Source: Thermodesulforhabdaceae bacterium (GTDB lineage Bacteria > Desulfobacterota > Syntrophobacteria > Syntrophobacterales > Thermodesulforhabdaceae). From it: 64,000 nt of DNA. Under the pieces are notes generated by a model. That model was not told where the DNA came from. It did no database searches and saw only the letters and a program-made list of their open reading frames with translations. Position 1 is the first letter of the stretch. Each line of letters begins with the position of its first letter. The DNA is taken from positions 1 to 64,000 of the forward strand of contig JBBFKT010000010.1 in assembly GCA_037482015.1 (NCBI GenBank). Direction: 5' to 3'. Made by a program: the position numbers and the translations under genes. Below are positions 1 through 64,000 of this stretch, piece by piece.

Positions 1-151
1 CGTAGCAGAGCGAGCGGGCAATTGTCTGCGAAGCTCTCGTGATCAAGGCGAAGTGGCGTAAATTCGACTCAACTTCTCGAACCGCCCGGTGCGGACCCGC
101 AGCCGGGTGGTGTGGGAGGGGATCGGTCAAACTGACCGCCTCTATCCCAAT
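1..151 (+). mobile_element. 3' end of a group II intron (domains V and VI), cut by the window edge
   Basis: Group II introns are self-splicing retroelements. Positions 82-111 fold as a domain V hairpin: ACCGCCCGG pairs with CCGGGTGGT around an inner TGCG/CGCA stem with a four-base loop and a small 3' bulge. Positions 113-148 fold as domain VI, with a CGGTCA/TGACCG stem (124-129 and 133-138) and an outer GGG/CCC stem. A144 is a plausible bulged branch point, seven bases before an intron end at about T151, giving the usual AT 3' end. The sequence resembles intron ends that follow a reverse transcriptase/maturase gene, which would lie to the left and is not visible. Exon sequence should start near 152. 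The assignment is from fold and remembered consensus, not a search. Confidence 0.72.
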
Positions 152-187
152 TATTACGGAGTTTTTAGAGCACCTTCTTACTCAAAC

Positions 188-217
188 TTGACACAAATAA
201 TGGCTTCTTACTATAAT
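188..217 (+). promoter_or_regulatory. Near-consensus sigma-70 promoter
   Basis: A perfect -35 box TTGACA (188-193) and a perfect -10 box TATAAT (212-217) are separated by 18 bases. Transcription would start near 224, about 50 bases before the first start codon of the beta-helix gene. It lies just downstream of the intron end, so the downstream cassette can be transcribed without any promoter inside or upstream of the intron. Confidence 0.7.
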
Positions 218-272
218 GCCGGTAAAATCACTGGCTTGAGCATGATAAAACTCATCAGTATGGGGGACGGAA

Positions 273-689
273 ATGGGACGTTTTATGGTTCCTCTTAAAT
301 TCAGCGATGGTGAGCTTGTCAAAAATACTGAACAACTCAAGAAAAAATACAACTCTTGCTACATCGATATAATTAAATTCATAGAAAGCGGGGAATTTGA
401 AAGATTCTTTTACGGGCTTGCAAAGGATCAGATAAAAGATCAGATTGCCTCTATGAAGCAGTCCGGTATAAGTAGTGCAGAGATTGCTAAAAGTATCGCC
501 GAAGCATTGGAAATACAGTTAAGTGATGATATAGAAAAAGACTTTGTTCTTAATTGCAAGGAGTCCATTGTAAGATCTATTGATGATCTTAAATCGGTAT
601 TAGAGGGCGGTAATGAAGATTTAATATTTCCAACGGACCTTTACAGAGAAAAAAGCGAAATTGTTATTAAACGTGGTAAAAAAAATTAA
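273..689 (+). CDS. Unrecognised N-terminal part of a frameshifted beta-helix protein (fragment 1 of 3)
   Basis: This 138-residue reading frame starts at ATG 273 behind a purine-rich GGGGGACGG. The product is hydrophilic and looks mostly helical, with charged segments such as EQLKKKY and DIEKDFVLNC. I do not recognise a family. It ends just after an eight-A run (678-685). Removing one A joins it directly to the next frame (KRGKKIKGSG), so it is probably the N-terminal domain of one protein spanning 273-1888 rather than a complete gene. No signal peptide or membrane segment is visible. Function is unknown. Confidence 0.55.
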   Translation: MGRFMVPLKFSDGELVKNTEQLKKKYNSCYIDIIKFIESGEFERFFYGLAKDQIKDQIASMKQSGISSAEIAKSIAEALEIQLSDDIEKDFVLNCKESIVRSIDDLKSVLEGGNEDLIFPTDLYREKSEIVIKRGKKN

Positions 690-1035
690 AGGCTCTGGAC
701 AGGATAAGACTGCGTTTTTCATAAACTCGTTAATAATAGACATTCCAGAGGAAGAAGTCGTTGAGATTGAATCAGTTACTTTCAAAAAAGTTGAAGATCT
801 TGATACAAAAGGAACCATCATAATTCGTGGCGGCAAAGCGGTTTTTAGAAATACTATTTTTGAAGGAATTCAACTGATCGCTGAAAATAAAGGCAGTATT
901 AAGGTTGAAAATACGTTATTCTCACTATTAGCCACTGATCCTGCTATTGCAATAAATGATAATGCAGAAATTCAAATTAGCAAACCGGTAAAGTTTGAAA
1001 AGGTTGGATGTCCACTTTTTAATTGGTTCGGTTAG
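661..1035 (+). CDS. Middle part of a frameshifted beta-helix protein (fragment 2 of 3)
   Basis: This frame could start only at a TTG without a convincing ribosome site, and it overlaps fragment 1 by about 30 bases. That argues for a continuation in a shifted frame rather than a separate gene. The product carries short alternating beta-strand rungs (GTIIIRGGKAVFRN, then EGIQLIAENKGSIKVEN) typical of right-handed parallel beta-helix repeats. It ends at TAG 1033-1035, shortly after a five-T run at 1016-1020. Dropping one T there joins it to the third fragment (VGCPLLIGSVS). It is either a pseudogene segment, a frameshifted gene or an assembly error. Confidence 0.5.
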   Translation: MLLNVVKKIKGSGQDKTAFFINSLIIDIPEEEVVEIESVTFKKVEDLDTKGTIIIRGGKAVFRNTIFEGIQLIAENKGSIKVENTLFSLLATDPAIAINDNAEIQISKPVKFEKVGCPLFNWFG

Positions 1036-1888
1036 CATCACAAATGTTGAGAATTATATAAAGGACAATGAGTTTTTGTTTTCGAGAAAAAATCCTGTTG
1101 CTTTAATTAAATATAATCTTATTGAATTTTCAGACTGTCTTACCCTTGTAAAAAATATGAAACTTTCGGGGGAGTTTGAGCTAAACAAGACTGTAGAGAT
1201 AAATGGTGATTCGTTTTCTATTGAAGGTGAAGGAGAGCTTGTCATAAAGTCAAAGGTAGCAAACGCATTTAGAGTAACCAATGGGGGCTCGTTGGAGTTA
1301 AAAAATGTGAAGCTTTCCTATTTGGGGGATAAGGTAGATAGTGAAGATCCTTTCATATTTGTGGAAGGATCAAAATTAATAGCTGATGGTTCTGAGTTAA
1401 AGGGTAGTATATCAGATTGCATAAAAGCTATAAGGTCTGAAATAAAATTAGGCAATAGCTCTATTATAGGGATAGGCGGCAGTGGTGTTTATCTCATATC
1501 TTCCAGAGGGATTATCCAAAAAAGCAAAGTTACAGGTAACACAGGAAATGGAATTAATATTCAAGACCAATCCCATCTTGAAGTGAGTCAGTGTGAGATA
1601 AGAGGAAATGGAACAGAAGGAGAGGGTTATCCTCAAATATGGGTGAAAAAATCTGAACTATCCTTGATAGATTCTATAGTAGCTGATTCAGTGGGTGTCT
1701 GTGGTATTGTTCTTATATCTTACTCTATTGGAGTAATATCAAATTGTAAGTTAGATGAAATATATGTTGCTGATAACTCTGTTAAGTGCCTAATTCAGAA
1801 TTCTATAGTGATGAGCAAGGCATATATAGGATCTAGCAATGTTAAAGTTGTTGATAGTTATATAGAAGGAGGTATTAAGCGTATATGA
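995..1888 (+). CDS. Right-handed parallel beta-helix protein, C-terminal part (fragment 3 of 3)
   Basis: The product has many beta-helix rungs, for example GGSLELKNVKLSY, GSGVYLISSRGIIQKSK and NTGNGINIQDQSHLEV. These resemble the pectate-lyase-like or NosD-like repeat fold seen in carbohydrate-active, adhesive and surface or tailspike proteins. Nothing identifies a catalytic site. The nominal start at 995 is a TTG inside fragment 2, so the real start is probably 273 through two frame changes, giving about 537 residues. A Ycf46-like ATPase follows on the same strand 73 bases downstream, suggesting one transcript. A short AATACCC/GGGTATT inverted repeat (1891-1897 and 1930-1936) lies between them. 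Confidence 0.6.
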   Translation: MKRLDVHFLIGSVSITNVENYIKDNEFLFSRKNPVALIKYNLIEFSDCLTLVKNMKLSGEFELNKTVEINGDSFSIEGEGELVIKSKVANAFRVTNGGSLELKNVKLSYLGDKVDSEDPFIFVEGSKLIADGSELKGSISDCIKAIRSEIKLGNSSIIGIGGSGVYLISSRGIIQKSKVTGNTGNGINIQDQSHLEVSQCEIRGNGTEGEGYPQIWVKKSELSLIDSIVADSVGVCGIVLISYSIGVISNCKLDEIYVADNSVKCLIQNSIVMSKAYIGSSNVKVVDSYIEGGIKRI

Positions 1889-1961
1889 TGAATACCCAAA
1901 TGTTCGGCTGTCAGAGGAATTCTTTTTCCGGGTATTTCTGATTCAGGTTTAACGATTTCAG

Positions 1962-3545
1962 GTGGAGCTTTTTACGATAAACCATAACCTGAGCAATAAG
2001 GTGACTGTCATGATTACTCAACATAGAAAAAAGTTAGTCGAAGAAATAAGCACTTATGTGGCGGCTGACTATAAACTGCTTTATCTATATACTTCAGAAG
2101 AACTCAAGACTATGGAAATATTGAATGAAGTCGCTCGAGAAACAGAAACGCAGATGATATATACCTATGATGCCGTAAAGGGCTTGCAGTGTGATAATGA
2201 TAAAAGACTCAAGTATAGGAAAAACGAGGAAAAAAACGATATTTACTGGGCGCTTGAATACATTGAAAATAACATAGATAAAAAATCCTTTGTTGTCTTT
2301 AAGGACATCCACGGTCTGTTCTCAATAGATCAAAAACTCGCAAGAGGATTCAAAAACTGTATTAACTACACACTGCTTAACCATATGCCTGTGAATTTAT
2401 TTATCATATCGCCCATAATGTATATACCCCCGGAAATTGAAAAAGAAGTGGTTGTCCTGGATATTCCTCTACCTTCCAGGGAAGAAATAAAGGATATGCT
2501 GAATGATTTTCTAAATGACATAGGATTTGCCGGAGTAAGTGAAGGATTAAAAGAAAGATTAATTGAAGCGCTCAACGGACTAACAGAGATAGAGATAGCA
2601 AATATCTTGAAATTTTGTGTCCAGGACGGGGAGATTAACGAAGAAGACATAGACACAATAATTTCTCATAAACAACAGTTGATTAAAAAAAGTGGGGTGC
2701 TTGAGTTCGTAAAATCTCAAGAAAACATAGACAGCATAGGAGGACTTCAAAGGCTTAAAAACTGGCTGGAGCAAAAAAAGAAGATATTCGACCACATGGA
2801 AAAGGCAAAAAAGTCTGGAGTTGACATACCAAAAGGTCTGCTGCTGTTTGGAATGCCTGGATGCGGAAAATCGCTGTCGGCAAAGGTTATTGCAAGACAT
2901 TTTGAAATGCCAATGCTCAGGCTCGATATGGGAATGATACTGGGTCCTTATGTGGGGCAGTCTGAAGAAAATATAAGGAAGGCAATAAAATTAGCCGAGG
3001 CGACGGCACCATCGGTTCTGTGGATTGACGAGCTTGAAAAAGCCTTTGCGGGAATAAGAGGCGGCGGTTCAAGTTCGTCCGAAATCTCTGCAAGAATATT
3101 CGGAACAATTCTTACATGGATGCAGGAAAAAACAAAACCTGTTTTTGTTGTTGCTACGGCAAATAGTATAAAAGGGATGCCGCCAGAGTTTTTAAGAAAA
3201 GGGAGATTTGACGAGATATTTTTCGTGGATTTCCCAAAAGGAGACGAAATAGAGCAGATTCTTAAAGTCCATTTGAAAAAACGAGGAAAGGAGCACTGGA
3301 TCGGAAAAATTGACTTCGGGTCCATAGTTAAAGATATTGAAAACAGGAAGTTTTCCGGTGCTGATATAGAGGCGCTGGTAAAGGAAGTCATTGAAGAGGC
3401 TTTCATAGAAGGAAATGACTCCATATCGACAGAAAAATTCACAAACAAGCTGGACAGCTTCAAGACTATTGCGGAAACAATGAAAGAGGAGATCGAAGAA
3501 ATGAGAAATAATGCTGAAAAGTATGGCTTTACACCAGCAAGTTGA
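1962..3545 (+). CDS. Ycf46-like AAA+ ATPase
   Basis: This 527-residue protein starts at GTG 1962 behind a weak CAGG site; ATG 2010 is an alternative. Residues 1-250 match the layout of the Ycf46 N-terminal region, an inactive-looking P-loop-type domain with a central VVFKDIHGLF segment. Residues 255-480 form a classical AAA module: Walker A GMPGCGKS (297-304), Walker B VLWIDE (352-357), sensor-1 Asn401, and arginine-finger region RKGRFDE (412-418). All ATPase residues are present, so it should be active. Ycf46 proteins are known from plastids and cyanobacteria with roles around inorganic carbon use, but bacterial relatives are largely uncharacterised. Position between a beta-helix protein and two small acidic proteins suggests a dedicated remodelling partner, which is inference. 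Confidence 0.85.
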   Translation: MELFTINHNLSNKVTVMITQHRKKLVEEISTYVAADYKLLYLYTSEELKTMEILNEVARETETQMIYTYDAVKGLQCDNDKRLKYRKNEEKNDIYWALEYIENNIDKKSFVVFKDIHGLFSIDQKLARGFKNCINYTLLNHMPVNLFIISPIMYIPPEIEKEVVVLDIPLPSREEIKDMLNDFLNDIGFAGVSEGLKERLIEALNGLTEIEIANILKFCVQDGEINEEDIDTIISHKQQLIKKSGVLEFVKSQENIDSIGGLQRLKNWLEQKKKIFDHMEKAKKSGVDIPKGLLLFGMPGCGKSLSAKVIARHFEMPMLRLDMGMILGPYVGQSEENIRKAIKLAEATAPSVLWIDELEKAFAGIRGGGSSSSEISARIFGTILTWMQEKTKPVFVVATANSIKGMPPEFLRKGRFDEIFFVDFPKGDEIEQILKVHLKKRGKEHWIGKIDFGSIVKDIENRKFSGADIEALVKEVIEEAFIEGNDSISTEKFTNKLDSFKTIAETMKEEIEEMRNNAEKYGFTPAS

Positions 3546-3565
3546 AGATAAAAAGGGAGGCGTGG

Positions 3566-3877
3566 ATGAGCACCAATCTAATTATGGATTTTATAAAAGA
3601 AATAATGGAAGATTATGAAAAACACGGCCAGGGAAAACCTCTTATGGAATGGTTCAGGGAAGCAATAAAAAGACATATAATTGATATTTCTGATGACGAG
3701 GTTGAAAATATATTAAGCGGAATAATAAAAGGAATAAAAGCCTACAGAGAAGAAAAGGCGAAGTTGAAAGAACATGGAAGTTCCGGAATTGAACATCCTG
3801 AAATAAATGAGGAAATCAATCTGATGGTAGAAAGCGTGCTGGACGATCTGGAAAGCGCAGTAAAATCGAACGAATGA
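3566..3877 (+). CDS. Small unrecognised helical protein
   Basis: The start chosen is ATG 3566, eight codons inside the longest frame, because AAAAGGGAGG sits at a proper distance before it. The 103-residue product is acidic and predicted to be helical (MDFIKEIMEDYEKH, then LMEWFREAIKRHIID). It has no cysteine cluster, signal peptide or membrane span. It begins about 20 bases after the AAA+ ATPase stop and ends 10 bases before the next gene, so the three genes probably form one operon. It could be an adaptor or substrate of the ATPase, but nothing in the sequence proves this. Confidence 0.6.
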   Translation: MSTNLIMDFIKEIMEDYEKHGQGKPLMEWFREAIKRHIIDISDDEVENILSGIIKGIKAYREEKAKLKEHGSSGIEHPEINEEINLMVESVLDDLESAVKSNE

Positions 3878-3887
3878 GGAGAAAAAT

Positions 3888-4508
3888 ATGGAAGATGAAC
3901 GATCTGATAAAGGAAAATTCAATAAAGGTCTTGAAAGAGAATCTTATAAGGAATTTGAACAGGGACAGTTGCTTGATAATACAAATCAAATAGATAGGGA
4001 GACGAATATAACATATGAAGAAGAACCTTATGAAAAATTTGATGATGCACCTGCCGTAGAGTTTGCAGAAGAGCCTGTTGAGGAGTTTGAACGGGAAGAA
4101 AGGTCTCTTGATCTTATAAATTCGCTGGCGGTTTATAAGGCAAAGGAAGCGGGTTTTTTCGGTAGAGAGAACATTGATGCGGAAGATGCTGGGATCATTG
4201 GAGCAACAGTCACAGAGTTTCAGAAAACCACCACGCAACTGGTTTCAGGAGAAATATCACGGGAACAGGCTAAGAGTGAGCTGGAAGAGGTCATAAGCAC
4301 ATCGGTTAAGTGTTTTATAAACAGAGTGGCAGGTGCGGTACTGGATGTAGCGGCTACGGTTATAAAGAACAGGATCCCAATTTTAGGCAAGGTTATTGAT
4401 GGTGTAAAAGAATTTGTTAAAACAAAGGTTGTTGGCTATGTAGCTGATAAAGTGGCAACCGCAGCTAAGAAAGTATTTGGTTTCTTCAAAAAATTGTTTG
4501 ATATTTAG
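3888..4508 (+). CDS. Unrecognised protein with acidic N-terminus and amphipathic C-terminus
   Basis: ATG 3888 follows a GAGGAG ribosome site. The 206-residue product has a low-complexity, strongly acidic first 90 residues (YEEEPYEKF, EFAEEPVEEFERE). A helical middle follows, and then a C-terminal 70 residues rich in Ala, Val and Lys with phenylalanine repeats (VFGFFKKLFDI) that look amphipathic and may bind membranes. No family is recognised. It is the last gene of the beta-helix/AAA+ cassette. The bipolar architecture is compatible with a membrane-associating effector or scaffold, but this is a guess from composition only. Confidence 0.6.
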   Translation: MEDERSDKGKFNKGLERESYKEFEQGQLLDNTNQIDRETNITYEEEPYEKFDDAPAVEFAEEPVEEFEREERSLDLINSLAVYKAKEAGFFGRENIDAEDAGIIGATVTEFQKTTTQLVSGEISREQAKSELEEVISTSVKCFINRVAGAVLDVAATVIKNRIPILGKVIDGVKEFVKTKVVGYVADKVATAAKKVFGFFKKLFDI

Positions 4509-4530
4509 AGATTCCAATCAATGGCAACTC

Positions 4531-4560
4531 TTGTAATTGGGATATATAAAAATGTGTAAT
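4531..4560 (+). promoter_or_regulatory. Weak candidate promoter for the DUF4139 gene
   Basis: TTGTAA (4531-4536) and TGTAAT (4555-4560) are 18 bases apart, about 50 bases before the start codon. Both boxes deviate from consensus, and the surrounding sequence is AT-rich, so a chance match is possible. Confidence 0.3.
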
Positions 4561-4608
4561 AAGTGATGAAAAATTTTCCTGGACAGTAACCAATCTAAGG
4601 AGCGAATA

Positions 4609-6198
4609 ATGAGGAACCTGGGCAAGATATTTATTTTGCTGGCTGTATTATTATCATATTGGGACTTTCCAGCCTGGGCTGAAAATATTTATTCCTCAAT
4701 AAAACGGGTAACCGTGTTTTCTAACAATGCTTTAGTCACGAGAGAAGCAGTTGTTTCTGTCAGAAAAGGAGAAAACATCCTTAGAATTGCGGATCTTACG
4801 CCTTACATGGATGACAATTCCATACAGGTTGAACCAGAGTTAGATTTTGTGAAAATCGTGGATGTCAGGGTTGAAAAGAGCTTTCTTGAGAAAAAAGTTC
4901 AGGAAAGAGTTAATGAATTAAAGTCTAGGCTTAAGACTATAGATAATGAAATTAAAACGCTCGAAAACGAAGTAACAGGGCAAAAGGAATATGTTGACTT
5001 TATCAAAAGGCAAAAAACACCCCAGACACAATTTGAAGATTTTTCAAAGTTTATTAAGAACGCCATAAAATCTAGCTACAACAGGATTTCAGAAGCAGAG
5101 ATAAAGATAGACAGGTTGAAAGAAGAGAAGGAGACTATTGAAAAAGAGCTGTCGCATATTTCATCTCCTGACAGCGAAAGTAAAATTGTCACGGTGACTT
5201 TACTTGCAGAACAAGATGGGGAAGCTACTATATTGCTATCTTATCTTGCTTCAAACGCCAGTTGGGTTCCTCAGTATGATCTGCTGGTTGACACTCAGAA
5301 CGAGACTATCGAAATAGAATATACAGCAGTTGTTGTTCAAAAAACTAACGAGGACTGGAATAATGTGCTTGTCGAGCTATCAACGGCTAAACCACGATTT
5401 GGGGCTCTTCCTGAAATGAATCCCTGGTTTCTCGATGTGCGAAGGGCAAGAAAAATGGCTCTGGGTGCTGGTGTAGAAGACAAGGCAATGATGAAGGCTA
5501 TGCCAGAAGGAGCAGCGCCTGAGATGGCAGAATCGCCAGCCCCAATGGAGACTGAGATAAAGGAAAGTAGAATATCTTTTGAATTTGCGGTTCCATACAG
5601 GGTTAACATACCTGCTGATAATCAGCCATACAGGATACTGCTCACTTCGATTAAGGTTCCCAAGGAAGAAACCCATATTCACTATAGTTCCATTCCGAAG
5701 CTTTCTCCTTTTGTGTATCTGGTTGGAAAGTTCAAAAATCCTTACAGTTTTCCTATGCTTCCTGGTAAGTTCAAAGTCTTTCTCGATAAAAAATTTGTGG
5801 GTTCAAATGCCGTCGCCAAAGTTATTGCTCCTGGTGAAGAACTTGCTGTCCCGCTTGGCGTTGATGAGTCCATAAAAGTTGAGAGAAAGTTAAAGGAAAA
5901 ATTTACGGATCATCCCGGCATTATGTCGGATAAGGTAAGAACTAAATACAGTTATGAATTTAAGGTTATAAACGGCAAATCCAGAGATATAGCTCTGGAC
6001 GTAATAGATGCCTTTCCAGTTCCAAGAGATGAACGGATTAAAGTTGTTCGGGAAGCCCCTGCAGGATCTGATGCTGAAATATCCCAGGACGGGATTATTA
6101 CATGGAAACTTCGCCTGGGAAGCAAAGAAAGCAAAACTCTGACCCTGGGATTTACGGTTGAATATCCTAAAGATATTCAAGTAGTGGGTCTTGATTAG
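4609..6198 (+). CDS. DUF4139 (mucoidy inhibitor MuiA-like) secreted protein
   Basis: ATG 4609 follows AAGGAGCGAATA. The first 24 residues form a signal peptide ending near PAWAEN, so the 529-residue product is exported. After an N-terminal beta domain ([14 protein letters not shown]), residues about 80-175 form a charged coiled coil. Residues 195-529 match DUF4139, including the family's [12 protein letters not shown] motif and a Pro/Ala/Met-rich linker around 290-310. Family members are known from a gene that affects mucoidy when expressed, but the biochemical role is unknown. It converges on ybjQ, with the two stop codons overlapping by four bases. Confidence 0.8.
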
Positions 6199-6524
6199 GG
6201 CTGAGCTATAACAGCCGTCCCTGTAGCAGTCACCAGGAGCATTCCCGACTTGCCCCCTCCTGTTATGGTCTCGTAGTCCAGGTCAACGCCGATAACAGCA
6301 TTAGCTCCCAGGGATCGAGCCTGCTCAATCATCTCGCTTATGGCTACATCTCTTGCTTTTCTAAGTTCTTTTTCGTAAGCGCCGGATCTTCCGCCTATTA
6401 TGTCTCTTATACTGGCGAAAAAGTCTCTAAATACATTAACACCTACTACGGCTTCTCCGGAAACAATGCCCAGATATTGAACAATTTTCTTCCCATCGAT
6501 GACAGATGTAGTTGTGACCAGCAT
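6195..6524 (-). CDS. YbjQ/UPF0145 family protein
   Basis: This 109-residue protein has the UPF0145 (DUF74) pattern: an N-terminal [24 protein letters not shown] strand pair, a [19 protein letters not shown] helix and a [17 protein letters not shown] segment. Members are small, often pentameric, and annotated as putative heavy-metal-binding proteins, but the function is not established. It is the last gene of the minus-strand aminotransferase-TRAP-BKACE operon and lies 45 bases after the BKACE stop. It may be a passenger. Its TAA overlaps the stop of the convergent DUF4139 gene. Confidence 0.88.
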
Positions 6525-6569
6525 ATGATTTCTCCTTTTCTTGCTCCCATGACCGATAATTAAGTTAAT

Positions 6570-7430
6570 TTAACCAGTCTTCAACGCTAGCTTTTCCAGT
6601 ATTCTGTCTTTCTTGGCCGGGTCAAGGGCAAGAATTCTTCTTGCTTCCTCTGGTGTTGCTATCTCTCTTCCTATTTCTCTTGCTATTCTAACGACTTTTT
6701 CCACTAGCTTTGGATTGGTAGCAAGAGATCCATCGGGCAAAAAAAGACTGTCCTCAAGCCCCACTCTTACATGTCCACCCATGGCTATAGCCAATGCGGC
6801 TATAGATAATTGAGCTTTACCAATGCCCGTAGCAGACCAGGTGGCACCTGAAGGAATACTTTCTGAAAGAAAAAGCAGATTTTTTGCAGTGGCTCCCATC
6901 GCTCCCGGTGCTCCAAGAACAAAATTAAAATGATAGGGAGGATCGAAATAGCCTTTTTTACCTAGAAAAATGGCATTATTTATCATTCCTGCCTCAAAAA
7001 TCTCGAGTTCGGGTTTTACTCCCGTCTCCTTGAATACTCTTCCTAAAAATTCCAGAAAGGGCGGTGAATTTTCATAAACGATGCCCGGAAGGTTGGTTGA
7101 ACCTGTTGTAAAAGATGCCATCTCCGGTAGCAGTCTTACAGGACCCGCTCTATCCTCCCAGTCCCTGCCAGCTCTTGCTCCCGTGGAAAGCTGAATTATC
7201 ACATCCGGAGCCACTTCTTTGATTTTAGCCACGTTCTCGCTATAGTATTTTAGATCCAGAGTAGGTTTTCCCTGGTCATCTCGAGCGTGGACATGAAAAA
7301 TGGATGCACCAGCATCAGCACACCTTCTAACATCTTCTGCTATTTCCCTGGCTGTCACAGGAAGATAAGGATTCATTTCTTTGGTCGGCACATTTCCTGT
7401 AAGGGCAACAGTAATAATGAGTTTTTCCAT
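6570..7430 (-). CDS. BKACE family beta-keto acid cleavage enzyme (DUF849)
   Basis: BKACE enzymes condense a beta-keto acid with acetyl-CoA and cleave it to acetoacetate and a new acyl-CoA. The 286-residue TIM barrel has the zinc ligands His46 and His48 (FHVHARDD) and Glu226, with Arg222 and Asp227 around them (HVRVGLEDSLF). These match the spacing in the characterised 3-keto-5-aminohexanoate cleavage enzyme Kce. The substrate cannot be read from sequence. It follows the TRAP permease gene with a one-base gap. An aminotransferase upstream could generate the keto acid, so the operon suggests import and breakdown of an amino acid, perhaps a beta-amino acid. Confidence 0.88.
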   Translation of the reverse strand: MEKLIITVALTGNVPTKEMNPYLPVTAREIAEDVRRCADAGASIFHVHARDDQGKPTLDLKYYSENVAKIKEVAPDVIIQLSTGARAGRDWEDRAGPVRLLPEMASFTTGSTNLPGIVYENSPPFLEFLGRVFKETGVKPELEIFEAGMINNAIFLGKKGYFDPPYHFNFVLGAPGAMGATAKNLLFLSESIPSGATWSATGIGKAQLSIAALAIAMGGHVRVGLEDSLFLPDGSLATNPKLVEKVVRIAREIGREIATPEEARRILALDPAKKDRILEKLALKTG

Positions 7431-7431
7431 A

Positions 7432-9492
7432 TTAGTTTTTTTCTCCCTCCCTTCTCAATCGCATTTTCTGGAAAAGATAAACGCTGAAAAAGAGTGCAAT
7501 GCCTATGATATAAGAAAAGTATCGCTTATCATAGGAAAGGTTGAGGTAGGAAGCGACCATATCAGGTCTCATTAAAAAGAGGGTTGTTGCCAACAAAAAG
7601 GGTGTCTCGTAAAAGCGATTTTTCCCGACCATCCATCCTTGAATTGCTGCTACAAAAGCGAAATTTCCAAAGCAAGCCATAACGAATATCAGAATTCCCT
7701 GGGGCCAACTGTTTATGTTATGCAAAATCAATTCATGGTTAAATATGAACATGAAAGGTAGAATTGCCGTTCTAATGTCATATGAAAAAGACTGGATGCC
7801 TGTCCTTATAGGATCCGATCTTGCTATAGCCGAGGCAGCAAAGGAAGCAAGTCCCACGGGAGGTGTATCGTCAGCGAGAATGCCAAAGAAAAAGCAAAAA
7901 AGATGCGCCGCTATAAGAGGCACTGTGAAACCGTAGTTGCCTCCAACTTCAACTATGGCAGGAGCTGTAAGGGATGCCATAACTATGTATGTAGCTGTAG
8001 TAGGAAGTCCCATGCCGACAATAAGACTTGCAAAAGCTGTAATAATAAGGAGCAAGTAAATATTGCCGCCTGAAAGAGCTTCAACGGCACTGTTTATCAT
8101 ACCTCCCAGTCCCAGAGCGACCACTCCTACTATAATGCCTGCTGTAGCCGTTGCCATGGCAACATTGAGCATGTTCTTTGCGCCGGTAACAAATGATTCC
8201 AGAAGAGTTGCTACACCTTCTTTTAGAGCATGAATTATGGGTTGTCCCATTCTAAGGGATTCAAAAAATTTTTTTAAAATAACGATAACCGCCATTATCA
8301 TTATAGCGTGAAAAGCCGAAAGTTCCGGTGAATGCCTCAGAACAACCAGTTCAAAAACCAGAGACACAAGTGGAATCAGATAATAAAATCCTTTCTTGAG
8401 AGTTCCCAAAAAAGATGGCAGCTCTTCTTTTGGAAGCCCTTTCATTCCTAATTTGGAAGCCTCAAGGTGAACAATGTAAAAGAGAGCAGCGTAAGAGGCA
8501 AACGCCGGTATGGCTGCAGCCTTTATTACATCGATGTAGGGGACATTTACATACTCCGCAATAATAAAAGCGGCGGCTCCCATAACAGGTGGAGCAAGCT
8601 GACCATCAACGCTCGCTGCTACCTCTATGGCTGCAGCTTTTTCCGGTTTGTATCCGACTTTTTTCATCAAAGGGATGGTGAAAGTTCCCGTCGTTACAAC
8701 ATTAGCAACACTTGATCCCGAAACCATCCCCGTTAACATACTTGATATAATGGCCGCTTTAGCGGGTCCCCCTTTGTAACCCCCGAAAATACTCAAGGAA
8801 AGCTCTATGAAAAACTTTCCCGCTCCGGCTTTCTCCAGCATAGCGCCAAACAAAACAAAAAAGAAAACCATGGTAGCGGACACATGGAGGGGGATGCCAT
8901 AAATGCCCTCTGTTGACATGGTCATTTGACCTATAAAACGATTCAAAGAGACACCCTTAAAAGCCAGAGCTTCAGGCATATAGGGACCCAGAAAAGAATA
9001 GGCAATAAAAACTGCTCCTATCACCGAAAGGGTAGGTCCAACTACACGTCTTGATGCTTCCAGAAGGAAGCATATAAGCATTATCCCGAAGAGAACATCA
9101 ACCTTGGAGGGATTGCCATAACGAAGCATAATGCCTTTATAATCTAAGACTATATACAGAGCCGACAGGGCTGCCAGCAGAGCAAATATCCAATCAATGA
9201 CAGGTATAGAAGATTTAAGGCTTAGAAATTTCAATTTCTTTTTGGGTTTCTTGAACATTGGATAGCTGAGATAAACAAGGCTTATAGCACAAGCCAGATG
9301 AACAGCTCTGGTGTAACTCACATCAACTATAAGCCAGCTTGCAATAGAAAGTTGATAGAGAGTCCAAAAGATACATATTGCTGAAACCAGATGTTTTTGC
9401 CATCCAGAAAGCAGTCGTCCATAGCCGCTTTCTTCACTGATAATTTGGCTGAGAATATCTTTGTGGAGAGATTCTTTGAAGCCATTACCCAT
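7432..9492 (-). CDS. TRAP transporter fused permease, TAXI type
   Basis: This 686-residue membrane protein fuses the small (4 TM) and large (12 TM) permease subunits of a sodium-driven tripartite transporter. The first 140 residues hold the small-subunit-like spans. The rest carries the large-subunit signatures GSSVANVVTTGTFTIPLM and SVDGQLAPPVMGAAAFII, and MGLPTTATYIV. ATG 9492 follows GAGGAAAG. The matching TAXI binding protein is encoded immediately upstream. Fused permeases of this kind usually pair with TAXI proteins and carry glutamate-like or other carboxylates. The neighbouring aminotransferase and BKACE point to an amino acid or keto acid here. Confidence 0.92.
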   Translation of the reverse strand: MGNGFKESLHKDILSQIISEESGYGRLLSGWQKHLVSAICIFWTLYQLSIASWLIVDVSYTRAVHLACAISLVYLSYPMFKKPKKKLKFLSLKSSIPVIDWIFALLAALSALYIVLDYKGIMLRYGNPSKVDVLFGIMLICFLLEASRRVVGPTLSVIGAVFIAYSFLGPYMPEALAFKGVSLNRFIGQMTMSTEGIYGIPLHVSATMVFFFVLFGAMLEKAGAGKFFIELSLSIFGGYKGGPAKAAIISSMLTGMVSGSSVANVVTTGTFTIPLMKKVGYKPEKAAAIEVAASVDGQLAPPVMGAAAFIIAEYVNVPYIDVIKAAAIPAFASYAALFYIVHLEASKLGMKGLPKEELPSFLGTLKKGFYYLIPLVSLVFELVVLRHSPELSAFHAIMIMAVIVILKKFFESLRMGQPIIHALKEGVATLLESFVTGAKNMLNVAMATATAGIIVGVVALGLGGMINSAVEALSGGNIYLLLIITAFASLIVGMGLPTTATYIVMASLTAPAIVEVGGNYGFTVPLIAAHLFCFFFGILADDTPPVGLASFAASAIARSDPIRTGIQSFSYDIRTAILPFMFIFNHELILHNINSWPQGILIFVMACFGNFAFVAAIQGWMVGKNRFYETPFLLATTLFLMRPDMVASYLNLSYDKRYFSYIIGIALFFSVYLFQKMRLRREGEKN

Positions 9493-9553
9493 ATCAAACT
9501 TTCCTCATAAGCCAGGATGGTGGTTTATTCCACCATCCTGACATGGCTCCGGG

Positions 9554-10537
9554 CTATTTCACCAGCCCGACTTCCTTATAATATTTCAAGGCTCCTGGAT
9601 GGATAGGCGCGGAAAGTCCCTCTAACATCTTCTCTTTGGTAAGTTCGGCATAAGCGGGATGGAGGTTCTTGAATTCGTCAAAGTTGTCAAAGACCTCTTT
9701 GACAAGAGCATATACGACGTCATCCGGTGTTTTGGCAGATGTAACTATGGTGGCCTTCACACCTAAAGTTACCGCATCTTCTTTGTTGGCAGCGCCTGGA
9801 TACATACTGGCGGGAATGACGGTTTTTGAATAGTATGGAAATTGCTTGATAACGGCTTCCATCACGGAGTTTTCCACGGATACTATGCGACACTTACGGG
9901 CTCCGGCGGTAGCCTCCTTTATCGCTCCACTTGGATGACCCACCGTATAGAAAAAGGCATCAATGCGACCATCCTGGAGAAGGGATGGAGCTTCCGAAGC
10001 CTTTGCCTGCTCTGCTTTTATATCCTTTTCCCAGTTAATTCCAGCAGCTGTGAGAATATCTATAGAGTTTTGAAGCTGACCCGAGCCAGGATTGCCGATG
10101 TTAACTCTCTTGCCTTTAAGATCAGCCACTGTCTTTATGCCGGCATCTTCTGCCGCTACCAGAGTAACCGCCTCACTGTGAAGACTAAAGACGGCTCTAA
10201 GATCCTTTTGAGGTCCCTTTTCCTTCCATTCTGCAAGTCCCTGAAGAGCCTGGTATTGACGGTCTGACTGCGCTATGCCGAAATCGATGTCGCCAGCAAG
10301 GACAGCGTTTATGTTGAATACAGACCCGCCAGTGGATTCTACGGTACAGCGAATACCGTAAGTATCCTTTTTCTTATTTAACATCTGGCAAATAGCCCCT
10401 CCCGTGGGATAATAAACGCCGGTAATGCCCCCTGTTCCTATAGTAATGAATTTGGTCTTCGGCTGATTTTCGGCTGCACCGGCCACTGTTCCTAAAAGCA
10501 TCAAAACTGCCACTGCTAAAAATAGTATCCTCTTCAT
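9554..10537 (-). CDS. TAXI family TRAP transporter solute-binding protein
   Basis: This 327-residue periplasmic protein begins with a signal peptide (MKRILFLAVAVLMLLGTVAGAAE) behind an AAGGAG site. It then has the TAXI hallmark (FITIGTGGITGVYYPTGGAICQML) and FNINAVLAGDIDFGIAQSD. It captures the substrate and hands it to the fused permease encoded 61 bases downstream. The ligand is not predictable from the motif. It sits between an aminotransferase and the permease in one minus-strand operon. Confidence 0.92.
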   Translation of the reverse strand: MKRILFLAVAVLMLLGTVAGAAENQPKTKFITIGTGGITGVYYPTGGAICQMLNKKKDTYGIRCTVESTGGSVFNINAVLAGDIDFGIAQSDRQYQALQGLAEWKEKGPQKDLRAVFSLHSEAVTLVAAEDAGIKTVADLKGKRVNIGNPGSGQLQNSIDILTAAGINWEKDIKAEQAKASEAPSLLQDGRIDAFFYTVGHPSGAIKEATAGARKCRIVSVENSVMEAVIKQFPYYSKTVIPASMYPGAANKEDAVTLGVKATIVTSAKTPDDVVYALVKEVFDNFDEFKNLHPAYAELTKEKMLEGLSAPIHPGALKYYKEVGLVK

Positions 10538-10568
10538 AACCTTCTCCTTTTTTTAAGGGTTCACGTTT

Positions 10569-11903
10569 TTATAATGAACGACTGACCGCCTCTATAGACT
10601 CGTCCAGTATTTCAACGATTTCATCAATCTGTTCGCGGTTTATTATGAATGGGGGAGCAAGAAGAATGTGATCGCCTCTTATTCCATCAGCGCCACCGGA
10701 TCCAGGATAGGTTATTAGCCCTCTTTTAAAACTTTCTTCTCCTATCCTGGCACTTATTTTCAAAGATGGGTTGAAGGGTTCCCTGGTAGTTTTGTCTCTT
10801 ACGAACTCAATTCCGACAAATAGTCCCAATCCCCTTATATCACCAACTAAAGGATATTTTTCAAGTTTTTCCAATCGTTCTAAAAAATATTTCCCCATCT
10901 CAAAGGATCTATTAACAAGACTATGATCTTCAATATATTTCAACACGGCAGCGCCTACAGCCGCAGAGAGAGGGTTTTGTCCATAAGTATGACCGTGAAT
11001 AAAATTACCGGATCCGTTTTTTATGGTGTCGTATATTTCTTCCTTAACGATTACAGCTCCAAGGGGAGTATAACCAGAACTCAAACCCTTCGCTACTACT
11101 ATGATGTCTGGCACCACTCCCCAGTGGTCCAGACAGAAATTCTTTCCCGTCCTTCCTAAGCCCGTCATAACTTCGTCTGCTATAATTTTTACGTCGTATT
11201 TATCGCAGATGTCTTTGATTTTCTCCCAGTAGCCGTCCCTTGGAATTAGAACGCCCGCAGTGGCACCGACCACCGGTTCCGCGATAAAAGCCGCTACAGA
11301 TTCCGGTCCCTCGTATTTTATGGTTCTCTCCAGCTGATCTGCGCACTCCAGATTACAGTTATCAGGCGTCCTGTAGAAGGGACACCTGTAGCAGTAGCAG
11401 GGTTCTATGTGGGGAGTGTGCAGGAAAAGGGGCAGGTAAGGGTTCCTTCTACCCGTATGTCCCCCTAAAGAAAGTGCCCCTGTTGTATTTCCGTGAAAAC
11501 TTATCCATCTGCTTATGATCTTGTATTTTTCGGGTCTGCCCAATTCTACCCAATACTGTCTGACGATTTTTACAGCGGTTTCTACAGCCTCAGATCCTCC
11601 CGAGACAAAATAAACCTTGTTAAGAGAACGATCTGGTGCGAACCGACAAAGCCTCTCTGCACAATCTTTTGCAGCTTCGCTTAAGAAATGACTACCGTGG
11701 GCAAAAGAGATCTTTTCAGCCTGTTTTTTCATGGCTTCAATTATTTCCTTGACGCCATGACCAATACTGACAACACAGGCTCCACCAGAGCCATCAATGT
11801 AGCGTTTTCCCTCTTTATCCCAGACATAAACGCCTTCACCGCGATCCACTACAGGATACTGTTTTCTTAAATTCCTACAGAATACATGATTGTTCCCATC
11901 CAT
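10569..11903 (-). CDS. Class III PLP-dependent aminotransferase
   Basis: This 444-residue enzyme has the fold-type I layout: GGSEAVETAVKIVRQYW, a ring-stacking SFHGNTTGALS segment, cofactor Asp243 in IADEVMTGLGRTG, and Lys272 in VVAKGLSSGYTPLGA as the Schiff-base lysine. Relatives act on omega-amino acids, ornithine, GABA or beta-amino acids. A cysteine group at residues 169, 171, 174, 183 and 187 (CYCYRCPFYRTPDNCNLEC) is seen in one subfamily and could bind metal. ATG 11903 follows AGAGGAGG. As first gene of the TAXI-TRAP-BKACE operon it probably deaminates the imported compound to a keto acid. Confidence 0.88.
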   Translation of the reverse strand: MDGNNHVFCRNLRKQYPVVDRGEGVYVWDKEGKRYIDGSGGACVVSIGHGVKEIIEAMKKQAEKISFAHGSHFLSEAAKDCAERLCRFAPDRSLNKVYFVSGGSEAVETAVKIVRQYWVELGRPEKYKIISRWISFHGNTTGALSLGGHTGRRNPYLPLFLHTPHIEPCYCYRCPFYRTPDNCNLECADQLERTIKYEGPESVAAFIAEPVVGATAGVLIPRDGYWEKIKDICDKYDVKIIADEVMTGLGRTGKNFCLDHWGVVPDIIVVAKGLSSGYTPLGAVIVKEEIYDTIKNGSGNFIHGHTYGQNPLSAAVGAAVLKYIEDHSLVNRSFEMGKYFLERLEKLEKYPLVGDIRGLGLFVGIEFVRDKTTREPFNPSLKISARIGEESFKRGLITYPGSGGADGIRGDHILLAPPFIINREQIDEIVEILDESIEAVSRSL

Positions 11904-12110
11904 GCTAAGAAAACCTCCTCTGATATCAATGGATATGATTGAATGATTCTGAAATACAGTTCCTTTTTAGGTTAACAATAGGAGAACTTCCACAGAAAAC
12001 TAGGAATTTCAACTCCCTCAAGAAAATATACAATATAGTTTGGTTAGCACGAAACTTCTAATGCTTTCCGAAAATATACCTCAGGGACACTGTTGTGAGA
12101 GTCTTGGTTG

Positions 12111-12164
12111 AAAGATGTTTGTAAAAGGTTTTGCCGATCGTTAGTTACCTCCACAAACATCTTT
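12111..12164. repeat. 12-bp inverted repeat, possible terminator
   Basis: AAAGATGTTTGT (12111-12122) is repeated inverted as ACAAACATCTTT (12153-12164), with an inner AGGT/ACCT pairing. It lies just after the gspD stop on the minus strand and before the aminotransferase promoter region. Only the plus-strand side is T-rich (TTTTGTTTT), so terminator activity for gspD is uncertain. The rest of the 11904-12176 gap holds no gene I can support. Confidence 0.45.
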
Positions 12165-12176
12165 TGTTTTGTAGAA

Positions 12177-14537
12177 TCATTTTGAGCCGCCTGTTTTCTT
12201 TGGTTCTCCGGATGGTTGTTGAGATGAAGCGGGTGGAGGCAATTGACCTGGAGTTGTTGCCTCAGTTCCTGAAGGTGAAGGTTCTGACATAATTGCTCTT
12301 AAAAGATTAAGCTTCTGCAGGAATTCAGTTGAAGCATCATTTCCAGCATGATCAATTACATGGGGAGTAATGGCCACCAACAACTCTGTTCGTTCCTTTG
12401 ACCTGTCTGTAGAAGAAAAAACTGATCCGAAATAAGGGATTTTGCTTAAAATGGGCACTCCCGATCTAGCTGTATTGCTCTTTTCCTGGATGATTCCTCC
12501 AATTACAACCGTATTTCCATCCTTTGCTAATAAGTTAGTGGTTATTTTTCGCTCTGTAAAAGCAGGGGAGTCAATTCCTGAGACAGTATTTTTCACAGCA
12601 TCGCGAATAGTTTGTTCAACTTCCATTCTTACAATTCCGCCAGCATTTATATGAGGGGTGACATTAAGAATAATACCGGTATCTACATACTGCACGGTAT
12701 TTATGAGGGTTGTGCCGGTTGTTTCAACTGATTGCTGGCTTATGATTGGTGTTTTACCACCTACGGTGATACTGGCCTTCTGGTTATCGGTAGCAAGTAT
12801 GGTTGGTGCGGATAAGACATTAAAATGGCTAAGGGAAGACAAAAGGTTTATAAGCGAAGCAATATCTCCTCTCAATGTGCCCCAGAAAAAGCTTATACCC
12901 TGGGATGTTGCCGTCCCTAGATCAAAGTTTCTGTTAAATTGAGTCCCGTAATTCTGAACCAAACTATATGTTCCTTTCTTTCCTCCTATGTTCATGCCTT
13001 TGTTTTTGAGGAACCATTCCACACCATACTGAGTCTCGTCGGTGAGAGTAATCTCGGCGATAAGCATTTCAATCAGAACCGCTCTGGGTAGAATGTCTAT
13101 TTCTTCAATGACTCGCTTGATCTTGGCGTAGTCCATAGGAGTTGCTTTGACAATGATAGCGTTATTTGTTTCATCAGCCATAATGGATACTTCTCCCGTA
13201 AGTTTAATTCCCAGTGACGAAACTCCCCCAGTAGTTGCTGTCTGAGTCTGTTGCTCCTGTGTGGTGCCTGATTTCCCAGAAGCAGGTTTTTCTTCAGCAG
13301 ATACGGCTTTTTGAGGCAGATGCTGGGATGTCGTATCCTTTTTCCCCGTGAACAGCTCCCTCAAGATACTCACAATATTTTTTGCCAGACCATTTTTTAC
13401 AAAATAAACGTAAAACTGCTCTCCTGAATCTCGCCCTTCAACATCAAGCGATTTTATCCATTCTTTCGCAGTCTTAAGTAAACTAGGATCAGAAGATATG
13501 ACCATCAGCGAACTTACTCGCTCCAGCGGAAAGACAACCAGGTTTCTGGAAACCATGTCTTTGTAAGCGGGATTAATCTTTTGGATTACCTTGTCAAACG
13601 CATCAGTGATTTCCTTTGGACTGAGGTGTTCTAGCTGAATAACTTCAACCCCCATATCTTTCAATATGTTGGTATCCATTGTATGCAGTATGTCAACGAT
13701 GGTCCTGATGTTGTCCATGGCATCAACAAAAATGACCGTGTTTGTGACCGGATCAGCAATTAAAGGACGATTGGGAGTAAGAAGTGTGCGAATGATATTT
13801 TGAGCTCTTTCGGCTGTAAGATATTGCAGCCGATATATACATAATCCTGGCCGAGGTCCACTATCTGACCTTATTTCCTCAGGTCTTAAAAGTCTTGCTC
13901 TGGTGGCTGTAGTGCGATTAAACGGTTGTATGTAATATATGCCGTTTCGTTCTAGTACGTCTATACCATGAGCCCAATATACTTCAGTGATAAACCTAAA
14001 AAGTTCGTCCAGGCTATATGTTCCTTCGAGATAAAAACTAAGAGGAATTTTAATAGTTGGGTCGAGAACATAGTTCAGCCCCAGATATTGAGCAAAAATC
14101 TGCTGAGTTACTTCGGCTATATCGGCTTTGTCGAAATTCAAAACAAGTTTTTGCTTTTCTTCGCCTTTAGGAATACCAACAGGCTGTTTTTGGGGAGCTC
14201 CTTTTGGAGCTAATACTCCGTATTTAATTTTTGGCTTTTGTTCGGGGAATTTGATAGTTTCCGCTTCTTTTTGGGCTTCTTGGCGAGATTCCTCGCCCTC
14301 CTTAGATTTTTCTGCTAAGCCTTTTCCTGGGATTGTTTCTTGTGATGATGGTTGCGGCTGAGCCGGGAGGGATTGTGAAGGTGAATAGGCTTGTCTTGCG
14401 GCATCTCTAAGCCCTTGTGGGATTATGGAAGGAGCTTTTTCTTTTTTGCCCCCCATTGAAGCACATCCTCCAAGAAATCCGAAAGATACCAGGATAATTA
14501 GACACATTCCGTATTTGACGTATCTCTTTACAGTCAT
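12177..14537 (-). CDS. gspD: Type II secretion secretin GspD
   Basis: GspD forms the outer-membrane channel of the type II secretion system. The 786-residue product begins with a lipoprotein signal (lipobox GGCAS). A long Pro/Gln-rich linker follows, then N0 (LVLNFDKADIAEVTQQIF), N1 and N2 modules (LTAERAQNIIRTLL, LEHLSPKEITDAF), an N3-like domain split by a Gln/Thr-rich insert near residues 405-440, and the secretin core. The core ends with VPILSKIPYFGSVFSSTDRSKERTELL, diagnostic of secretins. It is the last gene of the operon; secretin genes more often come first. Start at 14537 follows AAAGGATAG. A PilQ-type role is less likely given the gspEFHIJKLM neighbours. Confidence 0.9.
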   Translation of the reverse strand: MTVKRYVKYGMCLIILVSFGFLGGCASMGGKKEKAPSIIPQGLRDAARQAYSPSQSLPAQPQPSSQETIPGKGLAEKSKEGEESRQEAQKEAETIKFPEQKPKIKYGVLAPKGAPQKQPVGIPKGEEKQKLVLNFDKADIAEVTQQIFAQYLGLNYVLDPTIKIPLSFYLEGTYSLDELFRFITEVYWAHGIDVLERNGIYYIQPFNRTTATRARLLRPEEIRSDSGPRPGLCIYRLQYLTAERAQNIIRTLLTPNRPLIADPVTNTVIFVDAMDNIRTIVDILHTMDTNILKDMGVEVIQLEHLSPKEITDAFDKVIQKINPAYKDMVSRNLVVFPLERVSSLMVISSDPSLLKTAKEWIKSLDVEGRDSGEQFYVYFVKNGLAKNIVSILRELFTGKKDTTSQHLPQKAVSAEEKPASGKSGTTQEQQTQTATTGGVSSLGIKLTGEVSIMADETNNAIIVKATPMDYAKIKRVIEEIDILPRAVLIEMLIAEITLTDETQYGVEWFLKNKGMNIGGKKGTYSLVQNYGTQFNRNFDLGTATSQGISFFWGTLRGDIASLINLLSSLSHFNVLSAPTILATDNQKASITVGGKTPIISQQSVETTGTTLINTVQYVDTGIILNVTPHINAGGIVRMEVEQTIRDAVKNTVSGIDSPAFTERKITTNLLAKDGNTVVIGGIIQEKSNTARSGVPILSKIPYFGSVFSSTDRSKERTELLVAITPHVIDHAGNDASTEFLQKLNLLRAIMSEPSPSGTEATTPGQLPPPASSQQPSGEPKKTGGSK

Positions 14538-14541
14538 GGCT

Positions 14542-15168
14542 CTATCCTTTTTTCTGCATGAGAACAGTTAAATTCAGGTTGATAATTAAATCCGTTGAAC
14601 TATCTTTACCCCCTTTTGGTGCATAACGAATGTTTACTTCTCCAGCGCGAACCGAAGTGGGATAATTACTTAACCAGCTTAAAAATTGAGACAAGCCATA
14701 AATGTTTGCGTCAAGTGAAAAAGAGTATTGCACTTCTTGATAAAGCCCCAGCTCTCTGGATGACGTTATCTGGTAACTTTTTATTACCACATCTTTTCTA
14801 TCACCAGTGGAAAGTGCTTCCTCAAGTTTTGAAGCAAATTGGTATGGATCATTGCTCGGGAAAAGCTTGCTTTTAATAGCTTCCAATTCTTGATGGCTTT
14901 TGGCTAGCCGATCCTTGAGTTGTTCCGATTCTGATAGTTTTTTTCTATATTTTTCAGCTACCTGCCGTTCCTGAGCGAGTCTGGCTCTAAATTCCCTTAC
15001 TTGCTCTACTATGGGGGAAACAATCAATATATGAACTATAATAAGTCCTAGAATAAAACCTGCTATAACTAAAACGGCCTTCTTGTTACGTCTCCAGAAC
15101 CGGACGTCTTTAGCAACGCTTAAGTTAAAACCCTTTAGCTTGCTTGTCCACACTCTTGCAGTATTCAT
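14542..15168 (-). CDS. gspM: Type II secretion protein GspM-like
   Basis: GspM is an inner-membrane partner of GspL that helps couple the ATPase to pseudopilus assembly. The start at 15168 is preferred over 15201 because its ATGA overlaps the gspL stop and AGCAGG precedes it, giving 208 residues. One transmembrane span (AVLVIAGFILGLIIVHILIV) is followed by a coiled coil (EFRARLAQERQVAEKYRKKL) and a ferredoxin-like periplasmic domain (GLSQFLSWLSNYPTSVRAGEV). This is close to the GspMb/PilO type rather than classical GspM. Four bases separate it from gspD. Confidence 0.8.
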   Translation of the reverse strand: MNTARVWTSKLKGFNLSVAKDVRFWRRNKKAVLVIAGFILGLIIVHILIVSPIVEQVREFRARLAQERQVAEKYRKKLSESEQLKDRLAKSHQELEAIKSKLFPSNDPYQFASKLEEALSTGDRKDVVIKSYQITSSRELGLYQEVQYSFSLDANIYGLSQFLSWLSNYPTSVRAGEVNIRYAPKGGKDSSTDLIINLNLTVLMQKKG

Positions 15169-16583
15169 TGCGCCTGCTGTGCCTTTCTGAAAGCATCCCA
15201 ATCTACTGTAATTTCTATGTTAAAAAATTCCTTGTCCGACCCGGAGTCCTTACGCACGGGAGAAATAAACTTGACATTTGTAAATCCCGGTATTTTGGAA
15301 AGCTCTCCCATATATTGCACGGCTGACTTGCTGTCCCCACGGAGAATTACTTTGTTTCCCTGAGTCAGTATGAAATTGTTTATCCAAGTGTCTTTAGGGG
15401 TTTTTGTGGAAAGAACTTCCATAAATTCTCGTATCGGAATTACCTGAGTTGTTAAGGTCTCGAGATTTTTCTTATCCTGTTCCATTTGCTCCACAGTTTT
15501 TATCTGCTGTTCAATGGGCTTCCACTGTTCTTCCAGGGCAATTCTTTCTTTTTTAACCTGAGCTAGTTTGACTCTTAGGTGGTTTTTCTCAAAAATCATA
15601 TAGCCTGAAAATAGGACGTAGAGCAGAAAAATGGCCAGGAGACCGTAGCACCACCGCGGCACTTTAGGTAGATTTACTCGTAGTGAATGATCAAAACCTC
15701 GAACCAGAGAATTATCCAGTATTTTAGAGAGTCCATGGTGGATGATTTCTTCGATAGCAACGGAGGAAAGTTGTGGCTTGCCTGAAACCTTTTCTGGAAA
15801 ACTCTGCTCTTCAGAGAGTGCGCCTTCTGGATGTTCTTCACTACCGATTTCTTCTCGGTTTCCTATTTCCATAGATATAAGTTTTTCCAGATCGAGCGAT
15901 TCCGAACAAAATATGATTTGGCTTTTTTGGAGTTTCTTTTTGAGTATCTCCCAGAGAAAGCTTTTTTGAGGGGTTACCGTAATCGATTCTGTGACACCCT
16001 GGCCTTTAATAAGGTGGATTGCATGAATGTTTTCGCCATTAGGAAAAAGTCCCCAAAAAGATCCGTTGGGCGATGGAACATAGTCTGCGCTAAAAATTAA
16101 CCCCTCCGACAGGATTATCGCATCTGGAATTACCAAAAAATCCTCAAATTTTTCGACTTCTTGGGATAGATGTTCCAGCAAAGATTTCTTAACCCAGTAA
16201 AGAGCAGCAATAATAGATTCAGCTTCTGTTGCGGCACTTGTCGAAAGGACAGCACAGCCATTTTTGAAGAAAACATGTTCACTCTGATTATAAGCAAGAA
16301 CTTTATCGATATTATCTTCAAGGTGTTTTGGATAAATCGCTTTTGTAAAAAAGTATTCAGACCTTGGAAGTATGAGCATTAAATAAGTCCGCTGCGGATT
16401 AGGCACGCTCGCTATGATCTTGGCGATAAGATCAATCCAGCTTTCTGAAGCTTCTTCATGGCGAGACTCAATGGATGTGATATTCCATTTACGCCTTTTC
16501 CTTTCGGCTGTAGTAATTAGTGTTTTGGTGCCGATCGGGTAAATAGCAACCAGGTTTTTCGCAACTTTAAAGGTTCCAAGCAT
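15165..16583 (-). CDS. gspL: Type II secretion protein GspL-like (PilM/PilN-type fusion)
   Basis: GspL links the cytoplasmic ATPase GspE to the inner-membrane platform. The 472-residue product has an N-terminal actin-like (PilM-like) domain and a Glu/Ser-rich linker near residues 230-265. One transmembrane span follows (YGLLAIFLLYVLFSGYMIF, about 315-335), then a coiled coil and a PilN-like periplasmic domain containing VILRGDSKSAVQYMGELS. This domain order matches GspL. Its TGA overlaps the gspM start. It follows gspK without a gap. Confidence 0.82.
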   Translation of the reverse strand: MLGTFKVAKNLVAIYPIGTKTLITTAERKRRKWNITSIESRHEEASESWIDLIAKIIASVPNPQRTYLMLILPRSEYFFTKAIYPKHLEDNIDKVLAYNQSEHVFFKNGCAVLSTSAATEAESIIAALYWVKKSLLEHLSQEVEKFEDFLVIPDAIILSEGLIFSADYVPSPNGSFWGLFPNGENIHAIHLIKGQGVTESITVTPQKSFLWEILKKKLQKSQIIFCSESLDLEKLISMEIGNREEIGSEEHPEGALSEEQSFPEKVSGKPQLSSVAIEEIIHHGLSKILDNSLVRGFDHSLRVNLPKVPRWCYGLLAIFLLYVLFSGYMIFEKNHLRVKLAQVKKERIALEEQWKPIEQQIKTVEQMEQDKKNLETLTTQVIPIREFMEVLSTKTPKDTWINNFILTQGNKVILRGDSKSAVQYMGELSKIPGFTNVKFISPVRKDSGSDKEFFNIEITVDWDAFRKAQQAQ

Positions 16584-17441
16584 CTACAGCAGTTCCTTCA
16601 TATATTGAATCTGATAATAAGGATCCTGCCCAGGATTGTATTTTACCACAGTATAAACCACCACTCTACGGTTACCCCCACAATCTGCTCCTGCTACAAT
16701 TCTGTAAAGCCCCCCCGGTTTCCACACCTGCTCTTCCGCCTTTTTGTCCTTCGCTTCTTCGGTTTCCGCTTCCAGGCCTTTTTTGCTACCATATACCGTG
16801 AATAAAGAAAAGAAGGATGTTTGGGATGGCAAGAAGGATGTTTCACTTCCCCTTGGGCCCCAAAATATTTTCCAGGACATGCCTGGCACTAGGAGAACGG
16901 TTTCTATGGCAGTAAGATGTTTGTTGTATGGTAAATACCCGAGCCCGGCTTTCTCATAGAAGTCTTTTTCCGCCCCTTGATCTCGCTTGTAATCGTCAGG
17001 ATCTATAAAATCAAGAATCCTATCGGCAAGTTGAGATACCGAAAGGGATGAAAAATTTTCTATTTTAAGATGCTCTTGAAATATTTTTACCAGATCCTCT
17101 GACGAAACCACATTTATGTTTACCTTGTTTAGTTCATCCTCTGCTCTTACTAGCACTCTGCATCGGTCATATTTTATGACGTGGACAGTGCCGTCAGGTT
17201 TCCAAGGTTCTACATTCTTGGAGTCGAGAGCCATTTCGGGAGTAGAAGCAGGCATACGGGCAATTACTTCATATATTCCCCCAACGGCTGCGTAAAAACC
17301 GATGGTTTTCAAAGCAGAATTGGCACTGTCAGCGAAACGATAGCGAAATAAAAGAGCGGCATTTAGAGAAAGCCATAGCACTAAAGCACATATCCAGAGA
17401 CAGGCTATAATGATAATCCCTTTGTTATTTCTCGAGACCAT
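16584..17441 (-). CDS. gspK: Type II secretion minor pseudopilin GspK
   Basis: GspK caps the pseudopilus tip with GspI and GspJ. The 285-residue protein starts with a short basic leader and a hydrophobic helix (NKGIIIIACLWICALVLWLSL). It lacks the Glu at position +5 found in other pseudopilins, as is normal for GspK. The large globular region contains DELNKVNINVVSSEDL and DRILDFIDPDD, characteristic of the GspK helical insert. The gene abuts gspL and shares one base with gspJ, so translation is likely coupled. Confidence 0.85.
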   Translation of the reverse strand: MVSRNNKGIIIIACLWICALVLWLSLNAALLFRYRFADSANSALKTIGFYAAVGGIYEVIARMPASTPEMALDSKNVEPWKPDGTVHVIKYDRCRVLVRAEDELNKVNINVVSSEDLVKIFQEHLKIENFSSLSVSQLADRILDFIDPDDYKRDQGAEKDFYEKAGLGYLPYNKHLTAIETVLLVPGMSWKIFWGPRGSETSFLPSQTSFFSLFTVYGSKKGLEAETEEAKDKKAEEQVWKPGGLYRIVAGADCGGNRRVVVYTVVKYNPGQDPYYQIQYMKELL

Positions 17442-18142
17442 TATTTCTTTCCAGATTTAGTTGGTGTTTGATGGGTGGATGCTGGGCTAAGGTTTCCAAA
17501 AAGGTTGGGGTAGGAACTTCTAACTAGCATTTTTTCGCCTTCAGATGTTTGCACTTCCACTAGAATTTTGAATGGTATCGAGCCTGGTTTATCCCACTTT
17601 TCCAAAGCCTGTCCATCTATCTGCTCAAAATATTTAAGATTAAAAGCTCTTACTGAAGGAATGGTTATCAGAGCTTCAGCATTTTCCTGCATGGCTATGA
17701 AATCATCTATCAGGGTTGAACCTTCAGGAATATTCCCGGGAATAATCACCTGACGATAAGTAAGGGTCTGCTTTTCCTCATCAAAACGGTAGTGAACCAT
17801 GACCGGACAGTTCATGGAGCGTCCAATGGGAGAAAAGTTTGTAGCAAAGAAGATTTCATTCTTCTTTCCCAGGAAAAGCGGTGCATTGCCTCCACGATAG
17901 GGTAAAGGTGACTGATTCAGGAAAATGATCTGAGTAGAAAAAAGTTCCATAAGATCATCAAGTTCGTTTTTAAGTGGCTTTTTTGACTGTTCCCAGGTCC
18001 GCACCGATAACGAAAGGGCGACAGATAGAATTCCCATAACCATTGCTCCAACGGTGATAGCTATAACAACTTCCATAAGAGTAAAACCTTTAGGGAGTCT
18101 GAGCTTTTTCGCTGACAATAATGCTAAAAGCAAGTGTTTCAC
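17441..18142 (-). CDS. gspJ: Type II secretion minor pseudopilin GspJ
   Basis: The 233-residue product has a basic leader and a prepilin peptidase site G/FTLMEVVIA, followed by the hydrophobic pilin helix and a beta-rich domain containing TLTYRQVIIPGN. GspJ sits in the pseudopilus tip complex with GspI and GspK. The start at 18142 overlaps the end of gspI by 53 bases. No later start codon precedes the cleavage site, so the overlap appears real. The Pro/Thr/Lys-rich C-terminus is unstructured. Confidence 0.82.
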   Translation of the reverse strand: MKHLLLALLSAKKLRLPKGFTLMEVVIAITVGAMVMGILSVALSLSVRTWEQSKKPLKNELDDLMELFSTQIIFLNQSPLPYRGGNAPLFLGKKNEIFFATNFSPIGRSMNCPVMVHYRFDEEKQTLTYRQVIIPGNIPEGSTLIDDFIAMQENAEALITIPSVRAFNLKYFEQIDGQALEKWDKPGSIPFKILVEVQTSEGEKMLVRSSYPNLFGNLSPASTHQTPTKSGKK

Positions 18143-18482
18143 CTCCGTAGTGAAGAGTGATTCTATATAGTTTGGCAGTTACTGCAGGATCTTCTACTGG
18201 TTGGACTTCAACCGAGACAGAGGGTTCACCGGGAAAGTCTTTAAGGATTATAGGAGTCGTAAGAGCTTTGCTAGGATCTCGTATGATTTCCTGAGCAGCA
18301 GCATCCAGAATAGGGGAAGCAGTTCTAATTCTGTCCATGTGCCGAACGTTTTTCATTGAAACGCCAACTAAAGCCATAGCACTTCCAATAAGGATCGTGG
18401 CAATGAGAAGCGACACAAGCACTTCAATCAGGGTAAAACCCTGGGAGCTAAGTGAACTAACCCGCTTAATCCTGGATTTCAT
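18090..18482 (-). CDS. gspI: Type II secretion minor pseudopilin GspI
   Basis: This 130-residue pseudopilin has the cleavage motif QG/FTLIEVLVSLLIA and a short soluble domain typical of GspI in length and position. It works at the pseudopilus tip with GspJ and GspK. Its start overlaps the end of gspH by 17 bases and its end overlaps gspJ by 53 bases. The H-I-J-K order is the usual one and supports the assignment more than the weakly conserved soluble part does. Confidence 0.82.
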   Translation of the reverse strand: MKSRIKRVSSLSSQGFTLIEVLVSLLIATILIGSAMALVGVSMKNVRHMDRIRTASPILDAAAQEIIRDPSKALTTPIILKDFPGEPSVSVEVQPVEDPAVTAKLYRITLHYGGETLAFSIIVSEKAQTP

Positions 18483-18930
18483 ACCAGTAAATGGATCCTG
18501 AAATGGGATTCAGTTCAATAAAAATTCTTCTTGAACCGTCAAAGACGACCTCCAGCTTGTGAGCTGAAGATGTGCCATCCGGGAAAAAGGTCAGATAATA
18601 TCCATCTCCAGTTTCTGTGAGTCCCTGTCCGTATATATCCACATTCCTGGGGATTTCCACCAATTCGGGTTTAAGTATTAACTGGCGGTTTTCGCCATCA
18701 AGCCAGATCACAGTTGGGTATCCAGATACCATGGCTCTGGTTCTAGCGCGTTCCAAAAGGCTCTGAACCGTTATGACAAATTCTCGTTCCTGCATCTGAC
18801 GGCTACCCACAACTATTTTGGGAGCGACTATAGCAATGGCGAGAGAGATAATCAAAAGCACAACAATCAATTCAACGAAGGTGAAGGCTTTTTGATCTCG
18901 CGAAGTCCTGGCAAAACTATTTATCATCAC
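18466..18930 (-). CDS. gspH: Type II secretion pseudopilin GspH-like
   Basis: The 154-residue product has a leader, a type IV pilin motif (AFTFVELIVVLLIISLAIAIVAPKI) and a soluble domain with FVITVQSLLERARTRAMVSGYPT, as in GspH/FimT. The residue before the cleavage site is Ala rather than Gly (KA/FTFVE), which is unusual because prepilin peptidase prefers Gly at -1. It holds the place between gspF and gspI where gspG is normally followed by gspH. It is not GspG: it lacks the PxDPWG-type C-terminus expected there. Confidence 0.8.
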   Translation of the reverse strand: MMINSFARTSRDQKAFTFVELIVVLLIISLAIAIVAPKIVVGSRQMQEREFVITVQSLLERARTRAMVSGYPTVIWLDGENRQLILKPELVEIPRNVDIYGQGLTETGDGYYLTFFPDGTSSAHKLEVVFDGSRRIFIELNPISGSIYWYEIQD

Positions 18931-18938
18931 AAATAATC

Positions 18939-20129
18939 CTAGAACTTTATGTCGCTCACACTAACAATAGCAGAAAACATGCTTAACACCATCGCTCCAA
19001 TAACCAAACCTGTCCCGATAATGACCGCCGGCTCCAATAAAGTTATGAGTCGGCGAAGGATTTTTTCTGTCTCTTGTTCAAAGTATGAACCTAAAGCCAG
19101 GAGCGTTTCCCCCAGCTCCCCCTTTTCTTCACCTACTCGTAGCATGGGAGCAATGCGTGAAGGAAAGATCTCTTTACCAGCAAAGACGCTACTTACGGGT
19201 TTTCCGGCTTTTACGTTATCGTAAAGCGGGGATAGTTCGGTCTTGATGACTGCATTTTCAACCACGTTGCGAGCCAGAGCGATTGCTCTCAGAAGAGGAA
19301 CTCCTGCTCGCACCATTGTGCCCATAGCAAGAAAGAATCGGGACAAATTGGTGTAAAGTAGCAATCGTTTTATAAGAGGAATTTTCATGAGCAATCCATC
19401 AAGCTGTTTTCTTCCTTCAACGCTTAGATGAAGGCTTCTTACGGCAAAGAATAAGCCAATTAGCGCTATGGGTATAATCCATCCGTAGTGTTCCAGCATT
19501 GTCCCGGCCTTTAGAAGAACTCTGGTTACAAATGGCACGCCCTGCTGAAGATCTTCGAAGATCCTAGCAAATCTCGGAATTACATACACAAGGAGCACCA
19601 CCATAGAAAGGAAGCTCATGCTGAGAAGTAGCAAAGGGTATATAGATGCCGAGAGAAGACTCTGTTTGAAAGCTCTTCTTCGTTCTAAATATTCGCCAAG
19701 TCGGCGAAGGACGGCTTCGAGCGCTCCACTTGCTTCGCCTGCTCTTACCATATGTCCGACCAGCGACCCGAAGACATCCTCCTGACTTTCTACAGCATCG
19801 GAGAGAGGCTTTCCTTCCTGGACATTTCGACCAATATCCACAAGGATTCTCTTGAATTCTTGATTATGTTCCTGGCCAGCCAGCAAATTTAAGCTACGAT
19901 CAATTGGAAGTCCTGCCGCAAGTAGATCAGCAAGGTCTCTACAGAATCCTATGATTACTTCATCGGGAATTCTACGGCGGGTTCTGCCTCTACCGACAGG
20001 TTCTATCTTTGTCGGATAAAGCCGGTTACTACGGAGCTTTTTAGCCGCTTCTTCTGCCGTTGATGCTTCTATAATTCCCTTTGCAGTTACACCCGACGAA
20101 TCAATGGCTCTATAGGCAAAAAATCCCAT
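18939..20129 (-). CDS. gspF: Type II secretion inner-membrane platform protein GspF
   Basis: GspF is the polytopic platform protein of type II secretion. The 396-residue product starts with FAYRAIDSSGVTAKGIIEA, then has two repeated T2SSF domains (LADLLAAGLPIDRSLNLLA and LSRFFLAMGTMVRAGVPLLRAI) and ends with hydrophobic spans. The AxGxxxxxL-type helical signatures and length match GspF and PilC. It lies 20 bases after gspE. The T2SS context favours GspF over PilC. Confidence 0.9.
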   Translation of the reverse strand: MGFFAYRAIDSSGVTAKGIIEASTAEEAAKKLRSNRLYPTKIEPVGRGRTRRRIPDEVIIGFCRDLADLLAAGLPIDRSLNLLAGQEHNQEFKRILVDIGRNVQEGKPLSDAVESQEDVFGSLVGHMVRAGEASGALEAVLRRLGEYLERRRAFKQSLLSASIYPLLLLSMSFLSMVVLLVYVIPRFARIFEDLQQGVPFVTRVLLKAGTMLEHYGWIIPIALIGLFFAVRSLHLSVEGRKQLDGLLMKIPLIKRLLLYTNLSRFFLAMGTMVRAGVPLLRAIALARNVVENAVIKTELSPLYDNVKAGKPVSSVFAGKEIFPSRIAPMLRVGEEKGELGETLLALGSYFEQETEKILRRLITLLEPAVIIGTGLVIGAMVLSMFSAIVSVSDIKF

Positions 20130-20149
20130 AGCTCTTTTTCTAACGCTCC

Positions 20150-21856
20150 CTAAAACAGACTTGTAACTCTAAGCACCTCTGATATGGTTGTTACACCATC
20201 AAGAACCTTTTGAAATCCGTGAAATATCAAAGGATGGTATCCGTATTTTCTAGCAAGTTTTGCAAGCTGAGTAGCTTCCTGACCCGCCACAATTGCGGAT
20301 CGTATTTCATCTTTTATGGGAAAGAGTTCGTAAATGCCTTCTCGTCCGCGAAATCCCGTAAAGCCGCATTCTTTGCATCCGACGTGACGCCAGAGAGTAA
20401 TATCTTCTGAAAGGTTTTCAGTCCATTTGCTTAACGCTTGTATGTCTTCCCTGCTGGCTTTATAGGGCTGTTTACAGTATGGACAAAGCACTCTTACCAA
20501 TCTCTGAGCCATCACGGCAAGTAGAGAATCTGCTATCAGGAAGGATTCAATCCCTAAATCTCGAAGTCTTGTGATAGCTCCTGGAGCATCATTTGTGTGA
20601 AGAGTTGAAAAAACAAGGTGTCCCGTAAGAGCCGACTCGATAGCAATATCTGCCGTTTCATGATCTCGAATTTCCCCGATTAGCAACACATCTGGGTCCT
20701 GACGCACGAGAGATCTAAGAGCATTTGCAAAGGTTAGGTTTATCTGCGGCTTAACCTGGATCTGATTAATGCCGTCTATCTGGTATTCCACCGGGTCTTC
20801 AACGGTTATAATCTTTTTCGTAGATTTGTTCAGTCTTCTGAGCACAGCGTAAAGAGTGGTGGTTTTTCCAGATCCTGTGGGACCTGTTACTAAAATCATT
20901 CCGAAAGGACGTTCTATGAGTTCATATATTACATCCAGATGTTCTTTAGCCATGCCAAGGCGTTCAAGGTCATATTCAACGGCTTCTTGAGAAAGAAGCC
21001 TTAAAACCACACTTTCACCGTAAATGGTTGGAGCTGTGGAGACTCGAATGTCCACATCTCTGTAACCAAATCTTAATTTGATTCGCCCATCCTGGGGAAG
21101 CCTTCTTTCGGCGATATCCATATTTGCCATGAGCTTAAGGCGACTAATTATAGCCGGTTGCATGTTTTTAGGGGGTGAGTCCAGTTCGTATAAAACGCCG
21201 TCTATACGGCATCTTACCTTGAATGCCTTTTCGGTCGGTTCAAAATGAATATCCGATGCGCGCATATCAAGAGCTCTCGTAATGAGAACATTTACAAGCC
21301 TCACTACGGGTGCTTCCTGAGCCATCCCGCGGAGCCGTTCCAGATCGTCTTCATAAAGCTCAATCGAATCGCCGACTGTTCCTTCAAGGATTTTTCTTTC
21401 TCCGGATTCGGTCATTTCTGATCCGTAAAGGCGATCTATTGCTGTTCTTATTTCATCCCGATGCCCTAGATAATACCGAACGGGAATGTCGGCGAAATAT
21501 CGTTCGAGTACTTCGAGTGGAGCGAGATCCCAGGGGTCGTTCATAATTATGGCTACGCTAGAATCATCATATGAAAGAGGAATTACTGAGTGATAACGAA
21601 GAAAATCAACCGAGATGCCGTCAAAAAGCACAGGTCGTTCGGGATACTCACTGCTTTTAAGAACCTTAAGTCCGTATGCATCTGACAGCATCGATAAAAC
21701 TGTTTCTTCGTCTCTAATTCCAACTCTTTCTAATGCATCCATAAGAGGCATATTGAAATGGAAAAGATAGGTTGATAGGGTATTGATGGTTTCTTCTGAA
21801 AGCCCGAATTTTTTACCAATTATTTGTGCAATATCTTCCATGTATGTAGCTTCCAT
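20150..21856 (-). CDS. gspE: Type II secretion ATPase GspE
   Basis: GspE hydrolyses ATP to drive pseudopilus assembly. The 568-residue protein has an N-terminal MshEN-type domain, the T2SSE core with Walker A GPTGSGKTTTLYA, the aspartate box (ITVEDPVEYQ), Walker B region DPDVLLIGEIRD, the histidine box TGHLVFSTLHTNDA, and a zinc-binding tetracysteine CPYC...CKEC near residues 472-505. All hallmarks are intact. ATG 21856 follows TAGGAG; a second ATG at 21841 is possible. It opens the gsp genes and lies 24 bases after the unrecognised 390-residue gene. Confidence 0.92.
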   Translation of the reverse strand: MEATYMEDIAQIIGKKFGLSEETINTLSTYLFHFNMPLMDALERVGIRDEETVLSMLSDAYGLKVLKSSEYPERPVLFDGISVDFLRYHSVIPLSYDDSSVAIIMNDPWDLAPLEVLERYFADIPVRYYLGHRDEIRTAIDRLYGSEMTESGERKILEGTVGDSIELYEDDLERLRGMAQEAPVVRLVNVLITRALDMRASDIHFEPTEKAFKVRCRIDGVLYELDSPPKNMQPAIISRLKLMANMDIAERRLPQDGRIKLRFGYRDVDIRVSTAPTIYGESVVLRLLSQEAVEYDLERLGMAKEHLDVIYELIERPFGMILVTGPTGSGKTTTLYAVLRRLNKSTKKIITVEDPVEYQIDGINQIQVKPQINLTFANALRSLVRQDPDVLLIGEIRDHETADIAIESALTGHLVFSTLHTNDAPGAITRLRDLGIESFLIADSLLAVMAQRLVRVLCPYCKQPYKASREDIQALSKWTENLSEDITLWRHVGCKECGFTGFRGREGIYELFPIKDEIRSAIVAGQEATQLAKLARKYGYHPLIFHGFQKVLDGVTTISEVLRVTSLF

Positions 21857-21880
21857 GCTTTTTGTTCTCCTAACCAGTGC

Positions 21881-23053
21881 CTAAAGATTTGGCACTTCTT
21901 CAAAAACAAGCATAGGTAAAGATTCTGCTTGAGGAAGCCCCTGAGTCTCCATTAGAAATCGATAGCCTGAATCGTCCAGAATTTGCCACGCTTTCAGGAT
22001 GTCAAAGGTTGGGTGGAATATAACCGATAATTTGAACCTGGATGGGATTGACGGTTTGTCATATGCGACGACTTGATTAAAAATACTGTTTATTCTGGAT
22101 GCCACATCAATGATCAGTGACTTATGTTCCTGGGGTTGATCAATATAATCCTGCAGAGCCGTCCACAATTCGACAATGTGGCTTCCTACAGAACTGCTGA
22201 TTTCAGCATATCTTTTGTCTCTTATGCCTTCAAAAATATTAGGAACATCCACAAGGGTTATAATTTCTGGAAACCAGGTAAAACCGCCGCGCTCTTCCTT
22301 TGTTCTGACCGGATCTATCAATTCTTCTGCTACATCCCTGGATATGCAAAGCAGTATGGGAAGTTGCTTTCCGAGCTTTGTAATTCTTCCTTCGTCAATG
22401 TGACATCGACGGACATAAAAAGAGAGATTGGCAAAATACATTCTTAGCCATTGAACTGTGCGCATTCTGGTGAGATAGCCAAAGTAACTTCTTCTGGGAA
22501 GTTCTTCAGCGGCAATGCGAACAGCCTCCTCCACATCTTCAAAATCTTCATCGCTTTCCAAGCCAAGAGATGCCCTGAATTGATCCTCAAGATCTTTTAC
22601 CTTGAAAAGATCATTATCTACTTCAATGTCTTTTTCATCGAGATCTCGAGCTAGTTCCAAAAAGATTATTGACTCGACAATAAAGTTCCACCCAGGATCT
22701 GAAGATCCTGTTTCATAGCCTTTGAGGGCTGAACGTAAGCGAGTTCTTGTTTCAGCTAATTCTTCCTCAACTTTAGCAAGGGAAATTGTTTCCAGGATGT
22801 GTTTTTCTCCATGAATTCTGGCGAATTCCTGATATCCTTTGTAAATATTATGAAGAAGATCCATTTTGTGTTGGTCTAACGAAAGAGAATGAACTGAAAT
22901 CATGCCTTTGTCCCAGGGAGGACAGTAGGGGGGCCTGATAAAACCGAGCACCTGCATAGAAGGAAGAGTTAGTTCAAGAAAGCGGTAGTAAGAATCAGGC
23001 AAGTGAGAAAAGGGGAATAGAAAAACCTGTTCCAGCAGAGTTTTTTTCGCCAT
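21881..23053 (-). CDS. Unrecognised 390-residue cytoplasmic protein
   Basis: I do not recognise this family. The product has no signal peptide or membrane span. It begins with FPFSHLPDSYYRFLELTLPSMQVLGFIRPPYCP and is rich in aromatic and acidic residues, with likely helical segments (LAETRTRLRSALKGY, DIEVDNDLFKVKDLEDQF). It is flanked by mqnD three bases upstream and gspE 24 bases downstream on the same strand, so all may share a transcript. It could belong to either pathway or to neither. Confidence 0.7.
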   Translation of the reverse strand: MAKKTLLEQVFLFPFSHLPDSYYRFLELTLPSMQVLGFIRPPYCPPWDKGMISVHSLSLDQHKMDLLHNIYKGYQEFARIHGEKHILETISLAKVEEELAETRTRLRSALKGYETGSSDPGWNFIVESIIFLELARDLDEKDIEVDNDLFKVKDLEDQFRASLGLESDEDFEDVEEAVRIAAEELPRRSYFGYLTRMRTVQWLRMYFANLSFYVRRCHIDEGRITKLGKQLPILLCISRDVAEELIDPVRTKEERGGFTWFPEIITLVDVPNIFEGIRDKRYAEISSSVGSHIVELWTALQDYIDQPQEHKSLIIDVASRINSIFNQVVAYDKPSIPSRFKLSVIFHPTFDILKAWQILDDSGYRFLMETQGLPQAESLPMLVFEEVPNL

Positions 23054-23056
23054 GTC

Positions 23057-23929
23057 TTACACCTCACAGTGTCTGTTATCAATTCTTGTTTCATCCCAGA
23101 AAAGCGTTGTAGGCTTGCGAATCTTTTTGTTCTTTGTCGCTTCTTCAACAAAGCGATAAACAGCTCGCCTCCCGATGATCCCGAGATCTTCCGAGAATTC
23201 ATTTACAAAAGCGTCTATGTGTTTATCAACAATATCTTTTCCCATTTCGCTCGCGTATTTTTCTATAAAATGATAAACTTCGCTTCTGTGAGATCTGGCA
23301 TATAAAATGCTGTTTCTCAGAGCTTCGTTGATTAATTGACCATAGCCTTTGGTTAATAACGTCCGCTTGATAGCAATAATGCCCAGAGGTAAAGGAACTT
23401 CAAAGGTTTTATTCCATAGCTCTCCAAGGTCTAAAATTTTTACCAGCCCGTAGGACTGATATGTCCATCGGCCTTCGTGGATAACTACACCAGCATTCAC
23501 AAAGCCATCTCTAACGGCAGGCATAATGTCGCTAAAGAGCATCTCATGTCTGGGCCCTTCATGCAAATTAAAAATGTCCAGGAGCATAGCGGCTGTTGTG
23601 CCTTTTCCGGGAATAGCTATCGATGTATGGCGAAATTCTTCCATGGATAGCGGTTGCTTTGATACAACAATTGGCCCATCCTTCCAGGTTAATGCTCCTC
23701 CAGATGTAAGTATGGCGTATTCGTGAGATAGATTAGGGTAAGATGCTACGGATGTTTTCACCACATCGAGCCTTTTATCCTGTGCCATCCTGTTAAGTTG
23801 CTCAACGTCTGCAATGACATATTCTATATTAAAGGGCAAATCCGAAATCTTTCCATTTACAAGATCGCAAAATATAAAAGTATCATTAGGGCAGGGCGAG
23901 AAACCTATGGCTAGCTTGGTTTTCATCAT
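23057..23929 (-). CDS. mqnD: 1,4-dihydroxy-6-naphthoate synthase MqnD
   Basis: MqnD turns cyclic dehypoxanthine futalosine into 1,4-dihydroxy-6-naphthoate in the futalosine route to menaquinone. The 290-residue protein has the family opening LAIGFSPCPNDTFIF, the KTSVASYP segment and a GPIVVSKQPLSMEEF region in a periplasmic-binding-protein-like fold. ATG 23929 follows AGGAG at good spacing; a second ATG is in the next codon. mqnB lies upstream, and no other mqn gene is in the window. The pathway fits the quinone-dependent Qmo and Nuo complexes. Confidence 0.92.
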   Translation of the reverse strand: MMKTKLAIGFSPCPNDTFIFCDLVNGKISDLPFNIEYVIADVEQLNRMAQDKRLDVVKTSVASYPNLSHEYAILTSGGALTWKDGPIVVSKQPLSMEEFRHTSIAIPGKGTTAAMLLDIFNLHEGPRHEMLFSDIMPAVRDGFVNAGVVIHEGRWTYQSYGLVKILDLGELWNKTFEVPLPLGIIAIKRTLLTKGYGQLINEALRNSILYARSHRSEVYHFIEKYASEMGKDIVDKHIDAFVNEFSEDLGIIGRRAVYRFVEEATKNKKIRKPTTLFWDETRIDNRHCEV

Positions 23930-23978
23930 ATCACTCCTTAAATTTCAGTTTCGCTAGATGTTCTCATGGATTTCTCGG

Positions 23979-24800
23979 TTATTCAAGACCATCATCAGTC
24001 AAACCGCTTTGAAGGATTTTTATTACGCAACTACATGCGTTAGAGATAGCTCTATCCATCTGCCACAGTGACTTGTCTCTCTCACCGACTCTGTTGCTTA
24101 CGCCTCTAATGGCGACAATAGGAATTCCCATTCTTAGCGCAGCCAGAGCAATAGCCGAAACTTCCATTTCCTCAATCCAGGCTCCATAGGTTTTTTGACG
24201 AAATAAAGCAACTTCTGGCGACCCGCTTGCAAGCCCCACAGAGCAACTTGATCCATACCAAACCCTGAAAGCCCTAGCTGGTTCTTCCCTTAGATCTAGA
24301 CGCTCTGTTTTGTCCTGAAGAACTCTTTCCTGGTAATGAATCCCAGATGGAAGCAATTTTACTACTTTTTCAAATTTAAGAGCGATTCTGCCGTAAAGGG
24401 CGTCATCTATAGATTCCAGCGGTGAGATGCCGATAGCGTCGTAAGATGACATATAATCTTTTTCGTGCCAGACTCCTTCATCTCCCATTATACATTCTGT
24501 AACAATCACTACATCCCCTATCGAGACAGGGGTAGAGTCATAACAGCCTGCGATACCAACGTTTATAATAATTTCAGGATAATCGGATTTTTCAGCTAAT
24601 GCGCCAACAGTAAAGGAAGCATTTGCTTTTCCAATGCCCGTCGTAGCAAGTAATATAATCCTTCCTTTGGAACACTCCAGCTTCCACAGTTGCTGGCCAT
24701 GAAAAGGATAAACTTCTCCTTGCTTGCTTTCTATTAAAGGCTTCAGTTCACTTTTAATGCTAGCCAGCACCCACGCAAAAGGTTTTAACTTGCTATTCAT
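23979..24800 (-). CDS. mqnB: Futalosine hydrolase MqnB
   Basis: MqnB removes hypoxanthine from futalosine in menaquinone synthesis. The 273-residue product is a nucleoside-phosphorylase-fold protein: LLATTGIGKANASFTVGAL, INVGIAGCYDSTPVSIGDVVIV and a WIEEMEVSAIALAALR segment containing the substrate-binding Glu. A 5'-methylthioadenosine nucleosidase is the nearest alternative, but the adjacent mqnD supports MqnB. It is divergent from ispH across a 94-base promoter gap. Confidence 0.88.
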   Translation of the reverse strand: MNSKLKPFAWVLASIKSELKPLIESKQGEVYPFHGQQLWKLECSKGRIILLATTGIGKANASFTVGALAEKSDYPEIIINVGIAGCYDSTPVSIGDVVIVTECIMGDEGVWHEKDYMSSYDAIGISPLESIDDALYGRIALKFEKVVKLLPSGIHYQERVLQDKTERLDLREEPARAFRVWYGSSCSVGLASGSPEVALFRQKTYGAWIEEMEVSAIALAALRMGIPIVAIRGVSNRVGERDKSLWQMDRAISNACSCVIKILQSGLTDDGLE

Positions 24801-24839
24801 TTCGCTCTACGTTTAAAAAATGACCGTTAAAGCTTCTAA

Positions 24840-24868
24840 TCGGTTGCACATTCAAGCAAAGGTATAAA
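24840..24868 (+). promoter_or_regulatory. Possible ispH promoter
   Basis: A good -10 box, TATAAA (24863-24868), lies 27 bases before the GTG start. The -35 at 17-base spacing is TCGGTT, a poor match. The gap also has to hold the divergent mqnB promoter. Confidence 0.3.
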
Positions 24869-24894
24869 CTTTTTAGATCGTGAGGTAAAGACCG

Positions 24895-26592
24895 GTGAAA
24901 GTTATTGTTGCGAAGACGGCTGGTTTTTGTAACGGCGTTCGTTATGCCCTTGATGTAACTCTTGATGCTGTAAAGCGTCGAAAACCTGATGAGATCATCT
25001 GCACCTACGGGCCACTGATTCATAACCATCAGGTTCTTGCAATTCTTAAAGAAAAAGGCGTTCGAGAAGTTAATTCTCCTGAAGAATGCGAAGGAAAGAC
25101 CGTGGTAATAAGAGCTCACGGTATTCCCCCCAACCTTCGCCGCCAGATTTACGAAAGAGCCACCAAGGTTATTAATGCCACCTGTAAGCGGGTTGCTCGA
25201 GTTCAAGCCGTAATCCGTCAGCATGCTCGTAAAGGTTACCACACGGTTATTGTGGGAGATGCTGATCATGCCGAAGTGATTGGACTTTTGGGGTATGCTG
25301 AAGGAAAGGGCATTGCCATTCAGCACCCTGACGATGTTGAAAAACTCCCAGACGACTGGGAAAAAGTTCTTCTTGTGGCTCAGACAACCCAAAATGAAGA
25401 AATCTTTGAAGAAGTTGTTAAACGATTTCGTCAGAAATACCCATCAGGGGTTATAAAGAAAACCATCTGCGGTGCTACTCACGAACGTCAGGAAGAAGTA
25501 AGGCAGCTCGCTCGCAAGGTAGATGCTATGGTTATAGTTGGGGGTTACCACAGCGGTAATACTGTGCGATTGGCTCAGGTTGCTCTTATGGAAGGAGTTC
25601 CGACCTACCACGTGGAAACTGAAAAGGATCTAAACCCGGAAGAAATGTCACGCTACAGAGTTGTAGGGGTATCAGCCGGAGCTTCAACTCCGCAGTGGAT
25701 GATTGAAAATGTTGTTCGCTTTCTGGAAACCATTTCACATCGCAAAGCTTCCATAAAGGATTACATTCGTGAACTATACAAAGTTCTTGTTTATTCTCAG
25801 GGTATTTCTTTTCTAACGGGTTTCTTTTTTACTTTTGCTGTCGGTCTCCTTTTGGGAATTAGACCAGGTTTCATGGTCGCTTTCCTTGCTGGACTGCTGT
25901 GTTTTGCAATGCAAGTTCTTTATTGCTATCTTTCTTACGATGGAGTGCTTTTTAATGATCCCCAATGGACGAATTTTCTCGTAAAACACAGAAAATTTCT
26001 TATCGGTCTTGCCGTTACGCTCTCTATGATTTTTTCTGGATGTGTATGGCTTGACCTCTGGGCAATGCCCGGTTTTGCCTTAGCTGTAATTCTCGGAAGC
26101 ATTCTTCTTATCTCAGGTGACGATCTTCGATCTTTTCTGGGCTTGGGATACTTAGTAAAAGCCCTTTTTTGGACTGCACTGACAGTGCTTATGCCCTTTG
26201 GAAGAGAGCTTTTTTCTCACCCTCTGGAATTATTTGTTGTGGGGCTGGTTGCGTTTCTCACCCTTTTTATGAAACATCTCATTCAGGATCTTATTGAAAC
26301 TCGACGGGATCGTGTTATTGGTCGGGGAACTCTTGTAGGTGTTTGGGGACTGGAAAAGACAAAAAAATACCTTTTCGCTGGAATATTTGCTCTGTTCTTG
26401 ATGCTCTTTCTGGGACCGTCTATCGGAATACTTAGTCGAGCAGCCTATCTTTTCGTTGTGCCGCTGGGAGTATTGGCCTTTTGTGTTAGTCGGTTTGTTG
26501 GCAAAAGAACAATAACCGATTCCACCATGACCGACCTACTTATTGATGGAAGTTTCATTATACCTGGATTTATAGGTCTTTTGTTTCTATAG
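24895..26592 (+). CDS. ispH: IspH (HMBPP reductase) fused to a C-terminal polytopic membrane domain
   Basis: IspH reduces HMBPP to IPP and DMAPP as last step of the MEP isoprenoid pathway. Residues 1-285 carry the three cluster cysteines Cys12 (GFCNGV), Cys97 (NATCKRV, usually DATCPLV) and Cys192 (KTICGATHERQ), plus RAHGIPP and SAGASTPQW. Residues 300-565 add about eight transmembrane segments and a FMKHLIQDLIETRRDRVIGRGTL stretch, reminiscent of the second Asp-rich region of UbiA prenyltransferases. IspH is normally about 300 residues and soluble. GTG 24895 follows TGAGGT. Whether the membrane part is a prenyltransferase is inference. Confidence 0.88.
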   Translation: MKVIVAKTAGFCNGVRYALDVTLDAVKRRKPDEIICTYGPLIHNHQVLAILKEKGVREVNSPEECEGKTVVIRAHGIPPNLRRQIYERATKVINATCKRVARVQAVIRQHARKGYHTVIVGDADHAEVIGLLGYAEGKGIAIQHPDDVEKLPDDWEKVLLVAQTTQNEEIFEEVVKRFRQKYPSGVIKKTICGATHERQEEVRQLARKVDAMVIVGGYHSGNTVRLAQVALMEGVPTYHVETEKDLNPEEMSRYRVVGVSAGASTPQWMIENVVRFLETISHRKASIKDYIRELYKVLVYSQGISFLTGFFFTFAVGLLLGIRPGFMVAFLAGLLCFAMQVLYCYLSYDGVLFNDPQWTNFLVKHRKFLIGLAVTLSMIFSGCVWLDLWAMPGFALAVILGSILLISGDDLRSFLGLGYLVKALFWTALTVLMPFGRELFSHPLELFVVGLVAFLTLFMKHLIQDLIETRRDRVIGRGTLVGVWGLEKTKKYLFAGIFALFLMLFLGPSIGILSRAAYLFVVPLGVLAFCVSRFVGKRTITDSTMTDLLIDGSFIIPGFIGLLFL

Positions 26593-26595
26593 AGC

Positions 26596-27480
26596 ATGCC
26601 ATCTATCGTTGTTCCTGTAAGTGTGGTTATTACAACCTTTAACCGCGCCAGGTTTATTGAAGAAGCTGTCCGATCGGTTCTTTCCCAACGAAGGGTAGTT
26701 CCACTTGAAGTTATTGTCGTAGATGACGGTTCAACTGATGAAACTCCCAAAATAATGGAAGCTTTTAGGTGCAGAGTAAAGTATGTCTTTCAAAATAATA
26801 GGGGTGTGAGTTCTGCTAGAAATCATGGAATTATGTTGTCATCTGGGGAATGGATAGCCTTTTTGGACTCTGACGATCTGTGGCTTCCACATAAACTTTT
26901 CCATCACTGGCGGTTTTGTTTAGAAAATCCCCATATTCTGATCTCTCAAACTGATGAACTATGGCTTCGGCGAGGAACTCATTTAAATCCCAGGAAATAT
27001 CATGAAAAACCCGAAGGATATTGTTTTGACAGGCTTCTTGAACGGTGTCTTATAAGTCCATCGGCTGTCATGATTCATCGATCTATCTTTACTAGCGTGG
27101 GGTTCTTTGATGAACGTCTCCCAGCCTGCGAGGACTATGATTTGTGGCTGCGTATTGGTTACCAATATCCTGTAGGGCTGGTTAGGAATAAACTCGTGAT
27201 CAAACGAGGTGGACACGAAGATCAACTTTCCAGTTCAATAAAGGCGCTTGATAGATTCCGAATCTTTGCGATGGTTAAGCTCCTTTTGCATGAACCGTTA
27301 TCAACGAATCAGCGGCAGGCTGTAATAAAGGAACTTTCAAATAAGTGCAAAATTTACGCTCTTGGAGCAAAAAAGCGAAGCAAAACCTTACAGTATGAAT
27401 TTTTTCTAGCCCTTCCAGCACTTGTTCAAGAAGGGCGTATAAGAGACGAAACAGATCTTTTTCCTTACATGATCGATTAA
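26596..27480 (+). CDS. Family 2 glycosyltransferase
   Basis: The 294-residue product has the GT-A/GT2 pattern: VVITTFNRARFIEEAVRSVL, VVDDGSTDET, NRGVSSARNHGI and the metal-binding FLDSDDLW. A later ACEDYDLWLR (ED motif) matches the catalytic region. It transfers a sugar from a nucleotide donor to an unknown acceptor. It starts three bases after the ispH stop, so it is probably translationally coupled, perhaps acting on a polyprenyl-linked acceptor. Its stop overlaps the convergent der stop by four bases. Confidence 0.88.
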   Translation: MPSIVVPVSVVITTFNRARFIEEAVRSVLSQRRVVPLEVIVVDDGSTDETPKIMEAFRCRVKYVFQNNRGVSSARNHGIMLSSGEWIAFLDSDDLWLPHKLFHHWRFCLENPHILISQTDELWLRRGTHLNPRKYHEKPEGYCFDRLLERCLISPSAVMIHRSIFTSVGFFDERLPACEDYDLWLRIGYQYPVGLVRNKLVIKRGGHEDQLSSSIKALDRFRIFAMVKLLLHEPLSTNQRQAVIKELSNKCKIYALGAKKRSKTLQYEFFLALPALVQEGRIRDETDLFPYMID

Positions 27481-28835
27481 GCACTGAGAATTTTTGAGCT
27501 TTCGCCTCGCTTTCTTAAAATGATCTTTATAGGAGTATGACTGAGCTTGAAAGTGTTTCTTATCTGGTTTTCAAGGTATCTTTCATAAGAAAAATGAACA
27601 TCTTCTGGGCGGTTGCAGAAAATGGCAAAAGTGGGTGGAGCTATGCCGGGCTGAGTAACATAGTAAAATTTTATTTGTCTTCCAGATGAAGCTGGTGGTT
27701 GATGCTTTTCAACAATTTTTTCTAAAGCTCGGTTAAGAACTCCAGTTCCTATACGGGTCGTGTATTGTTGATATACCTTTTCGATAGTAGGAAAAAACTT
27801 GGCGATATTTTTCCCCGTAAGAGCCGAACAGGGAATTATGGGAGCGTAATCAAGGAATTTGAAATGTTCCTTAACTATAGCGAGAAAATTTTTGATTTCC
27901 TGCGGAGACTTGTCCACTAAGGTATCCCATTTGTTGATTCCTATTATGCAACCTTTTCCGGCTCGTTGGATGTAACCTCCTAAATGGGAATCTTGATCCG
28001 TGGGACCCTCTTGAGCGTCAATTAAGAGTATGGCTATATCGGAGAGATTGATGCTTTCCAGGGCTTTTCCAACGAAGACCTTTTCAAGCCTTTCTTTAAT
28101 GCGTCCTTTTCGCCTTATACCCGCTGTATCGACGAAGCAGAAATGACGTCCTCCTCGCTCGAAGCTTACCTCTACCGGATCTTTGGTGGTCCCAGGTTCT
28201 GGACTTACATGGACTCGGGGAAACCCAAGAATCTTGTTAAGCATGGTCGATTTTCCAACATTGGGACGCCCAACTATAGTGACTTTTATCGGTTTACTTG
28301 TTTCATCATCTTTATATTCAGACGCTTCTTGATAAAAAGGCAAAAATTTAACGATGTCATCCAATAGGTCTTCTGTGCCCGTTCCATGTAAAGCACTTAT
28401 CGGATAGGGATGATCTATGCCCAAGCTATAAAATTCCGCTAAAATCAGAGACGTCTTGCGGGGATTGTCTATCTTGTTAACCACAAGGAAAAAAGGCTTT
28501 CCAGATTTGCGAAGAAGATCGGCGATGAATTGATCTTCCTCATTGAGCCCGCTCTGTCCATCAGTCACGAATAAAATCAGGTTTGCCTCATCTATTGCGA
28601 ACATGACTTGATTGGTAAGGGTTTCTACCAGGGAAGAATCTTTCAGAATTGAAAGTCCTGCCGTATCTATGATGGTAAATAGATGTCCCTTCCACTGCAC
28701 TTCACTGTAAAGTCGATCCACTGTTAAACCAGGCTTATCATCAACCACAGCTTTGCGTTTTCCAAGAAGTCTATTAAACAAAGTGGATTTTCCGACATTT
28801 GGACGTCCTACAATAGCTACAACTGGAGCGTTCAT
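27477..28835 (-). CDS. der: Ribosome assembly GTPase Der (EngA)
   Basis: Der is a double GTPase needed for 50S ribosome maturation. The 452-residue protein has two G domains, each with GRPNVGKS (residues 9-16 and near 187-194), DTAG and NKID or NKWD motifs (VVNKIDNP, GINKWDTL), and a C-terminal KH-like domain (KIVEKHQPPASSGRQIKFYYV). Length is normal. It lies 24 bases after rho on the same strand. Confidence 0.96.
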   Translation of the reverse strand: MNAPVVAIVGRPNVGKSTLFNRLLGKRKAVVDDKPGLTVDRLYSEVQWKGHLFTIIDTAGLSILKDSSLVETLTNQVMFAIDEANLILFVTDGQSGLNEEDQFIADLLRKSGKPFFLVVNKIDNPRKTSLILAEFYSLGIDHPYPISALHGTGTEDLLDDIVKFLPFYQEASEYKDDETSKPIKVTIVGRPNVGKSTMLNKILGFPRVHVSPEPGTTKDPVEVSFERGGRHFCFVDTAGIRRKGRIKERLEKVFVGKALESINLSDIAILLIDAQEGPTDQDSHLGGYIQRAGKGCIIGINKWDTLVDKSPQEIKNFLAIVKEHFKFLDYAPIIPCSALTGKNIAKFFPTIEKVYQQYTTRIGTGVLNRALEKIVEKHQPPASSGRQIKFYYVTQPGIAPPTFAIFCNRPEDVHFSYERYLENQIRNTFKLSHTPIKIILRKRGESSKILSA

Positions 28836-28859
28836 CTTCGATTAATCCTGCAAAAGATT

Positions 28860-30191
28860 TTATTGGCTCATAGATGCGAGGAATTCTGCATTGTTTCTGG
28901 TTCCTGCCATTTTGTCGAGAAGAAATTCCATTGCATCCACAGGGTTTAGAGGTGAAAGAAGTTTGCGGAGTATCCATATTCTGTTCAGGTCCTTGGGTGG
29001 TAACAGGAGTTCTTCCTTTCTGGTTCCAGATTTGTTTATGTCGATTGCAGGGAAGATACGGCGGTCGGCAAGCCTTCTGTCCAGGACAATCTCCATATTA
29101 CCGGTACCTTTGAATTCTTCAAAAATAACTTCATCCATTCTACTTCCTGTATCGATGAGAGCAGTGGCTACGATGGTTAGGCTTCCACCTTCTTCGATAT
29201 TACGAGCTGCTCCAAAAAATCGTTTTGGACGATGAAGGGCGTTAGAATCCAAACCTCCCGAAAGAATCTTTCCGCTTGGAGGAACTACCGTATTGTATGC
29301 TCTTGCCAGCCTGGTAATGCTATCTAGCAAAATGACCACATCCCGTTTATGTTCCACAAGGCGTTTTGCCTTTTCTATGACCATTTCTGCTACCTGAACG
29401 TGGCGCTGAGCAGGTTCATCAAAAGTTGAGCTTACTACTTCCGCTCGAACATTTCTTTCCATATCGGTAACTTCTTCTGGCCTTTCGTCAATCAGAAGGA
29501 CTATCAAATAAGCTTCTGGGTGATTACGAGCAATAGCATTAGCGATGTTCTGAAGAAGCATTGTTTTTCCTGTCCTGGGGGGAGCAACAATAAGGCCCCT
29601 CTGACCAAAACCTATTGGTGTTAACATATCCATAACTCTGGTTGAGAAATTATCAGGAGCGGTTTCAAGCTTGATTTTTTGGTTTGGATATATTGGGGTC
29701 AGGTTGTCAAATAGAATTTTTTCTTTTGCCACCTCTGGAGGTTCGTAATTGATCGATTCGACCTTCAATAGAGCAAAGTAGCGTTCATTGTCTTTTGGGG
29801 GACGCACTTGACCTGATACAGTATCACCGGTTCTTAAGTTGAATCGTCTTATTTGTGATGGGGAGACGTAAATGTCATCAGGACCAGGAAGGTAATTATA
29901 ATCCTGAGTTCTTAGAAAACCGAATCCGTCCGTCAAGATTTCCAGCACTCCTTCGCCGTATATAATGCCATTCCTTTCAGCGTGACTTTGAAGGATTGAA
30001 AAAATAAGATCTTGCTTTCTCATTGACGATGCGCCTTCGATGCCATACTCCTGAGCAATACGAATGAGACTCTGTATGTTTTTACGTTTAATTTCTGTCA
30101 GATTTAAGACTCCACCAGCAGGGGGAGATTCAATAATCATCTCCTGTTCTTGAGCCAATTCGGCATCTTTTTCGTGCTTTGTAATAGCCAT
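28860..30191 (-). CDS. rho: Transcription termination factor Rho
   Basis: Rho is a hexameric RNA helicase that ends transcription at unstructured C-rich RNA. The 443-residue product has an N-terminal Rho_N helix domain ([21 protein letters not shown]), a cold-shock RNA-binding domain ([34 protein letters not shown]), Walker [14 protein letters not shown] and Walker [17 protein letters not shown]. The start at 30191 follows GAGGAGGG. A short extension precedes Rho_N. Intact Rho means hairpin-free ends in this genome need not be unusual. Confidence 0.97.
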
Positions 30192-30287
30192 GGTTTCCCT
30201 CCTCTTTCCATGGGACTAATTTTTTTCGGATAACGCAATGTTTAATCGCTTGGTCCGAAATATGTGGGGACTTAGGATGATAAAACT

Positions 30288-31040
30288 TTAGAAGCCGATC
30301 CGTGTCCAAAAACTTGGTTGTTCAGCTCCTTTGTTTATTTTGTCTCGACATTTTTTAAGCATGTCTTCAGCTTCTTGAATTCTTTTAATTTGAGCCAGTT
30401 CAGATGGATAGTTTGCCAGAGCATATTCCAGTCTTTTCTTTGCAGCTGTATATTTTCCACGTTTGTAATAGAATGTAGCTACCTTGAGTTCATAATCCGC
30501 TAATTTTTGTTTACAAAGAGAAGCTTGCGTCGCTGCCTTCGCAGCATAGGGCGTTCCAGCGTAGGCTTTAGCAAGTCTTTCGAAAACAGAAAGAGCCTTG
30601 TTTAGTTGCTCATGATCTCTGTCAACATCTTCGCCCATCTTAAAGTAACTCATACCAAGTTGATAAAGAGCATAGGGAGCTGCTTCATGACCAGGATGAA
30701 GTCTTGCAAATTGCTCGTAAGCAACCGCTGCTTCAGCATATTTTTTATCGAGATAGTAAGCATCGCCCAGTTTTAGTTCTGCCAGGATTACATGTTTGCT
30801 GTATGGATACTGTTCTATCAGCTTCTGAAATGCCTTCTGAGCTTCTCCGTATTTTTTCTTTCTAAAGCTTTCAAGCCCCTTCCATGCTAGCTGGTCTGCG
30901 GAAGATTCAGTAGATTTTCCAGATTCAAAGAGATCTTCAAAGTAGAATCTTGCTATATCAGTCCCGCAACCGTAAGACATCGTCATAATTATAGCCAAAA
31001 GGCTTACCCCTATCCACCCTTTAATTGTAAGTCTTATCAT
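30288..31040 (-). CDS. bamD: Outer membrane assembly lipoprotein BamD
   Basis: BamD is a TPR lipoprotein of the BAM complex, which inserts beta-barrel proteins, probably including the GspD secretin environment. The 250-residue protein has a lipoprotein signal ending at YGCGT and at least four TPR-like repeats: AWKGLESFRKKKYGEAQKAF, LGDAYYLDKKYAEAAVAYEQF and ATFYYKRGKYTAAKKRLEYAL. The length is typical. It lies between rho and trxB on the minus strand. Confidence 0.9.
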   Translation of the reverse strand: MIRLTIKGWIGVSLLAIIMTMSYGCGTDIARFYFEDLFESGKSTESSADQLAWKGLESFRKKKYGEAQKAFQKLIEQYPYSKHVILAELKLGDAYYLDKKYAEAAVAYEQFARLHPGHEAAPYALYQLGMSYFKMGEDVDRDHEQLNKALSVFERLAKAYAGTPYAAKAATQASLCKQKLADYELKVATFYYKRGKYTAAKKRLEYALANYPSELAQIKRIQEAEDMLKKCRDKINKGAEQPSFWTRIGF

Positions 31041-31097
31041 AGTGATCCCTGCAAGTAGTTGCGATCATAAGACATGACCGCATTTATTTTGGAAGGC

Positions 31098-32021
31098 TTA
31101 AGCTAAATGTTCTACATACTGGCTTGCTGAAAAAGCAGCCACAGCTCCGTCACTTACAGCCGTAACAATCTGTCTTAAGGGCTTAGATCTTACATCGCCA
31201 GCCGCAAACACTCCTTCAACGGATGTTTGCATCCTATCATCTGTAATAATAAATCCCTGTTCATCAACCCTAATATCCTTAGGAATAAAGGATGTGTTAG
31301 GTTCTAATCCTACAAATATGAAAACCCCTCGAGCTTCTAATTCGTAAGTCTTTTGATTTGTTTTGTCAAATAAAGATATTTTCTGAACCCCTTCGCCTCC
31401 ACCCTTGATTTCGTTCACTGTAGTATTCATGACCGTGATGATTTTATCACTCTCCGATACACGATCCTGAAGAATCTTGGCAGCTCGAAATTGGTCACGT
31501 CTGTGAACCAGAAATACCTTGGAAGCGAAGCGAGTTAAATAAAGAGCTTCTTCAAGAGCCGAATCTCCTCCACCTACCACAACAACATCCTGCCCCCGAT
31601 AAAAAGGTCCATCACAGACTGCACAATATGAAACCCCTTTTCCAGTAAATTCCCTTTCTCCAGGGACGTTTAGCTTTTTTGGGGTTGCCCCTGAAGCAAT
31701 TATGATGGATTTAGTTTCAATAACACCTGCTGATGTTACGACCCTTTTTATCTTTTCCTGTATATTTTCGATTCCTTCCAGTGTTGCGGTTATCCTTTCT
31801 ACACCAAAAATTTCCATATGTTTTGCAAATCTCTCAGATAACTCAAAAGTCTCTATTCCTTCTGCAAATCCAGGGTAATTTTCAACTTTGGAATAGTTAA
31901 GAAGTTGTCCTCCGGGGGAAAGCCGCTCTATTACAACCGCCCGGAGGCGAGCTCTCCCTGCATACATGCCAGCGGCACAACCCGCAGGTCCGGCTCCAAC
32001 AATTGCCACATCATAAATCAT
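31098..32021 (-). CDS. trxB: Thioredoxin reductase TrxB
   Basis: TrxB passes electrons from NADPH through FAD to thioredoxin. The 307-residue product has the FAD motif IVGAGPAGCAAGMYA, the redox-active pair CAVC (SYCAVCDGPF), a second nucleotide motif VVGGGDSALEEALYL with VHRRDQFRA favouring NADPH, and a C-terminal GVFAAGDVR. It lies 70 bases downstream of trxA and is probably co-transcribed from the trxA promoter. Confidence 0.95.
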   Translation of the reverse strand: MIYDVAIVGAGPAGCAAGMYAGRARLRAVVIERLSPGGQLLNYSKVENYPGFAEGIETFELSERFAKHMEIFGVERITATLEGIENIQEKIKRVVTSAGVIETKSIIIASGATPKKLNVPGEREFTGKGVSYCAVCDGPFYRGQDVVVVGGGDSALEEALYLTRFASKVFLVHRRDQFRAAKILQDRVSESDKIITVMNTTVNEIKGGGEGVQKISLFDKTNQKTYELEARGVFIFVGLEPNTSFIPKDIRVDEQGFIITDDRMQTSVEGVFAAGDVRSKPLRQIVTAVSDGAVAAFSASQYVEHLA

Positions 32022-32091
32022 CTTTAAATTTCCTCCACTTGGGTGAAAAGCCTAGGGAGCAGGGAAGGCTCTAAATTTGCGTATTCTCATC

Positions 32092-32424
32092 TCACGAAAT
32101 AATTCTATCAATTACCGCGGCTATTTGAGACTTTGCCACGGCTCCAGTAATTTGCTCAACTACCGATCCATTTTTGAAAAAAATCAGAGTAGGAATGGCC
32201 CTAATGCCATATCTAGAAGGCGTAATCGGATTTTCATCAACATTGCATTTGCCAACTTTGATTTTTCCAGCATATTCATTTGCCAGCTCGTCTATTACTG
32301 GAGCAATGGCACGACAGGGACCACACCAAGCAGCCCAAAAATCGACCAGCACTGGGATGTCAGATTTGCTTACTTCCTGTTCAAAGTTCTTATCCGTAAT
32401 TTCCACAACGTTTTTTCCAGCCAT
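32092..32424 (-). CDS. trxA: Thioredoxin TrxA
   Basis: This 110-residue thioredoxin has the active site WCGPC ([12 protein letters not shown]), cis-Pro in [11 protein letters not shown] and a final helix. The start at 32424 is chosen, 22 codons inside the longest frame, because TAAGGAG stands just before it and the product then has normal thioredoxin length. A strong promoter lies about 75 bases upstream. Confidence 0.95.
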
Positions 32425-32498
32425 GGCAAATCTCCTTACGATTCTGATGAAATTTCCTTTTGAAACGATGTCAGCCTTGTAACAATGCAAGCCGCTTT

Positions 32499-32527
32499 CT
32501 TATAACGATCTTTCAAAGATATGTCAA
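32499..32527 (-). promoter_or_regulatory. trxA promoter with a palindrome in its spacer
   Basis: Read on the minus strand, TTGACA (32522-32527) and TATAAG (32499-32504) are 17 bases apart, close to the ideal sigma-70 pattern. The spacer contains the perfect dyad ATCTTT-C-AAAGAT (32508-32520), a plausible repressor site. Transcription would start near 32492. Confidence 0.7.
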
Positions 32528-32598
32528 TCTTGGACAGAGTTTTGCGACCTAAAAAACTTTTTGATTTTTGAGATAACCATAAAAATTAGGGATTAGCA

Positions 32599-33138
32599 CT
32601 ATGAACCATCGAGATAACTTTGGCCACCTGGACCTATAATCTGAGCAATCAGGGCTTTAAGTTGCTTCATTCTTGGTTGGAAGAGCCATAACCCGAAGAA
32701 GCTTATAATTAGAAGAATTGTTACGGAGTTTTTGTCGGCTCCTACTAACCCCAAAATTAAGGCATAAAAGGAAACAGAAAGGGCCATAGATGCAGGAACA
32801 AGATGTGCCTGCGCATATAATTTTGCGATAAGAGAAAAAATTTTATCCTTCTCGGTTGTTTCCACTTTTTGCGCTGATTGAAGAAAGCGATTTTTAACCC
32901 AGGCGCCAATCAAGATTTCAATAACGCCCAGTCCTATGAGGATGTTTCGGAGTTGGGAAATTTGATTTGTCGGGACCCCCTTTAAAATGGGATCTTTTCC
33001 ATCTCCAGTAATGATCCATGTAACAACAGCGGTAACAATGCCTATTATGAGAAATCCAATCCACAGCATAGAAACGGAGATGAATATACGACGAAGGATT
33101 TGCAGTAAGCCCGTTTTTTGTCCCTGTTGGTTATCCAT
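32599..33138 (-). CDS. Small polytopic membrane protein of unknown function
   Basis: The 179-residue product has about four hydrophobic spans (ISVSMLWIGFLIIGIVTAVV, LRNILIGLGVIEILIGAWV, ALSVSFYALILGLVGA and VTILLIISFFGLWLF). Its C-terminus is hydrophilic (GPGGQSYLDGS). I do not recognise the family. ATG 33138 follows a weak AAGGAAAA. It is separated from trxA by a promoter region and from the next membrane gene by a hairpin. Confidence 0.65.
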   Translation of the reverse strand: MDNQQGQKTGLLQILRRIFISVSMLWIGFLIIGIVTAVVTWIITGDGKDPILKGVPTNQISQLRNILIGLGVIEILIGAWVKNRFLQSAQKVETTEKDKIFSLIAKLYAQAHLVPASMALSVSFYALILGLVGADKNSVTILLIISFFGLWLFQPRMKQLKALIAQIIGPGGQSYLDGS

Positions 33139-33290
33139 GATAATTTTCCTTAGAATGGCATTTTACACAGAACGCCAATGGCTTTCTTTTTTCTATGCCA
33201 AAACCCAATATTGCAAGCTAGTGACATTTTGGCTTCGGCCGTAGTAAGTTAAAAAATTGTTCTATAGAAAAAATCACCCCTTTATTTCTT

Positions 33291-33342
33291 ATCCGCCGCT
33301 GTCATCCCGCTTTTATGAAAAGCAAGACTTCACGCGGCGGAT
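33291..33342 (+). terminator. Branched hairpin followed by a T tract
   Basis: ATCCGCCGC (33291-33299) pairs with GCGGCGGAT (33334-33342), enclosing a second stem GCTTTT/AAAAGC (33309-33314 and 33318-33323). TTTATGATTTTTTT follows on the plus strand, giving the form of an intrinsic terminator. No plus-strand gene lies upstream, so it could block antisense transcription or be part of a small RNA. The remaining 33139-33378 gap shows nothing else. Confidence 0.45.
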
Positions 33343-33378
33343 TTTATGATTTTTTTATTTATCTTGCCCGACAGGGAC

Positions 33379-33576
33379 TCAAGAAAGAAACTTCTTCTTA
33401 AGATCGTCCCAGGGCGCAAAAGCCATGATCAATCCAGCGGTTATCAAATAGAAGGCAAACATAGAAGCCGGGAAGGTTAGGTAGAAAAAGGCATAAACAG
33501 GAAAAGCAGCCACGCACGAAAGAACGAACTTAATTACCCATTCCGTCCACTTCTTTTGATCTTTTTTCTCACTCAT
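33379..33576 (-). CDS. Short two-span membrane protein
   Basis: This 65-residue product has a basic, hydrophilic start (MSEKKDQKKWTEW) and two hydrophobic spans (VIKFVLSCVAAFPVYAFFYL and MFAFYLITAGLIMAFAPW). It starts at ATG 33576 after GGATGGAGAA. The frame and composition look coding, but no family is recognised. It is divergent from qmoA across a 274-base, pyrimidine-rich gap. Confidence 0.55.
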   Translation of the reverse strand: MSEKKDQKKWTEWVIKFVLSCVAAFPVYAFFYLTFPASMFAFYLITAGLIMAFAPWDDLKKKFLS

Positions 33577-33850
33577 GATTGTTCTCCATCCTTTTCGTCA
33601 TTCGTCCTGGTTATTTCCATCTTTGTGTTCTTTTTCTCACACATTTTTTCTTTCCACTCTTTTTCCAATCTGTCAAGCTTCTATCACACACTTTTTGTTT
33701 GCGTCCTTGAATTTGTTTGTGTATATAAGCACATGATAGTTGTTTCAAGTTTGTGTATAGCCTCAAAGGAAAAGGTTGTTGCTACAGTGTCTTGGATAAA
33801 ACCAAATATATGTCTAGGATTTCGTGTGTTGAGCTAATTCGAGGAGGGAA

Positions 33851-35119
33851 ATGATGAGTGGCCCGACAAACCAAAGTATTCTTGTTGTAGGCGGCGGAAT
33901 GAGCGGAATGACAGCCGCTATTGAAGCCGCAGAAGCAGGCTACGAAGTGTATCTTGTAGAGAAAAATCCATACCTTGGGGGAAGAGTGGCTCAGCTTAAC
34001 CAGTATTTTCCAAAACTCTGTCCCCCTTACTGTGGTCTGGAAATTAACTTCCGCCGCATTAAACAAAATCCCCGGATTCACGTTTTTACTTTGGCTCAGG
34101 TAGAATCTATTGCGGGGGAAGAAGGTAATTTTGATGTTACCGTGCTTATTAAGCCCCGCTACGTTAACGAAAAATGCACTTGTTGTGGAAAATGTGCCGA
34201 AGCTACCACGCTTGAAATCGACAACCCATTCAACTACGGTATGGACAAAATAAAAGCAGCCTATTTGCCACATGATCTGGCCTTCCCTATGAGATATGTG
34301 ATCGATCCCATTCTTGTTCAAAGCTCTGAAGCTCAGAAAGTGAAAGAGTCATGCCCCTACGATGCAATTGATCTTACTATGGAGCCAAAAACGATTAAAC
34401 TTTCAGTCGGTTCTGTCGTCTGGGCTACCGGGTGGAATCCTTATGATGCTAAAAAGCTTGATACCTATGGATTCGGCGTCTATCCTGACGTAATTACCAA
34501 TGTCATGATGGAACGGATGGCCGCAAATAACGGACCTACCCAGGGCCGTATAGTTCGACCCTCTACGGGACAACCTCCAAAAAATGTCGCTTTTATACAA
34601 TGTGCGGGATCTAGAGACGAAAACCACTTGCCTTTCTGTTCAAGTATTTGCTGCCTTGCTTCGATGAAACAGGCCACCTACGTTAGAGAACAAATCCCAG
34701 ACGCTACTATTTACATATTCTATATCGATATCCGCGCAACGGATCGTTATGAAGATTTTTACCTCAGGGTTAAAAAGGATGATAAGGTCATATTCTTCAA
34801 GGGTAAGGTGGCAAAGATCTTTCCGAGCGAAACATCCGATCAACTTATCCTTCGAGTTGAAAACACTATGACGGAAGAACTCGTTGAAATGCCTTTTGAC
34901 CTGGTTGTTTTAGCAACGGGTATGGAACCTAGCACTTCTGTAGAACCGATGCCTCTTCCCGTGGCTTATGATGATTATCAATTCCTGCCAGGTTCAGTTG
35001 TGCAACCGGGTATTTACGCTGCCGGGTGTGTGAGAAGTCCTCTAAATGTTGCTGAATCCGTTCAGGATGGAACTTCAGCGGCTATACGAGCCATAAAGTC
35101 GATTGCAAGAAGGAGGTAG
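33851..35119 (+). CDS. qmoA: Qmo complex subunit A, HdrA-like flavoprotein
   Basis: QmoABC passes electrons between menaquinone and APS reductase in sulfate reducers. QmoA is a soluble FAD and iron-sulfur subunit related to HdrA. The 422-residue product has the FAD motif LVVGGGMSGMTAAIEAAEAGY, a conserved LGGRVAQLNQYFPKLCPPYCG segment, a Cys cluster CTCCGKC and a FIQCAGSRDENHLPFCSSICC motif of the HdrA family. The second ATG at 33854 is better spaced from GAGGAGGG and may be the true start. qmoB follows after four bases. A weak TTGTGT-N6-GCACAT dyad lies upstream at 33717-33734. Confidence 0.94.
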   Translation: MMSGPTNQSILVVGGGMSGMTAAIEAAEAGYEVYLVEKNPYLGGRVAQLNQYFPKLCPPYCGLEINFRRIKQNPRIHVFTLAQVESIAGEEGNFDVTVLIKPRYVNEKCTCCGKCAEATTLEIDNPFNYGMDKIKAAYLPHDLAFPMRYVIDPILVQSSEAQKVKESCPYDAIDLTMEPKTIKLSVGSVVWATGWNPYDAKKLDTYGFGVYPDVITNVMMERMAANNGPTQGRIVRPSTGQPPKNVAFIQCAGSRDENHLPFCSSICCLASMKQATYVREQIPDATIYIFYIDIRATDRYEDFYLRVKKDDKVIFFKGKVAKIFPSETSDQLILRVENTMTEELVEMPFDLVVLATGMEPSTSVEPMPLPVAYDDYQFLPGSVVQPGIYAAGCVRSPLNVAESVQDGTSAAIRAIKSIARRR

Positions 35120-35123
35120 TCCC

Positions 35124-37331
35124 ATGGAAAAAAAGGTTGGTGTTTATATATGTTCGGGATGTGGCATCGGAGAGGCCATAAATGTTGAGCAGTTGGCGAG
35201 TGTGGCAAGCGAAAATAACGCTGCCGTTTGCCGAAGCCACGGAGTGCTCTGTAGTAAGGAAGGCGTTCAAGTTATAAAAAACGATATTGAACAGGAAGGG
35301 GTCAATGCGATTGTTATTGCAGCTTGTTCACCTAGAGTCATGTATGATGTTTTTTCCTTTGATGGATGTATTGTCGACCGAGTGAACATTAGAGAGCAGG
35401 TTGCCTGGAGTCAGCCGCCAGGTGATGAAAACACCCAAATGATGGCTGAAGATTATCTCCGAATGGGATTGACTAAGGTGGGCAGGATGGAACTTCCTGA
35501 GCCTTATAAACCCGATACAGAAATGTCCAAAGATGTTTTGGTTGTAGGCGGTGGAGTATCAGGACTTTCAGCAGCGTTAGCCGCAGCAGATGCTGGATAT
35601 AAGGTTACGTTGGTAGAAAAGTCGGCAGAACTTGGTGGATTTCAGAAAAAAGTCAAAAATATCGCTACCTTTCCTTACAAGAGAGGACTTCAGAGCAACC
35701 CCGTTGACGATATAATCCAAAAGGTCCAGAATAACGAAAACATCACGGTTTATACAGAAGCAAAAATTGGAAGCACCGTCGGCGGTCCAGGATTGTTTGA
35801 TGTGACAATATTAAAGGATGGTTCCACTATAGATCATCGTTTTGGAGCCATAGTTCTGGCTACGGGATGGGTGCCTTACGATCCCACAAAACTTAACGCT
35901 AAGTTGGGATATGGTCTTCCTAATGTGGTGACAGGTGTAGAATTTGAAGAAATGATAGCTCAGGGAGCGATAAAACGCCCGAAAGATGGTGGCGAAGTTC
36001 AGAATGTAGCTTTTATCCTTTGCGCCGGTTCTAGAGATCCTGAGCATCTTCCCTATTGTTCCACTGTTTGCTGTATAGCTTCACTTAAACAAGCACTCGA
36101 AGTAAAACGTCAAAACTCTGATGCTAATGTTTTCATTGTTTATAAGGAAATGAGAACACCAGGGCAGTCCGAGGATCTCTATCGTAAAGCTCAGGAAGAG
36201 GGAGTTATTTTTGTAAGGTGCCAGAACCCGGAAGTGGGCAAGGGAGTTCAGGGGCTTACGGTTAAAGGTTTTGAGGACTTAGTAGGTGATGAAGTTATCA
36301 TTGATGATCTGGATCTTGTGGTTCTGGCTACCGGCATGGTGCCCACAACATCCTTTGGTGAAAATGTCTTGGCAGCGGAAAAGAAAGAGGGAGAAGAAGA
36401 GGCTGTTCCGACTGATGTCATCCTTAGCTCGGACATTCTTAATCTTCAGTATCGCCAGGGACCCGAAGTTCCCATCCTAAAATATGGCTTTCCCGATTCT
36501 CATTTTATTTGTTTCCCCTACGAAAGCAGACGAACCGGTATTTATCCGACAGGCTGTGTAAGAAGGCCCATGGGCGTTGCTTCGGCCATTGAAGATGGAG
36601 CCGGAGCGGCTATGAAAGCTATCCAGTGTATTGAACTTGTTCATAAAGGGATGGCAGTTCATCCCAGAGCTGGAGATACCTCTTTTCCCGAATTCTTTAT
36701 GCAAAGATGTACTCAGTGTAAGCGATGCACGGTCGAATGTCCCTTTGGAGCGATCAATGAAGATGAGAAAGCTAATCCTCTTCCTCAGCCAACAAGATGT
36801 AGGCGTTGCGGAATCTGTATGGGTGCCTGTCCAGAACGTATCATCTCCTTTAAGAACTACTCTGTGGGTATGATCGGTGATATGGTTAAAGCCATCAACG
36901 TGCCTGATGAATATGAGGAAAAGCCCCGCATTTTAGTGCTTGCCTGCGAAAATGATGCTTATCCGGCACTTGATATGGTTGGAGTTCGCCATATGAAATA
37001 CAATCCCTGGGTAAGAGTAATTCCTCTTAGGTGTTTGGGATCGATGAACCTTATCTGGATTGCTGATGCCTTGTCCTCTGGTATTGATGGAGTCTTGCTG
37101 TTAGGGTGTAAATACGGTGACGATTATCAGTGCCACTTTATAAGAGGAAGTGAGCTGGCGAATATAAGGCTTGGTAAAATAAAGGAAACTCTCGATCGCC
37201 TTGCTCTTGAATCAGATAGAGTCCGTTTCGAAACGGTTTCTATCTCCGATTATGACAGGTTACCCAAGATCTTGGATGAATTTGCTGAAAGAATTCAAGA
37301 AATTGGACCTAATCCTTATAAGGGCTTCTAA
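35124..37331 (+). CDS. qmoB: Qmo complex subunit B, HdrA/MvhD-like flavoprotein
   Basis: ATG 35124 is chosen because AAGGAGG precedes it. The 735-residue product has an N-terminal Cys segment (YICSGCGIGEAIN), an HdrA-like FAD domain (VVGGGVSGLSAALAAADAGY, LCAGSRDPEHLPYCSTVCC), two [4Fe-4S] motifs (CTQCKRCTVECP, CRRCGICMGACP) and a C-terminal MvhD-like domain with LACENDAYPALD and LLGCKYGDDYQCHF. This order is that of QmoB and differs from QmoA by the MvhD part. It may contribute to electron bifurcation or confurcation, which is proposed for the family but not shown here. Confidence 0.94.
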   Translation: MEKKVGVYICSGCGIGEAINVEQLASVASENNAAVCRSHGVLCSKEGVQVIKNDIEQEGVNAIVIAACSPRVMYDVFSFDGCIVDRVNIREQVAWSQPPGDENTQMMAEDYLRMGLTKVGRMELPEPYKPDTEMSKDVLVVGGGVSGLSAALAAADAGYKVTLVEKSAELGGFQKKVKNIATFPYKRGLQSNPVDDIIQKVQNNENITVYTEAKIGSTVGGPGLFDVTILKDGSTIDHRFGAIVLATGWVPYDPTKLNAKLGYGLPNVVTGVEFEEMIAQGAIKRPKDGGEVQNVAFILCAGSRDPEHLPYCSTVCCIASLKQALEVKRQNSDANVFIVYKEMRTPGQSEDLYRKAQEEGVIFVRCQNPEVGKGVQGLTVKGFEDLVGDEVIIDDLDLVVLATGMVPTTSFGENVLAAEKKEGEEEAVPTDVILSSDILNLQYRQGPEVPILKYGFPDSHFICFPYESRRTGIYPTGCVRRPMGVASAIEDGAGAAMKAIQCIELVHKGMAVHPRAGDTSFPEFFMQRCTQCKRCTVECPFGAINEDEKANPLPQPTRCRRCGICMGACPERIISFKNYSVGMIGDMVKAINVPDEYEEKPRILVLACENDAYPALDMVGVRHMKYNPWVRVIPLRCLGSMNLIWIADALSSGIDGVLLLGCKYGDDYQCHFIRGSELANIRLGKIKETLDRLALESDRVRFETVSISDYDRLPKILDEFAERIQEIGPNPYKGF

Positions 37332-37419
37332 GTAAACAACGGTGCAAGGGTGCAAGATATTGTGCCCTTGCGCTTATGAAAATGAGAAGCGACTCGATTT
37401 ATTTAAGGAGGAAATTGGC

Positions 37420-38574
37420 ATGAGCGTTAAAGTTGACCCGAACTTAATGAAAGAGCTTCAGAGCTTTGGGCTAAAAGATGCCAGCAAGTGTTTTCACTGC
37501 GGGAATTGCACTGCTGTGTGTCCCCTTTCAGAAGGTAAAACCCCTTTTCCTAGGAAGCTCGTGAAGTATGTTCAGCTTGGGCTTAAAGATAAGATTCTAA
37601 AAAGCCCGGAACCATGGCTTTGCTATTACTGTGGAACCTGTTCTGAAAAATGCCCCAGAGGAGCAGATCCTGGGGAAACGATGATGGTCATGAGACGTTA
37701 TCTTACGTCTCAGTATGACTGGACGGGTTTTTCCAAGAAGTTTTACACCTCAGAACGGTTTGAAATTACGGCTATAGTTATCGTGGCGCTTCTGGTAGGG
37801 ATAGGTCTTTTAATTTTCAACACTGGAAAACCTGACTGGGAGCATGCGAGGATAAATTCTCTTTGGCCCAAGGAAAAGATAGAAATAGCTGACCTTATTA
37901 TGGCAGCAATTCTTTCTTTTCTGCTTCTTAGCAATGCCTACCGATGCATAAAGTTTATAATGGGAGATCTTTTAGGAAAGATACCCTTTAGATATTACAA
38001 AGAACAATTTAGGGAATTGATCGTTCACTTCTTGACCCAGAAGCAATTTTCAAAGTGTGAAGACAAGAAACAATGGCTCGTTCACTTACTAATAATGACA
38101 GGATACAGCACGGCTTTTCTGCTCGTCGTTGGTCTGATAAGACTTTTCCAGAGAGATCACATCGAATATGAGCTTCTCCATCCCATACGTCTACTTGGTT
38201 ATTATTCTACAGCGGCTATACTTTATGGATGCACCTATGCGATAATTGGACGTTTGAAGAAGAGTAAACCGCCTTATAAAAACTCCCATCCTACAGACTG
38301 GATGTTCTTGATACTACTTGAATTGACAACCCTTACGGGTATTTTCATTCACTTTGCAAGACTTCTTGACTGGCCCTTCGCTACCTATGCTCTTTATGTG
38401 ATCCATCTCATGGTGGCGGTGCCCATGCTGGTTTTGGAAGTTCCCTTTGCGAAATGGGCTCATTTGGCCTACAGACCTATTGTAATCTTTCTCATGAGAG
38501 TTAAGGAGACTTATCTGAAAGATCAGAGCGCGGAAACAACTGAAGTAAAGGTTGGTGAAGAAGTAGCGGCATAA
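37420..38574 (+). CDS. qmoC: Qmo complex subunit C, HdrC/HdrE-like membrane subunit
   Basis: QmoC anchors the complex and oxidises menaquinol. ATG 37420 follows AAGGAGG; an upstream in-frame extension to 37342 lacks such a site. The 384-residue product has HdrC-like [4Fe-4S] motifs CFHCGNCTAVCP and CYYCGTCSEKCP, then about six transmembrane spans with histidines (heme-b cytochrome like), for example IHFARLLDWPFATYALYVIHL. All three Qmo subunits are therefore present and intact. aprBA, often next to qmo, is not here. Confidence 0.93.
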   Translation: MSVKVDPNLMKELQSFGLKDASKCFHCGNCTAVCPLSEGKTPFPRKLVKYVQLGLKDKILKSPEPWLCYYCGTCSEKCPRGADPGETMMVMRRYLTSQYDWTGFSKKFYTSERFEITAIVIVALLVGIGLLIFNTGKPDWEHARINSLWPKEKIEIADLIMAAILSFLLLSNAYRCIKFIMGDLLGKIPFRYYKEQFRELIVHFLTQKQFSKCEDKKQWLVHLLIMTGYSTAFLLVVGLIRLFQRDHIEYELLHPIRLLGYYSTAAILYGCTYAIIGRLKKSKPPYKNSHPTDWMFLILLELTTLTGIFIHFARLLDWPFATYALYVIHLMVAVPMLVLEVPFAKWAHLAYRPIVIFLMRVKETYLKDQSAETTEVKVGEEVAA

Positions 38575-38586
38575 ATTAGAAAGCTG

Positions 38587-38614
38587 TTGACAGAATTGGA
38601 AATTGTGATAAGTT
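38587..38614 (+). promoter_or_regulatory. Candidate sat promoter elements
   Basis: A perfect TTGACA (38587-38592) is followed after 16 bases by a weak TAAGTT. A second possible -10, TATCCT (38642-38647), lies where a class II activator bound at 38602-38621 would place it, about 42 bases after the dyad centre. Which one is used cannot be decided from sequence. The two readings imply opposite (repression or activation) effects of the bound regulator. Confidence 0.4.
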
Positions 38615-38621
38615 ACACAAT
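38602..38621. promoter_or_regulatory. CRP/FNR-type dyad resembling the HcpR motif, before sat
   Basis: ATTGTG (38602-38607) and CACAAT (38616-38621) form a perfect 6+6 inverted repeat with an 8-base centre. It fits TTGTGA-N6-TCACAA, the motif reported for HcpR upstream of sulfate-reduction genes in Desulfovibrio, with one mismatch (ACACAA). It is the only strong copy I found in the intergenic regions. Confidence 0.5.
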
Positions 38622-38725
38622 AATTTGTAAATCTAGGATTTTATCCTGCCCCCTAAAGGGTGGGAATTGTGCGATAGGTTGTTATGTTGGTTAAACTGGA
38701 AATCTTAGGTTAGGAGGAGAAAGGC

Positions 38726-39982
38726 ATGGCAGAAATAGGGCATGGTGGTAAAGAAATTGTCGAAAGGATCATGGATCCTGCTCAGGCTAAGGAGAAAATT
38801 AAAGGACTCAAGCAAATTCCAATTAGAAGCCAGATAGCAAATGAGGTCATCGGAATTGCTTACGGGTTCTTCTCTCCTCTTGAAGGCTTTATGGGCAAGG
38901 CGGATGTTGACGGGATATGCAAGGACATGCATCTTGCAAACGGAGTGCTCTGGAGTATTCCGATAGTTTTTGACCTCTCTGATGCAGAAATTTCCGATTA
39001 CGGAATTAAAGTGGGAGATTCCGTGGTTCTTACCTACCAGGGAAATCCCATGGCTCTTTTTGAAATTGAGGAAATTTACGAATACGACAAAAAAACCATC
39101 TGTCAGGCGGTCTATGGAACAACGGACGATAAGCATCCTGGATGCGCAAGGACTTATGCTTACAAAGATAAGTTTGTAGGCGGGAAGATTACTCTTATAA
39201 ATCGTCCGAAGATTAACCCGCCTTTTGAACCTTACTTCATACCCCCTCTTGAGATGAGAAAGCGTTTTAAGGAAAAAGGATGGGTTCGTGTTGTGGCCCA
39301 CCAGACAAGAAACGTGCCTCACACGGGTCATGAATGGCTTATGAAGGGAGCCTGGCTCCAGACCTATGGGGAACTTTCCATTGAGAAACCTATTGTTGGA
39401 GTTCTTGTAAATGCTATTATCGGTGAAAAGAGGAAGGGTGACTATATCGACGAAGCGATTATTCTCTGCCAAGACGAACTTAGAAAATCAGGTTACTTTG
39501 GCGATCACAACCACCTCACCTCTCTTACTTTCTGGGATATGAGATACGCCGGACCAAAGGAAGCTATATTCCATGCTATTCTCCGCACCAATCTTGGACT
39601 AACTCATCATATGTATGGCCGGGATCATGCTGGTGTGGGAACCTACTATGGACCCTATGATGCTCATTACTTGCTTGAAAGTGTAAAGAATGAGCTAAAC
39701 ATTACCCCAGTTTATTCTATGAACTGGCTCTATTGTCCGCACTGTGGTGAAGTGACTTCAGAAGGACTGTGTAATCACAAGAAAGAATGGCAGAAATTCA
39801 GCGGAACGGTTATAAGAAGTATTATTCTCGACGGAGTTAAGCCGCCAAGATTGATCTTCCGACCAGAAGTGTTTGATCTGGTAATGGAATGTGCTGAAAA
39901 GTATGGGTTTGGATCACCCTTCGTAACAGATGAATATCTTCAGAACAGAACACCGGTATTTACAATACCACCACTGGGATAA
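38726..39982 (+). CDS. sat: Sulfate adenylyltransferase Sat
   Basis: Sat (ATP sulfurylase) activates sulfate to APS with ATP, the first step of dissimilatory sulfate reduction. The 418-residue protein has the nucleotide-binding QTRNVPHTGHE (the QXRNxxHxxH pattern), GRDHAGVG and a C-terminal zinc-site segment CPHCGEV with a later Cys and His. The domain order (PUA-like plus adenylyltransferase, no APS kinase) fits prokaryotic Sat. ATG 38726 follows TAGGAGGAGAAAGG. It follows qmoC after 151 bases that contain its own promoter and dyad. Confidence 0.96.
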   Translation: MAEIGHGGKEIVERIMDPAQAKEKIKGLKQIPIRSQIANEVIGIAYGFFSPLEGFMGKADVDGICKDMHLANGVLWSIPIVFDLSDAEISDYGIKVGDSVVLTYQGNPMALFEIEEIYEYDKKTICQAVYGTTDDKHPGCARTYAYKDKFVGGKITLINRPKINPPFEPYFIPPLEMRKRFKEKGWVRVVAHQTRNVPHTGHEWLMKGAWLQTYGELSIEKPIVGVLVNAIIGEKRKGDYIDEAIILCQDELRKSGYFGDHNHLTSLTFWDMRYAGPKEAIFHAILRTNLGLTHHMYGRDHAGVGTYYGPYDAHYLLESVKNELNITPVYSMNWLYCPHCGEVTSEGLCNHKKEWQKFSGTVIRSIILDGVKPPRLIFRPEVFDLVMECAEKYGFGSPFVTDEYLQNRTPVFTIPPLG

Positions 39983-39999
39983 TTAAGGAGGAGATAACC

Positions 40000-40299
40000 A
40001 TGGCAGAGGAAAAATATCCAATTAACATCTGGATTAACGAAGAACGTTATGAAAAACTTAAAGCCGTTGGACTTGCCAACCTTTGCGAAGAAATGCTTGC
40101 CGGGCTAAAAGTTCTTAGAGTGTATGCAAACGATGCTCAGAAAGATAAGATTCTTAAAGTATTTCCAACGGCAAAATTTGACTCCGCCACAACAAAAAGT
40201 ATCGAACTTCTTCCTAGAGACGTAAAAGATAAGATGTTTGATCTGGTTATTGAAAAGAAAAGCGTTGATATTATGGATGAATTTCTCAGCAAATATTAA
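40000..40299 (+). CDS. Small protein of unknown function downstream of sat
   Basis: ATG 40000 follows GGAGGAGATAACC, 18 bases after sat, and the gene ends just before a strong terminator, so it belongs to the sat transcript. The 99-residue product is soluble and helical, with one Cys and a central LKVLRVYANDAQKDKILKVFP. I do not recognise a named family. Some sulfate reducers have small genes of unknown role beside qmo (such as qmoD); whether this is a homologue needs a search. Confidence 0.75.
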   Translation: MAEEKYPINIWINEERYEKLKAVGLANLCEEMLAGLKVLRVYANDAQKDKILKVFPTAKFDSATTKSIELLPRDVKDKMFDLVIEKKSVDIMDEFLSKY

Positions 40300-40313
40300 A
40301 ATTTGAAACACTT

Positions 40314-40350
40314 AAGGGGGCTCCCGATCCGGGAGATCCCCCTTTGTTAG
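40314..40350 (+). terminator. Intrinsic terminator after the sat unit
   Basis: AAGGGGG (40314-40320) pairs with CCCCCTT (40338-40344), and CTCCCG pairs with CGGGAG around ATC, followed by a TTTGTTAGTTGTTTT region. It separates the sat unit from nuo. Confidence 0.8.
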
Positions 40351-40462
40351 TTGTTTTGCTTGTTAACACAAGGTCTAATTTTGTCAAATTTATAGATAGC
40401 AAGATTTTAGGGGTCGGGTAAAACTTGCCAAAGAAGCAAGAGATTTTTTTCACAGTTATAAC

Positions 40463-40492
40463 TTGACAAGAACAGCATGGTTTCAGTAAATG
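40463..40492 (+). promoter_or_regulatory. Possible nuo promoter
   Basis: TTGACA (40463-40468) is a perfect -35. The -10 at 18-base spacing, TAAATG (40487-40492), is weak, and a TATAGT at about 40503 is poorly spaced. It lies 66 bases before nuoA, so a promoter here is likely although the -10 is uncertain. Confidence 0.4.
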
Positions 40493-40557
40493 ATGTCTTG
40501 GCTATAGTGCTACGGGGTGTCGCAGAATTAAATCTTTGGGATTAAGTCGAGGTCGCC

Positions 40558-40914
40558 ATGCTTGAAAGCTATGTTCCGATTTTAATTCTTGGGGTTATAT
40601 CGGTTGGTTTTGCTTTTGTCACTCTCCTTCTATCTCACCTTATAGGAGAGCAAAAACCATCCGATACTAAACTTATGCCCTATGAATGTGGTAACATTCC
40701 CATAGGGCATGCTAGAGAACGATTCCCTGTTAAGTTTTACATCATTGCTATGCTTTTTATTATCTTCGATGTGGAAGTGGCTTTTATGTTTCCTTGGGCG
40801 GTTCTGTATGAACATCTTGGGATGTTGGGTCTGGTGGAAATGCTTATCTTTGTGATAATCCTCATGCTAGGGCTTGCCTATGTGTGGGGAAAGGGGGGGC
40901 TGGAATGGGAATAG
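40558..40914 (+). CDS. nuoA: Complex I subunit NuoA
   Basis: This 118-residue membrane protein has three spans and the NuoA loop motif [13 protein letters not shown] followed by [25 protein letters not shown]. It sits at the quinone-binding junction of complex I. It starts at ATG 40558 after GAGGTCGCC and overlaps nuoB by 10 bases. It is the first gene of the nuo operon. Confidence 0.95.
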
Positions 40915-41387
40915 AAAAAAATCTTGCCAATCTTGGTATTGTAACAACCTGCCTCGATAAGGTCCTCAATTGGTCAAGAAAAAATTCCCTCTGGCCCATG
41001 ACCTTCGGTCTTGCCTGTTGTGCTCTAGAAATGATGGTAACTGTTTCGGCTCGACATGACATCGCTCGTTTTGGAGCTGAGGTATATCGAGGTTCACCCA
41101 GACAGGCTGATCTTCTCATTGTTCCTGGCACCTTAACCAAGAAGATGCTTCCCATGGTTCTAAGACTTTATGAACAAATGCCTGAACCCAAGTGGGTGAT
41201 CGCTTATGGAAATTGTGCATGCACGGGGGGTGTCTTCAGGACCTATAACGTGGTTCAGGGGATAGATCAGTATATACCTGTCGATGTTTATATGGCAGGG
41301 TGTCCACCAAAACCGGAGTCCCTTCTTACGGCAATAATGATGTTGAGGGATAAAATAGACAAGGAATCATTAAAAAATAGAGGATAG
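40905..41387 (+). CDS. nuoB: Complex I subunit NuoB
   Basis: ATG 40905 is chosen over an earlier start because AAAGGGGGG precedes it; the first ten bases overlap nuoA. The 160-residue product carries the N2 cluster ligands in LACCALEMM (two adjacent Cys), GNCACTGG and AGCPPKPE. N2 is the last cluster before quinone. Confidence 0.95.
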
Positions 41388-41396
41388 AAGCTGATT

Positions 41397-41858
41397 ATGA
41401 ATCGGCAGGAAATCATAGACAGGATCCAGGGGAAGGTTTCATCCCTTATCGCGGGCACTTCTCAAGGCATAGATTATCCTGTGGTGTATGTAAATAAGGA
41501 GCATCTTATTGAATTTATGAAATTCCTTAAGGAGGATGAGGAGTTATCCTTTGATCTAATTTCCGATGTTACGGCAGTAGATTATCCGGATCGGAATCCC
41601 AGGTTTGATGTGGTTTACCACATATTTTCTATAAAAAACGGTCAAAGAATTCGAGTAAAGGTGCCCGTAGGTGATGGGGAAGGTGTAGAAAGCGTTACGT
41701 CTGTATGGCGAGGAGCAGAATGGCTTGAAAGAGAAGTATATGATATGTTTGGCATAACCTTTTATAACCATCCGGATCTTAGAAGGATACTGATGGAAGA
41801 GGACTTTAAGTATTATCCTCTTAGGAAAGACTTCCCACTAGAAGGAATTGAGGAATAG
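41397..41858 (+). CDS. nuoC: Complex I subunit NuoC
   Basis: The 153-residue product ends with the family motif EVYDMFGITFYNHPDLRRILMEEDF and YYPLRKDFPLEG. NuoC is here a separate gene, not fused to NuoD. It is somewhat short at the N-terminus. It joins NuoB, D and I in the quinone-proximal module. Confidence 0.93.
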   Translation: MNRQEIIDRIQGKVSSLIAGTSQGIDYPVVYVNKEHLIEFMKFLKEDEELSFDLISDVTAVDYPDRNPRFDVVYHIFSIKNGQRIRVKVPVGDGEGVESVTSVWRGAEWLEREVYDMFGITFYNHPDLRRILMEEDFKYYPLRKDFPLEGIEE

Positions 41859-41862
41859 CAAA

Positions 41863-43050
41863 ATGACAGTAGAAGGGAATGAAACCAGAAAAGAAATGAT
41901 TCTAAACATGGGACCTCAGCACCCCGCGACTCACGGGGTATTGAGGCTTTTGTTACACCTTGAAGGGGAAGTAGTTAAAAAAACCATTCCCATAATTGGC
42001 TATCTACACCGTGGTGTAGAGAAACTTGGGGAAAATAGGACTTACATACAAAACATTGTCTTTACAGATCGCTTAGATTATACCGCCTCAATGAGCAATA
42101 ATTTGTCCTATGCGCTTGCCGTGGAAAAGCTCTGTGGGATTGAAGTTCCTGAACGCGCTAGAGTTATTCGGGTAATAATGACGGAACTTCAACGAATTGC
42201 GGCGCATCTCCTGTGGTTAGGAACTTACGCTTTGGATATCGGAGCGATGAGTGTTTTCTTTTATTGTTTTCGGGAACGTGAAAAAATTCTTGATATGTTT
42301 GAGATGGTTTCGGGGCAAAGGTTAACTCCTTCCTACATCTGTATTGGTGGTGTAAGACGGGATATTGATGATAAGTTTCTGGAAGCTCTTAAGGTTTTCT
42401 GTGATACTTTTAACGACTACGTCAAAGACTACGAAAATCTCCTAACTAAAAACCCCATCTGGATTGAGCGACTCAAAGATGTGGCAGTGCTTTCAGCAGA
42501 GGATGCCATCAACTGGGGAGTCACGGGTCCTGTGCTTAGAGCCTCTGGAGTAAAGTTCGATTTTAGAAGAGCAACCCCCTATTGCGGATACGAAAATTAC
42601 GAGTTTGACATTCCTGTTGGAACTAAAGGTGATTGCTATGATAGATATCTGGTAAGAGTTGAAGAAATGCGCCAGTCCAACAGGATCTTGAAACAGGCAA
42701 TGAAAGACATTCCCGATGGCCCCATTATGGCTGACGTGCCCTTCATAGCTTTTCCCCCTAAGGACCAGGTCATGAATAATATTGAAGCTCTGATTAAACA
42801 CTTTAAGATCGCATCCGGAACTTTTCAAATTCCAAAAGGAGAAGTTTATAGTTCTATCGAAAATCCAAAAGGGGAACTTGGCTTCTACATTGTTTCGGAT
42901 GGTTCGTCCAAGCCTTACCGTATGAGAATAAAATCGTCCTGTTTTGTAAACCTTTCGGCTTTGCCTTTTATGACTCAGGGATGCCTTGTTGCCGACCTTA
43001 TCGCGGCACTTGGTAGTATTGATATCGTTCTTGGTGAAATTGATCGCTAA
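41863..43050 (+). CDS. nuoD: Complex I subunit NuoD
   Basis: ATG 41863, after TTGAGGA, is preferred over 41848 because it does not overlap nuoC. The 395-residue product has the NuoD signatures MGPQHPATHGVLR, IGYLHRGVEKL and a C-terminal VLGEIDR. The quinone-site His and Tyr region (HP near the N-terminus) is conserved. It forms the quinone chamber with NuoB. Confidence 0.95.
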   Translation: MTVEGNETRKEMILNMGPQHPATHGVLRLLLHLEGEVVKKTIPIIGYLHRGVEKLGENRTYIQNIVFTDRLDYTASMSNNLSYALAVEKLCGIEVPERARVIRVIMTELQRIAAHLLWLGTYALDIGAMSVFFYCFREREKILDMFEMVSGQRLTPSYICIGGVRRDIDDKFLEALKVFCDTFNDYVKDYENLLTKNPIWIERLKDVAVLSAEDAINWGVTGPVLRASGVKFDFRRATPYCGYENYEFDIPVGTKGDCYDRYLVRVEEMRQSNRILKQAMKDIPDGPIMADVPFIAFPPKDQVMNNIEALIKHFKIASGTFQIPKGEVYSSIENPKGELGFYIVSDGSSKPYRMRIKSSCFVNLSALPFMTQGCLVADLIAALGSIDIVLGEIDR

Positions 43051-43085
43051 AGTAAATTGAACCCAAGAGATGGTGAGAGTAAGCG

Positions 43086-45029
43086 ATGATACTCTTTAGC
43101 TCATGGCAAGGAGAAATTGTAGATAATAGAGGTGTAAAGAAGGCTAAGAAACCAAAAGCGATAGCTCTGCCGGAAGAATTTAAGCCGGGAGAAAAAATTA
43201 AAGCCTTCTTTGGATGGGACGGGATTGTGGTATGCGACGATTCTGTTGATCTCATCGATATGGCTTTAAATTATGCAGATGCGATGCTTAAAGAATCCTG
43301 TGGAAAGTGCACTCCCTGTGGCCAGGGATCTCGCTTTATGCGGTCTTTTCTAGAGAAGTTGGCTAAGGGAGAAGCTACAAAGGACGACGTAGATGCGCTC
43401 CGGTCTCTTGCAGTTCTTATAAAATCCACTTCAAAATGCTCTATAGGACAGACTGCTCCAGTGCCTATATTGCATGTTCTTGAGTATTTTTCAGATGAGG
43501 TTGAAAAAAGAATTGCGTCGAAGAAGCCGGCTCAGGCTGGAAATTACCGCTACTCTGTTACAGCTCCATGTAAAAATGCCTGTCCAAGCAATCTGGATAT
43601 TCCTCGGTATGTTGAGGAGATTAGAGATGTGCGGTTTGAGGAATCTCTGTCAATCATACGGGAGATGACCTGTCTTCCTGGAACTCTTGGGCGAGTATGT
43701 GTCCGTCCCTGTGAATCTAATTGTCGTCGAGCCCTTGTGGAAGGATCGGTATCAATAAAATGGTTAAAAAGGTTTGCCGCCGATTTTGAATTTGAACATA
43801 GAAAAAAACCCCGGATAACTAAAGTTCCTGCTACCACAGGAAAGCGAGTTGCTATCGTGGGAGCTGGGCCTGCGGGGCTTTCATGCGCTTTTTACCTTGC
43901 TCTCAAAGGCCACAGTGTAACTATTTTCGAAAAATCGAAAGAACCTGGTGGAATGGCTACATATGGAATTCCTGATTATCGATTACCTCCAGACGTTCTT
44001 AGACGACATGAGGTTGATATCATTAAAGGTTTAGGCGTTGAAATTCGTTATGGTGTTGAAGTTGGTAAAGACGTAATGATCATGGATCTTCACAGGGACT
44101 ACGATGCCGTCTTTATAGGTGTTGGTGCTCAGACCAGTGCTAAAATGGGTATAGAAGGTGAAGATAAAGGATACAGGGGGTTCATTCCAGGTGTTAGATA
44201 CCTTTACGACATAAACAATGGTATTGATCCTTATCCTGAAGGAAAGCGTGTAGTGGTTGTTGGCGGTGGTAATGTGGCGATGGACTGTGTGCGATGTTCC
44301 TTCAGAGTGGGTAAAACTGATGTGCATCTTGTTTATAGACGTTCTCGAGCCGAAATGCCGGCGGATCCAGAGGAAATTCACGATGCAGAAGAGGAAGGGG
44401 TGATCTTTCACTTCCTTTGTAATCCCACAAGAATTATCGAACAGGATGGTAAAGTAGTTGGAGTTGAACTCATTAAGATGGAACTCGGAGAGCCGGATCA
44501 AAGCGGAAGAAGACGACCGGTTCCAGTTCCAGGATCAGAGTTCATCCTGGAAACCGATATTCTGATCCCTGCTATAGGTCAGGCTGTTGACCTTTCTTTT
44601 TTGGCTGGCTGTAAAGATATAAAACTTACCAAATGGAAAACCATAGATGCTAATCCGGACACCTTTGAGACTTCAGTTAAGGGAATTTTCGCCGCGGGAG
44701 ATTGCGTGACGGGACCTGATGTGCTGGTTAGAGCCGCTGGTGGAGGAAGAAAAGCTGCCGATAGGATTGATCAATATCTCAGAGGTATTGAACCTGGTCC
44801 CGATGAAGAGGAACTCTTCGATAAGTTGTTTTCAACCATTAAGGTTTTCAACAAGAATGAAAAGATAGAAGTTCCGGACGGTATGGAAAGAAAGGAACTT
44901 CAAAAGCTGGATCCAGAAAAGAGAAAATGGACCTTTGAAGAAGTAGAAAAAGGTTACACACCGTCTGAAGCAATATATGAGGCGCAGAGATGCCTTAGGT
45001 GTTATCGTATAGGAATGATAGCCTGTTAA
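43086..45029 (+). CDS. NuoF iron-sulfur domain fused to a GltD-like NADPH/FAD oxidoreductase (SfrB-like)
   Basis: This 647-residue protein occupies the place of nuoE and nuoF. Residues 55-140 match only the C-terminal [4Fe-4S] domain of NuoF, with Cys72, Cys75, Cys78 and Cys118. Residues 155-235 resemble the GltD N-terminal cluster domain (Cys162, 166, 205, 209 and 213). Residues 253-570 have FAD motif GAGPAG (259-264) and a second nucleotide motif GGGNVAMD with R418, R419 and R421, favouring NADPH. A C-terminal CLRC follows. The FMN domain of NuoF and NuoE is missing. The arrangement resembles SfrB of Geobacter. It likely oxidises NADPH or transfers electrons to or from it. Confidence 0.85.
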   Translation: MILFSSWQGEIVDNRGVKKAKKPKAIALPEEFKPGEKIKAFFGWDGIVVCDDSVDLIDMALNYADAMLKESCGKCTPCGQGSRFMRSFLEKLAKGEATKDDVDALRSLAVLIKSTSKCSIGQTAPVPILHVLEYFSDEVEKRIASKKPAQAGNYRYSVTAPCKNACPSNLDIPRYVEEIRDVRFEESLSIIREMTCLPGTLGRVCVRPCESNCRRALVEGSVSIKWLKRFAADFEFEHRKKPRITKVPATTGKRVAIVGAGPAGLSCAFYLALKGHSVTIFEKSKEPGGMATYGIPDYRLPPDVLRRHEVDIIKGLGVEIRYGVEVGKDVMIMDLHRDYDAVFIGVGAQTSAKMGIEGEDKGYRGFIPGVRYLYDINNGIDPYPEGKRVVVVGGGNVAMDCVRCSFRVGKTDVHLVYRRSRAEMPADPEEIHDAEEEGVIFHFLCNPTRIIEQDGKVVGVELIKMELGEPDQSGRRRPVPVPGSEFILETDILIPAIGQAVDLSFLAGCKDIKLTKWKTIDANPDTFETSVKGIFAAGDCVTGPDVLVRAAGGGRKAADRIDQYLRGIEPGPDEEELFDKLFSTIKVFNKNEKIEVPDGMERKELQKLDPEKRKWTFEEVEKGYTPSEAIYEAQRCLRCYRIGMIAC

Positions 45030-45067
45030 GGGTATCTTTTTGAGAAGCAAATATAAAAGGGGATTGG

Positions 45068-47773
45068 ATGCCAGCTATGATAACTGTAACGATAGATGGG
45101 AGAGAAATTCGAACTGAAGCGGGGAAGACGATCCTTGAGGTGGCGAGAGCTAATGGGATTCATATCCCTACTCTGTGCTTTCTCGAGGGGCTTCTCCCAA
45201 TAGGAGCTTGCAGGCTTTGCATTGTAGAAATTGACGGATACGATCAGCCCCAGCCTTCCTGTGTCCAAGTGGTTACAGATGGAATGAACATTAGAACCGA
45301 TACGGATAATCTCCGCCAGATGAGGCGAGATATCCTCAAGCTACTTCTTCTTGAACATCCACTGGATTGTCCTATCTGCGATAAGGCAGGGGAATGCACA
45401 CTGCAGGATCTGGTTTACGAGCTAGGTTATGATACCAAGATAGTGGAAGGGGCTGCTGGAGTGCCAATGCTTCATAAGCCTCCAGAGGCATGGTCCACAA
45501 TTGGTATCAAATACTTTCCCAGTCGCTGTGTTGTCTGTCAACGTTGCGTGCATGTCTGTTTGGAAAAGGTAGGGCAGGGAGTTCTTGAAGTTAACAAAGA
45601 TGGTTCTGTGCCTCGGATTGTTCCTAGTCATCCGGAAAAATGCATATCCTGTGGGGAATGTCTTGCAGTATGTCCTGTGGGGGCTCTTACTGAAGATGTT
45701 AGTGCTCTTAAAGCTAGACCTTGGGAAAAAACCAAAACCCGCACAGTTTGTCCTTACTGTGGTGTTGGATGTAATCTAGAACTCAACGTGGCAAGTGATC
45801 AGGTTATTAAGGTTACTGTGGATGAAACTGTTCCGCCAAATTATGGGGTTTTATGCGCAAAGGGAAGGTTCGGCTTTGAATTTATAAACAGCGAAAAAAG
45901 GCTTCAAAAGCCACTTGTGAGAAATGGCAATTCCTTTAAGGAAGTTTCTTGGGATGAAGCTCTGAACTATGTGGCAAAGAAGCTTAAAGAAATTAAAGAT
46001 CAATATGGATCTTCAGCCATAGCTGGTCTTTGCTCGGCAAGGTGCACGAACGAAGACAATTATATTTTCCAAAAATTCATGCGTGCGGTGATCGGAACCA
46101 ATAATGTCGATCACTGCGCGCGTCTCTGTCACGCTTCAACGGTGGCCGGTCTGGCCACCACGCTTGGTTCCGGTGCCATGACCAATTCTATCGAGGACAT
46201 CGAAGATGCGGAAGTTGTTCTTGTGATTGGTAGTAATACCACCGAGAACCATCCTGTCTTTGGCATGAAGCTTAAAAAACTCGCTCGTATGAAAGGCACA
46301 AAAATCGTGGTCATAGATCCTCGTAGAATTGATCTAGTGGATGATGCGGTAATGCATCTGCCTTTGCGAGCTGGAACTGATATAGCTCTAGTCAATGCGA
46401 TGTTGAACGTGATCATTCGAGAAGAATTATATGACAAGAAGTTTGTGGAAGAGCATACAGAGGGATTTGAAGAGCTAGTTAAGGTGGTAGAATCCTATAC
46501 TCCCGAGAGAGCCGAAGAAATAACAGGGGTTCCGAAGGAAGATATTATTGAAGTTGCTAGAACTTATGCTAGGGCTCAAAGGGCGGCTATCGTATATTGC
46601 ATGGGTGTAACCCAGCATACTAAAGGGACAGATAACGTCAAGAGCCTATCAAATCTTGCTCTTGTTTGTGGCCATATTGGTAAACCAGGGACGGGTGTTA
46701 ATCCCTTGAGAGGCCAGAATAACGTTCAAGGTGCCTGCGATATGGGAGGATTGCCTGTCTTCTATCCTGGTTACCAGAGAGTTGACGTTGAGGATGTGAA
46801 AAGAAAATTTGAAAAGCTGTGGAATGTTAAGCAACTTTCGACAGAACCGGGATTAACTGTAGTGGAGATGGGACATGCTGCATTGGAAGGGAAAATTAAA
46901 GCTCTTTACATCATGGGAGAAAATCCCATTCTGACCGATCCTGATCTTCATCATCTTGAGGAAGCTCTTGAGAAGCTCGAGCTGTTAATTGTTCAGGATA
47001 TTTTCTTCACAGATACCTGTAAATTTGCTCATGTTGTCCTGCCTTCTAGCTCTTTTGCAGAAAAAGATGGGACATTCACCAATACCGAGCGGCGAGTGCA
47101 GCGGGTTAGAAAAGCTCTTAAGCCAAAAGGTGATGTGAAGGATGATTGGAGAATCATAGCGGAACTGTCAGAAAGACTTGGATATCCGATGCCTTATAGA
47201 AACACAGAGGAGATATTTGAAGAGATTCGTAAGGCAACGCCTCAATATGCAGGTATAACCTATCGGCGTATTGAAAAAGTGGGAATTCAATGGCCCTGTC
47301 CAACAGAGGATCATCCTGGCACGCCTATCCTTCATGTGGGCAAGATCGCTAGAGGCAAGGGGTTATTGGTGCCGGTTGAATATAAGCCTCCAAAGGAACA
47401 ACCAGATAGGGAGTATCCCTTTGTTCTGGTTACAGGTAGAAACTATTACCAGTATCATACCGGAACAATGTCTAGAAAGTGCAAAGTTCTTAACTATGGA
47501 GCACCCGAGCCTGTGTTAGAGATGCATCCTATGGATGCTCATGTGCTTGGGGTTTCTCCTGATGATATCGTGAAACTTACCAGTAGGAGGGGAAGTATAG
47601 AGCTGAAGGTAAGAGTAAGTGAAAGGGTCAAGCGAGGGGAAGTATTTTCGACATTCCACTTCAGTGAGGCAAGGGTAAACATTCTTACGGGAAGTGAGCT
47701 TGATCCCGTAGCGAAAATTCCAGAATTAAAGGTCACAGCTGTTCGTATTGAAAAGGTTGGAAAAGGGGAATAG
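45068..47773 (+). CDS. NuoG/formate-dehydrogenase-like molybdopterin subunit (SfrA-like)
   Basis: This 901-residue protein begins like NuoG: [2Fe-2S] ligands Cys37, 48, 51 and 65, then His97/Cys101/104/110 and two ferredoxin clusters (Cys154-164 and Cys192-202). It continues as a molybdopterin oxidoreductase with the cluster at Cys228/231/235/263 and Lys265. Canonical NuoG lacks a working Mo site. Here Cys354-His355 (ARLCHAS) and Arg548 (PLRGQNNVQGACDMGG) align with the Sec140-His141-Arg333 of E. coli FDH-H, at spacing 194 against 193. It could therefore be an active formate dehydrogenase. ATG 45068 follows AAAGGGGATT. It lies between the GltD-like gene and nuoH. Confidence 0.88.
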   Translation: MPAMITVTIDGREIRTEAGKTILEVARANGIHIPTLCFLEGLLPIGACRLCIVEIDGYDQPQPSCVQVVTDGMNIRTDTDNLRQMRRDILKLLLLEHPLDCPICDKAGECTLQDLVYELGYDTKIVEGAAGVPMLHKPPEAWSTIGIKYFPSRCVVCQRCVHVCLEKVGQGVLEVNKDGSVPRIVPSHPEKCISCGECLAVCPVGALTEDVSALKARPWEKTKTRTVCPYCGVGCNLELNVASDQVIKVTVDETVPPNYGVLCAKGRFGFEFINSEKRLQKPLVRNGNSFKEVSWDEALNYVAKKLKEIKDQYGSSAIAGLCSARCTNEDNYIFQKFMRAVIGTNNVDHCARLCHASTVAGLATTLGSGAMTNSIEDIEDAEVVLVIGSNTTENHPVFGMKLKKLARMKGTKIVVIDPRRIDLVDDAVMHLPLRAGTDIALVNAMLNVIIREELYDKKFVEEHTEGFEELVKVVESYTPERAEEITGVPKEDIIEVARTYARAQRAAIVYCMGVTQHTKGTDNVKSLSNLALVCGHIGKPGTGVNPLRGQNNVQGACDMGGLPVFYPGYQRVDVEDVKRKFEKLWNVKQLSTEPGLTVVEMGHAALEGKIKALYIMGENPILTDPDLHHLEEALEKLELLIVQDIFFTDTCKFAHVVLPSSSFAEKDGTFTNTERRVQRVRKALKPKGDVKDDWRIIAELSERLGYPMPYRNTEEIFEEIRKATPQYAGITYRRIEKVGIQWPCPTEDHPGTPILHVGKIARGKGLLVPVEYKPPKEQPDREYPFVLVTGRNYYQYHTGTMSRKCKVLNYGAPEPVLEMHPMDAHVLGVSPDDIVKLTSRRGSIELKVRVSERVKRGEVFSTFHFSEARVNILTGSELDPVAKIPELKVTAVRIEKVGKGE

Positions 47774-47776
47774 ACT

Positions 47777-48772
47777 ATGAGCCCTAACGTGATAGTGTTT
47801 CTGTTAGTAAAGATCATAGTAATCTTTGCTCTGGTCATGCTTGTGGTAGCATACCTGACGCTTTTAGAGCGGAAGGTGCTTGGTCACATGCAAATCCGTC
47901 TGGGTCCCATGTTCGCTGGTTGGCATGGGATATTACAACCCATTGCAGATGGTATTAAGCTGTTTTTCAAAGAAGATATTATTACGAAAGAAGCAGATAA
48001 GTTATTTTATTTCCTGTCTCCAGCTCTTAGTATTATTCCAACCATAATGATATTCGCTGTTATCCCCTTTGGTGATGAGACAACACTTTGGGGATTGCTT
48101 AAAGAGCCGGTAAAGTTAAGTATTACAGAACTAAATATCGGGATACTTTATGTCTTTGCGATGGGTGGGTTAGCGACCTACGGAGTAGTTTTTGGTGGTT
48201 GGGCCCAGAACAATAAATATTCTCTTTTGGGCGGAGTAAGAGCTGCTGCTCAGCTTATAAGTTATGAAGTTGCTTTTACTCTATCGGTTTTTGGAGTTAT
48301 CCTGCTGGCGGGATCTCTAAATCTTGTTGAGATTGTAAATAAACAGAAAAATATGTGGTATATTGTTTATCAGCCTGTAGGTTTTCTATTGTTCCTCATT
48401 GCTTCAGTGGCAGAATTGAAAAGAACCCCCTTTGACTTACCCGAAGCAGAAAGTGAGTTGGTAGCCGGTTTCCACGCTGATTACAGTAGTATGAAGTTTG
48501 CGATGTTCTTTATGGCTGAGTATGCGAGTATCATTGTTTGTGCTTGTATAGGGACGGTTCTGTTTTTAGGAGGATGGCATGGTCCCTCCTTCCTGCCACC
48601 TTTCGTATGGTACATGCTTAAGGTTTTTGTATTGATGTATATTATTATATGGTTGCGTGCCACATATCCTCGCCTAAGGTATGACCAGCTTATGAAATTC
48701 GGCTGGAAGGTTATGATACCTTTAGGTTTCGTTAATATATTTGCAACGGCTATTGTTTTGATCTTGGTCTAA
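47777..48772 (+). CDS. nuoH: Complex I subunit NuoH
   Basis: The 331-residue membrane protein has the NuoH motifs LLERKVLGHMQIRLGPM and ELKRTPFDLPEAESELVAGFH, which line the quinone entry chamber. About eight spans are visible. It starts three bases after the NuoG-like gene, so the molybdopterin subunit is translated with the membrane arm. Confidence 0.96.
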   Translation: MSPNVIVFLLVKIIVIFALVMLVVAYLTLLERKVLGHMQIRLGPMFAGWHGILQPIADGIKLFFKEDIITKEADKLFYFLSPALSIIPTIMIFAVIPFGDETTLWGLLKEPVKLSITELNIGILYVFAMGGLATYGVVFGGWAQNNKYSLLGGVRAAAQLISYEVAFTLSVFGVILLAGSLNLVEIVNKQKNMWYIVYQPVGFLLFLIASVAELKRTPFDLPEAESELVAGFHADYSSMKFAMFFMAEYASIIVCACIGTVLFLGGWHGPSFLPPFVWYMLKVFVLMYIIIWLRATYPRLRYDQLMKFGWKVMIPLGFVNIFATAIVLILV

Positions 48773-48787
48773 AAGGTGGAGTGAACC

Positions 48788-49198
48788 ATGATTACGCCGC
48801 TTCTTAAAGGTTTGTGGGTAACATTTAAGCACTTTATTTCTAAACCAATTACGGTGCAGTATCCAAAAGAACGGGTAGGATCCTTTGATGGTTATAGAGG
48901 ACTTCAGGCGATTAGAAGAAATCCAGATGGAAGTATAAAATGTGTCGCCTGTGGTTTGTGTGAAGCTGTATGTCCAGCTCTTGCTATCAAAATAGAAATA
49001 GGAGAGCACGAAGGTCGACGTTTTCCTCTTACCTATGTGCTTGATGGTTTTAGATGTATCTATTGTGGACTCTGCGAAGATGTTTGTCCGGTAAACGCTA
49101 TATACCTAACTAAAGAATATGAAAATGTTCGGTATACAAAAGAAGAACTGATGCTAGACAAAAACACACTCCTTAAAAGAGGAGAGATGGCAAAATGA
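48788..49198 (+). CDS. nuoI: Complex I subunit NuoI
   Basis: This 136-residue protein has two [4Fe-4S] motifs (CVACGLCEAVCP and CIYCGLCEDVCP) that hold the N6a and N6b clusters linking the NuoG-type subunit to NuoB. The start at 48788 follows AGGTGGAGTGAACC. Its TGA overlaps the nuoJ start. Confidence 0.95.
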   Translation: MITPLLKGLWVTFKHFISKPITVQYPKERVGSFDGYRGLQAIRRNPDGSIKCVACGLCEAVCPALAIKIEIGEHEGRRFPLTYVLDGFRCIYCGLCEDVCPVNAIYLTKEYENVRYTKEELMLDKNTLLKRGEMAK

Positions 49199-49752
49199 TT
49201 CAGGAATATCTAGGATATGGGTTTTCATTTTTAGCTGTAGCACTGGCAATTTCTACTATTCTTCAAAAAAACCCCATTTACAGTGCGGCATCGCTTATTG
49301 GTGTTATGCTGATGTTGGCATGTAACTATGTTCTTCTTAACGCTGAATTCATTGCGGCTATTCAGGTGATCGTTTACGCTGGAGCCATAATGGTGCTTTT
49401 CGTGTTCGTTATCATGTTGATAAACATTGAATATGTAAAACGGGAAAAATTGTATTACCGGGGAAGGATTTTCGGCGTGATTATTGGTATGGCACTTTTG
49501 CTCAAGTTGCTGATAGTTGGGTATTCTCTTGCTATTAAGGTTCAGGAAGGCGACCTTCCAATACCAAAAGACATGGATTCCACGAAAGTTATTGGTAAGT
49601 ATCTATTTTCAAATTACATCCTTCCCTTCGAAGTTATTTCAGTTGTGTTACTGATTGGAATAATTGGAGCAGTTGTTTTAGGTAAGAAAGAGCGAAATGG
49701 CGAGATAGAAAGGGAAACAACAATAAAAGCGGTGCGACACGTCGATATGTAG
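49195..49752 (+). CDS. nuoJ: Complex I subunit NuoJ
   Basis: The 185-residue protein has five hydrophobic spans and the NuoJ motif FIAAIQVIVYAGAIMVLFVFVIMLI. It overlaps nuoI by ATGA. Its C-terminus is charged (GKKERNGEIERETTIK). Confidence 0.93.
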   Translation: MIQEYLGYGFSFLAVALAISTILQKNPIYSAASLIGVMLMLACNYVLLNAEFIAAIQVIVYAGAIMVLFVFVIMLINIEYVKREKLYYRGRIFGVIIGMALLLKLLIVGYSLAIKVQEGDLPIPKDMDSTKVIGKYLFSNYILPFEVISVVLLIGIIGAVVLGKKERNGEIERETTIKAVRHVDM

Positions 49753-49773
49753 TTCTGTAAAGGGGGGATGTTA

Positions 49774-50079
49774 ATGATAAACCAAATGAATTTCTTTCTT
49801 ATGATAGGGCTTCTGATATTCGGTATAGGAGCCATAGGATTACTGGTCAGAAGAAACCTTATTATCTGCTTTATGAGTATTGAGCTGATGCTTAACGGAG
49901 TCAATTTGATATTCGTGACGTTTTCGCATTATCTTCAGTCGGCTGTGGGAGTGCTTTACGTGTTGTTTATTATGGCTCTTGCTGCAGCAGAAGTGGCAAT
50001 AGGGTTAGCAATAATTCTTCTGATCTATAGGTTAAAAGGCACAGTGGATATGGATAGCCTAAACACCATGAAGGGATAG
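49774..50079 (+). CDS. nuoK: Complex I subunit NuoK
   Basis: The start at 49774 is preferred over 49768 because AAAGGGGGG is directly before 49768 and gives proper spacing only to 49774. The 101-residue protein has three spans and the conserved membrane Glu in FMSIELMLNGVNLIFV and AEVAIGLAIILLIYR, which are proton-path residues. Confidence 0.93.
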   Translation: MINQMNFFLMIGLLIFGIGAIGLLVRRNLIICFMSIELMLNGVNLIFVTFSHYLQSAVGVLYVLFIMALAAAEVAIGLAIILLIYRLKGTVDMDSLNTMKG

Positions 50080-50092
50080 AAGAGGTGGTAAT

Positions 50093-52162
50093 ATGTTTGA
50101 TTTTATAGTTCTTATTCCGCTTTTTCCGCTCTTTGGCGCATTCCTTAACGGAATATATGGTGTATTCCGTGATAAGTGGGCTAATAAACCTTCCCACACA
50201 ATAGGAGTTGCCGCTATAGGGCTCGCCTTCGGTTTGATGCTACTTATAGTCTACAAAATGTTAAGTGTTCCAATTATATTGCTAGCTCTCGTGCCAGCTC
50301 TGGGTGCTTTTTTGAATTTTATCTTTGGGTATCGCTGGAGTGATAAGCTTGTTAGCATAATTGGAGTTGGTTCAATAGGTATATCTTTCTTGCTATCGTC
50401 GTTAGCACTTTGGAAGCTTATTCACCTTGAACCAGAAGCCAGATTTATTGAGGTAGTATTTTACAAATGGATGGTTTCAGGAGATTTATCTCTGGATGTG
50501 GCTTTCCTGCTAGATCCTCTTAGTGCTGTAATGATAATGGTGGTTACCGGTGTAGGATTTCTCATCCATGCATATTCTATCGGTTATATGCACAACGATC
50601 CATCTTATCCAAGATTCTTTTCTTACCTTAATCTTTTCGTGTTCTTCATGCTTATCCTGGTTATGGCTAATAATTTCCCCCTGATGTTTGTAGGTTGGGA
50701 AGGTGTAGGACTTTGTTCATACCTTCTTATCGGTTTTTGGTTTGAGGATGATTACAATGCCTACGCTGGTAATAAAGCCTTTATTGTTAACAGAATAGGG
50801 GATTTTGGCTTTATTCTTGCCATATTCCTCATTTTCGTAAATTTTGGAACGCTTAACTATAAGGATGTTTTTGAGACAGCCAGTAGAGTCCTACCTTATA
50901 ATGGATTTACCGTTACAGCGATCACGCTTCTCCTTTTTGTAGGTGCTACTGGAAAATCGTCCCAGATTCCCCTTTATGTTTGGCTTCCTGACGCTATGGC
51001 TGGTCCCACACCTGTTTCAGCCTTGATCCATGCCGCCACGATGGTCACGGCTGGAGTATATATGGTTGCTAGATGTAATGCTCTATACACTCTTGCTCCT
51101 GTATCCCTGGCTGTTGTGGCAACAATTGGAGCCCTCACAGCGATGTTTGCTGCAAGTATGGGATTTGCTCAAAGGGATATTAAGCGTATTCTCGCATATT
51201 CAACAATCAGTCAGCTTGGGTATATGTTCTTGGGAGTGGGAGTAGCAGCCTTTTCGGCTGGTATCTTCCACTTGGTAACACATGCCTTTTTTAAGGCTCT
51301 ACTGTTCTTGAGCGCCGGTAGCGTAATACATGCTATGGGCGGAGAACAGGACGTAATGAAGATGGGGGGACTTAAAGGTTATATTCGCAAAACCTTTATG
51401 GTGTCCCTTGTAGGAACTCTTGCTATCGCTGGTATGCCCGGTTTGTCGGGCTTTTTCAGTAAGGATGAGATATTGTGGCAGGCTTATTCCAGCCCCTATG
51501 GTAGCAAATTTCTGTGGGCTATAGGGGTAATTACGGCAGGAATGACGGCTTTCTACATGTTCCGATGGCTATTCCTTATCTTCTTCGGTGAAGAGCGAAT
51601 GGATCACGATACAAAGCATCATATACATGAATCACCAAATTCTATGCTTGTACCTCTTTATGTGTTGGCTTTTCTTTCCATCTTTGGAGGTTACATAGGA
51701 CTTCCGGAATCTCTAGGGGGTAAAAACCATTTCCACCATTTTCTCGAACCTGTTACTATGTATGCATACAAAGTCGAATGGCCTCATTATTCTCACGCTC
51801 TAGAATATACATTGATGATAGTCTCTATAGCCGTTGCTTTTGCCGGTTTTGCTCTAGCTTACATCTGCTACGTTAAGGATCCCTCAATTCCGGTCAAATT
51901 TGCCGAGAAATATAAAGCCTTATACAGATGGGTTTATAACAAATACTTTGTGGACGAATTTTACGGGTTCCTTTTTGTCACTGGCACTTTGAAAACCTGC
52001 CTGGGGATGAAGGCTTTTGACGAAAAGGGTATTGATGGAGCTGTAAACGGCACAGGTAAAAGTCTGTATTGGTCAAGTATTTTGACCAGTAAGCTTCAGA
52101 CCGGATATATCTATCACTATGTATGGGGCATTGTATTGGGTCTTCTTATCCTACTATTGTAA
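50093..52162 (+). CDS. nuoL: Complex I subunit NuoL with an N-terminal duplication
   Basis: NuoL is the distal proton-pumping antiporter-like subunit. The core has FVGWEGVGLCSYLLIGFW, the lysine-bearing TPVSALIHAATMVTAGVYM and FFKALLFLSAGSVIHAMGG. The protein is 689 residues, longer than the usual 610-650. The first about 110 residues look duplicated: IPLFPLFGAFLNGIYG near 7-22 is echoed by LALVPALGAFLNFIFG near 65-80, each followed by an IGV...IG hydrophobic span. The C-terminal amphipathic helix region is present. Confidence 0.95.
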   Translation: MFDFIVLIPLFPLFGAFLNGIYGVFRDKWANKPSHTIGVAAIGLAFGLMLLIVYKMLSVPIILLALVPALGAFLNFIFGYRWSDKLVSIIGVGSIGISFLLSSLALWKLIHLEPEARFIEVVFYKWMVSGDLSLDVAFLLDPLSAVMIMVVTGVGFLIHAYSIGYMHNDPSYPRFFSYLNLFVFFMLILVMANNFPLMFVGWEGVGLCSYLLIGFWFEDDYNAYAGNKAFIVNRIGDFGFILAIFLIFVNFGTLNYKDVFETASRVLPYNGFTVTAITLLLFVGATGKSSQIPLYVWLPDAMAGPTPVSALIHAATMVTAGVYMVARCNALYTLAPVSLAVVATIGALTAMFAASMGFAQRDIKRILAYSTISQLGYMFLGVGVAAFSAGIFHLVTHAFFKALLFLSAGSVIHAMGGEQDVMKMGGLKGYIRKTFMVSLVGTLAIAGMPGLSGFFSKDEILWQAYSSPYGSKFLWAIGVITAGMTAFYMFRWLFLIFFGEERMDHDTKHHIHESPNSMLVPLYVLAFLSIFGGYIGLPESLGGKNHFHHFLEPVTMYAYKVEWPHYSHALEYTLMIVSIAVAFAGFALAYICYVKDPSIPVKFAEKYKALYRWVYNKYFVDEFYGFLFVTGTLKTCLGMKAFDEKGIDGAVNGTGKSLYWSSILTSKLQTGYIYHYVWGIVLGLLILLL

Positions 52163-52172
52163 GAGGTAAGCG

Positions 52173-53717
52173 ATGGAAGGGATTCAAATTTTAAGCATAG
52201 TTACGTTTTTCCCTTTGATTGGAGTGATTGCTCTGTTTTTCATAGACAGGGAGAATGAGGTTCTTCAGAAAACCGTTACGCTTATCGTAACGACTGTGAC
52301 CTTTATTCTGTCCCTTTATCTGCTCATTTATTTCGATCCATCAAATCCTGGTTTTCAATTTGTGGAACGTTATAAATGGATAGAGTCTATAGGGGCTAAT
52401 TACATTCTGGGAATTGATGGCATTTCGCTGTTCCTTTATCTCCTTACAACATTCATCTGTCCTATATGTATTCTCTCAGCCTGGAATTACATAGACAAAT
52501 ATGTTAAAGAATTTCTCATTTGTATGCTCGTGTTAGAAGTGGGAATGCTCGGAACCTTCTGTGCTCTCGATTTGCTTCTTTTCTATGTCTTCTGGGAACT
52601 CATGCTGATACCCATGTACTTCATAATAGGTGTATGGGGTGGGCCACGCAGAGTTTACGCAGCCATAAAATTCGTTCTCTATACTCTCTTCGGTAGCGTG
52701 CTCATGCTAGTTGGTATTATCTTTTACTACCTTTTTGTGGCATCCAAAACTGGCGAATACACTTTCGATCTTCTCAAGTGGTATCAGGTGCTGCCACCCT
52801 TCAGTATGCAGGTATGGCTATTTGCTGCCTTTGCCCTGTCCTTTGCCATTAAGGTTCCCATGTTTCCGTTCCATACATGGTTGCCAGATGCGCATGTGGA
52901 AGCTCCAACACCTGGAAGTGTGATCCTTGCCGGAATCTTGCTTAAGATGGGAACATACGGTTTCATTCGGTTTGCTATAGGGCTCTTCCCACATGCAGCT
53001 TATTTCATGACACCTCTTATGGTGACTCTGGCTATTATAGGAATAATTTATGGAGCGATGGTCTCCATTGTGCAACCCGACGTTAAAAAGCTAGTGGCTT
53101 TCTCGTCGGTTAGCCACCTTGGAGCCGTCATGCTTGGCATTTTTGCCATGAACATCCAGGGGCTAGAGGGAGCCATGTATATAATGTTAGGTCATGGCTT
53201 GAGCACTGGGGCACTGTTTATCATCGTTGGTATGCTCTACGAGAGGAAGCATAGCCGGCTTATTGCGGATTTTGGAGGCGTGGCCAAGGCTATGCCAATA
53301 ATGGCGGCTTTCTTTAGCGTGACAGTGCTTTCTTCGGTTGGCTTGCCTGGGCTTAATGGCTTTGTGGGAGAATTTTTAGTCTTCCTCGGAGCTTTCAAAG
53401 TAAAGCCTCTGTGGACAATCCTTTCCGCAACATGCGTGATTTTGGCGGCTGTTTATTTGCTGTGGATGTATAAACGAGTCATGTTCGGTCCCATTAGAGA
53501 AGAAAACAAATATTTGCCTGATATGGACCTGAGAGAAGTATTGCTTATGACCCCGATAGTTATCCTATACGTGGTCATGGGCATATGTCCAAACTATTTC
53601 CTTGGCAAAATGCATACATCAATCAATGCCTTTTTGCAGGGATATGAAAAGCGTATTGCAATGAATGTGTATGAGGAAAAGGTTCAACCTCTGGCTCTAA
53701 TAAGAGGGGGTAAGTAA
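52173..53717 (+). CDS. nuoM: Complex I subunit NuoM
   Basis: The 514-residue antiporter-like subunit has FYVFWELMLIPMYFIIGVWGG (key Glu), FAIKVPMFPFHTWLPDAHVEAPT and KLVAFSSVSHLGAVMLG. Length and motifs are normal. TAATG joins it to nuoN with one shared base. Confidence 0.96.
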   Translation: MEGIQILSIVTFFPLIGVIALFFIDRENEVLQKTVTLIVTTVTFILSLYLLIYFDPSNPGFQFVERYKWIESIGANYILGIDGISLFLYLLTTFICPICILSAWNYIDKYVKEFLICMLVLEVGMLGTFCALDLLLFYVFWELMLIPMYFIIGVWGGPRRVYAAIKFVLYTLFGSVLMLVGIIFYYLFVASKTGEYTFDLLKWYQVLPPFSMQVWLFAAFALSFAIKVPMFPFHTWLPDAHVEAPTPGSVILAGILLKMGTYGFIRFAIGLFPHAAYFMTPLMVTLAIIGIIYGAMVSIVQPDVKKLVAFSSVSHLGAVMLGIFAMNIQGLEGAMYIMLGHGLSTGALFIIVGMLYERKHSRLIADFGGVAKAMPIMAAFFSVTVLSSVGLPGLNGFVGEFLVFLGAFKVKPLWTILSATCVILAAVYLLWMYKRVMFGPIREENKYLPDMDLREVLLMTPIVILYVVMGICPNYFLGKMHTSINAFLQGYEKRIAMNVYEEKVQPLALIRGGK

Positions 53718-55159
53718 TGGCAAATTTTGACATGTTATCCATTTCTCCTGATTTAGTGCTAATAGCTTTTGCTTTGTTGTTTCTCTTGATGGGGGCTTTT
53801 TCCAGGACCCCGAAAGTTCACAAATATGACATGTTGTCTATCATTGCCTTTTCCCTGGCGATCCTCCTTAATCTATTCATCTTCGGTAGTAAACGCTTCG
53901 GTTTCTACGACATGATGCTTTACGATGATCTGGCGGGTATCTTCAGGTTTATCTTTTACGGTATAGGTATCCTTGTCTCCCTTATGTCTGATCCATACAT
54001 AGAAGGCAAAGTGCGACATAAGGGAGAATATTACGCTTTGATTGTGCTTTCAGTGGTTGGCATGAGTTTTATAGCTACCTCTTACGATTTGATCATGCTG
54101 GTGCTCGGTGTGGAAGCCATGTCTCTTTCTGTATATATTCTGGCTGGTATGTTTAAACATGATGAAGCATCTGCCGAAGCATCAATAAAGTATTTCCTTC
54201 TTGGAGCCTTTTCGACCGCTATCATGCTCCTAGGCATCGCCTTCATCTATGGAACGGTGGGAACAACAAATTACAATTTGATCATTGAAAACTACAACAA
54301 ATATCTCCATAGCGGGCTTCAGGTTGGGATTTTCATGCTTGGAGTTTCAGCCGTTCTTGCGGGAGTGCTCTTTAAGATAGCGGCTGTTCCTTTCCATATG
54401 TGGACGCCCGATGTTTACGAAGGAGCTCCAACTTCTGTAACGGCTTTCATGATTTCGGGTGTCAAGGCGGCTTCCTTCTTTATGTTGCTTCGAGTTTTTC
54501 TTGTTGCGCTCAAGGTCACAGTATTCAACCTTGTAGGCATTATGGTTTTCATTTCGATTATTACAATGACCTTAGGCAATATTGCTGCTCTGACTCAGAA
54601 AAGCATAAAACGTATGCTCGCTTATTCCAGTATAGCTCACGCCGGCTATATGTTGATAGGTTTTGTTGCTCTTAATAAAACAGGCCTTGCGGCGATCGTT
54701 TTCTATCTCATTGCTTATGCTCTCATGAATATTGGAGCCTTTGCTGTTCTGGTGCTGCTTGAGGAAAAGGGTAAAAATCTCGAGAATGTTTCAGGCTGTG
54801 GTTTCCTTTATCCTTTCCTTGGGCTTATGATGACAATCTTTATGTTTTCTATGGTTGGGCTTCCACCAACTGGCGGATTTATGGGTAAGTTCTACATCTT
54901 CAAAGGTGCTCTCGAAGCAGGATATCTCTGGCTCGTTATTATTGCAGTTCTTAATTCTGCGATATCTGCCTACTTCTATCTGAGAGTTTTGGTTTACATG
55001 TTTTTTGAAAAGCCCTTAGATACTGGTGGAGTCCTTCAGGCAAGTTCGCCAGCAGTGACCACAGCTCTTGTTATAACCTCCCTCGGTGTGCTGGTTTTGG
55101 GTATATTCCCGCAGTATTTCTTCGAGCTTACAACTAAGTATATGACTTATCTTCCCTAG
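53717..55159 (+). CDS. nuoN: Complex I subunit NuoN
   Basis: The 480-residue antiporter-like subunit has LVLGVEAMSLSVYILAG, FKIAAVPFHMWTPDVYEGAPT and KRMLAYSSIAHAGYMLIG, all family hallmarks. It completes a nuoABCD-HIJKLMN set. The operon ends with a terminator. Confidence 0.95.
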   Translation: MANFDMLSISPDLVLIAFALLFLLMGAFSRTPKVHKYDMLSIIAFSLAILLNLFIFGSKRFGFYDMMLYDDLAGIFRFIFYGIGILVSLMSDPYIEGKVRHKGEYYALIVLSVVGMSFIATSYDLIMLVLGVEAMSLSVYILAGMFKHDEASAEASIKYFLLGAFSTAIMLLGIAFIYGTVGTTNYNLIIENYNKYLHSGLQVGIFMLGVSAVLAGVLFKIAAVPFHMWTPDVYEGAPTSVTAFMISGVKAASFFMLLRVFLVALKVTVFNLVGIMVFISIITMTLGNIAALTQKSIKRMLAYSSIAHAGYMLIGFVALNKTGLAAIVFYLIAYALMNIGAFAVLVLLEEKGKNLENVSGCGFLYPFLGLMMTIFMFSMVGLPPTGGFMGKFYIFKGALEAGYLWLVIIAVLNSAISAYFYLRVLVYMFFEKPLDTGGVLQASSPAVTTALVITSLGVLVLGIFPQYFFELTTKYMTYLP

Positions 55160-55201
55160 ATAGTTGTTCAATTGACAGCATAAAGAGATATTTGATAACA
55201 C

Positions 55202-55236
55202 AAGCCACGGACCTTTTGGTTCTGTGGCTTTTTTGT
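55202..55236 (+). terminator. Intrinsic terminator after nuoN
   Basis: AAGCCAC and GTGGCTT arms (around GGACC/GGTTC pairing and a TTTT loop) are followed by TTTTTT at 55229-55234. It separates nuo from the paaK-like gene. No clear promoter fits in the 25 bases that follow. Confidence 0.75.
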
Positions 55237-55260
55237 TAAGATTTATAAGGGGGTGAAGAT

Positions 55261-56562
55261 ATGATCTACAACATGGAATTTGAAACTCTTCCGAGAGAGG
55301 CGCTTGAAGCCATACAGCTTCGCCGTCTTAAACAAACGGTAGAAAGAGTTTATGCAACAGTTCCTTTTTATAGAAAACAATTTGATAAGGTCGGTGTGAA
55401 ACCAGACGACATCAAAAGCCTTGATGATCTACGCCGACTACCTTTTACAACGAAGCAAGACCTGAGAGATAATTATCCTTTTGGGCTTTTCGCTGTTCCC
55501 ATGGAAAACGTAGTGAGAATTCACGCATCCTCTGGGACTACAGGTAAACCTACCGTCGTAGGTTACACAGCTCGAGACATTCAAACCTGGGCAGAGCTAA
55601 TGGCTAGAGCTCTTTCCGCTGCCGGTGCTACCCGGGGTGACATCATTCATAATGCCTATGGGTATGGATTATTTACGGGAGGCTTGGGAGTTCACTACGG
55701 TGCGGAAAAACTGGGAGCATCCGTTATCCCAATATCGGGCGGGAATACTAAACGTCAAATCATGATAATGAAAGATTTTGGAGCGACGGTTTTAACTTGC
55801 ACACCTTCCTATGCTCTCCATCTATCAGAAGTTGCAATGGAAATGGGGGTCGATCCTAAGACGTTAAAGCTAAAAGTGGGGGTTTTTGGAGCAGAACCGT
55901 GGTCTGAAAAAATGAGGGAAGAAATTGAGCAGAAACTCTACCTAACTGCTATTGATATATATGGTCTCAGCGAAATTATAGGACCGGGTGTTTCTGTTGA
56001 ATGTATAGAAGCTAAGAAGGGCCTTCACATATTTGAAGATCATTTTATTCCCGAAATTATAGATCCCGAAACTGGTGAAAATCTCAAGCCAGGAGAGGTG
56101 GGTGAGCTGGTGATTACGACAATCACCAAAGAAGCTTTCCCTGTGATCAGATATAGAACCCGTGACATTACTTTCTTAAATCCTGAGCCTTGCATCTGCG
56201 GTAGAACTCATACGCGAATGGGAAGAGTGATGGGTAGATCTGACGATATGCTCATTATAAGAGGTGTAAATGTTTTTCCATCCCAGATCGAAAGTGTTTT
56301 AATGGAAATTGATGAGGTAGAACCTCATTACCAGCTGATTGTGGACAGAGAAGGAAGCCTGGATATTCTTACTGTGCTTGTTGAGGTGGGTGAACATGCT
56401 TTTTCTGATGAAGTCAGAAAACTTCAGGAATTAGAACGAAAAATAGAGAAAAACATTAAAGAATACCTTGGTATTTCAGCTAAGGTTAAGTTAGTTGAAC
56501 CAAAAACCATTGCAAGAAGTGAAGGAAAGGCTCAAAGAGTGATAGACAAGCGTAAGATTTAA
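55261..56562 (+). CDS. Phenylacetate--CoA ligase-like enzyme (PaaK family)
   Basis: This 433-residue adenylate-forming enzyme activates an aromatic acid to its CoA thioester. It has the PaaK-type P-loop [16 protein letters not shown], the [12 protein letters not shown] motif, IRYRTRDIT and the PaaK C-terminal [10 protein letters not shown]. Phenylacetate or a related aryl-acetate is the usual substrate, but it cannot be fixed here. ATG 55261 follows AAGGGGGTGAAG. A tandem ACT protein follows, as in many anaerobes where the pair accompanies indolepyruvate oxidoreductase genes; those are absent here. Confidence 0.88.
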
Positions 56563-56579
56563 TGGCGGGGGGTAAAGCC

Positions 56580-57011
56580 ATGAAGGTTGAACAAATATCT
56601 ATATTTCTCGAAAACAAAGCCGGAAGATTGGCTGAAGTTACAAAAGTGCTCGCAAGTGCCGGTATCAACATACGAGCTCTTTCTTTAGCCGATACTTCAG
56701 ATTTTGGGATTTTAAGATTGATCGTTAATGATACTGAACTGGCTAAGAAAGTTCTTAAGGAGAATGGATTTACCGTAGGTAAAACCCAGGTTGTGGCTGT
56801 GGAAGTGGAAGATCGCCCCGGGGGACTTAATAAGATTCTAGATATCTTGAGAGCGGCAAATATCAACGTTGAATATATGTATGCCTTTGTTCAACAAAGC
56901 GGCAATAATGCTGTAATTATATTCCGGTTTGATAATACTGACGAAGCTATCAAGACGCTTTTGGAAAACGGCGTGAAGGTTATTGAAGGAGAACGGCTCT
57001 ACGCTATGTAG
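56580..57011 (+). CDS. Tandem ACT-domain protein
   Basis: The start at 56580 is chosen over 56562 because GGCGGGGGG precedes it at good spacing; 56562 would overlap the ligase stop. The 143-residue product has two ACT domains ([31 protein letters not shown] and [31 protein letters not shown]). ACT domains bind small ligands, often amino acids, so it may regulate the ligase or sense aromatic amino acids. It has no catalytic domain. Confidence 0.85.
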
Positions 57012-57024
57012 CACTGAAAGAATA

Positions 57025-57072
57025 CCCCCTCTTTCTTCCTGCACAAACCTTGGAATGGAAGGCAAGAGGGGG
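57025..57072. terminator. Long hairpin between convergent genes
   Basis: CCCCCTCTT (57025-57033) pairs with AAGAGGGGG (57064-57072), with an inner CTTCC/GGAAG stem. It lies between the ACT gene and the convergent epimerase gene and could terminate both. Neither side has a strong T tract. Confidence 0.5.
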
Positions 57073-57083
57073 CATGATAGGCC

Positions 57084-57488
57084 TTATTTACGTTCACAAA
57101 GTTCTATAAGAACTCCACCGGTCGCTTTCGGATGGAGAAAAGCAATTTTAGCTCCACCAGCTCCAATTCTTGGTTTTTCGTCTATTAGCTGAATTCCTTG
57201 CTTTTTTAACTCCTCTAGAGCTTCTTCGATGTTGTCCACACGAAAAGCGATATGCTGGATACCTTCTCCCCGCTTTTCAATGAATTTTGCTATTGGTCCG
57301 TCCGGATCGGTAGATTCAAGTAATTCTATTTCAGTATCTCCAATTGGGAAAAATGCTGTCGTGACCTTCTGTTCAGCTACCGTCTCGGAACCTTCATACT
57401 TAAGCCCCAGGAGACCTTCATACAATTTACGTGCCTGTTCAATACTTTTTACGGCTATTCCAATGTGATCGATTTTTAGGGTTTTCAT
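57084..57488 (-). CDS. mce: Methylmalonyl-CoA epimerase
   Basis: The 134-residue VOC-fold protein has the family motifs [19 protein letters not shown] and [16 protein letters not shown], with metal-ligand His and Glu residues including VLIELCE. It interconverts the R and S forms of methylmalonyl-CoA. It is downstream of the mutase genes on the same strand. Confidence 0.93.
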
Positions 57489-57504
57489 AGCTCTCTCTCC
57501 TACT

Positions 57505-57909
57505 TTAACGTTTTCGGCAATGAGTCTTTATGTATTCCACAATCTCATAGGTAGGTGTGCCAGGTCCAAAGATCTCAGCGACACCCGATTGTTTAAGAAA
57601 TGGTATGTCATCAGGAGGTATAATTCCACCTCCTATTACCAGCACGTCATCCAATCCCTTTTCCCGAAGCAGTTCTACTACTCGAGGGAAGAAGTAATTA
57701 TGCACTCCAGAGAGACTGCTTAATCCAACCACGTCGGCATCTTCCTGAAGGGCCGTCTCTACTATCATTTCTGGTGTCTGCCTCAATCCTGTATATACTA
57801 CCTCCATTCCCGCCTCGGCTAAAACTCGAGCGAGCAATTTAGCGCCACGGTCATGTCCATCCAGTCCTGGTTTAGCCATGATAACTTTTATTTTGCGTTC
57901 CTGATTCAT
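57505..57909 (-). CDS. Methylmalonyl-CoA mutase small (B12-binding) subunit
   Basis: The 134-residue product is the cobalamin-binding domain alone: Asp17-x-His19-xx-Gly22 (GLDGHDRG) supplies the lower axial His. Later [18 protein letters not shown] and [10 protein letters not shown] match the family. It works with the large subunit encoded upstream. The mutase is thus split into two genes. ATG 57909 follows GGAGGGAC. Confidence 0.92.
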
Positions 57910-57946
57910 TGATGTCCCTCCTCACCATTTCACCTTCGCCGTCTAA

Positions 57947-59626
57947 TTAGATGAATGCTTCTGGCCGGTATTCCCCAAATACCTCACGCCAGACATCACA
58001 AATCTCTCCAACCGTAGCTTTGGCTTTTACAGCCTCAATGACGGCTGGCATTACATTTTCGCTGCTAAGAGAAACTTCGCGAAGTTTTTCTAGAGCATCT
58101 TTCCATTTCTTTTGATCTCTGGATGCTCTTAAGGCTTTTACTTTTTCGGCTTCTCGCCGTCCTACCTCCATATCTACCTTCAAAAGATTGGTGGGAGGTG
58201 GCTCGTCCATCACATACTTATTCACTCCAACATAGACTCTCTCTCCGGACTCAATTTCTTTCTGGAAGCGATAGGCGCTTTCCTGAATTTCTTTCTGGAT
58301 AAATCCCTGTTCGATGGCGGCCAGGGTGCCTCCCATTTCATCAATCTTTTTGAGATATTTTTCCACCTCTTCCTCTATTTTGTTTGTAAGAGCCTCAATG
58401 TAATATGAACCGGCGAAGGGATCTATTGTATCAGCTGCTCCGCTTTCTTCTGCGATGATTTGTTGAGTTCTAAGAGCTACGGTAACCGCCTGTTCTGTAG
58501 GAAGGCACAAAGCCTCATCGTAGGAATTCGTATGAAGCGATTGACATCCTCCCGCTCCGGCTGCGAAGGCTTGCAGTGCTACTCGAACAATATTGTTAAG
58601 GGGTTGTTGAGCGGTTAGGGTTACTCCACCAGTCTGAACATGGTAGCGTAGCATCATGGAGCGAGGATCCTTGGCTCCAAAACGTTCCTTCATAATCTTT
58701 GCCCAGCATCGTCTAGCTGCTCGGAATTTTGCCACCTCTTCGAATACATTTGTAAAAGCGTTGAAGAAGAAACTCAATCGAGGTGCAAACTTATCCACGG
58801 CAAGCCCTCTATCGAGACAAGCCTGAACGTAAGCTATACCATCAGCTAATGTAAAGGCGACCTCCTGAACGGCTGTTGATCCCGCTTCTCGGATGTGGTA
58901 ACCGCTGATGCTTATAGAATTCCACTTTGGCACATGCTTAAAACAATACTCAATAAGGTCCACTGTAAGTCTCATACTGGGACCCGGTGGAAATATATAC
59001 TGCCCTCTCACTGTGTATTCTTTGAGAATATCATTTTGCACCGTGCCACCCACTTTGTCGAAAGTAACTCCCTGTTCTTCGGCAATGGCAAGATACATGG
59101 CGAGAAGAACCGTAGCGGGGGCGTTTATCGTCATGGAAGTAGTAACTTTATCCAAAGGTATGCCGTCAAAAAGCACTTTCATATCCTCAATGGAGTCTAT
59201 TGCAACTCCAACTTTTCCTACTTCCCCCACGGCTAAAGGATGATCGCTATCATAGCCAGATTGAGTGGGGAGATCAAAGGCTACACTTAATCCCGTCTGT
59301 CCCTGTTCTAACAAATATTTAAATCTCTTGTTGGTTTCTACAGCACTTCCAAATCCAGCATATTGTCGCATAGTCCATAGGCGACCTCTATACATTGTTG
59401 GCTGAACGCCTCGAGTGAAGGGATAGGAGCCTGGATAACCTAGGTCTCGATCATAATCCAAATTAGCTATGTCTAGAGGAGTATAAAGCTTTTCAACGGT
59501 CGTTCCAGAGATAGTCGTGAAAGCCTTTTTCCGTTCTGGAGCCTTTGCCAGGGTTGGATTAAGAACCTTTTCCTCCCACTGCTTCTTGCTGTTGGCAATG
59601 CTTTCAAGTTTTTCCTTGGAAATCAT
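57947..59626 (-). CDS. Methylmalonyl-CoA mutase large (catalytic) subunit
   Basis: This enzyme interconverts succinyl-CoA and methylmalonyl-CoA in propionate metabolism. The start at 59626 follows GGAGGGAGGC; the longer frame from 59680 lacks a site. The 559-residue TIM barrel contains [13 protein letters not shown]-like sequence ([19 protein letters not shown]), [22 protein letters not shown] and [11 protein letters not shown]. It lacks the B12 domain, which is the separate downstream gene. Ethylmalonyl- or isobutyryl-CoA mutase cannot be excluded, but the neighbouring epimerase favours methylmalonyl-CoA. Confidence 0.92.
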
Positions 59627-59797
59627 GCCTCCCTCCTCATTTAAGAAAAACTGTGGACAACTCGATAAAACACAATACAATGACAGAGTGCAATTTCAAA
59701 AATGCTGAAAAATGTTCAAGTTCCACAAACTTTATATATTTCTTTAGAAAAATTGTAAAAGAAAAAACGCTAACATACTAGAGGAGACAGGTAAGAA

Positions 59798-60157
59798 ATG
59801 AAGCTTTGTGACTTGCTAGAAAAGGTCAAAAAAGAAGTCGATTTTACAAAGGTAGGAATGTTTGCTTGTCATAATGGAGTGGTTCGAGGAACTACTAGAG
59901 ATGGTAAAGTTGCTTCGAAGCTTTATATTTCATGTAATCGAGAAAGATGGGAATCAATTCTTTCTGAGATGAGAACCAGACCTGGAATTAGCGCAGTGGA
60001 AGCATATCTTCACGAAGGTGAGCGAAAAGTCGGTGACGATGTGCTTCTTATTGTAGTTGCTGGAGATATCAGAGAACATGTGCTTCCTGTTTTGGAGGAA
60101 ACTCTTAACAGGCTGAAAAGTGAAGCGGTGATAAAAAAGGAAGAAGTTGTTACATGA
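59798..60157 (+). CDS. moaE: MoaE-like molybdopterin synthase catalytic subunit
   Basis: MoaE adds sulfur, carried by MoaD, to make molybdopterin. The 119-residue product has VGMFACHNGVVRGTTRDGK, an EAYLHEGERKVGDDVLLIVVAGDIRE core and a C-terminal KSEAVIKKEE with the catalytic-type Lys. No other moa gene is near. It lies alone, divergent from the mutase, and could serve molybdoenzymes such as the FDH-like subunit. Confidence 0.8.
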   Translation: MKLCDLLEKVKKEVDFTKVGMFACHNGVVRGTTRDGKVASKLYISCNRERWESILSEMRTRPGISAVEAYLHEGERKVGDDVLLIVVAGDIREHVLPVLEETLNRLKSEAVIKKEEVVT

Positions 60158-60263
60158 AGCTTATTCTAGTATTCGCAAAAATCTTACATAATTGCTTCGA
60201 ATTAAAAGGCTTCTGAGTTTTTCAGTGTTCTCTTAAGGGAGGGTAGACCTGTTAAACATTTAT

Positions 60264-60300
60264 TGACTGGTTTTTGTTGAAATTTTTTCTTGACCAGTCA
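60264..60300. promoter_or_regulatory. Inverted repeat before the TetR gene, likely operator
   Basis: TGACTGGT (60264-60271) and ACCAGTCA (60293-60300) are a perfect 8-base inverted repeat, 21 bases apart. The right arm overlaps a TTGACC -35 element, so a bound protein would affect transcription of the TetR gene and the operon behind it. Confidence 0.5.
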
Positions 60301-60319
60301 TAAATGAAAGGTGTAATTA
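60290..60319 (+). promoter_or_regulatory. Candidate promoter of the TetR-beta-oxidation operon
   Basis: TTGACC (60290-60295) and TAATTA (60314-60319) are 18 bases apart. It begins inside the inverted repeat, about 45 bases before the TetR start codon. Confidence 0.45.
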
Positions 60320-60362
60320 TTCTTCGATACCTAACGTTCGGTAGTTAAAAGCGAGAAAGACC

Positions 60363-60944
60363 ATGCCCGAAAATAGCTCAACAAAAAAAGAACTTTTTCG
60401 AGTTGCCGCAAAGCTCTTCAAAGAAAAGGGCTATCGAGCTACCTCCATGCAGGATATCGCTTCTCAGCTTGGCATACAAAAGCCCTCCATCTACTACTAC
60501 ATATCTTCTAAAGAGGATCTGTTAAAAGAAATTGCCCAAGTTACAATGAAAATGCTCATAGATGCCATTGAGCGAATAGTTTTTTCAGACATGTCTCCAA
60601 GGGAAAAAATAGAAAAAATTATCGAATCCCACGTGAAACTCATATGCGAAAACCTTGATCTTTTTACTGTAAGCCTCCGTGAGATTAACCCTATAAACGC
60701 AGAAAGTTTCTGGCCTGACGTGGTGGCATTGAGAGATCGTTATGAAAACTATGTGCGAAACATTATCCGAATAGGAAAAGAATCCGGAGTCCTTAAGAAG
60801 GACATAGATGAGAAGTTGGCTGGCTTCGCCCTTCTGGGAACCCTAAACTGGACTATTAGATGGTATTCTCCACAGGGGGACAAGAGACCAGAGGAAATTG
60901 CTGAAGCCTGGAAAAAAATTTTCATGGAAGGTTTTCTGGCATAA
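60363..60944 (+). CDS. TetR/AcrR family regulator
   Basis: The 193-residue protein has an N-terminal TetR helix-turn-helix (SMQDIASQLGIQKPSIYYYISSKEDLL, residues about 28-54) and a helical ligand domain. It precedes beta-oxidation genes by 15 bases and lies behind the inverted repeat, so it probably represses its own operon and is released by an acyl-CoA, as FadR-type TetR regulators are. The ligand is inferred from the context. Confidence 0.9.
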   Translation: MPENSSTKKELFRVAAKLFKEKGYRATSMQDIASQLGIQKPSIYYYISSKEDLLKEIAQVTMKMLIDAIERIVFSDMSPREKIEKIIESHVKLICENLDLFTVSLREINPINAESFWPDVVALRDRYENYVRNIIRIGKESGVLKKDIDEKLAGFALLGTLNWTIRWYSPQGDKRPEEIAEAWKKIFMEGFLA

Positions 60945-60959
60945 TAGGAGGATGTTCAA

Positions 60960-61757
60960 ATGCTGGAAGATTGCCAATTCATTAAGGTTTACAAGGAAGA
61001 TCACTTGCTTACAGTTGTTATAAATCGCCCAGAATCCATGAACGCTCTGCATCCACCGGCATGTAAAGAACTAGACGATGTTTTCAACGAATTTTCTGAT
61101 AATCCGGATCTGTGGGTGGCAATTATCACAGGGGGAGGCGAAAAGGCTTTCTGCGTTGGGAATGACCTAAAATGGCAGGCGGAGCATGGAGCGGATGCCT
61201 TAAGGCGAGACATTGATAGCCTTCGTGGAGGTTTTGGTGGGATAACAAGGCGCCTGGACTGCTTTAAGCCTATAATTGCAGCTGTAAATGGTTTTGCTCT
61301 CGGAGGAGGTTTTGAAATTGCTCTTGCCTGCGATGTCATCATAGCCGCAGATCATGCCAAATTTGGTCTTCCGGAACCGAAAGTTGGAGCAGTGGCAGCA
61401 GCGGGTGGAGCCGTAAGGTTGCCTCGTCAGATTCCCTATCATCTCGCCATGGGAATGCTCCTTACGGGGCGACATATAACTGCCCAGGAAGCCTTCAGGC
61501 TCGGGATTGTTAACGAAGTGGTTCCTTCAAAAGAGCTTATGAATTGCGCCAGAAAGTGGGCTGATGAAATGCTTGCTTGCTCACCTCTGGCTTTGAGGGC
61601 CACAAAGGAGATAACAATAAAGTCGGCGGACATGCCTTTATCTCACGCGTTATTTACAGTCTTTCCAGGACTTCAGGCTCTTAGGAATTCTGAAGATTAT
61701 ATGGAAGGGGCGAAAGCCTTTGCGGAGAAGAGAAAACCTCAGTGGAAGGGACGATAA
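60960..61757 (+). CDS. Enoyl-CoA hydratase/isomerase family protein
   Basis: This 265-residue crotonase-fold protein has the oxyanion-hole sequences CVGNDLKW and AAVNGFALGGGFEIALACD, with Glu in GLPEPKVGA. It likely hydrates enoyl-CoA esters in beta-oxidation; related hydrolases or isomerases are possible. The start at 60960 follows AATAGGAGGATG. It is the first metabolic gene behind the TetR regulator. Confidence 0.9.
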   Translation: MLEDCQFIKVYKEDHLLTVVINRPESMNALHPPACKELDDVFNEFSDNPDLWVAIITGGGEKAFCVGNDLKWQAEHGADALRRDIDSLRGGFGGITRRLDCFKPIIAAVNGFALGGGFEIALACDVIIAADHAKFGLPEPKVGAVAAAGGAVRLPRQIPYHLAMGMLLTGRHITAQEAFRLGIVNEVVPSKELMNCARKWADEMLACSPLALRATKEITIKSADMPLSHALFTVFPGLQALRNSEDYMEGAKAFAEKRKPQWKGR

Positions 61758-61773
61758 AATTTTTTTATAATCT

Positions 61774-61791
61774 ACCTACCTTCTGGTAGGT
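61774..61791. repeat. Perfect short palindromic hairpin between enoyl-CoA hydratase and acyl-CoA dehydrogenase genes
   Basis: ACCTACC-TTCT-GGTAGGT is a 7-base stem. The poly-T TATAAT stretch (61760-61771) is before it, not after, so it is not a terminator. A regulator site or RNA stabiliser is possible. Confidence 0.35.
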
Positions 61792-61811
61792 CTGAAAGGA
61801 GGGAAAAGGTT

Positions 61812-62975
61812 GTGGATTTCACAATTCCAGAAAATTACAGAATAATGGCAGAAACTGTTAGACGCTTCGTTGAGCGGGAACTTGAGCCCATCAGCAAACA
61901 GGTCGAAGAAGAAGACCGTATACCAGAAGAAATCGTCCAGAAAATGCGTGAACTAGGTTTGTTCGGGCTTTCAATTCCCGAAGAATACGGCGGTCTCGGA
62001 CTTGGAACACTGGGAGAATGCATCGTTTACGAAGAACTTTCTAAAACCAACGCCTGCTTCCGCACCCGCATCGGCACAAACAACGGCATAGGCTCCCAGG
62101 GAATCCTTATCGACGGCACCGAAGAACAAAAAAGAAAATACCTGCCTAAAATAGCTTCCGGAGAATGGACTGCCTGTTTTGCTTTGACTGAGCCTGAAGC
62201 AGGCTCAGATGCCGCAAATATTAAGACTCGAGCAGAACTGAGAGGCGACCATTGGGTTCTTAACGGAAGAAAATGCTTTATTACAAACGGCGATATCGCA
62301 GATGTGGCTACAGTCTTTGCCGTAACGGATCCCGAAAAGCGGGCAAAAGGTGGAATTACGGCTTTTATCGTAGAAAAAACCTTTCCGGGGTTTTACGTGG
62401 GGACAATCGAGAAAAAAATGGGACTTAGAGGAAGCCACACCGCAGAACTCATCTTCGAAGACTGTATAGTCCCAAGAGAAAACGTCATCGGCGGAGATAA
62501 AATGATAGGACATGGATTCAAAACCGCCATGAAAGTGCTCGATAAAGGGCGTCTAACTATGGGAGCTTGTGCCGTCGGAGCAGCTCAGAAACTTCTTGAG
62601 CTCTCTATAAAGTATGCCAAACAGCGAGTTCAATTTGGACGTCCCATTGCTGAATTTCAAGCCATACAGTTTATGCTGGCTGAAATGGCAACCAGTATCT
62701 ATGCTGCAAGACAGATGGTCTATCACGCAGCCTGGCTTAGAGACCAGCGAGGAACTGCCGTAGTCAAAGAAGCCTCCATGGTAAAGCTTTTCTGCACTGA
62801 GATGGTTAACCGAGTCGCCGATATGGCTCTACAGATCCACGGCGGTATGGGCTACATGAAGGATTATCCCATTGAGCGTTTCTATCGAGATGTTCGACTT
62901 ATGCGCATTTATGAAGGAACAAGCGAAATTCAAAAACTCGTCGTAGCAAGAGAACTTCTCAGAGAATACGAATAA
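61812..62975 (+). CDS. Acyl-CoA dehydrogenase
   Basis: This 387-residue flavoprotein oxidises an acyl-CoA at alpha and beta carbons. It has both family signatures: FALTEPEAGSDAANIKT and QIHGGMGYMKDYPIERFYRD. YEGTSEIQ contains the Glu position of the catalytic base in short- and medium-chain enzymes. The start is GTG 61812 after AAAGGAGGG. The chain length it accepts is unknown. Confidence 0.93.
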   Translation: MDFTIPENYRIMAETVRRFVERELEPISKQVEEEDRIPEEIVQKMRELGLFGLSIPEEYGGLGLGTLGECIVYEELSKTNACFRTRIGTNNGIGSQGILIDGTEEQKRKYLPKIASGEWTACFALTEPEAGSDAANIKTRAELRGDHWVLNGRKCFITNGDIADVATVFAVTDPEKRAKGGITAFIVEKTFPGFYVGTIEKKMGLRGSHTAELIFEDCIVPRENVIGGDKMIGHGFKTAMKVLDKGRLTMGACAVGAAQKLLELSIKYAKQRVQFGRPIAEFQAIQFMLAEMATSIYAARQMVYHAAWLRDQRGTAVVKEASMVKLFCTEMVNRVADMALQIHGGMGYMKDYPIERFYRDVRLMRIYEGTSEIQKLVVARELLREYE

Positions 62976-63012
62976 AAACGACTCAAAAAAGATAGGGCAA
63001 GGAGGAGTTATC

Positions 63013-63903
63013 ATGTCCGTTGGTATTAAAAATGTGTTTGTAGTCGGGGCTGGTTTAATGGGAAGCGGAATTTCTCAAGTTTGCGCTCAAGCAGGCTATT
63101 CCGTCTGGATATGCGATGTGTCCCAAGATGCTTTGGATAAAGCTATGAAGAATATTCGCTGGTCTGTCGAAAAATTCGTTGAAAAGGGAAAGCTTAGCGA
63201 ATCAGTAGATACCATCCTGAACCGTATAACCCCTGTTCAGGATTATTCTCCAGCATCTAGTGCCGATCTTGTTATAGAGGCAGTATTCGAAAAACTGGAC
63301 CTTAAGCAGGACGTCTTCAGAAAAATAGACGAAATTGCTTTACCTCACTGTATTATCGCTACCAATACAAGTGCTATCCCGGTTACGGAGCTTGCCGCAG
63401 TTACGAAGCGTCGAGATAAGGTTCTCGGTCTTCATTTCTTCAGCCCTGTTCCCATGATGGATGCTGTGGAAGTGGTAAGAGCTATGACCACAAGTGATGA
63501 AACTTTTAAGACCGGCGAAGCCTTCGTAAGAAGACTCGGGAAAGAGCCAATTCTGGTTCGCAAAGATATTCCAGGATTTATCATAAACCGAATTAATTTC
63601 CCGTCCACCATGGAAGCCATGAGACTTGTGGAAGCGGGTGTTGCTACGGTGGAAGACATTGACAAAGGACTGAGACTAGCTGCCGGGCGTAAGATGGGCA
63701 TCTTTGAGACCGGTGACATGGTTGGACTAGACGTTACCTATGGAGCTTTGATGGCAATATACGAAGAAACGAAAGATCCTCGATGGTATCCGCCGGAAAT
63801 ACTGAGACGAAAAGTGCGCCTTGGTCATCTTGGTCGTAAGACTGGTCGAGGCTGGTATGTCTATGATGACAATGGAAATCGCCTTGGTCCTGCCGACGTA
63901 TGA
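63013..63903 (+). CDS. 3-hydroxyacyl-CoA dehydrogenase
   Basis: This 296-residue enzyme oxidises 3-hydroxyacyl-CoA with NAD+. It has the NAD motif VVGAGLMGSGIS, the EAVFEKLDLK region, the catalytic LGLHFFSPVPMMDAVEVV His and the DIPGFIINRI segment. A short C-terminal domain matches stand-alone enzymes like Hbd. ATG 63013 follows AAGGAGGAG, next to the acyl-CoA dehydrogenase. Confidence 0.93.
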   Translation: MSVGIKNVFVVGAGLMGSGISQVCAQAGYSVWICDVSQDALDKAMKNIRWSVEKFVEKGKLSESVDTILNRITPVQDYSPASSADLVIEAVFEKLDLKQDVFRKIDEIALPHCIIATNTSAIPVTELAAVTKRRDKVLGLHFFSPVPMMDAVEVVRAMTTSDETFKTGEAFVRRLGKEPILVRKDIPGFIINRINFPSTMEAMRLVEAGVATVEDIDKGLRLAAGRKMGIFETGDMVGLDVTYGALMAIYEETKDPRWYPPEILRRKVRLGHLGRKTGRGWYVYDDNGNRLGPADV

Positions 63904-63926
63904 AAGGCTCATAAAAAGGAGATCTC

Positions 63927-64000
63927 ATGAAAGAAGTTGTCATTGTAAGTGGAGTTAGAACGCCTGTCGGGCGCTACGGGGGTATACTTAAGGATCTGGA
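63927..64000 (+). CDS. Thiolase, N-terminal fragment (cut by the window edge)
   Basis: ATG 63927 follows AAAAGGAGATCTC. The visible 24 codons read KEVVIVSGVRTPVGRYGG, the thiolase (acetyl-CoA acetyltransferase) start with its VRTPVG motif. It continues to the right of the window. It completes the beta-oxidation operon. Confidence 0.85.
   Translation, partial: MKEVVIVSGVRTPVGRYGGILKDL

Follow-up and report, generated by a model that had tools for sequence, protein, structure and literature searches.

In the 64,000-nucleotide stretch of a Thermodesulforhabdaceae bacterium analyzed here (hereafter, the window), IspH is fused to a membrane domain that descends from the UbiA superfamily and is degenerate yet conserved within the genus. 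We consider it roughly 60% probable that, in this protein, a catalytically dead pseudo-prenyltransferase tethers an active IspH to the membrane. The fusion as such and the idea that it channels isoprenoids were already published in 2015; what is new is the degenerate yet conserved membrane half in this genus. A 2015 study by Rao, O'Dowd, Li, Wang, and Oldfield reported 47 IspH-UbiA fusions from sulfate reducers; they had two DXXXD motifs, their function was unknown, and a separate UbiA/MenA gene was noted as well (PMC4746011). These authors proposed that IspH provides a local isoprenoid supply or that UbiA localizes the protein to the membrane, and expression of the tested members yielded mostly truncated or insoluble products and no intact protein (PMC4746011). 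In the open-access literature, we found neither a UbiA pseudo-enzyme nor any later work on IspH-UbiA fusions. Intact fusions confound two roles, synthesis of a prenylated product and retention of IspH at the membrane, and these are separated by lineages that keep an apparently dead membrane half beside sister genera from which this half was deleted. Should the anchor reading be true, membrane placement of IspH would itself be selected, and intact fusions need not be substrate channels only.

The fused gene and its two halves are located as follows.
24895-26592, plus strand: fused open reading frame ispH::ubiA, GTG start, 565 amino acids, without internal stop codon
24895-25734, plus strand: IspH (LytB) domain, residues 1-280, Pfam LYTB 2.5e-86
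24928-24930, plus strand: Cys12 codon (GFC motif), predicted 4Fe-4S ligand
25183-25185, plus strand: Cys97 codon (ATC motif), predicted 4Fe-4S ligand
25468-25470, plus strand: Cys192 codon (TIC motif), predicted 4Fe-4S ligand
25735-26589, plus strand: UbiA-superfamily membrane domain, residues 281-565, nine predicted spans, predicted to be catalytically inactive

The Pfam LYTB/IspH match spans residues 3 to 277 (2.5e-86), and the best PDB IspH match of the N-terminal half was 3dnf (1.5e-62). All three cluster cysteines and the conserved active-site columns are present, and in an alignment of 86 fusions, 74 of 74 conserved columns of the IspH part were kept. Like the stand-alone IspH proteins of A. 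aeolicus (3dnf) and E. coli (3ke8), the N-terminal half is a complete domain with three cysteines, but the window protein adds a membrane domain of 285 residues. The half is a normal, intact, and presumably active IspH, and the genome (2.7 Mb, 95% complete) contains only this one copy. An assembly or frameshift artifact was ruled out, as the 565-amino-acid frame is common to the sister species and lies at a single-copy, syntenic locus. The Pfam match and the hydropathy spans confirmed that IspH and a polytopic membrane domain share one reading frame, as a preliminary description of this DNA had proposed. Its estimate of ∼280 extra residues also held (∼285 found); its roughly eight spans became nine, and the charged stretch that it had mentioned was located at residues 465 to 480 (DLIETRRDRVIGRGTL).

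Nine hydropathy spans were found in residues 281 to 565, and lysine and arginine residues favored the loops expected to be cytoplasmic (18 versus 3). Judged by sequence only, the domain is predicted to have the eight or nine transmembrane helices and the cytoplasmic N terminus of UbiA proteins, which suggests an integral membrane protein of this topology. On its own, the window sequence matched Pfam UbiA with an E value of just 8.7, and no confident fold was obtained: AlphaFold runs on two-sequence alignments were of low confidence in both cases (pLDDT 45 and 48), Foldseek with this low-confidence model returned no fold match, and a PDB sequence search with the family profile returned no UbiA match. 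The weak Pfam match and the lack of a confident fold would fit a membrane domain unrelated to UbiA that merely resembles it. However, there is next to no chance that this is correct, since it is already contradicted by profile homology, by a shuffling test, by an NCBIfam prenyltransferase match, by syntenic orthology with other fusions, and by the IspH tree (see below). The C-terminal part had a weak but significant NCBIfam prenyltransferase match (1.5e-5), and the domain of the sister species matched Pfam UbiA directly, at 4.8e-4, which is below the curated cutoff. In hhalign, a profile built from 27 fusion C termini, all of which matched Pfam UbiA at an E value of ≤0.01 (27/27; best, 2e-14), aligned with the pair of window and sister sequences over 278 columns (probability, 99.7; E, 1.2e-26). 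The window domain scored 97.4 bits with the family profile, and the maximum among ∼6,000 shuffled copies, half of them shuffled within ten-residue blocks so as to keep the hydropathy pattern, was 16.5 bits, which excludes chance similarity. The fusion profile aligned only weakly with a profile made from two UbiA sequences of the same genome, a comparison that is not a membership test and indicates that shared hydrophobicity alone gives no high scores. The nearest NCBIfam models were PRK12872, PRK12882, and PRK13591 (DGGGP-synthase/ChlG-like), and the 27 family C termini were likewise nearest to DGGGP-synthase and chlorophyll-synthase-like models. Residues 281 to 565 are thus a divergent UbiA-superfamily domain by descent, and the UbiA-like C terminus postulated earlier proved correct. 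The domain shares profile homology, nine spans, and the second Asp motif with AfUbiA, EcMenA, and UBIAD1, but differs from them in lacking the first Asp motif and the TM4 tyrosine and in being fused to IspH.

Three sites of the membrane domain were compared with the other fusions. From the 86 aligned fusion ORFs, one (L134) was left out because its C terminus was too degenerate, which leaves 83 besides the window and its sister species.
25903-25962, plus strand: degenerate first Asp-rich motif, FAMQVLYCYLSYDGVLFNDP, in ungapped alignment with the 83 other UbiA-type fusions
26122-26151, plus strand: site of the L4-5 KDIPxSKT loop, now DLRSFLGLGY, with the TM4 tyrosine absent just upstream
26287-26334, plus strand: second Asp-rich motif, DLIETRRDRVIGRGTL, with D465 and D472 kept and the family QG changed to RR

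At the first motif, the family consensus is FAMHxLNxYLDxxAxxxNDPxR (also FAMHxLNxYLDxxAxxLNDP), and the window reads FAMQVLYCYLSYDGVLFNDPQW, with H replaced by Q340, N by Y343, and D by S347. In the sister species, the three residues are Q, Q, and S. In place of the NDxxDxxxD of active UbiA proteins, whose N and first D bind Mg, the window has YCYLS, and compared with the 83 other aligned UbiA-type fusions, N and D are both gone only in this genus. Of the 86 fusions, 82 have the TM4 tyrosine, and the TM4 region of the window protein (residues 388 to 411) has no tyrosine; because a 10-residue gap falls within the alignment of TM4 and L4-5, residues there are absent rather than substituted one to one. 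The two aspartates of the second motif were retained, as D465 and D472 in DLIETRRD. Altogether, this genus kept 10 of the 20 C-terminal columns that are conserved in ≥90% of the family, and other clearly UbiA-type fusions kept 14 to 20. Published mutagenesis showed that AfUbiA no longer binds GPP when it carries N68A, D72A, or K146A and that EcMenA loses its function once its equivalents of N68, D72, or Y139 are mutated; Y139 of AfUbiA, the TM4 tyrosine, is present in 97% of UbiA sequences (PMC4106721). We infer that the lysine of the KDIPxSKT loop is the counterpart of K146. As the window domain has neither the N and D of motif 1 nor the TM4 tyrosine nor the conserved L4-5 loop, and equivalent mutants are dead, it appears to have lost transferase activity. 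The membrane half may still bind a ligand, D465 and D472 being kept. Compared with the 'Rosetta stone' fusions of Rao et al., the window protein has the same domain order, with a C-terminal fusion to IspH, nine spans, and likewise a Desulfobacterota-related host, and it is a syntenic ortholog of intact fusions; it departs from the two DXXXD motifs described there in having no motif 1, TM4 tyrosine, or L4-5 loop, and still the domain persists.

As proposed by Rao et al., the protein could alternatively be an active bifunctional enzyme that performs prenyl transfer via an unconventional motif 1 and is locally supplied with IPP and DMAPP. The retained motif 2 aspartates, purifying selection on the membrane domain (see below), and the tolerance of single motif 1 changes in other fusions would agree with this, but the motif 1 ligands, the TM4 tyrosine, and the lysine-bearing loop were lost jointly and only in this genus, and the equivalent AfUbiA and EcMenA mutants are dead (PMC4106721), which makes continued prenyl transfer decidedly unlikely. 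Intact fusions of several lineages with a single motif 1 change (e.g., L094, L102, and L146) had N replaced by Y or H, or D by G, N, or S, and kept the H, the KDIPxSKT loop, and QGD. That several family members lack one motif 1 residue is a point against the pseudo-enzyme reading: an atypical motif 1 may be tolerated, or used, in this family, whose chemistry may differ as a whole from that of textbook UbiA proteins. The usual donors of UbiA enzymes are long-chain compounds, not IPP or DMAPP, so any channeling would be indirect. The channeling of isoprenoids into a fused prenyltransferase reaction, as envisaged in the preliminary description, is unlikely here, given the residues lost, and would be plausible for the intact relatives. 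Nor did its suggestion of channeling to menaquinone via the fused part stand. A search for a separate ubiA/menA found an MqnP-type UbiA gene beside ubiE on another contig of the genome, so that menaquinone has its own prenyltransferase gene and the fused domain is not needed for it; the other UbiA gene of this genome is similar to decaprenyl-phosphate phosphoribosyltransferase. A role of the fused domain as menaquinone prenyltransferase was thus rejected.

Within the genus (n = 2 genomes), the protein of the sister species also has 565 amino acids, without any indel, and is 64% identical over the membrane domain. Between the two species, differences per codon position of this domain were 0.27, 0.16, and 0.60, pN/pS was 0.30, and dN/dS was ∼0.09, an approximate value as dS is near saturation. 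The best-conserved part was the cytoplasmic L2-3 loop, the former place of motif 1 (19 of 23 residues, or 83%, versus 111 of 171, or 65%, in the spans). Because of the absence of indels, the low dN/dS, the excess of third-position changes, and the conserved L2-3 loop, we conclude that the membrane domain is under purifying selection and not drifting.

Other genomes were surveyed for the fusion, as had been advised. Of 60 related genomes, 49 had the membrane domain, almost always within ORFs of ∼580 to 650 residues that also encode IspH; as in the window, IspH precedes the UbiA-type domain in the same ORF. Each of the five genomes of the window's bacterial family (f1) contains one IspH, which is fused in two (565 residues) and solo in three (G002 to G004). 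The solo proteins have 280 to 283 residues and are encoded at the same syntenic locus, with the GT2 glycosyltransferase gene within about 10 nt. A maximum-likelihood tree built from the IspH part recovered the window's family as monophyletic (100/99); its fused and solo forms were sisters, and the clade around them was otherwise fused (100/99). Since the solo forms nest within this clade, the fusion is the ancestral state, and the three solo genera have lost the domain. Relocation of the domain was ruled out, as a profile search of G002 to G004 found no detached membrane domain at an E value of ≤1. This loss in three sister genera, together with the missing catalytic residues, might suggest that the UbiA half of the window protein is a nonfunctional, decaying remnant heading for deletion as well. 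However, this is highly improbable and already contradicted by the constraint described above, as dN/dS is ∼0.09, divergence is 0.60 at third versus 0.16 at second codon positions, and neither species shows an indel or a stop codon.

A degenerate UbiA-type domain was also observed in family f34 (genomes of 1.2 to 2.3 Mb), where 26 of 26 genomes have long IspH frames, nearly all of ∼550 to 580 residues. The domain was present in the 20 sequences read (L155 to L174) and homologous by profile (probability, 97.3; E, 2.5e-11), with motif 1 lost or broken; conservation is limited to D-G-F-L in motif 2 and a PLG..E pattern at the C terminus. This degeneration is independent of that in the window's genus. 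Several genomes of family f5 (e.g., G040, G042, G044, and G047) have two IspH genes, one fused and one solo, and the solo protein (305 to 310 amino acids) belongs to a clearly different IspH lineage.

Our preferred explanation is that a working IspH, which catalyzes the last step of the MEP pathway, would make IPP and DMAPP while a covalently attached domain of nine helices keeps it on the cytoplasmic side of the inner membrane. This UbiA-descended domain, devoid of prenyl-transfer chemistry, would act as an anchor or scaffold, and an anchor role is what the membrane half probably has. Catalytic constraint on the UbiA half would have been lost in the window's bacterial family, with three genera excising it and this genus keeping it as a pseudo-enzyme. 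The solo IspH of the three sister genera is a point against tethering, which is dispensable there. By analogy, the domain could also be regulatory, sensing a prenyl lipid, a quinone, or the membrane state by way of the conserved cytoplasmic L2-3 loop and what survives on the motif 2 side, and modulating the attached IspH. The strongest conservation indeed lies in this loop, D465 and D472 are retained, and the UbiA-fold protein UBIAD1 of animals binds HMG-CoA reductase and is a known GGpp sensor for this mevalonate pathway reductase (PMC9314443). On the other hand, motif 1 no longer has its main diphosphate-binding residues, the sister genera do without the domain, and we regard a sensor as unlikely. 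The UBIAD1-HMG-CoA reductase complex resembles the fusion in physically coupling a UbiA-fold protein to a reductase of an isoprenoid pathway, but as it consists of separate proteins in the mevalonate pathway and an active UbiA, the likeness is an analogy only. Its most speculative extension, a bacterial counterpart in which a dead UbiA domain would respond to a prenyl lipid or to the membrane and feed back on the last MEP step, and at which at least two lineages, this genus and f34, would have arrived independently, is improbable.

The anchor reading concerns a gene within a conserved locus, in which mqnD-mqnB is divergent from (dus)-ispH::ubiA-GT2.
26596-27480, plus strand: GT2 glycosyltransferase gene, Pfam Glycos_transf_2 4e-31
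23979-24800, minus strand: mqnB, futalosine hydrolase, divergent neighbor, TIGR03664 8.8e-38 (above cutoff)
23057-23929, minus strand: mqnD-type menaquinone gene, Pfam VitK2_biosynth 5e-61
21881-23053, minus strand: gene of unknown function, 390 amino acids, adjoining mqnD-mqnB in 13 of 22 compared loci

The order dus-ispH::ubiA-GT2, often with divergent mqnB/mqnD, is found in the window except that dus is missing in this genus. Most relatives, among them members of the same family, have this tRNA-dihydrouridine synthase gene between mqnB and ispH; it is absent from window positions 24801 to 24894. The coupling of the glycosyltransferase gene behind the fusion was verified, its ATG lying 3 nt past the stop codon, and this GT2 family (F2) occurs in 16 loci and is a conserved neighbor of ispH in most loci. 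In the sister species (L004, downstream of 8858), GT2 is replaced by an apparent leuS (leucyl-tRNA synthetase), which indicates that glycosyltransferase coupling is not obligatory. The product of 21881-23053 had no Pfam, NCBIfam, or significant PDB match and is possibly an undescribed menaquinone-related protein.
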